A stretch of 64,000 bases of DNA from Artemia franciscana (lineage: Eukaryota > Arthropoda > Branchiopoda > Anostraca > Artemiidae). The number at the start of each line of letters is the position of its first letter. Position 1 is the first letter of the stretch. Below the pieces are notes generated by a model. That model saw only the letters and a program-made list of their open reading frames with translations, did no database searches and was not told the DNA's origin. The position numbers and the translations under genes are program-made. Positions 1-64,000 of the stretch are shown one piece after another. The stretch spans positions 35,374,917-35,438,916 of the forward strand of contig NC_088872.1 of assembly GCF_032884065.1 (NCBI RefSeq), in the 5' to 3' direction.

Positions 1-942
1 TTTATTTCATAGGAAGTATCGATAATAAAATAAATGTTACGTTCAATTTGTCAATTTGCAGTTTTTATTTTGCTTTTGTCTGGTCCCCGTGTGTAGGCCT
101 AAGTGATGCATTGTTAAAAATTATATAAAAAACGCGAATAGTCAAAGAGCACTAAAAAGGGAGAGTCTTGAGTGACCATGATGATATTACGTGTGAAGTT
201 CACTTTCGTTCAACCATACATCAGTAGCTGTTGTGTCTTCTGTGTTTCACGTTGTTACGTTCGGTAGTAATCTCGTTTGTTGTGTTAATTAGGTTGGTAG
301 TAATTTAGAAAAAAGTGATATCTATTTGTAAGAATTGGTAAGTTTTGGTGCTAATTTTTAAAAAGTTTTACATGTTAGAAGTAAAAACTAAAAAGGCTGT
401 CATTATTTTTGTTAGTAGTATGTTTGTATTTTTTTTCCATGGCTTCTTTTAAAAAATTGCAGCAACAAATCGTACTGCATTACATTAAGAAATTTTTTCT
501 ACTCATTGGTGGGTATGGGACATAGTTTCGATGGTAGAAATTGTCATAATTGTTTGGAAAGAGCAGTCAAGTCGCGCAGACTTTTACTTTATCCCAGTCT
601 GTTTGGAGCTGGACTATTCCTTCTACCCTCCGTTCCATGGATTTTTTACCTGCTTTAAGCCTTTTCTTTCTGCGTATCACCCCCATAATTGATTACATGC
701 TTTTCATTGGCCCCTAGATGGATTGCCGACAAGCATGATGTTTTACCATCATGTCACTCTTCACCCTTGAAATGTATATAGATTTACAGCGTAGTGCGTA
801 TAGCGTAGGCCTATAGATTTAGGCTACAGACTGTTTCTGTCAATAAGCCTCTAGTTGACCTATTTGCTGGACCAAAGAGAATGGAAAACTTAAGAGTCGG
901 GTCTACGGCAATTAACATGGGAAGGTAGGAATCAAAAACCAC
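1..942. other. AT-rich 5' flank, no gene seen
   Basis: I see no convincing coding exon, RNA gene or transposon end here. The sequence is AT-rich and non-repetitive at the scale I can judge. It lies upstream of the first coding exon of the serine protease and could hold distal promoter sequence, but no specific element stands out. Confidence 0.5.
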
Positions 943-1594
943 GGTAAAATTGGTGCTAATAGTATTACTGGCTTTCATCTAAAGTAAATATACCATTCGA
1001 TGTCTTTTTTTTATGCTCTTTACAAATATAATAATTGCTTCTACCGCAAATTCAGATTTAAGCACCTTTTGACTTCTTAAAAATGACCTATATATGGGTC
1101 ATTACAAATCTGTAATAGTTTAGAAACAAATTTGGGCTATATATTTACACATCGGGGGGGGGGGGGGCGGGGGTAAAGCATAGCATATATTAAATAAGTA
1201 AACTAACCTTTCCTTTTTTTTGTGCTGTTGCACTGGCGATCTTTCTTCTCATCAAAATTCGATGTGCACAAACACATAAAAAACAAAAACAAAAAAAAAA
1301 CAAAAAAACTAGCAGTTGTTAGTTTACGTTTTTAATATATGCTATGCTTTACCCCCACCCCCCTGATGTGTAAATATATAGCCCAAATTTGTTTCTAAAC
1401 TATTACAGATTTGTAATGACCCATATATAGGTCATTTTTAAGAGGTCAAAAAGTACTTTAAGAGGTCAAAAAGTACTTAAATCTGAATTTACGGTAGAAA
1501 CGATTATTATATTTGTAAATAGCATTAAAAAAGGCATCGAGTGGTATATTCACTTTATATGAAAGCCAGTAATACTATTAGCACCAATTTTACC
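943..1594. mobile_element. Foldback MITE with ~250-bp inverted repeats and 8-bp TSD
   Basis: The element is almost entirely an inverted repeat. The left arm (943 to about 1200) begins GGTAAAATTGGTGCTAATAG and the right arm (about 1321-1594) ends in its reverse complement. The arms differ at only scattered positions. They are separated by about 120 bp that includes an A-rich, C-interrupted tract. Both arms carry a G/C homopolymer followed by a TAAAGCATAGCATAT motif. The eight bases AAAACCAC occur immediately before (935-942) and after (1595-1602) the element, which is the expected target-site duplication. There is no coding capacity, so it is non-autonomous. An 8-bp duplication is known for hAT, P, Merlin and Novosib elements. 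The terminal GG and very long TIRs do not settle which applies. Related fragments of the G-rich segment lie near 3376 and 55231. Confidence 0.85.
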
Positions 1595-1602
1595 AAAACC
1601 AC

Positions 1603-3193
1603 TACTGCCAGTTATAGTGTGGCGTTTGATGACTTCATTAATAAATAGAAAATATCTGAAAATATAACTATGCATCAGCTTAGGGTCATACTAAGTTACC
1701 AAGCACTAGATGGGGATGGCAGTTTTGATTTTCGATACTAGTGCCTGTTTCCACTTTGTTTACTTACCCATGCTGTCTACGTTGGAACGTAAGTAATTAC
1801 AAGGCATTCCATTGCTCAATTCTGGTACCGTCGAGGCAACATTAGAATAGAACAAATAATTGCCACTAAAAACCATAGAGTCTATTTTCCCCGTGTTGAC
1901 CCACAGTCACATTCTTCTGTGTAGGGTCACTAGGAGACGAAGATTTTCTTCTAGACACGCTTACGTGTCACCAATTGTTTATGGCATTATTCTTCTAATA
2001 ATCCATATAAACGAGGTAACAAGCAGGCCCGTTCAAATCCTGATTCTATACTGGACCAACTACTGTTCTCGTTTCCTACCTCAATACCTTAACCGAAGCA
2101 ATATTAATCTCTTGCATAGTCTCACTGGTACCCTCAAAATTAACCTATGTTTGAATATTAAAGACGAAAAACTTTTGAGTACGCTTATGCGAGCTCTTCG
2201 TTCTGTCTGCAAAGCCGTAATAAAGGAAAAATTTTGAATAGGTGAAATTTTAGTGTGTCGTCGAGCAAAAATGAGCAAGCATTTTGAAAGTGGAAAACAT
2301 GACCACTGTTAAGCACGCGAAAATTTAAGATTGGGTGGTTTTTATCTAGAACCATCAATTCACAAATAATCCTTTGCATAAAACTAACACAAAAAAGGAA
2401 GATACTTGGCAAGAAATACACTTGGCAGATAGACTTAGGCACGTAAAAGTGCATGTTATCTGTGCTTTTTAGGAAAATTTTGGCGCCTATCGTTTGAACA
2501 CTTTTCCCCTCGTACCGGTCAGTTTTTATCATTGCTTTTCCCATGTGTCTGAATCGGACCGTTACTGTACCTTCCTGATGAGCAAGGATTTTTCGTTTGA
2601 CAATTTGGATTACTTATCCTTGACCTTTATAAGCCAATAAGGTGAATCTATTATTTCATGAAAATATTCGATTCCTAAGTTATTCGAACAAGATCATAAT
2701 TCGAAAAATATGCATCTAATAGCTAACTAAGGGCTGATGTAAATGTCTTGGGACTGAGGACGAAAGCAGCAATGAAACGAGGAATGGCTTGGAGCAATAC
2801 AAAAAATATAATAATGATAATATCTTGCTGGATCTGACCAAAAGATTCCCAAACAGGTTATAAAAGCATCACAAGAATCGGTAGGTCGTCACTGATGGTT
2901 ACCATACTATAATAAAATGAAAGTTTTAATACTGAATAATCAAACCTAACTTGTGTCCTTTACTTGTCTCTTTTAAATATTGCTTAAAAAGACCTTGATT
3001 TGCAGGATGTTTTAATCAGGGAGAATATCATTCATGCTGTAGGATTTAACCGCAAAATCCTGGAAAGATGAAACCAAGATTGAAGAATACGAAAAAGAAG
3101 TATTTCTCTTGGATTTGAGATATTTGGCAAAGTCTGTGATATTCTGTTTACATAGTAATTAAGTGAAAAGAAGTTTCAGCAAGAACTTTTGTG
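1603..3193. other. Upstream flank / 5'UTR region of the protease gene
   Basis: No transposon or protein family is recognisable. A 125-codon open frame at 1860-2237 has no features I can recognise and overlaps minus-strand frames of similar length, so I do not call it. A TTTCAG at 3174-3179 just before the signal-peptide ATG could be a splice acceptor for an upstream non-coding exon, but its pyrimidine tract is weak. The transcription start is not located. Confidence 0.4.
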
Positions 3194-3262
3194 ATGGAAT
3201 CGTTCAAGTTGTGTCTTTTATTATGGATGTGCATGATACAGTGGATAAATGCTGCATCTTGG
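3194..3262 (+). CDS. Serine protease exon 1: start codon and signal peptide
   Basis: This 69-nt segment starts with ATG and encodes 23 residues, MESFKLCLLLWMCMIQWINA followed by ASW. That is a classic secretory signal: a charged Lys, a hydrophobic core of about 13 residues, and small residues (NAA) for signal peptidase. It ends exactly at a consensus donor, TGG|GTAAGT, in phase 0, and the next proposed exon at 24096 begins in phase 0. The ATG is the first in the frame after possible acceptor TTTCAG at 3179. The assignment to the protease rests on signal-peptide character, phase agreement and the lack of any other host gene on this strand. The connecting intron would be 20.8 kb. Additional phase-0 exons in between cannot be excluded. 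Confidence 0.65.
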
Positions 3263-3375
3263 GTAAGTTTCACTCATTCAGTATATCGTACTTACCTGTT
3301 AGCCAGTACACACCCGAGAACTTGGATCTACAGGTTCGGGGTAAAAAAATCTGAGATGCTTGGGGGATAGGTAGG

Positions 3376-3430
3376 ATATATAATTTGGGCTGTATATTTG
3401 CACATTAGGGAGGGGGTAATAATATAGCTA
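3376..3430 (+). repeat. Fragment related to the 943-1594 foldback MITE
   Basis: The segment reads AATTTGGGCTGTATATTTGC then a G-run and a TAATAATATAGC-like stretch. This matches the arm core of the foldback element at 943-1594. A third fragment of the same kind lies at 55231-55290. Only the G-rich core is retained, so it is a small relic. Confidence 0.6.
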
Positions 3431-3713
3431 AAATGTAATTTTCCACTGAGCCTAAGCTGATTGTCTCCGTATACAAACAGTAATAAACCGGTTATTGTCT
3501 GATTTTATCGATCCAAATTCTCGAGTGTGTACAGAAAAGAACCCAGTATAGCCTATTACTAGCACATTCAGTTATTATCAAATGCAGAAGACAAAATAAA
3601 CGCAAAATTTTACCCCAGTTTTTTAAACACAATTCTTAGCATACTACATAAGGGCATGTCAGCAACATTGGTTATTTTCTATTATATTACCTTTGCTGTG
3701 GAAGCAAGTACCA

Positions 3714-5030
3714 TCAAACAGTTTGTGGTAAAGAACTGTAAGTAAGGAGCGACCCAGCTCACTAGCAACCGAAACTCTAAAAAACGGAATTTTGATACCA
3801 ATCGATATAGTAAAAGAATCGAATTTTTATGTTGATTTCAAGTATATAAGTTTCATTAAGTTTAGTCTTACTCATCAAAGCTTACGAGCCCAAGAAAATT
3901 TGCCTCTTTTTCGAAAAAAAGTAGAAACAACCCCTAAAAGTTGTAGAATTCTAATGAAAATTACACCATCAGATTCAGCGTATCAGAGGACCATAATGTA
4001 GGGGTTTCAAGCTCCTATCTTAAAAATTTGGAATTTTGTATTTTCTGCCAGAAGAAAGATCACGGATGTGTGTTTTTTCTTTTTTTTCTTTTCTTTCCAG
4101 AGGTGATCGGATTGATCCAGTGGTCATTGAATATCGGAAGAGGGCTTATCCAAGCGGAATGAAAAGTTCTAGTATCCTTTTTAATGGACCAAAATAACTT
4201 GAGGCCAGGAAGGCCACCTTCCACGCCCCTTTTTCTCAAAATCAGCCAATCAGAATTTTGAGCTTTTGTTCAGCATAGTTGAAAGGCCGAATAACTATGC
4301 GTTTGGAGATATCATAACCCCACAGGCCCTGAGGAGCAAAAACGAGTATTATTTGTCATTGGGAAGTATGCATAAATTTTTCGGTGGGGGGTAAATTTTC
4401 TGCTGGTGGGATTTTCCACGGGGATTATTTTCTATAAGGAGGGAAGTTTCCAAGGAGGGAATTTTCATGGGAAATTTTACACTGGAGGAATTTTCTAGAA
4501 TTCCTAAGCGAAATTCGGCTTATGTCTTGCTTACTCTTCGCCGACTCAATTTTAGAGGTAGGCTAGGAGTAGTTGTCTGGGGTAAATTTTACCAGGATTG
4601 AATTATCTAGAGAATAAATCCGTGAGGAGGAGATAATTTTCTGTGGAATTCTAGCCAGACTTCCGGGCATTATTTAAAAACGATCAAAAATTAGATATAA
4701 AAATCAAGTTTTTCAACTGAAAGTAAGGAGCAACATTAAAACCTAAAATGAAGTGGAATTATTGCGTGTATGAGGGAGTTAATCTTGCTCAATACCTCGT
4801 TCTTTACTCTAAAGTTTGAATTTCGTCCAAATTCTTTAGAGATGACTCCTGGAACACAATGTTCGTTTAATTTGAACAATAAGAAGCTTTTTTTTAAAAG
4901 TACTAACAAACTTTACCGTAAAGAGTAAAGTGTCGAGGAAGAGCACCTCCCTTCATATACGCAATAATTTCTGTTTGTTTTAAAATTCAAAGTTGCTCCT
5001 TACTTCCATTTGAAAAAAACTTGTTTTTCT
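3714..5030 (-). repeat. Palindromic repeat family, copy A (minus)
   Basis: This is a diverged minus-orientation copy of the abundant family best seen at 25958-27660. Its 3' terminus comes first (TTTGTGGTAAAGAACTG, then AGTAAGGAGCGAC). Next come the shared blocks matching 'GATTCAGC', 'GAAACCTCTA'-type motifs and the GATCACCCCTGG-type segment. It ends in a palindrome whose arms (about 4705-4810 and 4915-5018) carry the AACTGAAAGTAAGGAGCAAC motif in both orientations. It is non-coding. Indels distinguish it from the fuller copies. Confidence 0.75.
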
Positions 5031-5921
5031 TTATTTAATAACAACAAAAGAGTAAGGCTAATTGTTTTCCTAGTCTATTTTTCTAAATATAGTTATATTA
5101 AAAAAAGAAAATATTGACATGTACAAATTCGCTTATCTTGCAAATAAAAAAGATACAAGTACGAATAACAATATCGAATATATTGATGTCGCATATCCAT
5201 GATATATAAAATAATGTCTTGGTGTAGTAAATGTTAAATAATGGTAAGGCCATATTTGCTTTGAGTGAGAATTTAATGGAAGATTGTGAAGTATCTCGTG
5301 TCAATAACATGAATAACTAATGTTTGCATCATATTACTTGGATGTCTAAGCACTAATATAATATAATCGGGGATTTTTTTCTTTTTTAAACCAAGTCTAT
5401 CTGTTTTTTAAATAAATCTGTTTCCTTAGTAATTGACATCAAGGTATTACTGTCACTTTTTTAAGTTTGTAGACACTATATGACGTTAATTTTTAACACG
5501 TTGTATTTGGCCACGTTTGTTCAAAAACCTTGCTATTGGCAATAAAAAATACTTATATTGCTTTTTTTGCATTATTATAAACATGATATATTGTGTTGTA
5601 TTTCTAGAATTATAAGGCTCTTTGGAAATATGAAGTGTTTTAATTGCTTTACCCAGTAAAAATAAATCATTTTTTCTAGCTTTGGTGGTGTGTTGAGACT
5701 GAACAGGCTCTGAAAATTATCATTCAGTCGAACATTAACTTATTGCTAGAAAGCAATATACTGAATATAGAAAGCAATATAAAAAGTGCTGAAAGTCAAA
5801 ACTCAAGGAAAAAGAGAAAAAAAAAATGAACGGAAGACCTCTAGACGTACCTATAGGGATCAAGAAATATTGTATATAAGAAAACAAGGGGTCAACTACT
5901 TTCGGAAATCCTGTGCCCATC

Positions 5922-5939
5922 ACTTGGCACGTGCCAAGT
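5922..5939. other. Perfect 18-bp palindrome containing an E-box
   Basis: ACTTGGCACGTGCCAAGT is its own reverse complement and has CACGTG at its centre. The flanks CCATC and ATGG extend the symmetry with one offset. A second CACGTG lies about 25 bp further on (GCCACGTGTT). The segment 5900-6030 is more GC-rich than its surroundings. CACGTG is the canonical bHLH (Myc/Max, USF, CLOCK) site. Whether it functions here is unknown. Confidence 0.5.
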
Positions 5940-6399
5940 ATGGTGGAACTGTGCCACGTGTTGCGGAGCGGCACATTTGGTGCTACAAGGTTAGACGATG
6001 CAAAATGAGCAACCACTCGTTAGCAAATTTCACTAATAAAAGAAAGAAATAAAGAATAAGAAACTAAGCGGTCTAATTTTGGGCGCGATTCAATAGACAA
6101 ATAGTAAAAGGCGATAACAATCACAAAGGGTATCACAAAGGGTAGAATTTAACTAGCTCTATCAGACAGTCCCAATGAACCTGCAGTCCTTCTAAATGAC
6201 CAAATTCTGCTTCCTTAAATTATTTGCCATATTATTTGGATTCTTTTTAAGTGCACAATTGCATCCTTGTGTACGCATTGGACATAGATTCCCATCTATA
6301 TGTTTTCTCACTTAATCCATACAGTTTAAAGATATAAATTGAGGTGGTATTACTTACTCTCTCAAATTGCTGAAGGCCTATTCAGAATCAGTTTTTACT

Positions 6400-8123
6400 A
6401 ACACCAAGATTTAGATAGCACTACTTTTCTGATTACTTTAAAGTTCTATGAAAATCTGTATGGGTGAAAATAGCGCTTGCTAAATCTCGGCATGAGCAAA
6501 TTATTAATTTGAATGGGCCTCAAGTATTCTTTGCTGACAATCTTCACCAGGCATCGTAATGAAAATTGTGACTAGCTCTCAAGTTTATAAAGAATCATAA
6601 ATCCCCTGGTAAAGATGGCCTTCCTCCTGAACTACCCAAGAAATGCCCCGAAATAACAGTTGAACAGATCCATGGCATCCTTCAAGGCCCGTGGAAAACT
6701 AATTCCTTCCCAAAGGACTGGAGAACTTCAGTTATACTACCCTTTTATAAGAAAGGAGACAAAACTGAATGTACAAATTACCGAGGAATAAGTCTTATAG
6801 ATATTGCGGTGAAAATATTCGGGATAATTCTCTTGAGTCGTTTCAAAAGTGTCCGGGAGCAAAATACTCGCGAAAATCAAGTTGGCTTCAGACCAGGCAG
6901 AGGCTACATTGATAATATTTTCGGCACCCGACTTATTATCCAACAGTTCCAAAGGTATAACCTATCTCTAGCTTTAATATTTCTCGACTACAATGCAGCC
7001 TTCTACTCTGTTACTCGTCACAAGTTCTGGAAATCCTAGAGATTGACGGCATGCCTTTAAAGCTTATTGAACCTATCTTGGCATATTATTCAGAGTGAAC
7101 AATCCGGATAAGAATCTATGGCGAGGAAACTGAAGAAAAGCAAGGCTGTGTTCTCTCTCAATCCTGTTTAACTACTATATAAACTGGGTTCTAGAAAATT
7201 CCCTAATGCAACACAACGGTGACCAAATTGGAAAAAAATCTGTCCTTGACTGACCTTGATTACGCTGATGATGTCGAACTACTCTCTGACCCTGATTATG
7301 CTCAAAAGATGCTAGATGATATTGTCAAATGCTCAAATCTGATTGGACTTAAAGTAAGCACAGAGAAAACTAAATTCATGATCATGAATCATCCGACCCA
7401 AATATTTTTGAGCGGAAACTTAACTGAGCTAGAAAGGGTTGAGTGCTTTACCTACCTAGGTTCCAAACTTTGCACTGATGGCTCTTCAGACTTAGACATC
7501 CAGCAAAGAATACATGAGGCACAGTTTGATTTCGCATCCCTTCGAAAACTCCTTTGGAACCACCGAGAAATCTCTATTCCGACTAAAAGTCCAATCTATA
7601 CGGCCATGGTCCAAACCATCCTACTCTATGGATGCGAAACTTGGTCCTTGAAGCTTCAACACAAGAGAGCACTAGCTGCCTTCGAACATGGATGCTTACG
7701 CCAAATACTTAGAATTCGCCGGCAAGGTCGTATATCTAGCTCCGATATTCGCCAACTCTGCAAGATTAGAATAGATGTCCCTACCATCGTTAAAAAGCGC
7801 CACTTAGAACGGCTGGGTCACGTTCTGCGGAGACCATCAGAATACCTGCCCCGTCCAATCCTTCTAGTCGAGGCCTACGACTTTTTGAAGAGGCATCAAG
7901 GAGGGCAAAAGAAGACATGGTGGACCCTGCTTAAGTCTGACCTGGATGACATTGGTGGCTTTAAGAAATTTGGACATAGAAGGTCGACCCAGTTGCTCCC
8001 GTCTGAAGAGCAATTGGCAGCAGATTGTGAAACCTAGTCCAAATAGGTCACAAGGATTCTGGATGCTGGGCGAGGCGGAAACGCCTGGTTCCCGCCATAA
8101 GTACGAGTAAGTAAGTAAGTTTA
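6400..8123 (+). mobile_element. RTE-type LINE, 5'-truncated, degenerate
   Basis: The reverse transcriptase is recognisable in order. SPGKDGLPPEL lies at 6602, a KKGDKTECTNYRGISL block near 6750, QVGFRPGRG near 6880 and LDYADD near 7250. After these comes the C-terminal region with TYLGS, ILLYGCETW, CLRQIL and LERLGHVLRR. The first RT part and the 272-codon YADD part (7219-8037) are in different frames, with a frameshift or deletion between about 7040 and 7218. No intact protein is made. The endonuclease domain is missing, so the copy is 5'-truncated. The 3' end is a short GTAAGTAAGTAAGT tail, as RTE elements end in short tandem repeats rather than poly(A). Clade assignment is by motif recognition and is fairly secure. 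Subfamily is unknown. Confidence 0.85.
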
Positions 8124-8172
8124 ACACTCAAGTAACACTTCAACATATTTTTAAACAATAGGAAAGCGTAGA

Positions 8173-9760
8173 ATGATTGCCATTTATATTCTTTGGGGTA
8201 AGGACTTTCCCAGAGTTAGACCTCCTTCAGGCGTGGACGGGGGCGGGGCAAATTTAAATAAAAGCAAAGATACGCGATTTGTATGGAAAATTAAAGTAAT
8301 TACAAGGAGATTGGAAATATTTCGACAGTTTAGTGAAATTAGTGTTAAAAGCCCGACAACTTCCCCTTCCCCTATGTGGACCTATTCCTTCCCACTCTAA
8401 AATAGGTTTGATCTTATTCTGAAATTAAATCATGGCCATGTCCCTGTCCACAGTCTTTGGGACATGGGCGCTCTTACAAATTTTCACAGAGTTTTGACGC
8501 CTTTAGGAATATTTTGGATGGATCAGACAAAAAGATCGTATTTTATCAGAATCGCCGAACAATTATATATTTCTCTGTATTTTTGGTCTTCCCATGAGGC
8601 TGCCTTCATGCCTGTCCCCCTCACAGTGGACAACCTTGCTTTAAGATGAATTCAAAGCAGTTAGACCAATGGCAAGTTAGACCTTAAGCCTTTGGAACCT
8701 TATCAAACCCTGTGATTAAAAGCAGTGACTCTCAACTAGTGTGTGCTTATAGGACTGTAGTCTGTATTTTCTTTTTCAATACTAAATAATTTCCATAGTT
8801 TACTTTAGAAAGCGTGTCCGTGTGTTTCATGTGATCCTAAATGTAGCATATATATGGCACAGGGAACAGGGGCATATTATGGGCACAGGGAAAGAGGCTT
8901 CAGCTTCTTGTCTCTCCCCCTAGAATCTGGCAATTTTTTGATTTGTTTGCAATTTTTCCTGTTTTCCATGTAATTCACGTATTATTTTTGTTTTGTTTAA
9001 TTCATGCCCCTTTGGAAAATGCTATCTCCATCAAAATAAACTCCTCCGTAATAAAATTTGATTTTACCAATTCATTTAAAAGTTTCGTAAGAATCTTAGG
9101 TAATAATGTTAAAGTGTTTCGGGCGTTTTTGTCTCCCCTTGAACATAAAATAGAACTAATTGGTCAAAACACCCATTTTCTCTTGTTGCGAGCCTCTAAT
9201 TATATACAATTTTGGAGGTTGACTCGAAAAAATATACTTGTTTTCAATTATTTGACCTACTGCCGTAATTGTCAGCGACCTTGATCTTGAACGAAAGAGA
9301 AATTGTTGGTATTATACCTAAGTACAGTCAGGAAATTGACCCTGGTCTGGTATATCGTCGACCTGTTTATCTTGTTTTCATTCCAAACCTTGCCAAAAAT
9401 GCAGCTGTCGTAAAAAACGGGGTATAAATAAATTTGATGAAGTGTAAAGGAAGAATTAGATGAAGTTGAAGGGACGCAGAATACCTCGTTCAAATACAAG
9501 GTCTGTGTGACTAGGTGGCTTGCGAACAAGGGGCTGTTTAGAGGCAGGTAATTCAGTAGTCTTTACCTTCCAAGGATAATAAATTCACAGAATAGGAGTC
9601 AAAACGAATTTTTTTTTCAATAAAATTAAAAATTGTACTTTTCTGTGGTTCTTCTTAGCTCTTTACCCCCACCCCATAAGGGGAGAGCTTAGATCTGTAT
9701 ACCCTTTCCTTATTCAAGCTATCCCAATAGTATATCTAACCCACATCAAAGCAAAGTTTA
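8173..9760. other. Non-coding stretch, nothing recognised
   Basis: Short open frames of 61-113 codons occur on both strands, but none has a recognisable domain, compositional bias or splice context. Near 8868 there is a CAGGGGC motif like a hAT terminus, but I could not find its partner end. Confidence 0.4.
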
Positions 9761-9769
9761 GAGGTTAGA

Positions 9770-11290
9770 CCTTCCTATCAAAATTTAAGGGCTTAGAAAG
9801 TTTGTCTGATTTTTTAAATAGGGGGGACCCCTAAATTTAAAGAAATCTTAATGAAAATCACACCATCAGATTCAACGTACCAGAGAACCCTACTATAGAA
9901 GTTTCAAGCTCCTATCTGCCAAAGTCTGGAAATTCGGTGCCTGTTTATTTGCTTTTTTTTCATGGGTGATTGTATTGAAATAATGACCCTAGAAGATCGG
10001 GAGAGACTGCATTCGAACGGAGTGATCAATAAGATTGGAGAGCAACTGGGCCCCCTCCCACGCCCATTTTTTCCCCAAAGTTGTCTGATCTAAATTTTGA
10101 GATAGCTATTTTGTTCAGTATAGTTGAAAGATCAAATAATTATGTCTTTAGGTGTAAAATGACCTCTCTCCCCATATTCCGTGGGGAGATGCCTGTAAGT
10201 TATGAAATTCGGCTGTAAAGTATTATATACGTATAGTATACTTTATAGTAATATATGTATAGTATAGTATACATTATTTACGTATAGTATACTGACATTT
10301 TTGGGGGGGGGTGATTAGGGTGGATTTCGATTGGGAGAACCTTCCTTGGAGAGGGAAATTTCTGGGGGCTGAATATTACAGGGTAAATGTTACACTGGTA
10401 GGATTTGATGGGATTACTATACGAAATTCTTTTTAATTGTCTTATGTCCTCTTTGCCAAGTTTTTCAAGTGGAGATATTACGAGGGAATTATCCAGCAGT
10501 TTTTCCCGCGTGTTTTTGATTTCTGGGAAATAATTTCCACAGAAGGGGGCAGTCCCGGAGTAATCGAGAAACCGATAAGAGATTAGGTATTATTCAAATG
10601 AAAGAATGCTTAGTCGAATTTTTCAGCCTGAAATCGTCCGCAAGCAATTTAAAGGGAGGGGGACTCTCAGCAAGTTTGGAACTGTTTGGAAGGAATTTGA
10701 CGGGAGGGGGGAGGGTTTATTTTATGTTGGATGCAATTTTCACGGAGGAATATCTGTAGGGGAGGGGAATATTTCATAGAGAGTGAACAAGATTTATCGG
10801 CATTATTTGAAACACGAGCAGAAATTATTCCATATATTGAAGGGATGCCCCCACCTTAATACCTTCCTCTTTATGCTAAAGTTTGACTGTTTTTCCCGTT
10901 TTTTAAGAGCGTCTACTGAAACACGGGGGCAGTTTAATCAGAATAGGAAGCTTTTTTTTAAAGTACTATCAGCTTTAGCGCAAAGAGCAAGGTATTCAGA
11001 AAGGGGCAACTTTTTATATACAGGATAAATCTGCCAAAATTGGTATGCAAATTTGCTTTAATATTTCATGTACGGTGAGCCAAATTCGAACATGCATTGG
11101 TTGAAAAACATACAGAAATTAAATAAAAACAACTTTTTTTAACTGAAAGTAAGGAGCGACATTAAAACTTAAAAAGAACAGAAATCATTCCATATATGGA
11201 AGGGGCTGTCCCCTCCTCAACCCCTCACTCTACTCTAAGGTTTTTATTGTTTTAGAAAGCAGAGTTGTTACAAAGAGCCAAACTTTGCAG
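9770..11290 (-). repeat. Palindromic repeat family, copy B (minus)
   Basis: Shared blocks follow each other in reverse order relative to the reference copies. The segment with CACCATCAGATTCAACG comes first (near 9866), then the region matching GGTCGATACGATCACCC-type sequence. A palindrome with TTTATGCTAAAG and CTTTAGCGCAAAGAGC arms spans about 10830-11020. Finally an AACTGAAAGTAAGGAGCGAC motif lies at 11141. Its 3' terminus is missing. It includes a small (TATAGTATAC)-like low-complexity patch near 10215-10295 that other copies lack. Confidence 0.65.
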
Positions 11291-11999
11291 ATTTCTGTTT
11301 ACCCAGAGTTACCCCTGCTAGGGCCTGGTCTTTTGGAAATAATTTTTTAGGAGAGAGATCAAGCTGTCTGCAAAACGTAATGGCAGATTATGTTCTGCCA
11401 AAAACATGCAGACTAGCTGTTCAATTTCTTTAGAAATTACTGCCTATAGTCAGAAGTTTTTCAATGCTGCCAGTGCCAACCTTTGTCTCGCTTCCATGCA
11501 GAATGTGAAGAGTGTTCTCTTTATCGATACCTTAAGATATGGTGTTGGATTGCTCGCAGTACAGAATCAACCGAAACAACAAAGTCGGTAAGATAACTAG
11601 ACCTAAATTTATCAAGCTTATCTTCATATTCGGACTGTAGGGTGGCATCTGACGGAGATTATTCAGCAGAGAAGTACGAATTTCACTCAGAACCAATCGT
11701 TCTTCAAACACCTCTTTTTGGATATAATCTCATTCATACAGTAAGACTGTTAATACAGCAAGACAATTGTGATTTTGTATGGTCTTTTATTGAAATAATT
11801 TCATAATTGGACTTATTCATAATAATGTGATAATGGAATAATTTCATAATAATTTCATAATTCAACTTGAACTTGGTCTATATTATTTGACCTACATATC
11901 AGATTGACCTACTACATATAGGCCTATATCTTCATTGGAATACTGGACTGTCCCTGGCTATGATATTTAGATTGTGCAATGACTGATCAAAATTAGCAG

Positions 12000-14140
12000 A
12001 TTATTTTAAATACTTTGCTGAACTTTGTCACCAAATCCATGCTTGATGGTGCGAAAAGTGATCTGGTTATCGGAAAAGTTGTGAGTTTTTTTTTATCATG
12101 GTAGAGTTTTTGTATAAGGAGCTGAGTATTCAGAGCCGATATGTGAAACATGCGAAGGATGGAGATAAGGTATTTGACATATGCAAACAGTTAAATTAGG
12201 TGGCAAAGGACAATCTGCCTGTTTTCACTTTTGTAATCTTCTCGCCTTCTGAAACCCCAGCAATCAGAGAGGTTACTTTAGTCTCGAAAGTTAATGAACT
12301 TTCTTGAGAAATTGACGGCTTTTTAGAGAATGCGATGCATTCGGGCCAGCTAGAATTGATACCAACGTAACAACTAACACTGCCCCAGCTTCTACGCTTG
12401 CCGTTGTACTAAAGAACTGTGCTGCAAACCTGGTGTCACCCAGTGCTCGTAAGGACTTCGTCGATAAAATTTGCCCTGAGGTCTCAGGTGAGATAACTGA
12501 CCTAAAAAAATCGCCTTCGGAATGTAAACTTGCTGTTAAGTTAAAGCGTGCAGCGAACCAAATTGCCGAGAATTCTAGGAATAGTACCTCAGGTATCTCA
12601 GTGACTGAAATTCCCCCTGTTTAGTGGGGTCCTGAAAGGCGTACTGACCAAATACGATGAGAATCAAGTCAAAAATCTTGTACCAAACTGCATGAAAGTT
12701 TGACAGTGCGCAAAGTCCCGAGTGTTCAAGGTATACTTTGAGTCGGAACAAAACCTGGACCAGCTCTTCAAAGTGTCCGTGAAAGTTGGCCACGAAAAGC
12801 TTTCAACACAAGCATTTGTATATCTCCAAAGCGCTGTTTCTCGTATCATAAAACTAGGCATCTGACCTTGCAGTGCTACAATCGCACACTCTGCTCTTGC
12901 TGTTGATCAAGCGATCACACCTCTAACAGTGCCTCTCCGTGTTTGGAAAATATTTTCTGTCTAGAGTGTAAAGTTGCCGGCCATACTTGTTTCAGTATAT
13001 TGTGTCCCAATAACAACAGTCAACAAGCAAAGCCCACGGTATGATATGAATTTGGCTGCTACTGCGTAAGCTGCCCTTTCGTGGAACGTTAACGGTGGAC
13101 TTTTAGTCAAACTTCCTGTGATAAAAGGCTTGCTTTCAAACTGTGACGTATTGTGCTTGCAAGAACATATTTTGAAGATTCATAGTTTAGGCCTTCTGAA
13201 AATCGACAATAATTTCGATAGCTACTTGGTGTCCATTAAACGATTCTCTTTCAGTGGCCACCCCTCGGGTGGTATTGTGATGCTTGTTAGGACCTCGTGC
13301 CGGTCGAGTATTTTTTATTTATGTGATTTTTTTTCTTGCAGTCCGTGTAGAAGGGTATGCTATTTTGACAGATTACCGCAATGGTCGGTCGGAATTTTTA
13401 TTTACTTCTGTGTTGGAGAAACTAGGGTCTTGCCTTTCAAAGATTCGCCAGTTAGATGAGTGTCGTATTATTATAGGAGATTTTAACTGTAATTTAACTA
13501 ATGAATTGTTATTGCGTACTTCTATTTTGTATGGCACTTTTGACGATTGGCTTAGAATCTTGCCAAAAGATCTCGATTATGCTTAAACACACCATTGAAG
13601 TCACGTATCGAACCTTGACTATGCAGTTTCTTCTGCAAACCTTCAAGTGTCGCTTGTTCACGTCGTTACTGACTTCCAACTATCAGACCACCTTCCAATA
13701 TCTGTATCTATTTCTTGATTTCTTGTTATTCTGCTCAATCTACTCTCACCCCACAACCACATCAGCCTCAGGGCTAATTTTACAGGTATTGGAAAAACAT
13801 CGAAGGTGATCTTTTTGTAACCCTTACTAATTCTGCCCTGCACAAAATTCATGTTCCATTCCAGCTGCTCTTAAGAAATCCGCAAACTGATGCAAATAAA
13901 ATACGGGTGTTGCTAGATATCTATATTGCACAAATTTGTCATACCCTTTGATGCCCAGAGAAAGCCGCTTTGCCTGTTAAACGTATACGTCGGGGTGTCA
14001 CAAAGGATTGGCCCAGTAATCCAAGCCTTGAAAAAAAATTCCGTAACCCTAGCTCTACACAATCTCTTTCATCAGAGCAAATGTATGAGAAAGCTTTCTT
14101 TGAATTGTCCATACTATATCATTTAAAGGATTTACATTAG
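12000..14140 (+). mobile_element. LINE, 5' half: ORF1-like, endonuclease and linker
   Basis: Three pieces lie in order. From about 12.1 to 13.05 kb a degraded first ORF includes KDFVDKICPEVSGEITDLKK (12457-12516) and a Cys/His-rich end near 12870-13020, resembling the ORF1 zinc-knuckle region of LINEs. From 13.07 to about 13.57 kb an APE-type endonuclease can be read: SWNVNGG, CDVLCLQEH, GHPSGGIVML and IIGDFNCNL. It is split between frames near 13300. From 13.8 to 14.1 kb there is sequence like the linker before the RT. The RT itself is absent: the copy stops where the Polinton fossil begins. Family could be the same as the LINE at 39.9-42.3 kb, but they do not overlap enough to say. Several stops and frameshifts make it inactive. 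Confidence 0.7.
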
Positions 14141-14149
14141 TGGACAGGC

Positions 14150-17100
14150 ATAAACCCTACCGTGTGAGACTGGTCAATGTAAGTGTCAATGGTAAAAAGG
14201 AAACGCCTGTTCAAGATTCTAGAACAACAACAACACAACCAAAGGAGGAAGATTCAGCGCTGTCCAATTCTTTGTCAAGTGTTTAAGACCTACTGCCATA
14301 CTCATATCGTGAACAAAGTAAAAGAGTCTTGACATATCTCATGCAAGTGAACACATTCAAGTTTATAAAAAAGGGAAATCAATTATAATTCAAGAAAAAT
14401 GTTATAATCCACATGATTGAATATGTGATATAGTCACAAATCTTAAAGGACCTTTATCATTTTACAATCATCGATACAACTTTTTAATTACGTTAAACTT
14501 CATGAAAAATCATATTATCAATAAGCAAATTCTAAAAAAATTCATGGAACACAGTAATAGTCTAACATTAAAAGAAGAAGAAGAAGATTTTTAATCAATC
14601 TCAGAAAATATCAAACCTACCGCTAATGCTAATAGTTGTAGAAATAGTTATTTGATGACACTAGTGTTGGTGAGACAAAAGCAGAGACGTATTGACATCA
14701 ACTTATCACAATCATCAAGACCCGCTAGTATGGAAAAGGGCAGCGGACACTACACTATGTGTTTGCGTTCAAAATGGTTGATGTTTTGAAACGTGTTTAT
14801 GAAAATATTGGTGAAGTGGAAAGTTTAAGCTCCTCCGCCATATTTTCTGGACTTCAAAAAGGGCTAGCAAGTGGGTATCTTTAAAATGAATCAAATTAGA
14901 TTCTACGTCGAAATCAAAGAGTTTGTTGAATCATTATCAAAAAACTTAAGCCTTTTTCCCACTACATGTAATGCAAGCAGATCTATTAACTCTAGATGAG
15001 ATTCGAAAGCGTCACAAAACACTCCACAAAAATATTCTACTTGCAATCAGTGTATTCAGTCGCTATGCATATGCTATTCCATTACGGACAAAGAGGGGTG
15101 TTCAAGTTGCTAAATCTATAGAAATTATAATTAATCAAGATTGCCATAGAAAAATTCAAATAGATCGAAGTAGTGAATTTGTTAATCCACATGTTGATGA
15201 GGTATTGTTGAGATATAATACAATGCTGTATCATAGTGATAGTCTTATAAAGGCTGCCTTGACCGAACGATTCATATGAACTATTCGACTTTTAATTCCA
15301 AGATATTTTACATTGAAAAATACAGCTGCTTTTACTCAAGATTTGTATAAAATCATACAAATTTATTATCAAGGCCCTTATCGATCTCTGTCCAAAGTTA
15401 GCCCCCGGAGATCATGATGTACTAGACACTTTTCTTAAACAACATTCCTGTGAACAGGTTGTGAAGAAGAAGAAGAAAAAATTCAATGTTGGTGATAGTG
15501 TTCAAATTAATTGAAATACTAACATTTTTGAAAGGGGGAATTACTTATGATCTACTGAACTTTTTAAAGTGTCAAAAATCCTAGACACTAAACCTGTACC
15601 ATATCGTCTACGAGACACCAACAATGAAGGGATTATCGGTGGTTTTTATGACTATTAACTTCAAAAAGTCGAATATAATAGTGATATCTATCAAATTGTA
15701 AAAATATAAAAGAGTCCCACACACAGGGGCAAGAGAAAGTTGCTTGTTCGTTGTCTAGGATATAACCCTGATTTTAATTCTTGGGTAGAAACTTGTAAAT
15801 ATATAAAAGAGACCTACACACAGGGGCAAGAGAAAGTTGTTTCTTCGTTGTCTAGGATATAATCCTGATTTTAATTCTTGAGTAGCAGTTGGAGACATAT
15901 ACAATGTCCAACGATTTCTATGTTACATTCATGTCCAATGTCTGTGATCCACTCTACCATTATTTAAATAAAACATGTGATTTTTTGACAAAACTCTCTT
16001 CTACCACCAATACCGATGGCGATTATGAAGTTGCTCTTCTCGATTGTATTCTGAAAATGAGAAAAAATCGTACATATGACATAAAAGTTAGACCACAGGA
16101 TTAGCCACTCTTTACAGAGCAATGGATAGAATTAAGAAACTCGGGTGAATAAGGCTTCACTAGATTACCATACAAGGAATTTGTTAGTATGAAGGTTTTT
16201 TGTCGTTCTATCAATAGAGGAATCTCCGATCTTAAAAATGGTGCCTTTCAATTCAGCTATTCAATGGAACAGGGCAGAATCTGCATTAGTTCTCCCACTG
16301 ACAATGATAAGGTTATTCTCAATGACAATCTGAAAGATGTTCTTGGTTAAAAAAAATATATAATCAATGGTAGAAGTACTGGAAGCACCAGTGGCATAGA
16401 TAGTGTCATTTTCGCCAACTATTCACCTAGCATCTCCTCAGAAAGTTGTATATTGTTTTACACTTTATTCGTCGAAACATCAAGAGTTGGTAATAGTAAG
16501 GTTCCCCTCCTACGTGTCCTTGAAAGAAAAACCAATCAAGATAATATTCACCAATATAATATAAAGCATCTTCAATCTATCTCTGTAAACACTTCTTATT
16601 TGGAACTCTACTAGTTAACACTGAGACCTGAATTAGGTGATTCCTTAGCTTTAACAAAATGTTTGGCTGTAATTACATGTCATTTTCAACCCGTTCAATA
16701 GCAAGATGTCTAATAGAAAAATTGCATTCGTTTGTCCTGATATTGATTGCTATGTTGCTACACTTGGTCCAAGACAAATGGGTCATGGAATGGACTATTA
16801 CAAAGGTCGCTCACTATTGTCGGGGTATGGTCTTTGCAGTTGGTTCGCTAAACTGTTTTGTTCTGCACAACCCTTAGCTAAAAAATATATTGTACCGGCT
16901 GCAGTGGATTTTGCATCCTCTAGACTACACGATTGGGGACTAAAAAAGAGTATTAAAGATTAAAAAAAAGTGTTTCGGAAAATCCCACGTCCGGTGCAAC
17001 ATCCCTTGGTAAGCGATTGAAATCTCGACAAAGTGAAAAAAGGTTTAAAAAGTCCGAGAAACACTGCATCACTCATCAGTCTCTACTGAGATCAGAAGCA

Positions 17101-17620
17101 AAAGACATCAATCTTGTCAAAGAAAAGGAAAAAACCAAAGAAATAAAGGAAGAAAATTGTTAGACCAAAAAAGAATTTCTTTTCCTAGACTGAAATGGTA
17201 TATCTACCACACAAGGAATCCCATCAATCGATCACTTCATCTTTAAATCTATGCAATTCAGATACATCTTTAAGTCTTTTCAACATCATATCACATGTTA
17301 ATAGAAGTGTAAGATATGGTTACTATGAACAATTCTACCCACAACAACCGCTCTCTGAAAACTTTCATTTTGAAATTTATTCCAATGAAGATTATTTCTT
17401 GAATTCGTCTTCCACATTTAAATATTTACCTGTAGTAGTCAAGAAATCCAACAATGACATGCCAAGTCTTACAGATGGAATATCTGATGAAAATTTTGCA
17501 TTGCATAATTCATTCAGACAAATCAGTGTCTATATATATGAAAAATTGGTGAGCACTAGCAACAGTCTCTTAAATTATACGAGCTACATACAGTTTGTGT
17601 TTATAACACCAAAGTAATAC
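14150..17620 (+). mobile_element. Polinton/Maverick fossil, broken and truncated
   Basis: Parts recognisable in order are as follows. About 14.95-15.7 kb is a retroviral-type integrase with a chromodomain-like tail. About 15.9-16.6 kb is a structural-region protein of the Polinton set. About 16.7-16.97 kb is a small minor structural protein with a Tyr/Gly-rich start. About 17.2-17.62 kb is the N-terminal part of a double-jelly-roll major capsid protein. The gene order and orientation fit the Polinton structural module. A short tandem duplication of roughly 90 bp sits at about 15.70-15.88 kb. The polymerase, ATPase, protease and terminal inverted repeats are not seen. The element is a decayed fragment with many breaks (order of ten) and ends at an (AT)n tract. 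It looks old, though still easy to recognise at protein level. Confidence 0.75.
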
Positions 17621-17689
17621 AAGAAATTGAGGGGTTCAGCCAATGGATATGAATTCAAACTGTTGTCTCTCTGAATTTTACTATATTAG

Positions 17690-17690
17690 T

Positions 17691-17744
<54 letters not shown>
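17690..17744. repeat. (AT)n microsatellite
   Basis: About 27 uninterrupted AT units lie directly at the right limit of the Polinton fossil, so the tract may mark a rearrangement junction. Confidence 0.95.
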
Positions 17745-17746
<2 letters not shown>

Positions 17747-17799
17747 AGCCTTATATTGGATCTGGTTGCTACGGTAGGTTGCTAGTGCATCATGTCAAT

Positions 17800-17920
17800 A
17801 TGCAAATGAGGTTCTCGTGGAAGTATGCAAATGAGATATACCTTCTCTAGTATAGACAATCTGGTTGCTAGGGAAGGTCCCTGAATGAATCAGGTTTTTA
17901 AGTAAACCGGTTATGCAAAT
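17800..17920 (+). promoter_or_regulatory. Cluster of three octamer (ATGCAAAT) motifs
   Basis: Exact ATGCAAAT octamers occur at 17800-17807, 17825-17832 and 17913-17920, all on the + strand within 121 bp. A repeated phrase, ATCTGGTTGCTA, flanks them (near 17759 and 17869). ATGCAAAT is the consensus POU/Oct binding site. The cluster lies in intron 1 of the protease gene. An enhancer role is speculation, and the motifs may simply belong to an old repeat. Confidence 0.35.
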
Positions 17921-17994
17921 TATGTCCTAATACGGTCATGATAGTCATGATAATGAGGCACGCCTAGGAGTGCCTATGGTCATACTACTGATCT

Positions 17995-18550
17995 GGGGAG
18001 TCATTATGTCCTCAGAGATATAGCCGTTTGACCTTTCAACTATGCTAAACAAAATGGCTATGTCACTATTTTTATTCGATGACTTTAGGGGAAAAAGAGG
18101 TGTGTAAGGGGGTTATTGCCCTTCAATAGTGTTCTTCACTTAGAAAGGACACTAGTACTTTTAATTACCATTTGATTTAGCCCTCTCCTGATTTTATGAA
18201 ATCAGTATTTTGATACAATTACCCCTAAGAAATAAAATAAAAATTTTTGCAGATGGGAGCCTGAAACCTCTAATATAGGGTTCTTTAATACGCTGAATCT
18301 GATGGTGCTATTTTCATAACTTTTTCTTGACTTTTTTGGGTTTCCCCCTTTTCCAAAAATCATGGAAATTTTCTTAGGTTTTTAGGTTTTGATGGCTAAG
18401 ATCAAACTTAATTATCTATATATTTGGAATCTCCATAAAAATCAAATTCTTTAGATGTATCTAGTATTATCAGATTTTTGTTTATAAGAGTTCTTGTTAC
18501 TCTTGGGCCGTGTCGCTTCTTACTTTCAGTTCGTTACCACGAACTGCTTT
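17995..18550 (+). repeat. Palindromic repeat family, copy C (3' part)
   Basis: Only the 3' third of the element is present. It begins near the ACTATGCTAAACAAAATGGC block and runs through CGCTGAATCTGATGGTG. It ends with GTCGCTTCTTACTTTCAGTT and the terminal hairpin CAGTTCGTTACCACGAACTG (the canonical CTCCTTACT subterminal motif has one change). Confidence 0.75.
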
Positions 18551-18675
18551 ATATGTGTTTTTCCTTTATTTTACCATTAATTTTGTACCACAGAAGTTTA
18601 AGAATTGAAATGGCAAGAAATTTGTTTGAAAAAATTATACCCATACCAGTTTGTTTCCATGTATCTTTTGCTAAT

Positions 18676-19682
18676 TAAATAAAAAAAAACAGGTTTTTTT
18701 TTAACTGAAAGCAAGGAGCGAGATTAAAACTTAAAACGAGCAGAAATTATTCCGTCTATGAAATGGGCTGTCCCCTCCTCAATGCCCCACCCTTTACGCT
18801 AAAGTTTTTATTGTTTCAAATAAAAAATAGTGCTGAAAATCCAGCGCCCCTTCATGGAAACTCTCTTCCCCATAAATTCCTCCATGGAAATATCCTTTCA
18901 CGTAACCCCCTCCCCCGACCCCCCTACCACTAGAGAAAGTCCCCCCTGAAACGTCAGTATACTTCCCAATATCCAGTACTATATGTAAATAATGGGCAAA
19001 GTTCACAACTTGCAGCCCTTCCCCCGGGGACTGTGGGGGATTAAATCGTCCTAAAAGACATACTTATTAAATTTTCGACTACGTTGAACAAAATTGCTCT
19101 CCCAAAATTTTGATCCAGTGACGTTGAGAAAAATGAGCGAAGAAGGGGGTCTAATTGCCCTTCAATTGTTTTGGTCATTTAAATAGAGCACTAGAACTTT
19201 TAATTCCGTTAAAATGATCCCTCTCGCAAAATTCCAGGACCACTGGGTCGATACGATCACCCCTGGAAAAAAAATAAACACGAGTCTTCATCAGAGGTCA
19301 TAGAGGAAGAAATGACATATGACAGCATCCGTGATCTTTCTTCTGGCAAAAAATACAAAATTCCACATTTTCGCAGTTAGGAGCTCGAAACCTCTACAGT
19401 AGGGTTCTCTAATATGCTGAATCTGATGGTGTGAATTTCATTAAAACTATATGACTTTTAAAGGGGTGTTTCCCCTTTTTTAAAAATAAGGCGAATTTTC
19501 TCAGGCTCATAACTTTTGGTGGGTAAAACTAAACTTGATGAAATTTACATATTTCAAAGCAGCATAGAAATCCGATTCTTTTGATGTATATACTGGTATC
19601 AAAATCTCGTTTTTTAGACTTTTGGTTACTATTGAACAGGGTCGCTCCTTATTACAGTTCGTTATCACGAACTGTTTGATAA
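18676..19682 (+). repeat. Palindromic repeat family, copy D (internally deleted)
   Basis: The copy starts with TTAAATAAAAAA and AACTGAAAGCAAGGAGCGAG, has the left palindrome arm, then jumps from the palindrome loop straight to the CTGAAAATCCAGCGCCCC block. About 650 bp of the reference element are missing. The 3' end is complete, ending CAGTTCGTTATCACGAACTG at about 19677. It lies about 125 bp after copy C in the same orientation. Confidence 0.8.
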
Positions 19683-19817
19683 TATGTCTTTGCATATCTT
19701 GCCGGATTCATTCCAAGTCTGTCTTTCTAGTTCTAAGGTTCTATTTTTCAAATTTTAAAAATTATGCTCAAGTCTTTACGCTTGAATGTTTAATGTTTCT
19801 CAGCTCTAAATTACACA

Positions 19818-20085
19818 TGGAACAGGGGCACTGATTGGAGGGCAGGTGGAAGGGCAACTGTCTCCTTAGATTTTTTGTCCCCTCTCTTCCCTAGATTTCA
19901 AAAATACCTTTATTCTGTGAAGAAAACTCTTTTTTTGTATTTTCATAAGTAAAACAAAAAAAGACGATTACCCCCCCCCTAGATTTTAAAAACCACATTT
20001 TACCCTGCTCCTTCTCCAACGTGGTGTATATTGTCACCCCTACCACTGCCATTGAATAGGTGCTGTGCTCACAAATTGGCGCTTT
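19818..20085. mobile_element. Possible hAT-type MITE
   Basis: The left end CAGGGGCACTGATTGG and the right end CCAATTTGTG-type sequence in reverse (CAAATTGGCGCTTTAG) resemble imperfect hAT termini. The interior is rich in C and T runs and has no coding capacity. Flanking octamers ACATGGAA and TCATGCAC agree at five of eight positions, so a decayed target duplication is possible but weak. Confidence 0.3.
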
Positions 20086-20530
20086 AGTCATGCACATTTG
20101 TTCGTTTTATTTACAGATATCACGGTAATGTGGGTAGGGCATTAGTGTATTAGGTGGCAATTTGTCACGAAATGTCCCAAGAAGCTTTTGTCAGTATTTT
20201 TGTTGAGTTGGATGGCGTGTACAACTGCAGAACAATATTAAAGCAAAGACGTTTAATGAGAAGTCTTCTATTTTTCTATTCTACTCGTCCTTCAGACGGT
20301 TCTGTGAGTGACGCTCTAGATTTAAGAGGACTTGAGGGGAGGGGCAGCATACGTGTTATTCCTGGTAATGAATGTCTCTTTTAGGTTTGACTTACTACTT
20401 ATTTTTATCCCCCTTCTACATTGTGATATTTGCGAAATAATGCTCAATTTGTCAAATTTGCGTTTCAGCTAAGACAGTTATTTATTTAGCTTAATATGTG
20501 AAACTTATTTTGAGCAAGGACAGTCATTTA

Positions 20531-21050
20531 GTCGACGAAAGGGGTCAACGACGGAGGAAGCAACGTCTGTTGACAAAAAGGGGTTGGAAACCGAACACAG
20601 AACCTGTTAACTAAAGGAGTTGGAAACGAAGTGTTGCATTAAGGATTCTGAGACGAAGAACAAACACTGATGACCAAAAGAGGCAAAATAAACGCTGTGC
20701 TTACTCTTCACCCGGGGTGGTCAGAAAACGAGCGCATGCATTGTTGACCAAAGGGGGTCACAGACTGCTTACTAGATTTGGTCGGAGGCAGAGCGTAAGT
20801 ACTTTTGAATGAAGAAGATTGGAGACGGAAAATACATACCATTGTCCGAAAGGGTCGAAGGCTCGGCGCTCTCACTGTTAACCGATTGAAGTGGGAGGCA
20901 GTTCGCACACACCATCTACCAAAGAAGGTTGGAAACGGAGATTATGCACCGCATACCAAAGGGAATGGGAGAGTGATCATCCGTGCTATTTAGCAAAGTG
21001 GGTTGGAGATGGACAATAAACACCGTTTTCCAAGGGGGCTAGCTAAGAGA
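20531..21050 (+). repeat. Degenerate 37-bp minisatellite, about 14 units
   Basis: Units of 36-39 bp share the core GTTGACCAAAGGGGTTGG then AAACGGAG and an end like CACC. Starts can be followed at 20531, 20569, 20606, 20840, 20876, 20913, 20950, 20987 and 21024. The last five spacings are 36-37 bp. The period is not a multiple of three, so the short open frames across it are accidental. The units are quite diverged from each other, so the array is old. Confidence 0.8.
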
Positions 21051-21365
21051 TAAAGGTGCGTGCTTTTCATGAAATGTGATTGAAAATGGATCGTGTGCAT
21101 CAATAATGTATCTCGTCTCCCTCCAAGACCCTAAACATTGCCTCAATCCCAAAGGAAATTTCTGTGTAGGTGCCTGACCCATACTAGCTTTTTTGTTTGA
21201 GACAAGATATATAGTACGTGATTTCATAGTAAAGTACTTTATAAATTATTAGCAAACAGAATAAATTGCTATTTTAGAATTTAAACTTTGACATAATTTT
21301 TAAAATCAACTTTAAGCAGGGTTTACATTAAAAAGAATACACAATTAGGCCAGTCATTCTACGTG

Positions 21366-23070
21366 ATAAATAAAAAAATAAGTTTGTTTAAATGGAAGCA
21401 AGGAGCGACATTAAAACTTAAAACAAGCAGAAATTACTTCGTATATGAAAGGGGCTTTTCCTTCTCAACGCCCGCTCTTAACGCTAAAGTTGAATTCTTT
21501 CTCTTAACTCTACTTTCTAAAACAGTAAAAAACTTCAGCGTAAGGAGTGGGACGTTGGGGAGGAAAAGCCCCTTTCACATACGGAGTAATTTCTATTCAT
21601 TTTAGGCTTTAATGTCGCTCCTTACTTTCAGTTAAAAAAACTTGTTTTTCATTTAATTTCTGGACGTTTTGAATTAATATATGCTTTGATCTTGGTTCTC
21701 TGCACATAAATAATTAAAACGAAATTTGCATATTAATTTTTTTTTCTAAATGGCTTTCTCATAGTTTTAATCAGAAGATTCCGAGAAGAAAAAGGAGCGA
21801 GGGAGGAGGCTAGTTGCCCTCTAATTTTTTGATTACTTAAAAGGCAACTAGAACTATTAATTTTTTACGAACGTTTTCATTAGCAAAAAATATACATAAC
21901 TTACGAATTAATTTACGTAACGAACTTCTATATTCGTATGTTTTTATTGCGTATATGAGGGGGTTCACCCCCTCTTCAATACCTCGCTCTTTACACTAAA
22001 GCTTAAATTTTTTCCCAATTCCTTAAGAATGACCCCTGAATCACAAAGCCCGTAGAATACATAGTTGAAATTACTAAAAATACTTTAGCGTAAAAAGCGA
22101 GGTTACGAGGAGGTAAACCCCTCATATGCGTAATAATTTCTGTTCGTTTTAAGTTTTAATGCTGCTCCTTACTTTCAGCTGAAAAAACTTTTCATATTCA
22201 TTTTTTCATTGTTTCTTTTAGATAATGCTAGAAAATCCTGCGCCCCCTCATTGAAATTCTCTTCCCCCATGGAAAATTCCTCCATGGAAAGATCCTACCT
22301 CATATCTTCCTCAACTTCTCCCCCCCTGGAAACCAAAAAAAATCCCCCTGAAAACGTCTGTACAGTTCCCAATAACCATTACTATATGTAAACACAGGTC
22401 AAAGTTTGTAATTTGCAGCCCCTCCCATGGGGATTGTGGGGGAGTAAGTCAACCCCAAAAACATAGTTATTAGGTTTTTCGACTACGGGGAATAAAATGG
22501 ATATCTCAGAATCTTGATCCGGTGACTTTGGGGAAAACATGAGCGTGGGAGAGGGCCTAGGTGCCCCCTAATTTTCTTGGTCACTTAAAAAGGACACTAG
22601 AACTTTTAATTTCCATTAGAATGAGACCTATCGCGAATTCTAGGACCACTGAGTCGATACGATCACCCCTGGAAAAAAACAAACAAACAAAAAAACAAAC
22701 AAATAAACACGCATCCGTGATCTGTCTTCTGGCAAAAAATGCGAAATTCCATATTTTTGAAGATAGGAGCTTGAAACTTCTACAATAGGATTCTCTGATA
22801 TGCTGAATCTGATGGTGTGATTTTCGTTAAGATTGTATGACTTTTAGAGGATGTTTCCCCCTATTTTCAGAAAATTTTCTGAGCAAATTTTGTCAGGCTC
22901 GTAACTTTTGATGGGTAAGACTAATCTTGATGAAACTTATACATTTAAAATCAGTATTAAAATGCGATTGTTTTGATTTAACTATTGGTATCAAAATTCT
23001 ATTTTTTAGAGTTTCGGTTACTATTGAGCCGAGTCGCTCCTTACTACAGTTCATTACCACGAACTGTTTG
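21366..23070 (+). repeat. Palindromic repeat family, copy E (full length)
   Basis: This is a complete 1.7-kb copy. It opens with AAATAAAAAAATAAGTTTG and a first palindrome (about 21366-21660). A second palindrome (about 21950-22190) follows, then the conserved 3' half with TCGATACGATCACCCCTGG and GCTGAATCTGATGGTGTG. It ends GTCGCTCCTTACTACAGTTC and the hairpin CAGTTCATTACCACGAACTG. No protein is encoded. See the findings for why I suspect a Helentron-like non-autonomous element. Confidence 0.85.
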
Positions 23071-24095
23071 AAAAAACTGTTCAAATCTTGACAAAATCGG
23101 AGGACGAATAGTTTTTACACTAAAATGTTCAGTAAAGATCTGTTTAAAAGTCCACAAAAATCTGAAGGCGGAAAATGCCTCAAAATTGCACTTGAAGGCT
23201 TGAATTTTGGCCCAAAAATAAAAAAAATAGATGTTTTGACTTTGAATGCGTTTTTAAGAGCCTTTACAGTGTCTTTGGCCGGCTGAGAACTAATATTAGC
23301 TTTAAAGTTGCTTTAGACTTCAGTTTCACTAGAAAAATACACAGAATTCTGCATATAAGGGCCTGAAAATATTTTTTTCTTGGAATATCCTTTTCTATGA
23401 AATATTCTTTTCTTACCTACTGAATTCTACAAAAAATGGGCACGAAAGACCTTGCGACCTCAAATTCGCGGAGCCAAAACTTGTGAAGCGGTCCAATTTT
23501 GAGTCAAAACACAAAAGTTCTTTTGCGTTTGACGTATTAGAAAACATTACGAATTTGAAAACATATTACCTATCAGCCTTTGAGGTTTTGATAAGTCCCG
23601 AAAAAGAACATATTTTGGGCACTCCCTGGCTTCAAAATTGTGTGAAGTTTTTGTGTGCTATCCTCCGGACCAGGTATGGAAAAAGTTCCAAAGCTGTCAG
23701 TAGCAACATTCAACAGAATCCAAAAAGTTGCCGACACTTTAGCAGCACAACGTGTGTCTTGGCAGCTTCTCTTTGAGGGAAAAGTATTTTTGTATGTAAA
23801 AATGGTATTTTCAGACAAAACATACCAACAAATTTGAAAACTGCCACATAGATTTTTAGCACAAAACACATTTGTGTTGCAATTTGTCCTGTCTCAAACC
23901 ACAGAATGACTTAAGTTTTACAGACTAAATATAGCCTACACTCATAAACTTATTGTTGTTTCTGGATAAATTCTAATCCCTCTTAACGTTTCTGGGTAAA
24001 TACTCCTCTCTTACCCATGGAAAACCTACATATTTCCAGATTAGGTCTCGTATTAATATTATTATCCTTTAACTCAGGCATATGTTTATTTTCAG

Positions 24096-24147
24096 ATTGA
24101 CAACAATGCATGGAAGCGATTTACGCGAGTTAGTTCCTGTAAATGCT
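24096..24147 (+). CDS. Serine protease exon 2: 52-nt micro-exon, light-chain Cys tail
   Basis: A strong acceptor (CATATGTTTATTTTCAG) is followed by 52 nt and a consensus donor (GCT|GTAAGT). In phase 0 it reads IDNNAWKRFTRVSSCKC and leaves one T. That T joins the CC at the start of exon 3 to make Ser, giving ...CKCSCGVTRREQ|RIVGG. Many arthropod trypsin-like proteases have just this kind of Cys-x-Cys-x-CG run ahead of the activation site. No other frame fits both neighbours as well. The residues are 24-40 of the assembled protein. The exon forms most of the short light chain that stays disulphide-linked after activation. It is an inference from phase, motif and splice sites, with no transcript to confirm it. 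Confidence 0.75.
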
Positions 24148-24757
24148 GTAAGTGATTACGTTAATAATGTTGTTAATAATGTTAATAATGTTACGTCAAT
24201 AATTTTGTTGCTTTACTGGCTCTTTATTAAAATAATAATTCTAGATCTCCTTTTCTAATGTTTTCTGATTTCAAAGTCTGAACCGTATATTTTACAAAAT
24301 TAAAATCTATGTTCCAAATTCAGGAGATCCAAAACACAGAAAAAAGTTTTTTGGCTGTGACGCTCAAGTTTTTTGGCTGTGAGTTTTTTGGCTATTGTAA
24401 ACCAAATTTGTATGCTGTTTTCGGTGGCATAAACTGAATTCCAGTATTCCGAGCGAATTCAAAATTATTCAATTTTATGGCTTATATCTCCTTTTCCGTT
24501 GACGAAAAAAGAGACAAATACAAGGGCTCCATGTGATAGCTCAATAAAATAATCCTCTTCTGTCATTGTGAATTGCAACAAGACTAGATAAAAAAGAACA
24601 TTGCCCACTTATGGGTGTGTGTCCCTATTTATCTTCGTAACGGTACAAGAGGACAATTCTGACTTTATCGTTCGATTCCTCGTACTGGGTCTACCCAGTT
24701 CTCACGGTTGTGAGTTTACCCTCGTACTGAGTTGGCCTGAGCATACAAAACAAACAA

Positions 24758-24915
24758 TTCCAAAGTACGGCACAGCTGTAATCACGGATAAGGCACCGAA
24801 ATCTTTAGATAATTTTCTTTAATCTATAGTCTAATTTTCTCTTCAATCTAAAATTCTTAGATAATTAAAGATTTTGGTGTCTTATCTGTGATCGCAGTTG
24901 TGCTATACTTTGGAA
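24758..24915. repeat. Foldback of ~60-bp arms
   Basis: The left arm starts TTCCAAAGTACGGCACAGCT and the right arm ends in the reverse complement of a close variant (AGCTTCC-type pairing is replaced by transitions). Both arms include a GATAAG..CACC..AAATCTTTA series. Most mismatches between arms are transitions. The short centre is AT-rich. It has no coding capacity and looks like a small MITE or a fold-back duplication. No target duplication was found. Confidence 0.65.
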
Positions 24916-25957
24916 GTTCTATTAAGATATGGATTTTATTTATTTGTTTAGTCTTTTGTACTTTTATTTCTTTCTTTTGTTTGTGTTGTTCTTTGTCTAT
25001 TTCTATAGATGATTAACTAAGTTTTATTTCTTTTTTTGTCCCCGTTGATAAAGACTCTCGGATGTGGAGTTAAAATATTTGATTTTTTTTAAATTAGTGT
25101 TTTGTTGTTGCTTTTTTTTTTAGTACGGTTTTAGTATGCCTATCACAGCTTTATTTAAATTAAACCTTTTTCTCTTTTAAACGCTCTATTGTAAAACGAA
25201 AAGCGGTGTTGTCTAAGAAATTGTCTAAGAAATTATTTATGCTGGATTTTTTTTAAGAGGACTGCAATTTGAAGCAAAAACTAAATAAAATGCCTGTTCA
25301 TATTAAGGTACAGCCACAAAAATTGCCTACGAGCTCTTTTCCTCTGAACAGCTTGAACCTTAAAACCTTAGTCTCTGAGAAAATGGACCCCAATGCACAA
25401 GCAAAATTTTATTTTTGGGAGTGTAGACCCCCAAAACAATTGTTGCCCAAAATGGCCAAAATTTTTTTTATTAGCCTGAAATTTTCAAGGATCCTTGCCC
25501 AGACTGAGAGGAACTCACGTTTTTGTTTGGAAGGGCGAGGGTATTAGATTGCCCAATAAAGAGCTAAAAATACTGTTGTAATGATCAGTTTGTAAATGGC
25601 AACCAGTTAATCCGCGGGTCAAGAGAAACCTATTGTAAAAAATTGGCTATGGGACATAGTCCCCACAAAAGTGGGGCCCATAAAGGATCCGAAACTTTTC
25701 TGATTAGCTTAGGATTTACTTCCTTAATTCTTTGGACCAAGAGGAAACCAACCCACAATAACTATTAAAAAATAATTGGTTCACCGAAAAAGGCCAAAAA
25801 GGGGCAACAATTTCTTTTCTTTACAGATTGAGATTTAACTTCGCAAGTCCCAGGGACAAGTAGACCCTAATGTGTAAGAATAATTTTAGCATATACGAAC
25901 AAAGAAACCTCAGCAAAGATAAAAACTATTGGAAGCGTTACTTGTCTCTAACTAATA

Positions 25958-27660
25958 TTAAATAAAAAAACAAGTTTTTTTAACTGAAAGTAAGGAGCGA
26001 CATTAAAACTTAAAACGAACAGAAATTACTTCGTATATGAAAGAGGCTGCTTCCTCATAAACGCCCCGCTCTTTACGCTAAAGTTTGACTCTGTCTCTCA
26101 ATTCTTCTTTTTAAAACAGTCAAAAACTTTAGCGTAAAGAGCGGGGCGTTGATGAGGAAGCAGCCTCTTTCATATACGAAGTAATTTCTGTTCGTTTTAA
26201 GTTTTAATGTCACTTCTTACTTTCAGTTAAAAAAACTTGTTTTTTTCATTTAATTTCTGAACGTTTTTGAATCAATGCATGTTTTGATTTTGGCTCTCCG
26301 CAGAGGAATAATTAAAACGAAATTTGCATTTTTTTTTTTTTGGCTAAATGGCTTTCTCATAATTTTGATCGAATGATTTTGAGATAAAAAGAGCGGGGGA
26401 GGAAGCCTAGTTGCCCTCCGATTTTTTGGTTAATTAAAAAGGCAACTAGAACTTTTAATTTTTTACGAATATTTTTATCAGTAAAAGATTTACGTAACTT
26501 ATAAATTAGCTTACGTAAAGAACTTTTGTATTCTCATATTTTTATTACATATATGAGGGGGTTCGCCCCCTTGTCAGATCCTCGCTCTTTACACTAAAGC
26601 TTAAATTTTGTCCCAATTCATTAAGAATGACCCCAGAATCACAAAAGCCGTAGAATAAATAGTTGAAATTACTAAAAATACTTTAACGTAAAGAGCGAGG
26701 TATTAGGAGGAGGTGATCCCCTCAAATGGGTAATAATTTCTGTTTGTTTTAAGTTTTAATGCTGTTCCTTACTTCCAGCTGAAAGAACTTTTTCATATTT
26801 ATTTTTTCATTGTGTTTTTAAATAATGCTAGTAAATCCTGCGCTTCCTTCATGGAGATTTTCTTCCCCCATGACAAATTATCGATGGAAAGTTCCCCCAG
26901 CATATCTTTCTCTTCTCAACCCCTCCCCCAACCAAAAAAATCCTCCTGAAAACACCTGTACACTTCCCAATAACCAAAACTATATGTAAGCATTGGTCAA
27001 AGTTTGTAATTTGTTGCCCCTCCCATGGGGACTGTGGGGGAGTAAGTCGTCCCCAAAGACGTAGTTATAAAGTTTTTCGACTACGCTGAATAAAATGGCT
27101 ATCTCAGAATTTTGATCCGTTGACTTTGGTAAAATAATTAGCGTGGGAGGGGGCCTAGGTGCCCTCCAATTTTTTAGTCACTTTAAAAGGGCACTAGAAC
27201 TTTTCATTTCCGTTAGAATGAGCCCTCTTGCAACATTCTAGGACAACTGGGTCGATACGATCACCCCTGGGGAAAAAAAAAACAAACAAAAAAACAAATA
27301 AACACGCATCCGTGATCTGCCTTCTGGCAAGAAATACAAAATTCCACATTTTTGTAGATAGGAGCTTGAAACTTCTACAATAGGGTTCTCTGATACGCTG
27401 AATCTGATAGTGTGATTTTCGTTAAGATTCTATGACTTCTAGGGGGCGTTTCCCCCTATTTTCTAAAATAACGCAAATTTTCTCAGGCTCGTAACTTTTG
27501 ATGGGTAAGACTAAACTTGATGAAACTTATATATTTAAAGTCAGCATTGAAATGCGATTCTTTTGATGTAGGTATTGGTATCAAAATTCCATTTTTTAGA
27601 GTTTTGGTTACTATTGAGCCGGGTCGCTCCTTACTACAGTTCGTTACCACGAACTGTTTG
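25958..27660 (+). repeat. Palindromic repeat family, copy F (full-length reference)
   Basis: This 1.70-kb copy shows the family plan clearly. The 5' flank is TTAAATAAAAAAACAAG, followed by AACTGAAAGTAAGGAGCGAC. A first palindrome has arms about 25964-26088 and 26122-26247 that differ at very few positions. A unique segment with a poly-T stretch follows, then a second, weaker palindrome (about 26540-26800). The conserved 3' half ends GTCGCTCCTTACTACAGTTC and the hairpin CAGTTCGTTACCACGAACTG, then TTTGA. The 5' and 3' AGTAAGGAGCGAC motifs are inverted relative to each other, so the element has subterminal inverted repeats plus a 3' hairpin. It has no open frame of note. The small frames near the 3' end are translations of conserved non-coding sequence. 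Confidence 0.9.
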
Positions 27661-27716
27661 ATTACTGTCATGGTTGTAAAAACCTATTGCACAAAAATCG
27701 TCGTTCTTATTACGTG

Positions 27717-29450
27717 ATTAAATAAAAAAAAACTAATTTTTTTAGCTGAAAGTAAGGAGCGACATTAAAACTTAAAACGAACAGAAATTACTCCGTATAT
27801 GAAATGGGTTGTCCCCTCCGCAATCCCTCGCTCTTTACGCTAAAGCTTTTAGTTGTTTTAAAAAGTAGAATTGTGGCAAAAAGTCAAACTTTAGCGTAAA
27901 GAGCGAGGGATTGCGGAGGGGACAAGCCATTTCATATACGGAGTAATTTCTGTTCGTTTTAAGTTTTAATGTCGCTCCTTACTTTCAGCTAAAAAAATTA
28001 GTTTTTTTTATTTTATTTCTGAACGTTTTTGAATTAATGCGTGTTTGGTTTTCGCTCTCCGCACATAAATTATTAAAATGAAATTTGCATATTAATTCCT
28101 TTTTTGGCTAAATGGCTTTCTCTTAGTTTTGATCAGACGATTTTGAGAAATAAGGGGTGAGGAGGGAGGCCTAGTTGCCCTGTAATTTTTTGGTTACTTA
28201 AAAAGGCAACTAGAACTTTTAATTTTAACGAACGTTTTTATTAGTAAAAAATATGCGTAACTTAAGAATTAACTTACGTAACAAACTTTCATAACCTTAT
28301 ATTTTTATTATGTATACGAGGGGGTTTTTACCCTCGTTAATACCTCGCTCTTTACACTAAATCGTAATTTTTGTCCCAATTCTTTAAGAATGACCCCTGA
28401 ATCAGAAAGGCCGTAGAATAAATAGTTGAAATTACTAAAAATACTTTAGCATAAAGAGCAAGGTATTTATCTCCTCCTAAATACCTCGCTCTTTATGCTA
28501 AAGTATTTTTAGAACCCCTCATATGCGTAATAATCTCTGTTCGTTTAAAGTTTCAATGCTACTTCTTCCTTTCATTTGAAAAAACGTTTTCATGTTTATT
28601 TTTCATTGTTTTCTTATAGTAATGCTAAAGAATCCTGCGCCCTTTTCATTGAATTTTTCTTCCCCCATGACAGATTCCTCCAAGGAAAGATCCTCCAACA
28701 TAGCCCCCTCTCCTCAGCCCCACCCCCAAACAAAATAAAATCCCCCTGAAAACGTCTGTACACTTCCCAATAACCATTACTATATGTAAACACTGGTCAA
28801 AGTTTGTAACTTGCAGCCCCTCCCCCAGGGATTGTGGGGGAGTAAGTCATCCCCAAAGACATAGTTATTATGGTTTTCGACTATGCTGAACAAAATGGCT
28901 ATCTCAAAATTTTGATCCATTGACTTTGGGAAAAATGAGCGTGGGAGGGGGCCTAGATGCCCTCCAATTTTTTTGGTCACTTAAAAAGGGCACTAGAACT
29001 TTTCATTTCCGTTAGAATGAGCCCTCTTGTGACATTCTAGGACCACTTGGTCGATACGATGACCCCTAGGAAAAAAAAAATAAACAAATAAACACGCACC
29101 CGTGATTTGTCTTCTGGCAAAAAATACAAAATTCCACATTTTTGTAGATAGGAGCTTGAAACTTCTACAGTATGGTTCTCTGATACGCTAAATTTGATGG
29201 TGTCATTTTCGTTAAGATCCTACAACTTTTAAGGAGTGTTTCCCCCTATTTTCCTAAATAAGGCAAATTTTCTCAGGCTCGTAACTTTTGATGGGTAAGA
29301 CTAAACTTGATGAAACTTATATATTTAAAATCAGCATTAAAATGTGATTCTTTTGATGTAGCTATTGATATCAAAATTCAATTTTTTAGAGTTTTGGTTA
29401 CTATTGAGCCGGGTCGCTCCTTACTACAGTTCGTTACCACGAACTGTTTG
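27717..29450 (+). repeat. Palindromic repeat family, copy G (full length)
   Basis: It has the same plan and orientation as copy F, which ends only 57 bp before. The first palindrome has arms about 27723-27848 and 27882-28008. It shares private differences on both arms (for example CCCTCCGCAATCCCTCG and its complement) that copy F lacks. The second palindrome region carries an extra 35-bp inverted duplication at 28435-28512. The 3' end is CAGTTCGTTACCACGAACTG at about 29427-29446. Confidence 0.9.
28435..28512. repeat. 35-bp inverted duplication with 8-nt loop inside copy G
   Basis: The left arm 28435-28469 and right arm 28478-28512 are reverse complements with one mismatch in 35 bp. The loop is TCTCCTCC. 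Copies E and F have only one arm here and continue directly into the AACCCCTCATATG-type sequence. The arrangement is what a replication template switch across a short palindrome produces. Confidence 0.85.
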
Positions 29451-29822
29451 ACAATTTCAAGATACTTGTGTTTGTAAAAATACGTAATTTGAGCAGGGCT
29501 AATTTTTAGACCATCGTCAGTAAAATTTATAGATACAGTAGTTACGAATTAATTGTTGTTTCAAAACCAAAGTTTATATTTTTTTTTGTATCTTTTTATA
29601 GTCCCATTTTAATTGGTATGAAAATAAGAGTTGACAATTAAGCTTTATTAAAAGCAGCACTTGCATCACTTCATGACGTTACATTTTACCCTAGCATATA
29701 GGGTAACTGGTTTTAAGATTTTTTAAAAAGTTATTTCTTTGTTATAGCCTATTAATTTTACTAATTCTTGGTAGAAAAAAGAGAAGAAAACAACCTAATA
29801 GGTTGTTGATTAGGTTGTTGAA

Positions 29823-29854
29823 ATTTACCTATTACCCCCTCGTAATAGGTAAAT
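29823..29854. repeat. Perfect 13-bp stem hairpin
   Basis: ATTTACCTATTAC at 29823-29835 and its exact reverse complement at 29842-29854 enclose the loop CCCCTC. Just upstream lies another small inverted repeat, CAACCTAATAGGTTG. The hairpin lies in intron 2 and has no known role. Confidence 0.7.
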
Positions 29855-30178
29855 GTTGTTAGCGTAGCGTCCAGCTTACAAGAATCTTCATACCTTTAAA
29901 AATTTTAGATGTAAAAAGAACGAGAATCTAAATTCTGCATGATTGGTTTCCTGTTTAGAAACTTAAGCCTTCAAACTAACGGAGGGTTTTGTCCCAAGTT
30001 TTTTTTTTGAAAATAGTATTTATTTTTTTGTCCCTGCATTGAACTTGTGAATTTGATTTAGATTTAGCAACATTACTTTACAGCACTATGTTTTTTCTGT
30101 CCGTTTATTTTAAGTCCCGAAGCACCTAAAATAGAAAATTGAAAATTTGCGCATGTTGTATGCGTATATGTGGTCACA

Positions 30179-30296
30179 GGTGCCAATTAGGGGACAGTGG
30201 GGGTGCCCTAGACCTTGAAAATATCTTTTTTGTTCCTGTATACAAAAAGTGAAAAAAACCATACCCCTCCCCCTAAATGCTTGTGACTTGGCGCTG
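30179..30296. mobile_element. Possible hAT-type MITE, 118 bp
   Basis: It begins CAGGTGCCAATTAGGGG and ends CTTGGCGCTG, giving a short imperfect inverted terminal repeat of the hAT style. The inside is CT-rich near the right end. No clear target duplication flanks it, so this is a weak call. Confidence 0.3.
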
Positions 30297-30499
30297 ATTC
30301 TTAGCTAAAGGTAGCTAAAATCAGGACTAGGAAAACTTATAATATAGACTAATATGTTTCTCTCCAAACTAAACGACGCAGGGGGTCTTTCCGTGTTTTA
30401 TTGGTATCTGGAAGAAAGGTGTCCAGGTACACCTCAGACATTTTTGATTGGCACCATAGTAATGCAGAATAATTAATAGCTTTTCTTCGAATTTTTCAG

Positions 30500-30662
30500 C
30501 CTGTGGAGTGACAAGAAGAGAGCAAAGAATTGTTGGAGGAACTCCCACTATAGTTTTTGCTTTTCCATGGATGGCTGGTCTTTTATACAAAGGGAATCTG
30601 TATTGTGGTGGAGCTTTAATCAACGATAGATATGTTCTTACAGCAGCACATTGTGTTGATGG
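30500..30662 (+). CDS. Serine protease exon 3: activation site and catalytic His
   Basis: After the acceptor TTTTTCAG the frame reads (C)C then CGVTRREQRIVGGTPTIVFA and on through FPWMAGLL, YCGGALIND and VLTAAHC. The zymogen is activated by cleavage between Arg50 and Ile51 (R|IVGG) of the assembled protein. Cys42 is in the position of chymotrypsin Cys1, which ties the light chain to the Cys122 equivalent in exon 4. YCGG and TAAHC give the Cys42-Cys58 pair (chymotrypsin numbers), and His91 is the catalytic His57. The exon ends GG|GTAATA in phase 2. Frame, motifs and both splice sites agree, so this is one of the best supported parts of the window. MEROPS family S1A. Confidence 0.95.
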
Positions 30663-31483
30663 GTAATACATACATAGATATTCTTTGTTGATGTTGTTGT
30701 GCTATCTTACTTCTCTTAATAATATTTCAACTGCAGATTTTCAAAGTAATTTTGTTGCTGGAACAGGCTTATTGTTCAACTTAAAACGTCAATTTTCACC
30801 GTTCTTGGCTACTTTTAGGGTATAATTTTAAACCAAATTGAATTCATGGGCACTGGAAAGGGATAGCCTGGGGTAATCAAGCCTCCGCCCTTGGAAACAA
30901 GAACACATTTAAAAGGATGCATGAAAATGAGAAATATTCCCATTTAAATCTTTACAAAAACAAAGCTCCCAATAGCACTTGCCCCCCTTCCCTGGGGAAG
31001 CTTCCTGGAATAACTCATGACCGCATTTAAACAACACAAATTCAATAGAGCCTCGTAAATAAGCAAACAACAGAACATTTTAATTTAGACTATGAGTAGC
31101 TACAAAGTTTTAAACCTCTTTAGCTACATTGCACCCCAATTAAACGCAAATTTGTCTATGATACTTTAATCCGACCTAGCTACAACTGCAGCTTATCCTA
31201 TTACATAGGGATTGGAGTTCGAAGTTACTGAAAAAATTGTTTATCCGCTATAATTTTCGAATTACACTTAAATTCTTGGTCATAATGACAAAATGGGTGA
31301 TTAAAACAAAGACCGTGTGTTAAGGCACATATGCAGAATGTTTTAGTGAGAGGGGGCCTGATTATGTTTTTTTATTTTAATCTGGATACCAAGTACTAAA
31401 AAGTTCATGAAACTTTTGGATTTTAAGGGGACAATCCTTGAGTCTCTCCCCTTCTGTGTACGTGCCTGATGTCTGATATTTAC

Positions 31484-32166
31484 TTTATTAATAAACAGAA
31501 TTATAAACAACAAAGAGAGATAAAACTCTACAAAAAAAACCTCAAACGAGACGACGGCCAGTAGAGACGAACGACTAAAACAACGCGGATATTTCGCCTG
31601 TATCCAAACAAGGCGTCCTCAGCACAAGATAAAAAGAAAACTAAACTAAAACAAATAAAAACCACCACCAATAATAATAAATACAATTGTCGCTACTTAT
31701 CCACGTAGGGAAAAGAAGCTATTCGAGTTACTTCAATGAGAATCAAAGAGCAACTGAGGAAAAATTATGAAAATTGAAACGTAGTTAACTAAAATTTTTA
31801 ACTAAAAAGTAACTAAAAATTGTAACTAAGTAACTAAAAGTAACTAAAAAGTAACTAAAAAATTTTAACTAAACATTGTTAACTAAAAAGTTAACTAAAT
31901 TTTTTCCTCAGTTGCTCTTTGATTCTCATTTGTTTTTATCTGTATATTGGTGGTACTTATTTGTTTTTGGCTTAGTTTTTTTTTTATCTTGTGCTGAGTA
32001 CGCCTGGTTTGGATACAGGTGAAATATCCGTGTTGTTTTAGTCTTTCCTCTCTACTGGCCGTCGTCTCGTTTGAGGTTTTTTTTTGTAGTTTTATCTCTC
32101 TTTGTTGTTTATTGTCATGTCTGGCCAGTTCGGCTTAAGAACTTTTATTAATAAACAGAATTATAA
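31484..32166. mobile_element. Long inverted repeat flanked by 23-bp direct repeats
   Basis: A perfect 23-bp direct repeat (TTTATTAATAAACAG then AATTATAA) lies at 31484-31506 and 32144-32166. Between the copies, the left arm (31507 to about 31768) and right arm (about 31900-32113) are inverted. Both contain GGCCGTCGTCTCGTTTGAGG and GAAATATCC with TGTTGTTTTAG. The loop (about 31770-31898) is a run of AACTAAAA-like units. The direct repeats look like a target duplication, although 23 bp is long for one. A single-arm relative of this family brackets the insertion at 42.4-44.9 kb. No coding capacity. Confidence 0.7.
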
Positions 32167-32339
32167 CTCTTTACATTTTACATCTACTGCACTGATGGAT
32201 AAACATACGTTTTTGTTGGCATGCAGTGGTAAGATTTAACCATTTTTTAAACACACCAAAAAATAGTATAATAAATAATTAACAAAAAAGAAAAAAACAT
32301 ACCACAAAAAAACACAAAACAAAAAAGATCCATCGTCTT

Positions 32340-32760
32340 CACATTATCCCCTTCAAGACAAATATATACCTTCCGACAACCCTACTCCCTCACTACCACC
32401 CATCTACCCACTCCTCCCTACCACCTCCTATCTCCTCTCAAATAAATATAATTTCAATCATTCTTTATTAAATATTCTTTTAAATTTCTCTTAAACTCTA
32501 GAAGATGCTCACCCGCCCTGATACTCACTGATAGAGAATTCCAGACTGTAGTTCCAAGAAACTGCAATCGAAATCCTGATCTTGGGCTACTCCTTAGCTC
32601 AATCACCAATTTATGACTATACGTCATATCATATTCATGAATATCACTAGTATAACGGTAAGTGTCACGAAAAACACTTGGGACTAAATTATGCACGCAC
32701 TGGAAAACAAAAACTGCTGCTTGATGATCCCACAGTTGGCCCACGTTAAACAAATTTAAA
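32340..32760 (-). mobile_element. LINE 3' fragment (C-terminal end of ORF2), minus
   Basis: On the minus strand a 99-codon frame (32753-32454) reads like the extreme C-terminus of a LINE reverse transcriptase protein. It has a YDMTYSHKL segment, RSSPRSGFRLQFLGTTVWNS, then FKRNLKEYLI and a stop. The pattern 'LG..VWNSL......L..FKR.LK.YL' is typical of many non-LTR elements. The following sequence (towards 32340) would be its 3'UTR, rich in G-rich GTGGTAGGG units. The copy is severely 5'-truncated, and the clade cannot be told. Confidence 0.7.
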
Positions 32761-33429
32761 GACTTAAAAAAGCACTTGTGTCATTCGTATCCTTAATATA
32801 ATTGCCTGCTTGCACATATAAGATATTGCATGAGAGAAAGAGAAGATTTCCAAATAGAAAAACAGTTTGAATAAATAATGAAATAAGGTGGTAAGATTGT
32901 TTGTTATTCCTGTGAAAAAGTTCGACTAGCACAAAAGCTTAATTTCTTGTGTACTCTAAATAGCTATGGAACACATAGACTAGTATAGTACTGCTAACGA
33001 GCATTCTTCTTGTCATAAAATCCAGCAAGAATACTTGTAAAATAAAAAAAAGAATAAAATAATTAAAACAAAAACAATTAGGTTATGCGAACAAAAGATA
33101 GAGAGCTAGAACTTTGCAAAATTAACATTAAAATTATAAGGTAAAAAGGGAGTAAGGGGGGGTGGTTGGTGAGGAGATTCACTGATTGATTCTGTCAACT
33201 GTGTACGTTGTAAGGGATAAAAGTTTTTCTACATTCAGCGGGAACTTTTATTGGGGCAGGAAGGGGAATTATTGTTGAAGCAGAACGCGGGAGGTGGGTC
33301 GAAGAGGTGAATATTGACTAGGGAAAAGAGGAGTTGTCCGAGGGTTATGAAGGGTATTGTTAGCGAAACGCAGGGAAGATAAGGTTGGATTAGTTTCTCT
33401 TATCCAATCCCTGTATTTGTTTTTTCCAT

Positions 33430-33465
33430 AGACAAGAAGTATGTCATATTACATGCTTCTTGTCT
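33430..33465. repeat. 14-bp stem hairpin
   Basis: AGACAAGAAGTATG pairs with CATGCTTCTTGTCT around the loop TCATATTA, with a single wobble position. It lies in intron 3, and no function is evident. Confidence 0.55.
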
Positions 33466-33779
33466 TTGTTTTTTTTTTACAAGTGGAGGGAATGTTTAGA
33501 CAGTGCAAATCCCATTAAGGGCTAATGCTCATTTCACGAGGTAACAAATCTCAATTCAAGCATTTGTGCTGAATAGAAGACTCGAAATAAGAAACAACAT
33601 ATTGTGTAAGCACTTAAAGAATGGGTGCGATGAAACACATTACCAGAATACACAATTAGTTTATAATCAAACAGAAAGCCTGCCAAAACGGTGAAAACTT
33701 CTTTATTTGTTCTTGGCAAACTTTCATTGAATAAATTAGTTTTGGTGACCTTGAGTACTGTTTTACCTTAGGCTTTAGA

Positions 33780-34017
33780 GCGTCCTCTCTTTGCCGAACA
33801 AACAAATGTCGTATTATTCTACCTAATTTGTTTACCTCACTTTACCTTACTTTTACCTTGCTTTTACCTTACTTTATATTGCGTCCTCTCATTGCTGAAC
33901 AAACAAATTTCGTATTATTCTACCTAATTTGTTTACCTCATTTTACATTGCTTTTACCTTAACTTTACCTTACTTTACATTGCGTCCTCTCATTGCTGAA
34001 CAAACAAATTTCGTATT
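33780..34017 (+). repeat. 101-bp tandem repeat, 2.4 units
   Basis: GCGTCCTCTC motifs begin at 33780, 33881 and 33982, exactly 101 bp apart. Each is followed by TTGCYGAACAAACAAAT and TCGTATTATTCTACC. Inside each unit a TTTTACCTTAC motif is itself repeated. The units are nearly identical, so the duplication is recent. Confidence 0.9.
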
Positions 34018-34389
34018 AGAAAGTAGCTCTCAAGATTCAACGAAAAAAAAAATCACCAACAGAACATATAAATAGTAGAAAGTAAAAATTAGAAATAACA
34101 TGTAGAGTGCTACAAAATTGAAATGTCAGAACGAAAATTTGACAAGAAAAAAAACTGCTTCTATTTTGATACCAAGATACAATAAATGACAGCACACCTT
34201 TACATAATCGTCTTGCATCAAGGAAGAACAGCAAAAAAAAAACAAAAAAAAAATAAATAAAAACATCCACCAGAAGCCCTATAAGGACAGAGTGTCCAAC
34301 ATTAGCAACAGTAATCATATGTGTCTTAGTAATATACCTTAGATTAGTAAGTGTGAATATCGGATTGATCAAATTAAAAACAATATGGA

Positions 34390-35799
34390 CAGGGGCGCCA
34401 TTTGGGGGGGGGGGGGCAGGGGTGGGCAAATGCCCACCCCAGATTTTCCAGGGGGCCCAAGCTTCCACCAAAAAGGGTCCTTTGCCGGCCATAATAATAA
34501 CACTATTTGCTATTAACCATTGTAAACTTTGAAAGCAGGTTAGATACATAATCTAATTCTCAAGTTCTGTCAAATTCCCCTTTCCTAGATGATTATATTA
34601 ATATTATAAATTCTGAATATTTGAAGTAATTCCTCTAAGTTGATAGACTAAAATAGGTCAGTTCCTGGCCTATAATGATGGAATCGTTCCTTGTTATCTT
34701 CCAATTGCACTATATAGAAGCAATTACGCGAGCGACGAAATCGCTGTCGCAGCGACTCCATGCCGTTGCCGTCGACTTGGTTATTTCTCGATCGCGCACC
34801 CTGATTCAGGCCACAAGAAGCAAACTCACCGACCTGCGTTCAGATGCTTCGCTTTTCAAGAAGGCTAAAGAGTTTGCAACAGAACTCGAAATTGAAGTAC
34901 CTGCTGTGAATGGACCCGCGAAAAGACCCTCCTCTGTTGGTCAGAAAGGATGATCTTGAAGAATTCAAAAGATCACTAAGCATCGGAAACAATTTGTGAC
35001 AACTTTGACGCTAGGAAAGAATTTCATCGAATCTGGAAATTGGACTACTCCTTTGGCGGATGAAATGAAGCAAGAATACTTCAAAACTTTTGACCGTCTA
35101 CTAGCCGAATTTGACAGAAGGTTCACAGATAACTTGCCAGTGCTGAGTACGCTCGAAGCCTTGGATCCAAGCTCAACCAAGTTTATGGACACAGAGCTGC
35201 TCAAGCTTTTCTCTTCTCTTTACTGCGAGCTGGATATCGACAACATTCTTCTCGAATCTCAAGCTGGTATTGCCAAGCGTTTCTTGCTCAATAAGGAGAA
35301 AAAGCCGGAAAACTTCCTAGACATCGTCGACCATCTTCAGGCATTACCAGTGGTTTATATTTTTTTTTTCTTGTTATGTTTTTCCTTTTTGTAAACATAT
35401 TTGATCTGGAAGATTTCTGCTGAACGGACACTGAGATTTTGGTTACAACCCTCAGCATAACAATGAAGGTTACTTTTACCAACGTATTGTTTACTTAAAT
35501 AAGAGCCAGCCTGTAGTCTGGTTGAATTTTCCACTTTCAGTTTAATCACTTAACCTCTTTGATTGTATTCTTCGTTGTTATAATTAATCTTAGAGGTCAG
35601 TGTGGCTGAGTTCCACATTTGGTTACAGTACATTTTCAAGCAACACATGGGTGCTGAAAATACATTTTTACTTAGAATATTCGATCAATGTGCTGCCAAA
35701 AGCCGGATTTTTCTTACGCGACACAAAGTGAATCGGGGGGGGGGGGGGGGCAGATGGACTTCATGCCCACCCCAAGATTTGGCCCAAATGGCGCCTTTG
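34390..35799 (+). mobile_element. hAT DNA transposon, 1.41 kb, with 8-bp TSD
   Basis: The ends are inverted. The left end is CAGGGGCGCCATTTGGGGG (34390) and the right end is the complement of CAAAGGCGCCATTTGGGCC (to 35799). Next to both is a GGGGTGGGCA stretch. The octamer AATATGGA flanks the element on both sides (34382-34389 and 35800-35807), which is the hAT hallmark. Inside, a remnant of transposase-derived sequence of the ZMYM1/DUF4371 type lies at about 34.68-35.36 kb. Autonomous hATs are usually 2.5-5 kb, so this one is internally deleted. Poly-G tracts next to both ends may be expansions. It sits in intron 3. Confidence 0.9.
34675..35358 (+). pseudogene. hAT transposase remnant (ZMYM1/DUF4371-like)
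   Basis: Two open segments in the same frame (34675-34950 and 34996 onward) are interrupted by TGA codons at about 34951 and 34957. The first includes AITRATKSLSQRLHAVAVDL and SKLTDLRSD. The second includes GNWTTPLADEMKQEYFKTFD, LDPSSTKF and LAEFDRRF. This resembles the helical middle part of hAT transposase-like proteins related to ZMYM1 and DUF4371 (resemblance by pattern only). The N-terminal zinc finger and the C-terminal dimerisation region are missing, so no functional transposase is made. The codon use is less AT-rich than its surroundings, as expected for former coding sequence. Confidence 0.7.
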
Positions 35800-36707
35800 A
35801 ATATGGAACAAAGTTTCTTTTAATTAAAGATAGGATAAATAAACGAAAGAAGTCTACATGCAACGAAATTAAGCAACCTAGATGGGTTTTGTGATTTTTA
35901 ACTAGGCTTGCTGGTGCTCTTTCTTTAATGATTGATAAAATGATCAATGATTAATGATTGAGCCAAAATTGTTGATAATGTACTCTTAAGAAAAGAAAAT
36001 CAAACGTGCCAAATGTTACATTAGAACTGGCCCAATGAAATTTGTTGAAATAAAGCACCACATCAACAAGATAGATACAAAATTTCCCTTTGTCTGATCC
36101 CTTCCCTCTTTTCTCACACACATAATGGAACTGTTTCATTTCAAAGCAAGTTTTAAAAACTTATGAACGGAATTCTGGGAATTTCTATATTTTCCCCCTG
36201 AACAGACATGTTTTTTTTTGTTTTACTATTATTTTCCCCCCAGGAGGGATTGTATTTATCTAGTTGTCACTTTGAAAAAGACTTAATTTTTTAGAGTTAT
36301 AAAGTATAAAGGTGTGAAATATATTGGCTTTTGGTAATCAAAATTATAATTAAAAATATTAAATTTGATTTTCTAATTCTTAGCTTTAAGGTTTTACTTT
36401 GAACAAACTACTTTTATAATGCGTTACTTTTTATAGCCGCTAAGTCTGAAGGCATTAAATATTTTGGTGTTTGATGACTAAGTTCTAAACTGTCGATATT
36501 GTTAAAAAATATCCGTCCAATGCTTCGTTATTGCTCAACAGAACTGAATGCTGGGAGTTTATATCTTATTTTTTTTTCAAGTTGGCTATTGTTTTGTGTT
36601 TTTTTTTGTAGTTTCTCACTTTTTTCATTTTTATATACTTTTACCTTAATTGACATACTTTTCATTGTCTTTAGAAAAATGTTTGTCTCTAAGCTTCTAA
36701 GCTTCAT

Positions 36708-37503
36708 TAAGTAAAAAAAAACAAGTTTTTTCCACTGAAAGTAAAGAGCAACATTAAAATTTAAAATGAACAGAAATTATTACGTATATGAGGGGGTTGC
36801 CCCCTCCTCAACACCTCGCTTTTCACGCTACAGTTTTTCGGCACTTCAGAAAAGTTACTTATTGTTCTAATTAAATGGCTCTTGTGTTTTAGGAATCGTT
36901 TTTAAAGAATTGTGCAAAATTTAAACTTTAGCATAAAGAGTGAGATGTGGGGAGGGGCAACTCTCCTCATATACGTAATAATTCATGTTCGTTTTAAGTT
37001 TTAATGTTGCTCCTTACTTTCAGTTGAACAAAACTGTTTTTTTTAGTTAAGTTCTGATCTTTTTACATAATGCCAGGATACTTTTCGTTTCCGTTAGAAT
37101 GAGCCCTCTTCCGAAGTTCTAGGCCCACTGGGTCGATACGACCCTCGTGGAAAAAAAAAACAACAAACAAATAAACACATATTCGTGATCTTTCTTCTGG
37201 TAAAAATTACAAAATTTCACATTTTTGCAGATATGACTTGAATCCTCTATAGTAGGGTTCTTTGACACGCCGAATCGGATGGGGTAATTTTCATTAAAAT
37301 TCTATTACTTCAAGAGCGTCTTTGTCGCTTTTTCGAAAATCAGACAAATTTTCTCAGGTTCGTAGCTTTTGATGGGTAAACTAAACTTAATGAGACTTAT
37401 ATATTTAGAATCAGCATAATAAGCCAATTATTTTGATATATCTATTGGTATCAAAATCGAGTTGGACCGGTCTTTACTTACAGTTCGTTACCACAAACTA
37501 TCT
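36708..37503 (+). repeat. Palindromic repeat family, copy H (internally deleted)
   Basis: The 5' palindrome (about 36708-37050, with CTGAAAGTAAAGAGCAAC) is followed directly by the 3' third of the element (TTTCCGTTAGAATGAGCCC onward). It ends near CAGTTCGTTACCACAAACT. The middle of the reference is missing. Divergence is higher than in copies E-G. Confidence 0.75.
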
Positions 37504-37609
37504 GATTCCCCATCAAAATCCTAACAGAGATCATTGAAAAATTTATCTTTTTTTCTGTCTTACCAAAAGTATTATATTCATAGAACTTTATAGTATCATG
37601 AAATGCAAT

Positions 37610-38965
37610 TAAACAAATAGAAAAGGCTTTCAACTAAAGCAAGGAGCAAAACAAAGATAAATTACTCAGTATATAAGGGGAACCGCCCCATTCTCAACAC
37701 TTTGCTCATTAAACAATTCTTTTTAGTGCTTTGGAAAATCTTCTTTTGTTCCAATTGCAAAAATTTTAGAAAATAGCCAAACTTAAATAGGTTTCAAATC
37801 TGTTCCTTGCTTTCAGTTAAAAAGCTCTTTTTTATCTCATTTCTGATTGTCTTCCAAATCCTACCCAGGCCTAACCAAGGTATAATTTAAGGTACCGGTC
37901 CCTTAAATCCCTGGTTAATTGATTTAAAATGTGTATATCAATAAGTGTACGTTGATTAGTACCCTGCTCCGTTTAAATTAGCCATTTCAATTTCGGATAA
38001 AATTTGAATATATTTAAAAAATGGTAATTAATAGTGTTTTGGTAAAAAGTATCTGTTAATATTACTGCTAAAGAATTTCGGTTGGATGAAAAGGAGTGTT
38101 ACTGTTTGTATGGATGAAAATTCTGTGACACTCTTGATCTTCTACATAATTGAAGCCATCAAATCCTCTACAATAGAATTTTCTTATCGATAAATACATT
38201 ACATACATTTGCTTTAATACACTGAAGTGCTTCATATAAATTGAAAAAGAAAAATATAACCATTTAGAATTGCTGAAAACTAAGTTCCTAGCAGTATTTG
38301 CCACCCCAAAGAAATTTCCTGGTGAGGCTGATGATGACCTGCCTTGCCTTCTCCACTTCTGTGCTGGTAGATAAGGGAATGTAACATTTGAACTATATAG
38401 AGAAACATTTTAATCAATTCCTACTCCCCCTACCTCTTTCAACGTTTATGCGAAGCCTCATGAAGAGCAAGCAATTTGTCCATTAAAATGTACTTTTTTG
38501 GAATCTACCCTACCCCCACCTAAACAATGACTCACCCCTTCCCCCTCATTATAGCTGATACGCAATTAAAAATCACCAAACCTAGCCAAATTTCATTTAA
38601 AATAAAGCAAATCTGATGTTTTTTTCTGAAAAAAAATGTAAAACTCCACATTTTGAAGATTGGAGCTTGAAACCTCTACGATAAGGTTCTCTAACATTAG
38701 GTATCTGATAAAGGGATTTTCAGTAAGAACACTCACTTTTTGGGGGGTGTTTCTCCTTTTTCTTTTAAATCAGGCAAATTTTCTCAGATTTTTGGTTTTT
38801 GTTGTGTAACAACAAACTCAAAGAATTTTGTATATTTAAAATCAGCATAAAGAGCCAAAACTGCCGGTGTAGCAATTGTCATGAGAATTTCATTTTTAGT
38901 TTTGGTTAATATGGGTCTAACTCACTTTTTACCTCCAGTTTCTTATCCCAAACTATTTGATAAGA
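37610..38965 (+). repeat. Strongly diverged palindromic-repeat remnants
   Basis: The segment 37620-37830 keeps the palindrome outline (CAAGGAGCAAAAC and, inverted, TTCCTTGCTTTCAGTT). The segment 38570-38965 keeps the 3' part (AGCTTGAAACCTCTACGATA, TAAGGTTCTCT, then TACCTCCAGTTTCTTATCCC). Between them is AT-rich sequence with no visible similarity. These are probably one old copy or two. Confidence 0.5.
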
Positions 38966-39704
38966 TACTCTTGTGATGAATTTTCTTGAACCTGTTCATT
39001 TTATTCTGTTAAATAGGACAATAAAAAGAGGTTCAATTTGGCATCTGATTAGTAAGTTTAAATTTAGTTTTTCTATCGCTATTCTATATTTTTTTTTTTA
39101 ATGTCTGAATCTATAAGGGATTTAAGTTCGAGGGGGAGAATTGTCCTTTTACGAAAGAGATATTGATTAAATAAATTGATCCTTTTGCCAGGAATCCTTG
39201 TCGCTTAAAATTTACTGTATTTTGTTTCATTTTGCACGCAGATTTAATTGCTTTTCGATTTGAGAGTTTTTTCCTAAACGTATTTAAAAATAAACTTATT
39301 CCTACGAAAAAAAATCCTGAAATATATTCCCTGTCATCCAACCACCGCTGATATTTTGGCGTCTGGTCCTCCCCCCCCCCGAAAATCTTACGCCGGCGCT
39401 GATGCCACTGACTGATATATTTTGTCATGGTCAACTTGTCATGAAATTAGAAATCACTTTTAGGATAGCATTTGTCAACTCCTGAGTGTGAATGTAATTA
39501 ACATAAGCCCCTAACAAATGTGTGACTTTTTTACGGCTAGCATTACAACAGCAGCTTCTTAGCTAATGCATCCGGTTTCCTTATTTATCTAAGACAATGA
39601 AATTCAGCAGTATCAAACTGTGAACAGTTCAACTATTGGAAACTTCTCAAACTGGCTGTTTAAAAGGAGAATCGTGACCTTCTTTATAATAAGATAACAA
39701 TAAA

Positions 39705-39908
39705 GAAGTTTTTCAACTGAAAGTAAGGAGCGGCATTAAAACTATAAACAAACAAAACTTACTCCGTACGTGAGGGTGAACGGCCACCTCCTCAAACTCC
39801 CGCTCGTTACACTGAAGTTTTTTAGTGCTTTAACAAATCTTCTTGTTCATATTCAATGGCCCTAGTTACAAAGAGTCAAACTACCGTAAAGAGCTTGGTG
39901 TTAAGGCC
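39705..39908 (+). repeat. Palindromic repeat copy J, split by a LINE
   Basis: The left arm begins TCAACTGAAAGTAAGGAGCG. The loop and the start of the right arm (CCGTAAAGAGCTTGGTGTTA) follow, then the copy stops at the LINE. The rest of the arm (TAAGGAGGGGGTTGC) resumes at about 42275. The shared TAAGG is a candidate target duplication of the LINE. Confidence 0.7.
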
Positions 39909-42275
39909 GTTAAGAATTTTAAGAATTTAATTTTAAGAATTTAGGCCGTTAAGAAAGAGGCCAAGGAATTTTACACCTAAATGCCCATGGATGTCTAGAG
40001 GTCTGATCAATGCAACCCATATGAAGGCGTCTTTGTTCAAGGCTGCATGTAAAAGTAAGACACAGGAAGATCTTCTGAAGTATAAACATTACAAAAATGT
40101 GCTCACTTCTTCAGTTCGCTTAGCAAAAAAGCTGTATTTTTCACGTCGAATTAATGAGTGTAAAGGGAATTTGCGCAAGGTTTGGACTGTAATTAATGAA
40201 GCTCTCTCCCGTAAGAAACTCAAACAATCTTCCCCATCTCTTTATAGGAAAGCTGATGGATCTGTTGTGGATAAAAAATCCTTAGCAAGTGCCTTCAATT
40301 CGTATTTCACCACACTTCCCTCAGTTCTCATTCCACCTCTGAGTAGAGTAAGTTGTTTTCCTATGACAGAGAAGTCTTTTTTCCTTTCCCCATGTAGTAC
40401 TACTGAGATTTCTATTATTATTTCTCAACTTCCAAGTAGTTGTTCAGTTGATAGTTTTGGTTTGAGTAATAATGTCCTTAAAAAAATCAGTCAGTTTGTT
40501 TCTCATCCCATCTCACATATAACTAACCTCTCTCTTTCTTCTGGTATTTTTCCTCATTTATTTAAAGTTGCTACCGTTGTACCCTTGCATAAAAAAGGTG
40601 ATTCTTCTCTAATTTCAAATTATAGACCTATTTCTCTTCTTCCCGTCATCTCAAAGGTTGTTGAAAAAGTAGTGTATCGTCGACTCTCTTCATTTGTATT
40701 TAGTACTAATTCGACTGCTGGAAATCCTCTCATCACTAACCATCAGTATGGTTTTCGTCCCTCATTCTCTACCTTGCACGCACTTTCTGATGCAACTGAG
40801 TTTGTGCGTGTTAATCTGGACAAGGGCTTGTGTGTTTTGGGTCTATTTCTCGACTTTTCTAAGGCCTTTGATATGGTTGACCACAATGTTCTTCTGTCTA
40901 AACTATCTTTATTTGGAGTGCATGGAGTCTCACTAGAATGGTTTAGGTCCTACCTCTCAGAGAGATCTCAGTATGTTTTGGTTAACTGTACTTCTTCCTC
41001 TACTTTGCCTGTATTGAAAGGTGTCCCACAAGGCTCTGTGCTTGGTCCACTTTTATTTCTAATTTACATCAATGATTTTGTTGATGGTCTTCATCCCCAT
41101 GTTCACCCTGTTCTTTTTGCTGATGACAGTAACTTTTTCATTGCCTCGGTGGACCTGCCATCTGCCACTTCTATGGCTCAAGGTCTTCTTGATAAAATAA
41201 AGGATTGGTGCTGGTCAAATGGTATGGCTCTTAACAGCCGAAAGAGTGCCATTGTCAACTTCAGGACCCCTTACCGTATGCGAGACGTACAGGAGCCAAT
41301 CACCCTGACTTTTGGGAATGATATTATACCACAAGCTACTGTGGTGAAATTTCTTGGTGTGTATCTTGACTGTTTTCTTTCTTTCAAACCGCATATAACT
41401 CACACCCGTTCCTTAATCCTCCGCCAGTCTTCAATGTTGCACCGGATTAACTCATTTCTTCCTCCTGATATTATGGTTTCTCTTTATTATGCTTTTATTT
41501 ATCCTTACCTTTCTTATTGCTGCTCTGTCTGGGGTAATAATAATAAATCTCTTCTCTGCTCACTTCAAAGAGCCCAAAATAGGGCAGTGAAGGCTACTTT
41601 TCTTCTCCCTCGGCTTTACCCTTCCTCTGATCTTTATAATGATACTGGAATAGCTCCGCTGGATCATATTATAGGTAAAAGTACCCTTTATTTTGCGCAT
41701 TCTGCTTTTCTAGGTACTCTCCCACCGCCCCTACAGCAGTTTTTCTCACGGACAGGCTCAGGTAGGTACTTTTCTTCTTTACGTAATTCTTCTCGACGAT
41801 TTATTTTACCAAAACGATCTTCTACAGCAAGCCAGAGGTCTCCAGTATATCAATCAATTCTATTATGGAACTCCATCCCTTCGGATGTCCCTCTTTTTCT
41901 TTCTGCAAAGGCATTATTTCGTCGGGTATTTCCAATTCAATAATTTTTCTCTCTTTATTAATCCTTTCCTAATTTGTATGTCTCTTCTCTTCTTTTAAAA
42001 TCATTTTCAGCTATATGTTAATCTCCTTCTAAATCTTCTATCTGTTAAATATCCTATCTATTCAATGTCCTTGTCTTGTTCCAGTGTTTTTTTTTTCTTT
42101 TTTTTCTTTTTTTTTTTCTTTTTTTTTTTTTGTATATATTTTATAGTAGTGTTTTATTCTTGTTCTCTGTGGTCCATTACAAGCAAAGCTTCTTGGGCCT
42201 AGTAACCACTTTACTTTTGTAATAGTTTTTTCTTTTAGTATCAATAAATTGATTGATTGATTGATTGATTGATTG
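39909..42275 (+). mobile_element. Non-LTR retrotransposon, 5'-truncated, recent
   Basis: It lies inside copy J of the palindromic repeat and ends in a short tail of ATTG units after AATAAA at 42242. The tail replaces poly(A), as in several LINE groups. The 5' end carries a jumbled TTTTAAGAATTTA duplication (39909-39955), as often seen at LINE 5' junctions. The endonuclease and ORF1 are missing. The RT frame is open over 650 codons, so the insertion is young. Because the direct repeat TAAGG (or slightly longer) can be read at both junctions, I regard the limits as good to within a few bases. Motifs place it in the broad CR1/L2/Jockey/I group. The clade is not determined. Confidence 0.85.
39991..41943 (+). 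CDS. LINE reverse transcriptase (ORF2 C-terminal 650 aa)
   Basis: The frame is open from before the first Met (it reads PWMSRGLINATHMK across the start) to TAA at 41941-41943. RT motifs follow in order: NYRPISLLPVISKVVEK at about residue 209, QYGFRPSFSTLHAL near 251, LDFSKAFDMVDH near 286, GVPQGSVLGPLLFLIYIND near 344, LFADDSNFF near 374 and VKFLGVYLD near 452. The C-terminal region includes YPYLSYCCSVWG and RSPVYQSILLWNSIP. The FADD is the catalytic box. It would copy its own RNA by target-primed reverse transcription, but the endonuclease half has been lost with the 5' end, so this copy is not expected to move. The absence of stops suggests a recent insertion into intron 3. Confidence 0.9.
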   Translation: MSRGLINATHMKASLFKAACKSKTQEDLLKYKHYKNVLTSSVRLAKKLYFSRRINECKGNLRKVWTVINEALSRKKLKQSSPSLYRKADGSVVDKKSLASAFNSYFTTLPSVLIPPLSRVSCFPMTEKSFFLSPCSTTEISIIISQLPSSCSVDSFGLSNNVLKKISQFVSHPISHITNLSLSSGIFPHLFKVATVVPLHKKGDSSLISNYRPISLLPVISKVVEKVVYRRLSSFVFSTNSTAGNPLITNHQYGFRPSFSTLHALSDATEFVRVNLDKGLCVLGLFLDFSKAFDMVDHNVLLSKLSLFGVHGVSLEWFRSYLSERSQYVLVNCTSSSTLPVLKGVPQGSVLGPLLFLIYINDFVDGLHPHVHPVLFADDSNFFIASVDLPSATSMAQGLLDKIKDWCWSNGMALNSRKSAIVNFRTPYRMRDVQEPITLTFGNDIIPQATVVKFLGVYLDCFLSFKPHITHTRSLILRQSSMLHRINSFLPPDIMVSLYYAFIYPYLSYCCSVWGNNNKSLLCSLQRAQNRAVKATFLLPRLYPSSDLYNDTGIAPLDHIIGKSTLYFAHSAFLGTLPPPLQQFFSRTGSGRYFSSLRNSSRRFILPKRSSTASQRSPVYQSILLWNSIPSDVPLFLSAKALFRRVFPIQ

Positions 42276-42305
42276 TAAGGAGGGGGTTGCTTTGGTGTTC
42301 TCAAT
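42276..42305 (+). repeat. Right remainder of palindromic repeat copy J
   Basis: The sequence AAGGAGGGGGTTGC continues the palindrome arm interrupted at 39908. It then leaves the family within about 30 bp. Confidence 0.5.
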
Positions 42306-42540
42306 GAAGCACCTCTATTAGCTTCTGTGACGCTCAGTCACATTATCGACAATTGTGGATATTGATATCCGTCGTTTTTATTTATTGGTTTTGGATTTTA
42401 TTTGGTTTTAGGTTCATTGTAGGTTTTATCTTTGTTTTACCAGCGTTAAAAACGCCTCGTTTAATTTAGGCGAAATATCCACGTTGTTTTAGTTTTTATG
42501 GCACTTGGTATTAACCAAGTGACATATAGCAATCGCCAAT

Positions 42541-42585
42541 TCTGTCGGTCTGTCTGTCTGTCTGTCGGTCTGTCTGTCTCTCGGT
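42541..42585 (+). repeat. (CTGT)n / (CGGT)n microsatellite
   Basis: A run of TCTG and TCGG tetramers forms part of the 5' region of the 2.4-kb insertion. Confidence 0.9.
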
Positions 42586-42588
42586 CCC

Positions 42589-44770
42589 GGTTTTGCTACT
42601 TTAGGCACTTCCAGGTAAGCTAGGACGATGAAATTTGGCAAGCGTATCAGGGACCGGACCAGATTAAATTAGAAATAGTCGTTTTCTCGATTTGACCATC
42701 TGGGGGGGAGTAGGGGGCAGGTTAATTCGCAAAAAATAGAAAAAATGAAGTATTTTTAACTTATGAGTGGGTGATTGGATCTTAATGAAATTTGATATTT
42801 GGAATGATATTGTGTCTCAAAGCTCTTATTTTAAATCCCGACCGGACCTGATGACATTGGGGGGAGTTGGAGGGGGGAAACCTAAAGTCCCGGTTTTGCT
42901 ACTTTAGGTACTTCCAGGTAAGCTAGGACGATGAAATTTGGCAAGCGTATCAGGGACCAGACCATATTAAATTAGAAATAGTCGTTTTCCCGATTTGAAC
43001 ATCTGGGGGGGGGGGGGGAAGTGGGGGGCCGGTTAATTCGGAAAAAATAGAAAAAATGAAGTATTTTTAACTTATGAGTGGGTGATTGGATCTTAATGAA
43101 ATTTGATGTTTGGAATGATATTGTGTCTCAGAGCTCTTATTTTAAATCCCGACCGGATCTGATGAAATTGGGGGGAGTTGGAGGGGGAAACCTAAAATCT
43201 TGGAAAACACTTAGAGTGGAGGGATCGGGATGAAACTTGATGGGAAAAATAAGCGCAAGTCCCAGATACATGATTGACATAATCGGAACTGATTCGCTCT
43301 CTTTGGGGTAGTTGGGGGGGGGGGGAGTAATTCTTAAAAATTAGAAAAAATGAGGTATTTTCAACTTACGAACGGGTGATCAGATCTCAATGAAATTTGA
43401 TCCTTTGAAGGATATCGTGTCTTAGAGCTCTTATTTTATAACCAGAACGGATCCGCTCTCTTTGGGGTAGTTGGAGGGGGGTTAATTCTGAAAAATTAGA
43501 AAAAATGAGCTATTTTTAACTTACGAACGGGTGACTGGATCTCCATGAAATTTGATATTTAGAAGGATATCGTGTCTCAAAGCTCTTATTATAAATCCTG
43601 ACCGGATCTGGTGACATTGGGGGAAGTTTGGGGTGGGGAAACCTAAAATGATGGAAAACGCTTAGATTGGAGGGATTGGGATGAAACTTGGTTGGAAAAA
43701 TAAGCAGAAGTCTTGCATACGTGATTTACATAATTTGAACGGATCCGCTCAATTTGGGGGGGGGGGGGTAATTCTGAAAAATAAGAAAAAAATGACGTAT
43801 TTATAACTTACGATGGAGTGATCGGATCTTCATGAAACTTCATATTTAGAAGGACCTCGTAACTCAGATATCTTATTTTAAATCTCAACCGGATCAAGCG
43901 TAACTGGGGGGGGGGCAGTTGAGGGGACCGGAAATCTTAGTGAGAGGATGAAACTGGTGAGATCAGGATGAAACTGGATGGGAAGAATAGAAACCTGTCT
44001 AAGATACGTGACTGACATAACTGGACCGGATCTGCTCTCTTTGGTGGAATTGGGGGGGGGGGTATTTTGAAAATTGAGGTATTTGTAACTTACGAAAGGT
44101 TGACCAGATCTTAATGAAATTTGATATTTAGAAGGATCTTGTGCTTTAAAGTTCTAATTTCAAATTCCGACCAGATCCTGTGACATTCGGTGGAGTTGGA
44201 GGGGGAAACCGGAATTCTTGGAAAACATGAAAATTGGGGTATTTTTATCTTACGAAAAGATGATCGGATCGTAATGAAATTTGATTTTTAGAAGGAATTC
44301 ATGTCTCAGAGCTCTTATTTCAAATCCCGACCAGATCTTTTGACATTGGGGGGAGTTGGAGGGGGAAATCTTGGAAAAACACTTGGAGTGGAGGAATCGG
44401 GATGAAGCTTGGTGGATAGAATAAACAAATGTCCTTGATACGTGATTGACAGAATCGTACTGGATTCGCTCTCTTTGGGGGAGTTGGGGGGAGGGGTTCA
44501 GTGATTTGGCGAGTTTGGTGCTTCTGGACGTGCTAGGGCGATGAAAATTGGTAGGCATGTCAGGGAGCTGCACAATTTGACTTGATAAAGTCGTTTTCCC
44601 AGATTCGACCATCTGGGGGGCAAAAGGGAGAAGAAAAATTAGAAAAAATTAGGTATTTATAACTTACGAGTGGGTGATCGGATCTTAATAAATTTTGATA
44701 TTTAGAAGGACTTTGTGACTCAGAGCTCTTATTTTAAATCTTGACCGGCATTAAGCCTCTTATTTTCCTT
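42589..44770 (+). repeat. Degenerate tandem repeat block (303-bp and ~140-bp units)
   Basis: Two near-identical units beginning GGTTTTGCTACTTTAGG start at 42589 and 42892, 303 bp apart. Inside and beyond them, a shorter module recurs at least eight times to about 44700. It includes TGATCGGATCTTAATGAAAT then TTGATATTT, a CTCAGAGCTCTTATTTTAAA phrase, and ACCGGATC with a poly-G run. Units become more diverged to the right. Open frames across it, including one of 120 codons at 44250-44612 on the minus strand, are by-products of the repeat. Confidence 0.8.
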
Positions 44771-44959
44771 TTTAAATCAATCTATTGATTCATAGAATTT
44801 TGTTAGAGCTCATACCATATGATCTCTTGGCTCTTAGCTCTTCTCGCCTCGTCACAAGTGCCACATGAGCTCTTAGCTCTTGTTATCTTTCCTTTCTACT
44901 GGCTGTGGTCCCGTTTGTTTCTCCATTGTTGAGATTTCTCTCTTTGTTTTTTTTTGTCA

Positions 44960-45200
44960 GGACTACTTAGGACTGCGATTACGACTACTTGCGGCGGCGA
45001 AGGGGACTGTTTGTAACTGTGACTACCTGTGACTGCATTCGTGACTATTGGCTGAGACTGGACTACTTATGACTGCCATTGCGACTACTTGCGAGTAATA
45101 CTACTACTTCTCTGAGTATGACTGTAATTGCTACTACTACTTCTACTGCTGTTACTACTGCAACAAGAGAAACAACAACTACTGCTACTATTACCACTAC
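44960..45200 (+). repeat. ACT-rich imperfect minisatellite and triplet tract
   Basis: Phrases of the type GGACTACTTRTGACTGC and ATTRCGACTACTTGCG repeat from 44960 to about 45110. They then pass into an ACT/ACA triplet-rich tract. It is non-coding, probably one decaying array. Confidence 0.65.
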
Positions 45201-45204
45201 TATT

Positions 45205-46000
45205 GAACTAAATCAAAAGAAATTAAGTGCACCCAGGTTTTCAAATTAGGCATATCGGGAATCGTTTCAAAACGGCATATCTCAGTAATGGCTAAGGTTA
45301 TTAAGTTAAAAGTTTCAGGGAGTGTTGAATGGGATGTTGAACTAAATCAAAAGACTCTACGCGATCCGGGATCTCAAGAGAGCGTATCTGCAATGTCTCA
45401 GAAATGCAAGGGGTGTTAAGCTGTAACTTTCAGAGAACATCGAGGGGAACGTTGCAACAAATTAAAAAAACACCATGTGCATCCAGGTTGTCAAAAATGT
45501 GTATCAGTGCGTAAAAGGTGTATCGCATCTAAGACACAAGGTGCAGTCAGGCTGTGAAAACGACAAATCCACATGAACTGTTAAAGGTATTGAGTTGAAA
45601 GGTTTCAAAGAATGTTGAGGAAGATGCTAAGCTTAATCAAAATATAGTATGTGCGGCCTGGTTGTCGAAAGGGCGTATTTGCAATATCTAAAGAAAGGCT
45701 AATGGTATTAAGCTGAAACCTTCAGGAAATTTTGAGGGGGGGGTTATTGAATCAAAGAAAAGGATACTATGTGCATTCTTCTTATCAAAACAGTCTGCAC
45801 AATATATTGAGTCTGAATTTTCAGGAAGTTCTGATGGGAACATTAGATAAATCATAAGACACTATATGCATGCAGATTGTCAAATGGTCTATGGGAAATA
45901 TTTAAAGAATGGCTAGTGTATTAGTTTGAACTTTTGTGGAATTTCGAACTCCATCCAAAAACATTGGATGTGCATTCAGGTTGTCAGAATGATGTCTTTT
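45205..46000 (+). repeat. Degenerate ~115-bp satellite, about seven units
   Basis: Unit starts of the type GAACTAAATCAAAAGACAC lie near 45205, 45339, 45454, 45626, 45745, 45841 and 45946. Each is followed by TATGTGCATCCAGGTTGTCA-like, GCAATATCT-like and AAGCTGAAACTTTCAGG-like blocks. Spacings vary from about 97 to 172 bp. Internal divergence is high, so this is an old array. Confidence 0.65.
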
Positions 46001-46164
46001 CCACACCCCATAAAAACACTGAAGTCAGAGTCGCAAATAAAAGAAGATAAAGAGAGCTGAATGATGCCTCTGATATTTATTGATGACTAATTCTATTTGT
46101 AATCTTTTGAGTTTAATGCAGAAGGATTGAGTCTAGAAGTTGCTGTTAAATCAAAATTTTAATT

Positions 46165-46390
46165 CAAGAATCGTTACAACCATCTAGGGCAAAACAAAAA
46201 CAGGTTGTCCCAGGTTAAGGTGGGAGGATGTTGCAAGGAAAGATTTAAGGGAAATGGAAACTTCCTGGGAGGGTGTAAAGAGGGAAGTTTTGAATAGATT
46301 GGAATGGAGGAGGAGCATATGTAGCTGAGTTGGCCTCAGGTGGCTTGGTGCTGCAGTGAGCTGTTAATAGTAGTAGGCTTAGTAATATTC
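46165..46390 (+). mobile_element. RTE LINE 3' end, plus
   Basis: CCATCTAGGGCAAAACAAAA to GGTGGGAGGATGTTGC and on to GCTGCAGTGAGCTGTTAATA match the 3' ends of the RTE copies at 47.3-48.5 kb (minus) and 56.9-57.7 kb. The encoded tail would be SSRAKQKQVVPG-like. It ends with AGTAGTAGGCTTAGTA, a TAG-type tail. Only about 220 bp remain. Confidence 0.75.
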
Positions 46391-46471
46391 CCAAACCTCA
46401 ATTCCAAATGAACGAAGTTTATGCAATAATTATATTGCATAGAATCAAAGACAACGCCCAGATCAGCTTAT

Positions 46472-46675
46472 CAGTGGCGGATCCAGGGGGCAGAGGAACC
46501 CTCCCCCCAAGACTCTTTTGGTGCCCTCATTCCTTGTTTTTTCTATTTTCACTCTTTTATAAAATAGATGTGTCAATACGGTCTTGTCACATTGCCCCTC
46601 TCCCAAAATTTTGCTTATTGGTACCCTTGACAAATAACCTCTTCCCCCCATGATTTTCCTCTAGATCTACCCCTG
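46472..46675. mobile_element. hAT MITE, 204 bp
   Basis: The left end CAGTGGCGGATCCAGGGGG and the right end (complement CAGGGGTAGATCTAGAGG) form the imperfect inverted repeats typical of small hAT derivatives. Flanking octamers CAGCTTAT and CACCTTTG share five of eight bases. The inside has no coding capacity. Confidence 0.65.
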
Positions 46676-46799
46676 CACCTTTGGAAACTTAAATTAAATT
46701 AAAATCCAGTTTAATTCATAAGCCATAAATCAGAAAAATGTTAATAATATCAACTAATAATAGAACTTTGGCATTGGCAACCAAAAACAGGCAGAAATT

Positions 46800-46890
46800 A
46801 ATTTAAAAAGGAATCCTGTACAAAAGTTTGTTCAAAGAAAAGTAAAGAGCTATATTAAAACCTGAGATGAGCAGAAATGAATACCCATAA
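46800..46890 (+). repeat. Short palindromic-repeat fragment
   Basis: The phrase CAAAGAAAAGTAAAGAGC then TATTAAAACCTGAGATGAGC and AGAAATGAATACC matches the left palindrome arm of the abundant family at reduced similarity. Confidence 0.45.
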
Positions 46891-47317
46891 TAATTCAAAC
46901 AGTAGTTTGAATTACTGCAAGACTAATTACCGGAGCTGTAAACGATCACAAACAGGAGTTTTGCTACTGTAAACTCTCCTAACCATAGACCTATAAAAGC
47001 CTACTGCGTCATTTACAATTTATTGAAAACTAAATATATTTTATTTTTTTTATGATTACAACGATGAAAAAAACTATTAAATAAGATCTTAAGTCTTGAA
47101 TCGCTGAGATTTCCTGGAATTAATATCATTATTTAGCATTCAGCTTATTTCCATTAGTTATTTTCAGTCCTCTTGATTATTATAGTGATTTTGTTTTTTA
47201 TAGTCCGTCGATGTCTTGAAAAGTCAAAACTCATTGTTCGAAATGCAGACAGTTTTCAGTAAAGTGCAGATGACAGAATAGACTTTAGAAGGCTTAGAGT
47301 TAAGGGGGCGGTAGTAG

Positions 47318-48500
47318 CCAAACTACTACTACTACTCCCAACAACTCACCGCAGCACCATGCCGCCTGAGGCCAACACAGCTACGCACGCTCCTCCTTCA
47401 TCCCAATCTTTTCAAAGCCACCCACTTTACACTCCCTAAAAGTTCTCATTTCCTTAAAGTCTTTCTTTATGACATCTTCCCACCCGAACCGTGGACAACC
47501 TGCTTTCTGTTTAGCCCTAGACGATTGGCCGAAAAGGAGAATCTTTGGCAATGTGTCATCCTTCATCCGCAAACGTGCCCTAGCCACCTCAACCTTTCTC
47601 TCATTAAAGCCATAGAAAGCGGGTTTGAACCACACTTTTAGTGCAGCTTACTGTTTGAAATACGATCACGGTCAGTCAGCGGGGTACTCAGAACCCTCCG
47701 CAGGCAATTTCTCTGGAAAACATCGAGCAAATCTTCATCCGCTTTTTGGGGCGCCATGCTGCTGAGCCAAATTTGACCACTGTCACCACTGTAGCTTCCA
47801 ATATTCTAATCTTGGTTTGCAGACTTATCTTCCTATACTTCCAAACTTTTTTTTAACTGTGAAAAAACACCCTGAGCCTTGGCTATTCTACTTTTAACTT
47901 CTTCACTACTCCGTCTTTACCAATAATACTACGAAGGGAAGTGAATATGTCCACCTGATCAATCTTTTCTTTACACAACGTCACCTTTTCATTTTCACTC
48001 ATTCCTAGCCTTAGTGACTAAGTCTTCTTAACATTTATTTTCAAACCTAGTCTTGCACCTTGAACTCTCAAAACCTCTAAAAGTTCATCCACTTTGCTCA
48101 AACTTTTATCTAGAATGCTTAAATCATCAATATAATCTAAGTCCAGGAGAGTTTTTCCTCCCCATTTGATTCCATGGTCTCCCATTGTCTTTCCTGTGCT
48201 TCTTAAGACAAAATCCATCAAAATGATCCATTGAAAACCATGTAGAGGGGAATAGAACACAACCCTGCTTAAATCCTGATTTAATACGAAACCAGCTGTT
48301 AACCTCATTTTCTAACCTTAACCGCAGCAGCGGTATTCTCGTACATAGCACTAATTACTTCAATGTATTTTTCTGGCATACCATACAAGGATAAGACCTT
48401 TGCTAAAGCTCTACTATCAACAGATTCGAATGCCTGCTCATAATCTACAAAAGTGAGGACCAAAGGTGTTTGATTCACTTCGTTTTGAATTGACTTGAGT
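47318..48500 (-). mobile_element. RTE LINE, 5'-truncated, minus
   Basis: Read on the minus strand from 48500 the protein fragments follow in RTE order. These are DYEQAFESVDSRALAK, YGMPEKYIEVI, FRIKSGFKQGCVL, LDYIDDLSIL (the YADD-box variant), GARLGLKINVKK, then the C-terminal FQRNCLRRVL-like and SRAKQKAGCPRFGWEDVIKK segments ending at 47381. They lie in more than one frame, so the copy carries a few frameshifts. The 3' end has a GTAGTAGTAGTAG tail at 47318-47340. The endonuclease part is absent. Closely related to the fragments at 46.2 and 56.9 kb. Confidence 0.85.
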
Positions 48501-49564
48501 ATTCACTTGATTTTACTCGTTTGGGTTTTAATTATTCATCTATATCAGTAATTGTTATCTTTATCTTTGATGTAATTGCTTATTTTAATTTCACCTTGTT
48601 TTGGGTCTCATTTAGTCTTCGATAGTAATTTATGGTCGTTTTAACTTTGATTTATTATAAGACTTTATTTCTGTTTGTCTTAAATTTTTAATATGGTGCC
48701 TTACTTCTCTTTCAAAAACTTCTTTTAAATCATTTTTTCCATAATACCAATGAAACTCTAGGATACATCTTATGCAAAGCTTAAATACAGCCTTGTACAC
48801 TTAAGCGGCTTTAAGAGACATTTTATGGCATAAAATTATACCTTTGCTGCATAGAAAACTCTACTCAGAAAACACGACCCCCCTCAAAGCTTTGCCTGCA
48901 AAAAACTTGACTTACGCAAGATTCACACAAGATTGAACTCGGCAAAATCCAACCTATGTAAAAGTTGACAAAAAAGTTTTACAGACAATTCATTCAGGAC
49001 ATATTGATGTAGGTAGTAGTGGAAAATTGCAGTACATATTGGTTTACGAGGCTTAATAAAGACATTGTTTACTTGTTTAAAGGGTGGTAATGACTCCAAA
49101 GACGGTGTCAACGATGTAAAAGAGAACGACAATGATGGTATTGGCCATACTGATTATGGCAACAACAATAATATATGGTAACGTCAATTAAAACCATCAT
49201 GGCACTTGATGGTGACCAAAACCATAGCATCATTTGGCAAACTATTGAACATTCGGATAAAAGTAACATTGAGGGGTATTTTGCATGTATCATCATCGTC
49301 AAGTCATCGTCATCGCCACTATCGCGGTCTTCTAAGTCATAGTTTCTCGCACTAAACTCACTTGACGTTTTCGTCGGAGTCATTAGTGTCGCATCATTAT
49401 CCAGCATCTTCAAAGATGTCCCTTCAAAGCGTTACCTACCTACATCTTTACCTTATTCGGGCACTTTCTACATCCGTATGTTTTGATTCTTTGTAAGTTT
49501 CTACAGTAGGTTTCCTCTAATTCTTCGTAGTCAGGTTTCTCAAAAGATTTTTAATGGTTGGATT

Positions 49565-49770
49565 TCGCATTAGCTGAGTTTTACTGGAAAGAATTCTGCT
49601 TGGGTTAAGTTTTCTGGAGCGAATTTTTTTAGAGGTGAGTTTCACTGGGCTCAATTTTTTGTGGGCTGCATTTTACTGGTTTGAATTCGGGTGAAGATTG
49701 CTTGGTTTGGGTTTTGAGTTGGTTGAATTTTGTATGGTCTGAGTTTGTTCAGGTTAAGTTTTGCACTCAA
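49565..49770 (+). repeat. T/G-rich degenerate minisatellite
   Basis: Phrases of the type GGCTGAGTTTTACTGG and GTTGAATTTT alternate about seven or eight times with a period near 26-30 bp. The strand asymmetry (T and G on +) is strong. The array ends about 170 bp before protease exon 4. Confidence 0.6.
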
Positions 49771-49937
49771 GTTTCGGTAAACTCATCTTGAGAGTTTATT
49801 ATTGAGCTCACAGTCATATAAATGTCTTCAAGAAAGAAAATGAAGGATATGCAAATCTACTTGAGGTATAAGCTACAGCCATCCCCCTCTTTGAAATGGC
49901 TCTTAGTTATGTGATTGTTTATCTTCCTGTTTTCCAG

Positions 49938-50146
49938 CGTAGACCCAAGACAACTCCAAGTTCTGTTGGGAGGTCATGATCTCACCAATGAAGAAGCAAC
50001 AGAAGCAATTATTCGAACTTTATCTGGACTAATAAAACACCCTCAGTTTGTAAGAAAAACTTTCAATAACGACATAGCTTTGTTGCGACTCAACGAACCC
50101 GTGCAGTTTACTCGCTCTGTGTCTCCCGCTTGCCTGCCGGTTGCAG
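49938..50146 (+). CDS. Serine protease exon 4: catalytic Asp
   Basis: The acceptor TTCCTGTTTTCCAG is followed by CG, so the split codon GG|C makes Gly95. Then the frame reads VDPRQLQVLLGGHDLTNEEA, and later LIKHPQFVRKTFNNDIALLR and VSPACLPVA. Asp140 in NNDIALL is the catalytic Asp102. Cys160 in SPACLP is the Cys122 equivalent that pairs with the light-chain Cys42. This stretch corresponds to chymotrypsin residues of roughly 61-127. The exon ends G|GTATGT in phase 1. It agrees with the flanking exons in phase and in homologous position, and there is no internal stop. Confidence 0.95.
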
Positions 50147-51554
50147 GTATGTTATTTTTTTTTATATATTATACATTGTAATTTTGTCATAATTGATAGG
50201 TCTATATCAAGTAGCAGTATTTTGCTTGGCTATCACATGGCTGGTCTTGGGACACCATTGCTAGAGAGACAGGCAGTACCTTAAAATTTGTGGACTTGAA
50301 ACACTACCTAACGGAATGTCTCATCTCTTCTAATTGCTATTTCTAGAAGAACAATTAAAAGGATAGGATCATGATCATTCAGAGCCATTTATGGTGCATA
50401 GGGCGTTATGTCAACGTTTCAGTTGATTTTTTTTTAAATTTATTTATTTACAGGGACAAGTAACAAAACCTATCGATCAATCTTGTCCTTGTGGCAGTGA
50501 TAATTTAACCTCTAATCTGGTATTGCTAACTGTGCCATTCCACTGTGCCAACACAAAGTAGAAGCACAGTTACTCTTACAGGAATGAGACATGTTATCAT
50601 AAAGAAACAGTCCATTTCTACGTAAAACCAAAGAGAAAAAGAGAGATAACTCTGCTGTAAATTCCGTAGTAAAGAAGTGCCATTTACCAAGAAAAGACAA
50701 AAATTATATTTTTTAAAACTAATATTTCTTAAACTATGCTTAGATGCATTAAATAGCCTCATGGTTAAAAGTCTGGGAATATTTTAAGCCAGTATGAATA
50801 AAGCAAACACGATTGTTTTTTTTTGCGCGAAATTTTAAGCCAGTAAAAATGACAAACACTTCTTGAATTACAGCGATTTTTGAAAATTAACTGTCTAATA
50901 TCAGCGGTTAAACCAAACTAAATTTAATTCATGGAGAGATAAAATTTATATTACATGTATTTTTAATCAGAGGCTGCACATCATTTCACGTATATATCCA
51001 TTTTTTTTAATTATATTTTCCCATAGAAAAAGATACAATGAGAGTTTACAGAAGAGAGAAGTGAGAAAATTAATGATGTTTGTCCAAAAATATAAATTAC
51101 CAAAAATTCTAGTTTGTGATTGAGAATGATGGTGAAAGAAGAAGAAGTACCTGAAAGAAGAAGTAGAAAATATGTAGTCAATTTTAAATACGAAATTAAA
51201 AGAAAAGAAAATTGTTCTAATGAGGCTATTTATAAGTAAAAAAATTTCTACAGAAAGACTAACTCTACGAACAAAACAGTCCACATCCAGGAGCAAAAAA
51301 AAAAAAAATCACTTAGTTATGGGCAAATTTTCTTAGAATAATTGATTTTGTACCCTAGCTTTATTACTTACATCTTTATTACTACATCTTTATTACTAGC
51401 TTTATTACTACATCTTTCTCAGAACGACATTTGAAAATGAAGTATTCTGAAATTTTGGTTACACTTAGTTTATACGTGAAACTATTCACCTATAGACTTA
51501 TTTTGAGCGACCGTCAAGAATTCTTTGTTGGAGAAGAATATTCGTTATCTGCTG

Positions 51555-51850
51555 TCCACAGATTAAAAAGAACGAAATTTATTACGTAGTTGAGAGGGAT
51601 TGCCGCCTCCTCAATACTGCACTCTGTATGGTAAAGTTTTTCTTAGAACTTTTAAAAAAAACTTATTATTCTAATTAAATGGCCCTTGTGTTTCAGGAGT
51701 AATTCTTAGATAATTGGAACAAAAAGTCAAGCTTTAGCGTAAAGAGAGAGGTATTGAGGACGAGACAATCCCTCTTATATATGTAATAATTTCTGTTCGT
51801 TTTAAGTTTTAATGTTGCTTCTTACTTACAGTTGAAAGAACTTTTTTTTT
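51555..51850 (+). repeat. Palindromic repeat family, copy K (palindrome only)
   Basis: Only the first-palindrome unit is present, with a left arm including GAACGAAATTTATTACGTAG and a right arm with TATATGTAATAATTTCTGTT and GTTGCTTCTTACTTACAGTT. The 3' half of the element is absent. The family therefore also exists as solo palindromes. Confidence 0.7.
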
Positions 51851-53150
51851 TTATTTGATTTAATACTAGAACAATGAACAGTGTAAAGAACAATATTTGT
51901 CCCTTACCAAGAATAAATACTTTGTATACGCCACACAAATAATATAGGCTACCGTCACGAGCCTAATAATTGTCTGAATAATGAGCCACATAATAAACCA
52001 CAACAATCTAATTAATTAAACATGGAAAAAGCACGCGCAACACAACAAAAACAATGAGACAATAAAATATTATTGGAAATAAACACACATACTAGAACAC
52101 TGTCAGATTTTGTCGTTAACCCGAAGTAGCACTAACTTTTAAAATGTATTTAAAAGTTCTTCCTAAGTTTTCTTTAGGCTGAAAGAAAATAGACTCCAAG
52201 TCATAATCTGTTCAGGTTATTCCACTTTAAGAGTTGAGTGTGAACCACCCTTCAGCTTTTATAACAACCTCTGTTAAATCAAGTTAGGTAAAATGCAGGC
52301 TCTTCTTCTTTCAGGGTAACATATAATGATCTGTTTACATCTCTAGATACCACTTTACAAATGCTCCTTGTTTACAGTTTTGTAGGGTGATCACGTGTTG
52401 CTAAGACAGCTCAATGATCTAGGTATTTTATATTTTTTAAGTTTTGTTCCAACTTCGGGAACACCTTTTTCTGGATTTCTTTAACACTTGAAACTACAAT
52501 CTTGCAAGGTAGCTCTAAGCAGTCGCAATTTTACTTCAAATTTGAGCTCACTGTTTCTTGTTTCCAACGGATTAATTTCGAATTCCTCAGAAGTGTCTCC
52601 AAATGTTTTTGTTCTTATATCGGTTGTTAATTTTAACTGTTTGCATTTTTCCAAAGGGAAGAGCTCTTAACACAGATGTGTAGATCCTCAGCTTTAGTAC
52701 CCTATTTTATTATCAGAAGTAATTGGCTTCGTTTTTGCTACATATTTTGTGTTTCCAATTACTTTAAAACTGGCAAGAGGGCAAAATAGGAAGAATTCAA
52801 TCCCAATCAGGCCTATCTGCTTAAAGTCAATTAGCCTACTTAACCTGGTAGGACCTCGCAAGCTAACCAAGGTCTATATTGTACAATCTGCATTTTGACT
52901 TGACTCAGCACAAAAATTACTGATTAAACATCACTTATAGAGAAATATCAGCTTTAATCATGATACAGTAAAGACTAATTACATTAATCATGTAATTTTC
53001 TTTGAAATTTTCTGCTTTTTAATGAATTTGACAAACTATACAACATCTGTCCGATAGTATTTTTATTCTCTGTCTTCTCATGTCAAACCAGAAGATCCAA
53101 CTCTTACAAGCTCCTCATTATTTTGAAAAATAATAGTTTGAACTTTTATA

Positions 53151-53467
53151 GGTACTAATCTGTTATAGCAACAACACTCAAATTGTTGGGTAGACAGAAG
53201 CGGTTTCTTTCTGTAGTTTATTTGAGCTTAGCGTGATATATTGTATATACACTACATTGTAGGTATATAAAAATTAAATATTTTAGTTTGTGTTTTGGTT
53301 AGGTTAGATTAGAAACTATATATGTAATGGGTTCTGGGGGACCTGATTTCCATAATTCTCTGTTGTATCTTCCATAAAATATTTTATTTTCATCATGCTT
53401 AGGCATATTTTATTAGGATTAGCCTAACTTCACTTCTTGAGTGTTGTTGTTATAACAGTTAAGTACC
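53151..53467. mobile_element. MITE, ~0.3 kb, TIR CTGTTATARCAACAACACTCAA (copy 1)
   Basis: The left end GGTACTAATCTGTTATAGC and right end (complement GGTACTTAACTGTTATAAC) form inverted repeats of about 30 bp that include CAACAACACTCAA. Inside are a GGTTAGGTTAGATTAG phrase and a TTCTCTGTTGTATCTTCC phrase that recur in the second copy at 56.07-56.37 kb. No coding capacity. The target duplication is unclear. The right end lies only 30 bp before exon 5. Confidence 0.75.
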
Positions 53468-53497
53468 TTTTTAAATTCTATGGATTTTGATCTTTAG

Positions 53498-53700
53498 ACC
53501 GAAGTTACACCCATGAAAATGCAACAGTGATCGGCTGGGGAAGACTGTCCGAAAATGGTCCAATTTCACCGGTCCTTCGTCAAGTGGCCGTGCCAATTTA
53601 TTCGGACTCAGCTTGCAAAAGCTCCAAATATGGAACAAAGGCCATAACAGAAAACATGATGTGCGCTGGTTATGACAATGGCAAGCTTGACGCATGCCAA
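53498..53700 (+). CDS. Serine protease exon 5: substrate-pocket Asp189
   Basis: After GATCTTTAG the split codon gives Asp165. Then come RSYTHENATVIGWGRLSENG, VLRQVAVPIYSDSACK and ENMMCAGYDNGKLDACQ. ATVIGWG is a hallmark strand of S1A proteases. SACK and MMCAG supply the Cys168-Cys182 pair. Asp229, six residues before the catalytic Ser, is Asp189 at the bottom of the S1 pocket, which predicts cleavage after Arg or Lys. Cys136 is absent (Val in its place), as in many arthropod members. The exon ends CAA|GTAAGT in phase 0. Confidence 0.95.
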
Positions 53701-55936
53701 GTAAGTTACTACTTACTTTGATTCAGTTTTTTCCTTTATTTTTGTGTAAATTTGACAAGAGTTAAATAAACAGATACTTAATCGACTTTTTCCCCTCTCT
53801 CTTTTCCTTTTTACGAGCTTAAAATAAACTTCTATTTAGGTCTATGTTCCGCTTGCAAGTTTTTGGTACTTTATTTTTCTGCTGTCCTATGATTTTAAGG
53901 TTTCGCCTTAAAAGGATAATCTTCTATTATTCAATAGTCAAGATTCATTTCTACTCATCTATCGAAATACGTTTATGAATTGACTTTGCATATTTTTTTA
54001 GATTTGAAAAATCTGTGGAAAAGATGCGAAAAACATGAGAAAATATTTTCCTGATTTTAAACAAGTTTAGATCAGTTTCTAAGAAAAAACCTAGGCAATT
54101 ATAATTCTGGTTTAGTGAATCCATATACCTGAAACTAACAAAACCAATGATAAGTATCTTGTCCTCTCAATGCAAGTTACAGCTGTGGACTTGTCGTAGA
54201 ATTGCAAGTTACACAAGGGTATAAACCATTAATCATTTTATTTACAGATTTTTACTTCTGTCCATCCTTCTCTCTAGTCTTTTTTTTATACATGTTGAAA
54301 GGCTATTTAACTTATTTCTGGTTTTCTTCTCAAAAAGTTTTTGTTAATTGGGACTTGATGCATGTAGTGTAAATACACGTATATCATTTTTTTACTATAT
54401 ATCTTTTTTTCGTTTTGTTCTTTCAACCAGTTTCATTAGTTGGTACTTATTTATTACTTATCTATTTATTATTTTACATGTTTTTATAATAGGCTCGGTC
54501 ACGCCAACTAAGTCTTATTTAACCTTTGCATCAATCTTATGTTTCCTTTTTTTAAACTTTCTCCTACATAAAATAGGCTTACTTTCGCAATTTTATCGAT
54601 ACTGCGCCGATACGCAGACTATGCGGACGCCTCCCTTATTTTTAGATTGGTGCTCTTTATTCTCATGTTTGTCTTTTCCGTTTAGATGTTCATGGCATAA
54701 CCATGGAGGTCATATAGTCTCCCAAAAACCTGAAAGATATATGGATATTAAGTCATGTGTCTGTCTGCCTTTGTTTCCGTTGAATTTGTAGCTAAATTAT
54801 TCAAGCTAAAAACGTGAGATTTTTACCGAATAATTGTGGCGCCATAAGAATAAAATTGACTATAAAACTGGAAAAATCGGAGAACTGGATATATGACAAC
54901 AAACATACAGAGGGCCAAAGACCTGAACTGTCTACCATGGCGATCAGAGGGAGTGACCTCAGGCCATATTTGCAAGGACTGAATGCCCGAGCTGGCGACT
55001 GTTGAGAGGAGAAAGAGGCAACTCAGGCTACATTTATAAAGGTCGAAGATCTAAAAAACTTGAGGAAGGAGACTAAAAGCTGGTGAAGACGGCTAAAAAA
55101 ACAGATAGTATAATAAATATGTTCCGTTTCTTGACCTCATCATAGTTGATTTAATTTACGGGTGCACGGGGTTGAAATAAGAAATCATTTTCCAATCGAT
55201 TCCGTGACATGGCAAAATGCAAGGGAAATATATAATTTGGGCTCTATATTTGTGCATTAGGGGGGCATTGGGGATGAAGTATAGTGTAGCTGCAGTCGAA
55301 ATGTGTTAACTGCAATCATTCTGCATATTGCCAAGTAAGAGTTGTGCTTCCTTTACATGTTTCTTTCTCAATACCCCCTAATATAGGCTTATACTCTTAC
55401 TTACGTAGACTCACAACGCATAATATCAGTAAAAAAAGAAAATAAGCCAAAGGCCCGTTTCTCTCTATTTAGTAAAATTGCTGTTAGAATGAACCTTTGA
55501 CGCTGCGCCTGTGTGGCCCTTCGATCACTTCTTTTATTCTCGGATCAGTATATATACAGCGTCACTGACATTTTCCTGTCTCAACGGTGCCCAGATTCTA
55601 GATTTTGTTACCACTCCTTTTCTTACGTTAAGTCTATTGCTAGTTTTGTCAGGGATTTGGCTATAATTCACGTAGTCAGCGTAAAATCAGGGACATTCAA
55701 GAATGCTGTGATTACAATCTTAATTTTTCTATTTTAAACAGCAGACGGGCACTACCTATTCCGAATGTCAAGTTCACATATCGGGTATTTGACATGTCAA
55801 GGATGTGTACTCGACCTTAGCATGGAGCAAAAAAAAAAAGTTTGAATGGAATCCGTGACGAACAGCTATAAAGACAGCGTATATGCTAATGAGACTCACA
55901 TTAATTAATCATACTTACAAGGAAATTTATTTTTAG
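53701..55936 (+). other. Intron 5 of the protease gene (2.2 kb)
   Basis: It begins GTAAGTTAC and ends TTTATTTTTAG. A small relic of the G-rich foldback MITE lies at 55231-55290. A 147-codon frame at 54348-54791 is rich in Phe and Leu from T-rich DNA and has no recognisable feature. Otherwise nothing is recognised. Confidence 0.9.
55231..55290 (+). repeat. Fragment of the foldback-MITE arm core
   Basis: ATAATTTGGGCTCTATATTTG then a G-run and GAAGTATAGTGTAGC match the arm core at 943-1594 and the fragment at 3376-3430. Confidence 0.55.
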
Positions 55937-55994
55937 GGTGATAGTGGAGGACCTTTGCATTATGATGCAGCAGATAGAAAGATCGACATAATTG
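55937..55994 (+). CDS. Serine protease exon 6: catalytic Ser
   Basis: This 58-nt exon reads GDSGGPLHYDAADRKIDII and ends ATT G|GTAAGT in phase 1. GDSGGP carries the catalytic Ser195 equivalent (Ser235) and Gly193/Asp194 of the oxyanion region. The phase-0 start follows exactly on the phase-0 end of exon 5. Splitting of the gene immediately before GDSGG is common in animal S1A proteases. With His91 and Asp140 the catalytic triad is complete, so the product is predicted to be an active enzyme and not a serine protease homologue. Confidence 0.95.
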
Positions 55995-56067
55995 GTAAGT
56001 AAAAGATGTACTTGATATATTTATTGAAAATTAAATTTTGACACCAGTTCGAAAAATCGGCACTTGC

Positions 56068-56376
56068 ATGTTATATTGACCACACTCAAGTTCTTGATCT
56101 GAGTTGGCTTCTCTGTCGTAATTGGGAGATAATTAGCTTAGTCCCAGTGAGATAAACTACTATGCAGGTATATTTTAATTATATATTTAATATATAGAGT
56201 TAGTTAGGTTAGATATTTAATATAATTCGTTCTGGGCGGCCTGCTTTCCATAGTTCTCTGTTGTAGTCTCCATAATTTTGTTACTAAAGTATTATATTTT
56301 CGTTATATTTGGTATATTTCATTTTAATTAACCTCACTTGACTTCTTGAGTGTGGTCGCAATAATAGACAAGTGGC
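56068..56376. mobile_element. MITE, ~0.3 kb (copy 2)
   Basis: The ends ATATTGACCACACTCAAG and (complement) TATTATTGCGACCACACTC are inverted. The interior shares GTTAGGTTAGAT and TAGTTCTCTGTTGTAGTCTCC with the copy in intron 4. The terminal sequences of the two copies differ (ACAACACTCAA versus ACCACACTCAA), so they are old or represent subfamilies. Confidence 0.7.
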
Positions 56377-56869
56377 AAAAAATCCTAGAGGGGTCAAACT
56401 TACTTTCCCATAAATAGCATAATGTGGGGTGAACAAACAAAAACCGAATAAGATAAAATTAAGCCAAATTGACTGGTAGGCAATTTTTGTGCAATTCTAT
56501 GCGGTCTGAAGAGGAAAATATTCCTGTCCCACAGGGATTAATACATGGAATTCAACAGTGAAAGCAGCGACAAGAAACGTAAAATCCTGCAATGTTCAAG
56601 ATTGCATATTGAATAAGATATGTACCTATAATATTTGCACTTTTTATTTGGTTCCGTCGGCGAGGACGCTTGCGGTAATTGAAATTTTAACCACAAAAAA
56701 AGCTGTACAATTAAACAATGAGTTGCACTGCTATTAACAAACAAATACGTTTATAATTGAAAAATGCTAGACATGGATTTTTATTTAATTTAATGTTTTC
56801 CTAACATTATGTCACTTTGACTGAAAAGAGTCTGCTGCCTAAAGGGACTAGTCTGAAAATAAGTTATTA

Positions 56870-57700
56870 GACTATTGCTGTGGTATGGTAGAAAATGAAG
56901 TTAGTAACAGGTTTCGTATTAAATCAGGACTTAAGCAGGGTTGCGTTCTTTCCGTGTTTGCATAAATTATTTTGATGGATTTCATCCTTAGGACCACAGC
57001 AAAGGCAATGGGAGAACACGGACTCAATTGGGGAAGTAAACTCTCATAGGCTTAGATTATGCTGATGATTTGAAAATTATAGAATAAACAATTATCAGAA
57101 TGAATGAATTTTCGGAGATTTTGAGAGTTCATGGTGCTAGAATAGGTTGAAAATGTTAAGAAGACTTCTTCGCTAAGACTGGGAATAAGTCAAGGTGAAG
57201 AAGTTATGTTGGGTAGCCAAAATGCCGATGAATGGAACAGCTTCATTTACCTAGGAAGTATTATTAATAAAGACGGTGGGTGCAGTGACGATGTTAAAAG
57301 TAGATTAGCAAAGACCCGGGGTGTTTTTCATAGTTGAAAATTTTTTGGAAGAATGCCAAGATAAGTCTGCGAACCAGGAATAGAGTATCGGAAGCTACAG
57401 AGATGACAATGGTCAAGTATGGCTTTAAAGTTTGTGCGCTCTGGAAGACAGAGGAGGATTTGCTAGAGGTTTTCCAGAGAAATTACCTTCATATTGTTTT
57501 TGGTACCCGACTGATTGATCGCATCTCAAACAGTAAGCCGTGCGAAAAATGTACGTTCAATCCTGCTTTCCAGGGCTATAATGAGAGAACGATTGAGATG
57601 GCTAGGGCACGTTCGGAAAAAGAAGGATGACAGATTGCCAAAGAACGTTCTTGTCAGCCAACCATCTAGGGCCAAACGAAAAAAAGTTCAGATTTCCCCA
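56870..57700 (+). mobile_element. RTE LINE fragment, plus
   Basis: The fragment begins in the RT (NRFRIKSGLKQGCVLSVFA-like sequence from 56905). It continues with an ALDYADDLKI box near 57050, FIYLGSIINKDGG near 57250 and FQRNYLHIVFGTRL near 57475. The terminal segment has SRAKRK and ends near 57695. Stops and frame changes occur at least four times, so it is dead. It is the same RTE family as the minus copy at 47.3-48.5 kb. The 3' tail is replaced by a SINE-like unit. Confidence 0.85.
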
Positions 57701-57866
57701 GGTACCCATTTAGAGTTGGGTCGACTCTGGCTAAGCTTACAGAGTCACGCCACTAACCCTCGTCCCAAACTGAAAAATTGGGTACACTGGGATTCGAACC
57801 CGCGTCCTCTCAGACAAAGGATTTTGAATCCAGCACACCAATCCACTCGGCCAGCACATAGCTTTT
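57701..57866 (-). mobile_element. tRNA-Leu(CAA)-derived SINE
   Basis: On the minus strand the head (57858-57790) has box A TGGCCGAGTGG (57853-57843) and box B GGTTCGAATCC (57800-57790). It also has an anticodon-like loop TTCAAAA within GGATTCAAAATCC, which reads CAA (Leu). It has a long variable arm, as in class II tRNAs. The acceptor stem does not pair and the T stem has mismatches, so it is not a working tRNA gene. About 90 bp of non-tRNA body (ending AAATGGGTACC) follow towards 57701, where it abuts the RTE sequence. Confidence 0.75.
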
Positions 57867-58704
57867 CCCTTTCCTCAGCCTCCTCTCGTTAAATATGAGC
57901 CCTTGACACAGGCTTCAGTGTAAATTACATGGACATGTGAAAAAAAACAGAGCTTTTGGTTTTAAGGCGAAATAAGACCTTTAATATAGTTAAGTCAAAT
58001 CCTGGGTGTGGCCCTGTACTTTGGTACAGCTTTTACTCGCCTTCACGACTTGAAGAATAAGGATGAAAAAAATAAAATAAAATTCTTAGATTCTATGCCA
58101 ACAAGGTAACAAATGTTGAGCAGGAAAAGCTTTAAAGTGTGTAAATATGTTGTAACCCAATAGTTTTTTTTCCACAATCTGGGATAATACAAGGTTTAAG
58201 TCTAGGCTTTAGCCAGTGAGGGTACTGGTGAGTAACCATTCAGCTTATTAATAAATGTAGGAAAAGGGGTTGATAGTTCCCTTTCAGATATATTTCTTAC
58301 CATATTACCTTTTGACCCTCGCAGAGGGTCAGCAATGAACTAGATGCTGTTATTATTTTTTCATAGGAAAATAGTTAGACTAAATAAAAGCATAAATCAA
58401 ATCTAGATGACATTAAGCTACGACAGATGAAAAGTAAAGCAGCGAAATGAATTGGGAACTTCGACACTTGTGATAATTTTCTATGCACGAACAAGTTTTG
58501 AGCATTGCAATATTTAGTGGCAGAGAATCATAAGCAATACAGTCTTTCGGGCAAGTTTAAAGGAAAAGTACCAAGTAATTTAGCAAACGTTAAAAATCCA
58601 CACAACTTAAAATTGAAGTTAGCTTAAACTGGTGAACATAAACCATTGAAGACGTTTACAACGTGCAGAACCATTCCCCAGGTTGGAATTAGTTGCTTTG
58701 ACTT

Positions 58705-58800
58705 TTATCTAGCAGAGTATTTAGTAGAGGCTGTATTTAGTGTATAGGCTGTATTTAGTAGAGGCTGTATTGAATATAAGGCTGTATTCTAGGTATACAG
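58705..58800 (+). repeat. Short GGCTGTATTTAGTAGA minisatellite
   Basis: Four imperfect copies of GGCTGTATT-type phrases with spacings of about 17-26 bp lie between 58728 and 58800. The region contains a pair of short inverted phrases (TAGTGTATAGG and CCTAT-type). No function is apparent. Confidence 0.6.
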
Positions 58801-60176
58801 CCTTTGCACGTCCTGGAGACCTGTCCAAGATCCATAAACTGCTTTTAAGCATAAGTATACTGGATGGGATAGAACCACTCCGTTCAGAAAGAGTCAGCTT
58901 GAGCACCTCGTTGGCAAGCTTTATTCTTAAAACAATCCTAGACGATTTTTTAGAAAATATTTAGCAAATCTCCTTTCTTTAAAGCCCATGCTTCTTTGCG
59001 TATCTAGCTACGCTGATCTCTATTTTCCCGCCCCTAGAAAACTTTTCAAAGGCGAGTGATAATCGAAGTTTAATAGAAGACTTACACCTCTTGGTAAACC
59101 TGGACATCGCCTCCTACTGGCCAAATACGTTTTTATCTATGAGCCAAGCCATGTATCTTACTGATTATGACTAGCATGGGCATAGTTAAACTCCTCGACA
59201 CTGTTTTACAGTTTTCCAGGTTTGTTTGCAGAGTATAAATCAGATAATACTTTCTCTTCACCATCTTGTGCCCCGATTTTACTTTAGGCATTTATCCCCT
59301 CCTCTCCAAAAAACATCATCAGATCTATTAGCTAACTTTGACACATGGCTTATCTGTTCTTTATTCATTTCATAGACCATACCATTTATTCGATATAAAC
59401 ATAATGTAACTATATAGTTTGATTTAACTAGTTTAATATAACTATAATTATATTACTATAATTATCTGGAATACCTTACAGAGGAAATATTTCAGTAACC
59501 CTTGCTTATTATCTGAATCAAAGGTCGGCTCTATAATCAATAAAACTAGTCGCTAGTGTTATTTGTAAATCTAAACATTTTTCAGTCTTTAATTCTACGC
59601 GAGTTAAAAATCTGATTTGTCCATCCCTAACCTTTTTCGAAAATAACTCTGTTGGCATCTGAAAACATTATCTAGGGAGAACCAGGGATTTTAAATGGAA
59701 TTAGCATACCTTGTAGTTAGCGAGCGGTGTAGCCGAAACTTATTCTCCTGTAATTCAAACATAGGTCGATGTAACTTTTCTGATACAAATACACTATCAG
59801 AGTTTTCAGAAGATCTCCCAGAAGTTTTTTTTCCCTCTGCAACGTCCCGGTACTGTTCAAGAATTGTAAGCAACGTAAGTAAAGGTCTTTTTTTTCTTAT
59901 ATTTTCCCACTAGAAAGGTCCTGATAGTTGTGGTTTTTGCCTCTCCGCAAGGATACACCGCTAATATTAACAAATTCCTGGTGCGAAGGCTGATGTAATA
60001 CGCACCCAGTTTGAAAATGCAACAACTTCTAGCTAAAAAAGGATAGGTCTGCCCAACCCTTCAAATACAAGATTTACATGCTAATATAAGACGATTTAAC
60101 ATATCTAATACTGTGTCCCCTGTGCTTTCGTATTCTAATTGCAGCACCTTGACAACTAAAACAAATTAATTTTCAG

Positions 60177-60334
60177 GAGTTGTATCGTGGGGACAAGGTT
60201 GTGGCCGAGCTGGTTTTCCAGGAGTCTATACTCGTGTTGGGAGATACTTATCCTGGATAGCTGAGAATACACGAGACGCTTGCTACTGCGGTAGACGTGA
60301 AGGAAGGGCGACTTCGGATATTTGGAATAGATAG
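60177..60334 (+). CDS. Serine protease exon 7: S1 pocket end, C-tail and stop
   Basis: After TTAATTTTCAG the split codon makes Gly252. The frame then reads [37 protein letters not shown] and a short basic tail ending SDIWNR before TAG at 60332-60334. SWGQGCG gives Gly216 (Gly257) and the Cys220 that pairs with Cys191. FPGVY gives Gly226 (Gly267). Asp189 plus Gly216 and Gly226 form an open trypsin-type pocket. [12 protein letters not shown] is a tail seen in many arthropod trypsin-like proteases. The assembled protein is 303 residues, signal peptide included, with no clip, CUB or other regulatory domain visible. Confidence 0.95.
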
Positions 60335-60571
60335 TGATACCAATTTAAGAGTCGGTAATAGTGCCACAACGTCACCCTCAATCCAGTGCCAGTAATGTGA
60401 GTCAGTTTGAGTGAGGTTTGCCAATTCGAATACTAAAAAGCGGCAAAACATGAACTTGACATGATGACATTGTAAATAGGCTATATTTTTTTAAATTACA
60501 TACATATTTCAGTTTAATATATGTTTTTTCTACTTTTATGGAAGTATGTCTTGAAAAAATGAAAGAAAAGA

Positions 60572-60577
60572 AATAAA
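60572..60577 (+). terminator. Poly(A) signal AATAAA of the protease gene
   Basis: The first canonical AATAAA after the stop lies 238 bp downstream at 60572-60577, and a TTAACTAATCGTTTT stretch follows. This would give a 3'UTR of about 0.26 kb. Confidence 0.55.
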
Positions 60578-60599
60578 AAAGAATTAACTAATCGTTTTA

Positions 60600-62930
60600 A
60601 ATTAGTTTCCAAAGGAAGCAATTTGTTTTGAAGTAAGAAAATCGCACTAGCGCTACAAGCAGTATAGAAAAAGGGGAAAATAAAAATTAAACAGACAGCT
60701 TTAGAATTTTTTGCAAGGCCAAGAAGAACTTATACTCTTTACAGACACGTACGTAGTAACTTTTACCCGGGTGGTGGGGGGGGGAGAGGATCTATGATCT
60801 GGAAGGGGATGGGCCCGAAACCCTCCCCATGAATACGACTCTGACTGTTTGGTACCTAGAAGAGCAAAAAATTTGGCACGACATACTGATAGTTCCGAAT
60901 ACAAATGTCCTATTTTTTACCAAAAACCAGCTTCCGAGGGAGAACGTCAGGTTTAGTGGAAATGTAGAGAAGCGACAAATTACAGCGTGTGTACCTGAAC
61001 ATATTACCCATGGGGGCTTCGTATTGCAGAGTTAATTTGACCAAATATTAATCCATTCCTCCATTAACCTGAAAAAAATATCGAGAGAGAGAGAGAGAAA
61101 AAGAGAGAGGAGAGAGAAAGAGAAGGGGGAAGGCAGTTATCTCAGATTGTCATTTCCAGTTTTTTGGTTCTTTAAAATAATCGATGTTTGGCAACCCCCC
61201 CGCTTCTAGTCCTATGCATCCTCAATAATTTTGAAACTGAAAATCTAATAGGCTACAAAATAAAAGCTGCCTAAGCAACCATATTGTGATAGAAGTGTTT
61301 CCTGTGTAGAGTCATATTCACAAATTCTCACATCTACACAATCAATTTAAAAATGCGTATTGTAATCCAATTTATACGTTTGTAAACAAGTTTAGACTAT
61401 TTTTACTTTATTTTATAAGTTTAGCGTACGTTTGCAACCTTTCCTATTGTGATGGTAAAATATAAGACAACCATAGATAAATATGACCCTAATTAAGAAT
61501 ATTTCATAGCTTAAAGAAAAAGAAACATGTTAACATCGGTTAAAATGGATTTATTGCTCAGGTATACATATAAAACGAAAATATGTAGAAAAGACACACT
61601 CATATTAAAATAGGCACAGTCAGGGGGAGGAGGGCTTATAAACCCCCTTTCTTATTGCATGAAACTTATATCTTTATTGTTTTCTTCTCATTTAGCTATT
61701 TCATAGTTGTTAAAGAATTATTTAGGTATATATCTTTCCGAAAATCCCGTATATTATAACCCAGTTAACTATGGCTATGCTAATGACCAAGGACCCCTCG
61801 AGCTTCAGTATAGCTATACCTATACACGTCCATTAAGGTCATACCTGATCGGGGTTTTCATAAACTCCCCCTCTGGAAACTTTCCACCGGTTTATCATTT
61901 CACAAATATAATATTGAAAAGTAAACCCTTTATGACAGCTACAGAGCTTTTTCAGCGAATCCTCTCCAACAACAGGCCCAAAATTACACAGATATAAAGG
62001 ATAAAAAACGACGCTTTCTTTTCAACATACATGTAAAAAGCCGCTTGTGCCTTGCTTGTTATTATTTTCTGCAAGGAATGGTAAGCTTTCTAAGTACATA
62101 AACAACAAGAGTAGACAAGAGGATTTTTTTCCTGTTTAAGAAAGCTGTGGTGGCGGTTGAAACTTCCATTAAACGAACAGCATAAATTAAGGCGCTTTCC
62201 CTAAATTTTGGGGTTTGTTTACAAAGCTCCTACAAGATTAAGTTAGATCATGTCTCAGCTTTGGAAAAAAACTACTTAGAATTTTGCAGAAATCCTGGGG
62301 ACAAGATTCTGTCACAGATATCTCTGATTCCCGTATTCGATAAATTCTTTGCAGCCGGACAAGTAGGAAGCGCTGGAGGCACGGGCTCAAAAACACCAGA
62401 GCTCAGTGTTTATATTTGGTGTTTATATATATAACATACATGGTGTTCATATATATTATACATAATGAAATAGATACCATTGAATTTAGCCCATGTTTCA
62501 CAAGTAGAAAGGCTGGTCTTTAATATGGTTTTGTCTAAGAATTTTTTATTTTATATCGCTACGAATAATTTTTTTTATCAAGGTTTTCGCTAGAAAAACA
62601 CCTTTCTAGGCCCTAATTTGGTCTGTACAACCGTTCATGAAAGTTTCATCGACCTGGCACAAACCATTTCTAAGTAAACAAAAAATTCCTTTTATCTATT
62701 ATTATGAAAAAAGGGCTTTTTTAGTGTAAATTAGTCGGATATTCTTGTTTTTCGAAGTAAAACCCACAAGGATTAGGAAAAACACAGTAGCTTAGAGAAT
62801 AAGTTCTGAACTAATAAATTAATTTCTATTCTAATAAACTAATTTCTACTTCTGAAACTATAATTTTGATTGAAAAAAGGCAGAAAATTAGGGACAAAAT
62901 TAGCTGTCAAATAAACACACAAATCATATT
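60600..62930. other. Intergenic region between convergent genes
   Basis: No transposon or exon is recognised. A GA-rich microsatellite lies at 61083-61127. A 96-codon frame at 61707-61997 has several Tyr and Asn residues but no motif or splice context, so I leave it uncalled. Confidence 0.5.
61083..61127 (+). repeat. (GA)n microsatellite
   Basis: An imperfect run of GA dinucleotides with AAAAAG interruptions. Confidence 0.9.
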
Positions 62931-62934
62931 TTGT

Positions 62935-62940
62935 TTTATT
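62935..62940 (-). terminator. Candidate poly(A) signal for the minus-strand gene
   Basis: TTTATT on the plus strand reads AATAAA on the minus strand and lies about 335 bp beyond the stop codon of the RING exon. Other A/T-rich hexamers are nearby, so this is only a candidate. Confidence 0.3.
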
Positions 62941-63272
62941 TCCACTTGAAGAAGCAGAAAGTGGCATGGTTATAATAGCAATGGCTGATAAGTCACATTC
63001 TAAATGAACTAAGCCTTGAACACAGCCTAAGGCACCAGAATAAATCCGCGAACAACGACTAGTGCGAATTATGGCCCGTCTTGTGGCACTGCGCATTAAG
63101 CAATATGATTTTTTAGTTCTAGCATTTCCAAGCTAGAAAATGAATTAACACATATTTTTTTATAAACAAGAACGTAAAAGAAAAAATGAACGCTTTCTAT
63201 AAAAAGGTATTACTAATAAGAAAATAATGCAATTCTTCTACCACTTTCTAATATCAAGCGAGGAAGGTAGAA

Positions 63273-63361
63273 TCACTGTAGTGTCGGGTATTCTTCATCC
63301 GGTAAGACGTACAATCGACATATAGGACACGTAGGTTTGGTCTTTGCCAAGTAACAATGCA
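63273..63361 (-). CDS. Terminal exon of a RING-finger-like protein (partial gene)
   Basis: On the minus strand a good acceptor (CTCTTTTATTGTTTTAG) is followed by TG and then 28 codons, HCYLAKTKPTCPICRLYV and LPDEEYPTLQ, and TGA (63275-63273). HCYLAKTK..CPIC fits the second half of a C3HC4 or H2-type RING finger, where the last Cys pair CPIC lies near a Leu-rich helix. The spacing between the last two metal-binding groups (eight residues) is shorter than the usual ten. RING proteins are mostly E3 ubiquitin ligases. The first half of the domain must lie in upstream exons at higher coordinates, probably outside the window. I cannot identify the ortholog. The gene converges on the protease gene. 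Confidence 0.5.
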
Positions 63362-64000
63362 CTAAAACAATAAAAGAGTAATTAGTCAAATAGGTTTAGT
63401 CAAAAAGAGTAATTAGTCAAAAGAGTGAATAGTCAAATAGGGAACCAATTTTCTTAAACGCTTAATATAATTCCTTGTTCATTGATCAACGTTTGGGACC
63501 ATAGTGATAACTCCTCTGCTTTTCAACCTACACTTCGAACAACTATTTAACAACAATAAATCCAATACAACATCACACAAATATATTCAGAATAAAATTT
63601 ATCATTCTGATAATTTATCATCAATAAATCCTGTGAGTATTCAGCTTACCCAAAATTAGAGGGACTTATATGCACTGTTCCTTATCTGAAGAAAACACTT
63701 AGGGATTAAGTCTAGGGCACCTTTGCGGTGCAACCAGCCACTTACTAATTGATTTTTTAGACAAACGAGGATTCTTCCGCAATAGCTTTCGCCGGGTCTT
63801 ATCACAAAGATTTGACTAAAGGTTCGAATTCCATTAGACCGACAAGTCTTTTCAGTTTGGTTCAGTTTGATGGAAAAACTCCATATTCAGTTGAATCCCA
63901 AATTAATTAAAAACTTCGGTTTGGCATGGACGCGTTAAGTTCGGGACTCAGGCAGGTTATATACTTACTTTATTTTCTAATTAAACCAAAATATGTATTT
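63362..64000 (-). other. Presumed intron of the RING-like gene / unresolved edge
   Basis: No convincing upstream exon is visible. Minus-strand GTAAG motifs occur near 63650 and 63750, but the frames before them lack RING Cys/His residues. A short repetitive AGAGTAATTAGTCAAA motif occurs at 63375-63440. Confidence 0.35.

Follow-up and report, generated by a model that had tools for sequence, protein, structure and literature searches.

How can a transposon keep a long hairpin at its end? Such hairpins should rot unless one side is rewritten from the other, and the question is raised here by a repeat family in which the two arms of a terminal palindrome have changed together in some copies. The sample is one window, the whole 64-kb stretch of DNA that was analysed, with a G+C content of 36%. 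It holds three full units (E, F and G) of a repeat of about 1.7 kb and six shorter or broken copies (A, B, D, H, I and J), and a probe made from the 3' end of the unit matches seven places in it (Table 1). Searches for further copies gave no match in viral contigs with three patterns, in bacterial and archaeal contigs with one pattern, or in phages and plasmids by distant blastn. The window contains no Rfam family at the gathering threshold and no tRNA.

Table 1. Positions of the repeat copies and of their features in the window
Feature	Position	Strand	Remark
Copy A	3714-5042	-	palindrome 4701-5026, long loop
Copy B	9762-11286	-	3' end not found
B, second palindrome	10811-11028		loop oriented as in A and H
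B, right arm of first palindrome	11127-11243		loop oriented as in F
Copy D	18673-19681	+	left arm and partial loop oriented as in G; internal deletion; then 3' part
Copy E	21366-23072	+	5' palindrome arms 21375-21492 / 21530-21647, 17% apart; loop as in F
E, second palindrome	21944-22187	+	
Copy F	25957-27661	+	about 1.7 kb, ends placed by eye
F, left arm of 5' palindrome	25964-26086	+	123 nt; 98% complementary to right arm, separated from it by 37 nt
F, loop	26087-26123	+	orientation as in E
F, right arm of 5' palindrome	26124-26246	-	123 nt
F, second palindrome	26542-26787	+	inner arms 34% apart; loop oriented as in second palindromes of E and G
Copy G	27718-29451	+	ends placed by eye
G, left arm of 5' palindrome	27719-27848	+	130 nt; 97% complementary to right arm
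G, 5' subterminal motif AGTAAGGAGCGAC in left arm	27751-27763	+	13 nt
G, loop	27849-27885	-	inverted relative to F and E
G, right arm of 5' palindrome	27886-28015	-	130 nt
G, inverted motif copy in right arm	27971-27983	-	
G, second (internal) palindrome	28305-28590	+	
G, fold-back inverted duplication in second palindrome	28435-28512	+	stem 28435-28469 / 28478-28512; absent from E and F
G, 3' subterminal inverted motif GTCGCTCCTTACT	29413-29425	-	
G, 3' hairpin just inside 3' end	29426-29447	+	9-bp stem
Copy H	36714-37505	+	long-loop palindrome, then 3' part of element
I, single arm	39700-39820	+	
J, isolated long-loop palindrome	51585-51847	.	element orientation not determinable

The unit also has a repeat within itself: its positions 411-526 resemble positions 1194-1309 (G 28016-29370; also in E and F), and the right arm of the second palindrome is a relative of the right arm of the first, so that the unit looks as if two shorter elements had been fused or nested. 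The 3' ends of F (27580-27661) and G (29370-29452) differ at 1 of 82 positions, against 13% in the bodies, and this end appears to be either strongly conserved or recently exchanged.

The original prediction, which had placed the arms of F and G correctly, held that the arms evolve in concert within each repeat copy. For F and G this is the case. Left and right arms differ in 3 of 119 aligned columns in F and in 2 of 119 in G, and the arms of F differ from those of G in 17 of 119 columns on the left and in 18 of 119 on the right. The four arms have 20 variable columns; 15 of them are concerted, that is, the two arms agree within F and within G, and F is not equal to G, none is specific to one side, and five are singletons. 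If the arms had diverged as freely as the copies, with the between-copy rate set at 14.7%, the binomial chance of so few differences would be 9.9e-6 for F (three or fewer) and 1.4e-6 for G (two or fewer). The claims that the F/G differences stand on both arms, and that one master followed by independent decay cannot yield such a pattern, thus hold. The 15 concerted changes consist of 10 transitions and 5 transversions, as compared to 92:49 in the unpaired bodies of F and G (Fisher p = 1.0), and their per-site rate, 15/119 (12.6%), is similar to the 141/1059 (13.3%) of the bodies. Unbiased copying from arm to arm predicts this equality. The changes are unevenly spread: the subterminal motif and its surroundings, columns 1-60 of the alignment, have 3 of them and the remainder 12, and the outer portion of the arms may be constrained for some other reason.

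The concert does not extend to the other copies. Within-copy arm differences amount to 20/117 (17%) in E, 19/116 (16%) in H and 35/117 (30%) in A, and unmatched arms are found in most copies: E, A, H, J, and the second palindromes of B, E and F. These counts were made without the right arm of the second palindrome of G, which is broken by an insertion, the left arm of B and the right arm of D, both absent, and the single arm I. The arms had been expected to cluster by copy in a tree, and among the 14 full arms they do so for F (94/90) and G (98/97) and for no other copy; the arms of E do not pair, and the left arm of A joins the right arm of H (83/80). By-copy pairing in a tree of 22 inner arms is again found only for F (98/91) and G (93/90). 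The opposite pattern, with left arms and right arms in separate clades, is absent for the 5' palindrome, where the between-copy distance over five copies is 0.213 for arms of the same side and 0.214 for arms of opposite sides. The second palindrome, which is truncated on its left side, leans that way, its arms being 0.25 (E) and 0.34 (F) apart within a copy and 0.13-0.21 apart when left arms are compared between copies; the one value available for right arms is 0.30. When the arms of the nine two-armed palindromes were paired in all ways, 12 of the 362,880 left-right pairings, the true one counted, had a mean distance as low as the true one, and 12 of 5,040 when F and G were left out, a test that measures clustering by copy and by subfamily jointly.

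The differences in E are of one kind. Called against the majority of the six other arms, all 20 are private to one arm, 11 to the left and 9 to the right, which means that the weaker co-variation ascribed to E is not there, and that the arms of resident copies show no visible homogenisation. The same distribution led us to reject conversion in place as a process acting on every resident copy. On a plain reading, E would have been inserted with matching arms that decayed afterwards. F and G seem to be young insertions derived from two sources which were distinct by that time; since their bodies are 13.3% apart and their arms are matched, the co-variation would have arisen in the source lineages. 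Thus, instead of each copy homogenising itself, as had been proposed, the matching seems to be kept in the source lineages, and we infer that the rewriting of arms acts mainly there.

The strongest clue was missed by the original prediction: some copies carry the loop between the arms turned around relative to others. A pairwise comparison against shuffles was made of eleven loops, read in element orientation, and of the loop of J, read on the reverse strand; J was excluded from the argument about orientation, as neither of its flanks clearly matches the element. When the whole palindromes of F and G are compared, the arms match equally well direct (211/247) and reverse-complemented (211/246), but the loop matches at 11/37 positions direct and at 28/37 reverse-complemented. 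Against the loop of G, the short loops of F, E and B give z values of 1.9, 1.8 and -0.2 in the same orientation and 12.2, 10.9 and 12.6 when inverted. E-F, E-B and F-B share orientation (same-orientation z 9.8, 9.0 and 9.8). The partial loop of D, only 26 nt long, runs opposite to all three (same z 0.9-1.6, inverted z 3.8-5.6; E-D inverted 4.8, same 1.6; B-D inverted 5.6, same 1.6).

The long loops behave in the same way. Those of A and H run opposite to the loops in the second palindromes of E, F and G, with inverted z 8.1-10.2 for A (same -0.7 to 0.2) and 8.9-15.5 for H (same -0.8 to -0.1). The loops of A, H and the second palindrome of B agree with one another (same z 8.6-15.6; A-H 14.1, A-B second palindrome 15.6), and the last of these likewise runs counter to the second-palindrome loops of E, F and G (inverted z 4.4, 2.6 and 5.0; same -0.5, 0.2 and 1.0). 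The element orientation of A and H is fixed by the element body and 3' end that follow them, and that of B by its flanks: the sequence behind its first palindrome matches the corresponding flank in E, F and G (z 11.9-18.3), and so does the sequence behind its second palindrome (z 6.0-8.6). To account for these orientations, the short loops need at least one inversion, and so do the long loops. A single scheme uniting short and long loops is tentative. G-H (same z 5.2, inverted -0.3), G-A (2.8 and 1.6) and B-H (0.6 and 4.0) fit such a scheme, F against the second palindrome of B (same 3.3, inverted 2.1) and E against it (1.9 and 0.1) go the other way, and several short-long pairs are at chance. 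The arms of F and G are so alike that a short-read assembly could orient either of their loops either way. If these loops were misplaced, the case for the short loops would rest on E and B against D, and that for the long loops on A, H and the second palindrome of B against the second palindromes of E, F and G. The long-loop inversion is independent of the assembly of F and G, because the long-loop palindromes have well-diverged arms.

A further trace is present in G, where the second palindrome, and not the first, has received the fold-back inverted duplication. The stem is 35 nt long with one mismatch, and the loop is 8 nt. An insertion of this kind is left behind when a polymerase folds back, or jumps strand, for tens of bases and then returns.

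The ends of the element give an idea of what it is. The comparisons with known systems here and below draw on the available parts of PMC4067079, PMC7492417, PMC3627910, PMC8794818, PMC8604942, PMC4168063 and PMC6649704. As described for Helitron2 in PMC3627910, the 5' motif lies inside a 5' hairpin, and the 3' motif 20-30 bp from the end, before a hairpin. The repeat has the same inverted motif at both ends; its 5' motif lies in the 5' hairpin, the palindrome of G folding at -148.8 kcal/mol (z -32.9), and its 3' motif stands 26 nt from the 3' end of G, directly before the small hairpin. The 66-nt 3' stretch folds with z -3.46, and none of 200 shuffles is as good. The motifs AGTAAGGAGCGAC and GTCGCTCCTTACT are exact at both ends in F and G; E and A have one mismatch at the 5' end and an exact 3' motif, and D has two mismatches and one, respectively. 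Unlike in Helitron2, the arms are about 120 bp long, and the 5' motif of G lies about 33 nt inward, if the shared ATTAAAT/TTAAAT, chosen by eye, is counted as the end, and not 0-2 nt as in Helitron2 (PMC3627910) or 2-4 nt as in mite HINEs. The non-autonomous Helentrons known as HINE or DINE-1 (PMC4067079; oyster HINEs, PMC7492417) share 12-15 bp subterminal inverted repeats, a 3' stem-loop and, downstream of the 5' motif, a further copy in inverted orientation, although this copy lies about 207 nt further on here, not 3-22. Target duplication is reported as absent from oyster HINEs (PMC7492417), and here none is visible by eye in the five inserted copies A, D, E, F and G. The window has 18 stop-to-stop ORFs of at least 110 aa. 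Among the 8 that were scanned, three match reverse transcriptases, one of them below Pfam's cut-off, one has a below-cut-off endonuclease match, and none matches a Helitron or helicase family. With such ORFs the window would appear to be eukaryotic DNA. Judged by its ends, the element resembles a non-autonomous Helitron2 or Helentron; we call it "like" these, and claim no membership, because the 5' motif lies too far in and the hairpin is too large to fit. It would presumably move by rolling-circle transposition.

Some neighbouring features of the window can be mentioned here. The ORF at 39937-41943 (668 aa), which starts about 120 bp after the single arm I, has a strong reverse-transcriptase match (E 6.7e-34) and is probably a non-LTR retrotransposon. 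Two 120-nt inverted repeats at 31532-31651 and 31965-32084, which are 93% complementary and have 313 nt between them, may represent a small inverted-repeat transposon, and tandem repeats with a 101-bp period occupy 33761-34018, their copies 82-86% alike to reference copies.

Taken together, the loop inversion and the fold-back insertion point to template switching, or to recombination between the arms. We consider it reasonably probable that the repeat is a Helitron2/Helentron-like unit in which template switching between arms operates in the sources and decay follows insertion. The 5' end, where F and G each have a palindrome of about 285 nt, is a hairpin with the 5' motif in the left arm, a loop, and the inverted motif in the right arm. 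In active source lineages, DNA synthesis would repeatedly change from one arm to the other as template. Where it moves to the opposite arm, one arm would be rewritten from the other, so that a mutation is either lost or found on both; a switch to the sister or opposite strand within the first arm, and back in the second, would turn the loop around. After a copy has been inserted and silenced, its arms would decay independently. The mechanism itself is already known. Template switching between the arms of inverted repeats homogenises them, and the spacer becomes inverted when the first switch is intermolecular and within the first arm (PMC8604942). Of these footprints, arm homogenisation is found in F and G and not in E, A and H, and spacer inversion is found, with some short-long loop pairs contrary or at chance.

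It is conceivable that the arms, as inverted repeats, instead undergo crossing-over and gene conversion, as is known from plastid inverted repeats and from the palindromes of primates (human and ape Y chromosome). This is the main rival to template switching and would yield both homogenised arms and inverted loops, but we find it unlikely: homologous crossing-over would normally call for longer arms than the roughly 120 bp found here around a 37-nt loop, and the fold-back insertion in G looks like a copying error and not like the product of a crossover. The cause therefore seems to us to be template switching. A more unlikely explanation is a rolling-hairpin turnover tied to transposition, in which the 5' hairpin is copied and resolved in each cycle, so that the palindrome flips and the arms are regenerated. 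Several observations agree with it: the palindrome covers the 5' terminus of the element, both loop orientations are present, the arms are matched in F and G but decayed in the resident E, and the internal second palindrome of the same units is not kept matched. However, the decay of the second palindrome may reflect its length alone, as it is truncated on the left, and its loop is also inverted, in B as compared to E, F and G, though this palindrome is now internal. A coupling of arm rewriting to transposition is possible, because the palindrome covers the 5' terminus and the internal one is unmatched. The terminal palindrome of parvoviruses occurs in two orientations, flip and flop, and in that respect is like the one described here, although it belongs to a viral genome. 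That the 5' palindrome is such a flip-flop terminus, with each cycle of transposition regenerating perfect arms and randomising the loop orientation, is a rather improbable idea; if true, a rolling-hairpin step like that of parvoviruses would be part of the movement of a eukaryotic rolling-circle transposon.

Two further explanations seem very unlikely to us. One is selection for a functional hairpin through stepwise compensatory changes, without copying between arms. It agrees with the available parts of PMC3627910, where hairpins are assumed to matter for transposition and where two Helitron2 elements, Helitron-1N1_CQu and Helitron-1N2_CQu, are noted to have compensatory changes in their terminal structures. 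Stepwise compensation via G-T pairs predicts an excess of transitions and a slower change; here 5 of the 15 concerted changes are transversions, with no route via G-T wobble, the ratio of transitions to transversions equals that of the body and the overall rate is not reduced. It would also leave the reversed loop unexplained. Thus, among the mechanisms offered at the start, arm-to-arm copying is the best reading, and hairpin selection alone is disfavoured. The other explanation, no more probable, is an assembly artefact with collapsed arms and mis-oriented loops. Near-identical inverted repeats are difficult for short reads, but private mismatches persist in the arms of both F and G, and inverted loops are also found among palindromes with arms diverged by 15-34% (A, H and the second palindromes of E and F).

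Template switching of this kind has been described on a smaller scale. In the quasipalindrome correction of PMC8604942 and PMC8794818, in the parts available, arms are made identical, spacers are inverted and reverse-complement insertions occur, as here; RNA genes are inferred to have undergone arm homogenisation together with spacer inversion, and one example is the inverted loop of MIR633 (PMC8794818). The inversions in yeast genes are small, with 2-5 bp of spacer substitutions, and the loops in rRNA are typically 4 and up to 7-8 nt, whereas the element described here combines loops of some 37-95 nt with arms some 120 bp long, and the pattern is repeated across a transposon family. Coding palindromes in the mitochondria of Nematomorpha (PMC6649704) are likewise long inverted repeats with concerted arms, and template switching is proposed as one mechanism for them, but these are organelle genes, and the available text does not mention loop inversion. 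Nor is loop inversion mentioned in the available text of PMC3627910. The motif strings of the element matched no related paper in the literature, and loop inversion at Helitron-like ends was not met in searches of one open-access library, mostly of titles and the beginnings of abstracts; a search there on the homogenisation of inverted repeats likewise gave nothing. What we judge to be new is the setting at a transposon end, with 119-bp arms and invertible loops.

A multi-copy family of this kind records the rewriting, as paired changes, together with its by-product, the reversed loop, and an older copy shows the decay once the rewriting has stopped. Loop orientation and arm identity, compared between young and old copies, bear on whether the rewriting is an error of replication or a step in Helitron-like movement.
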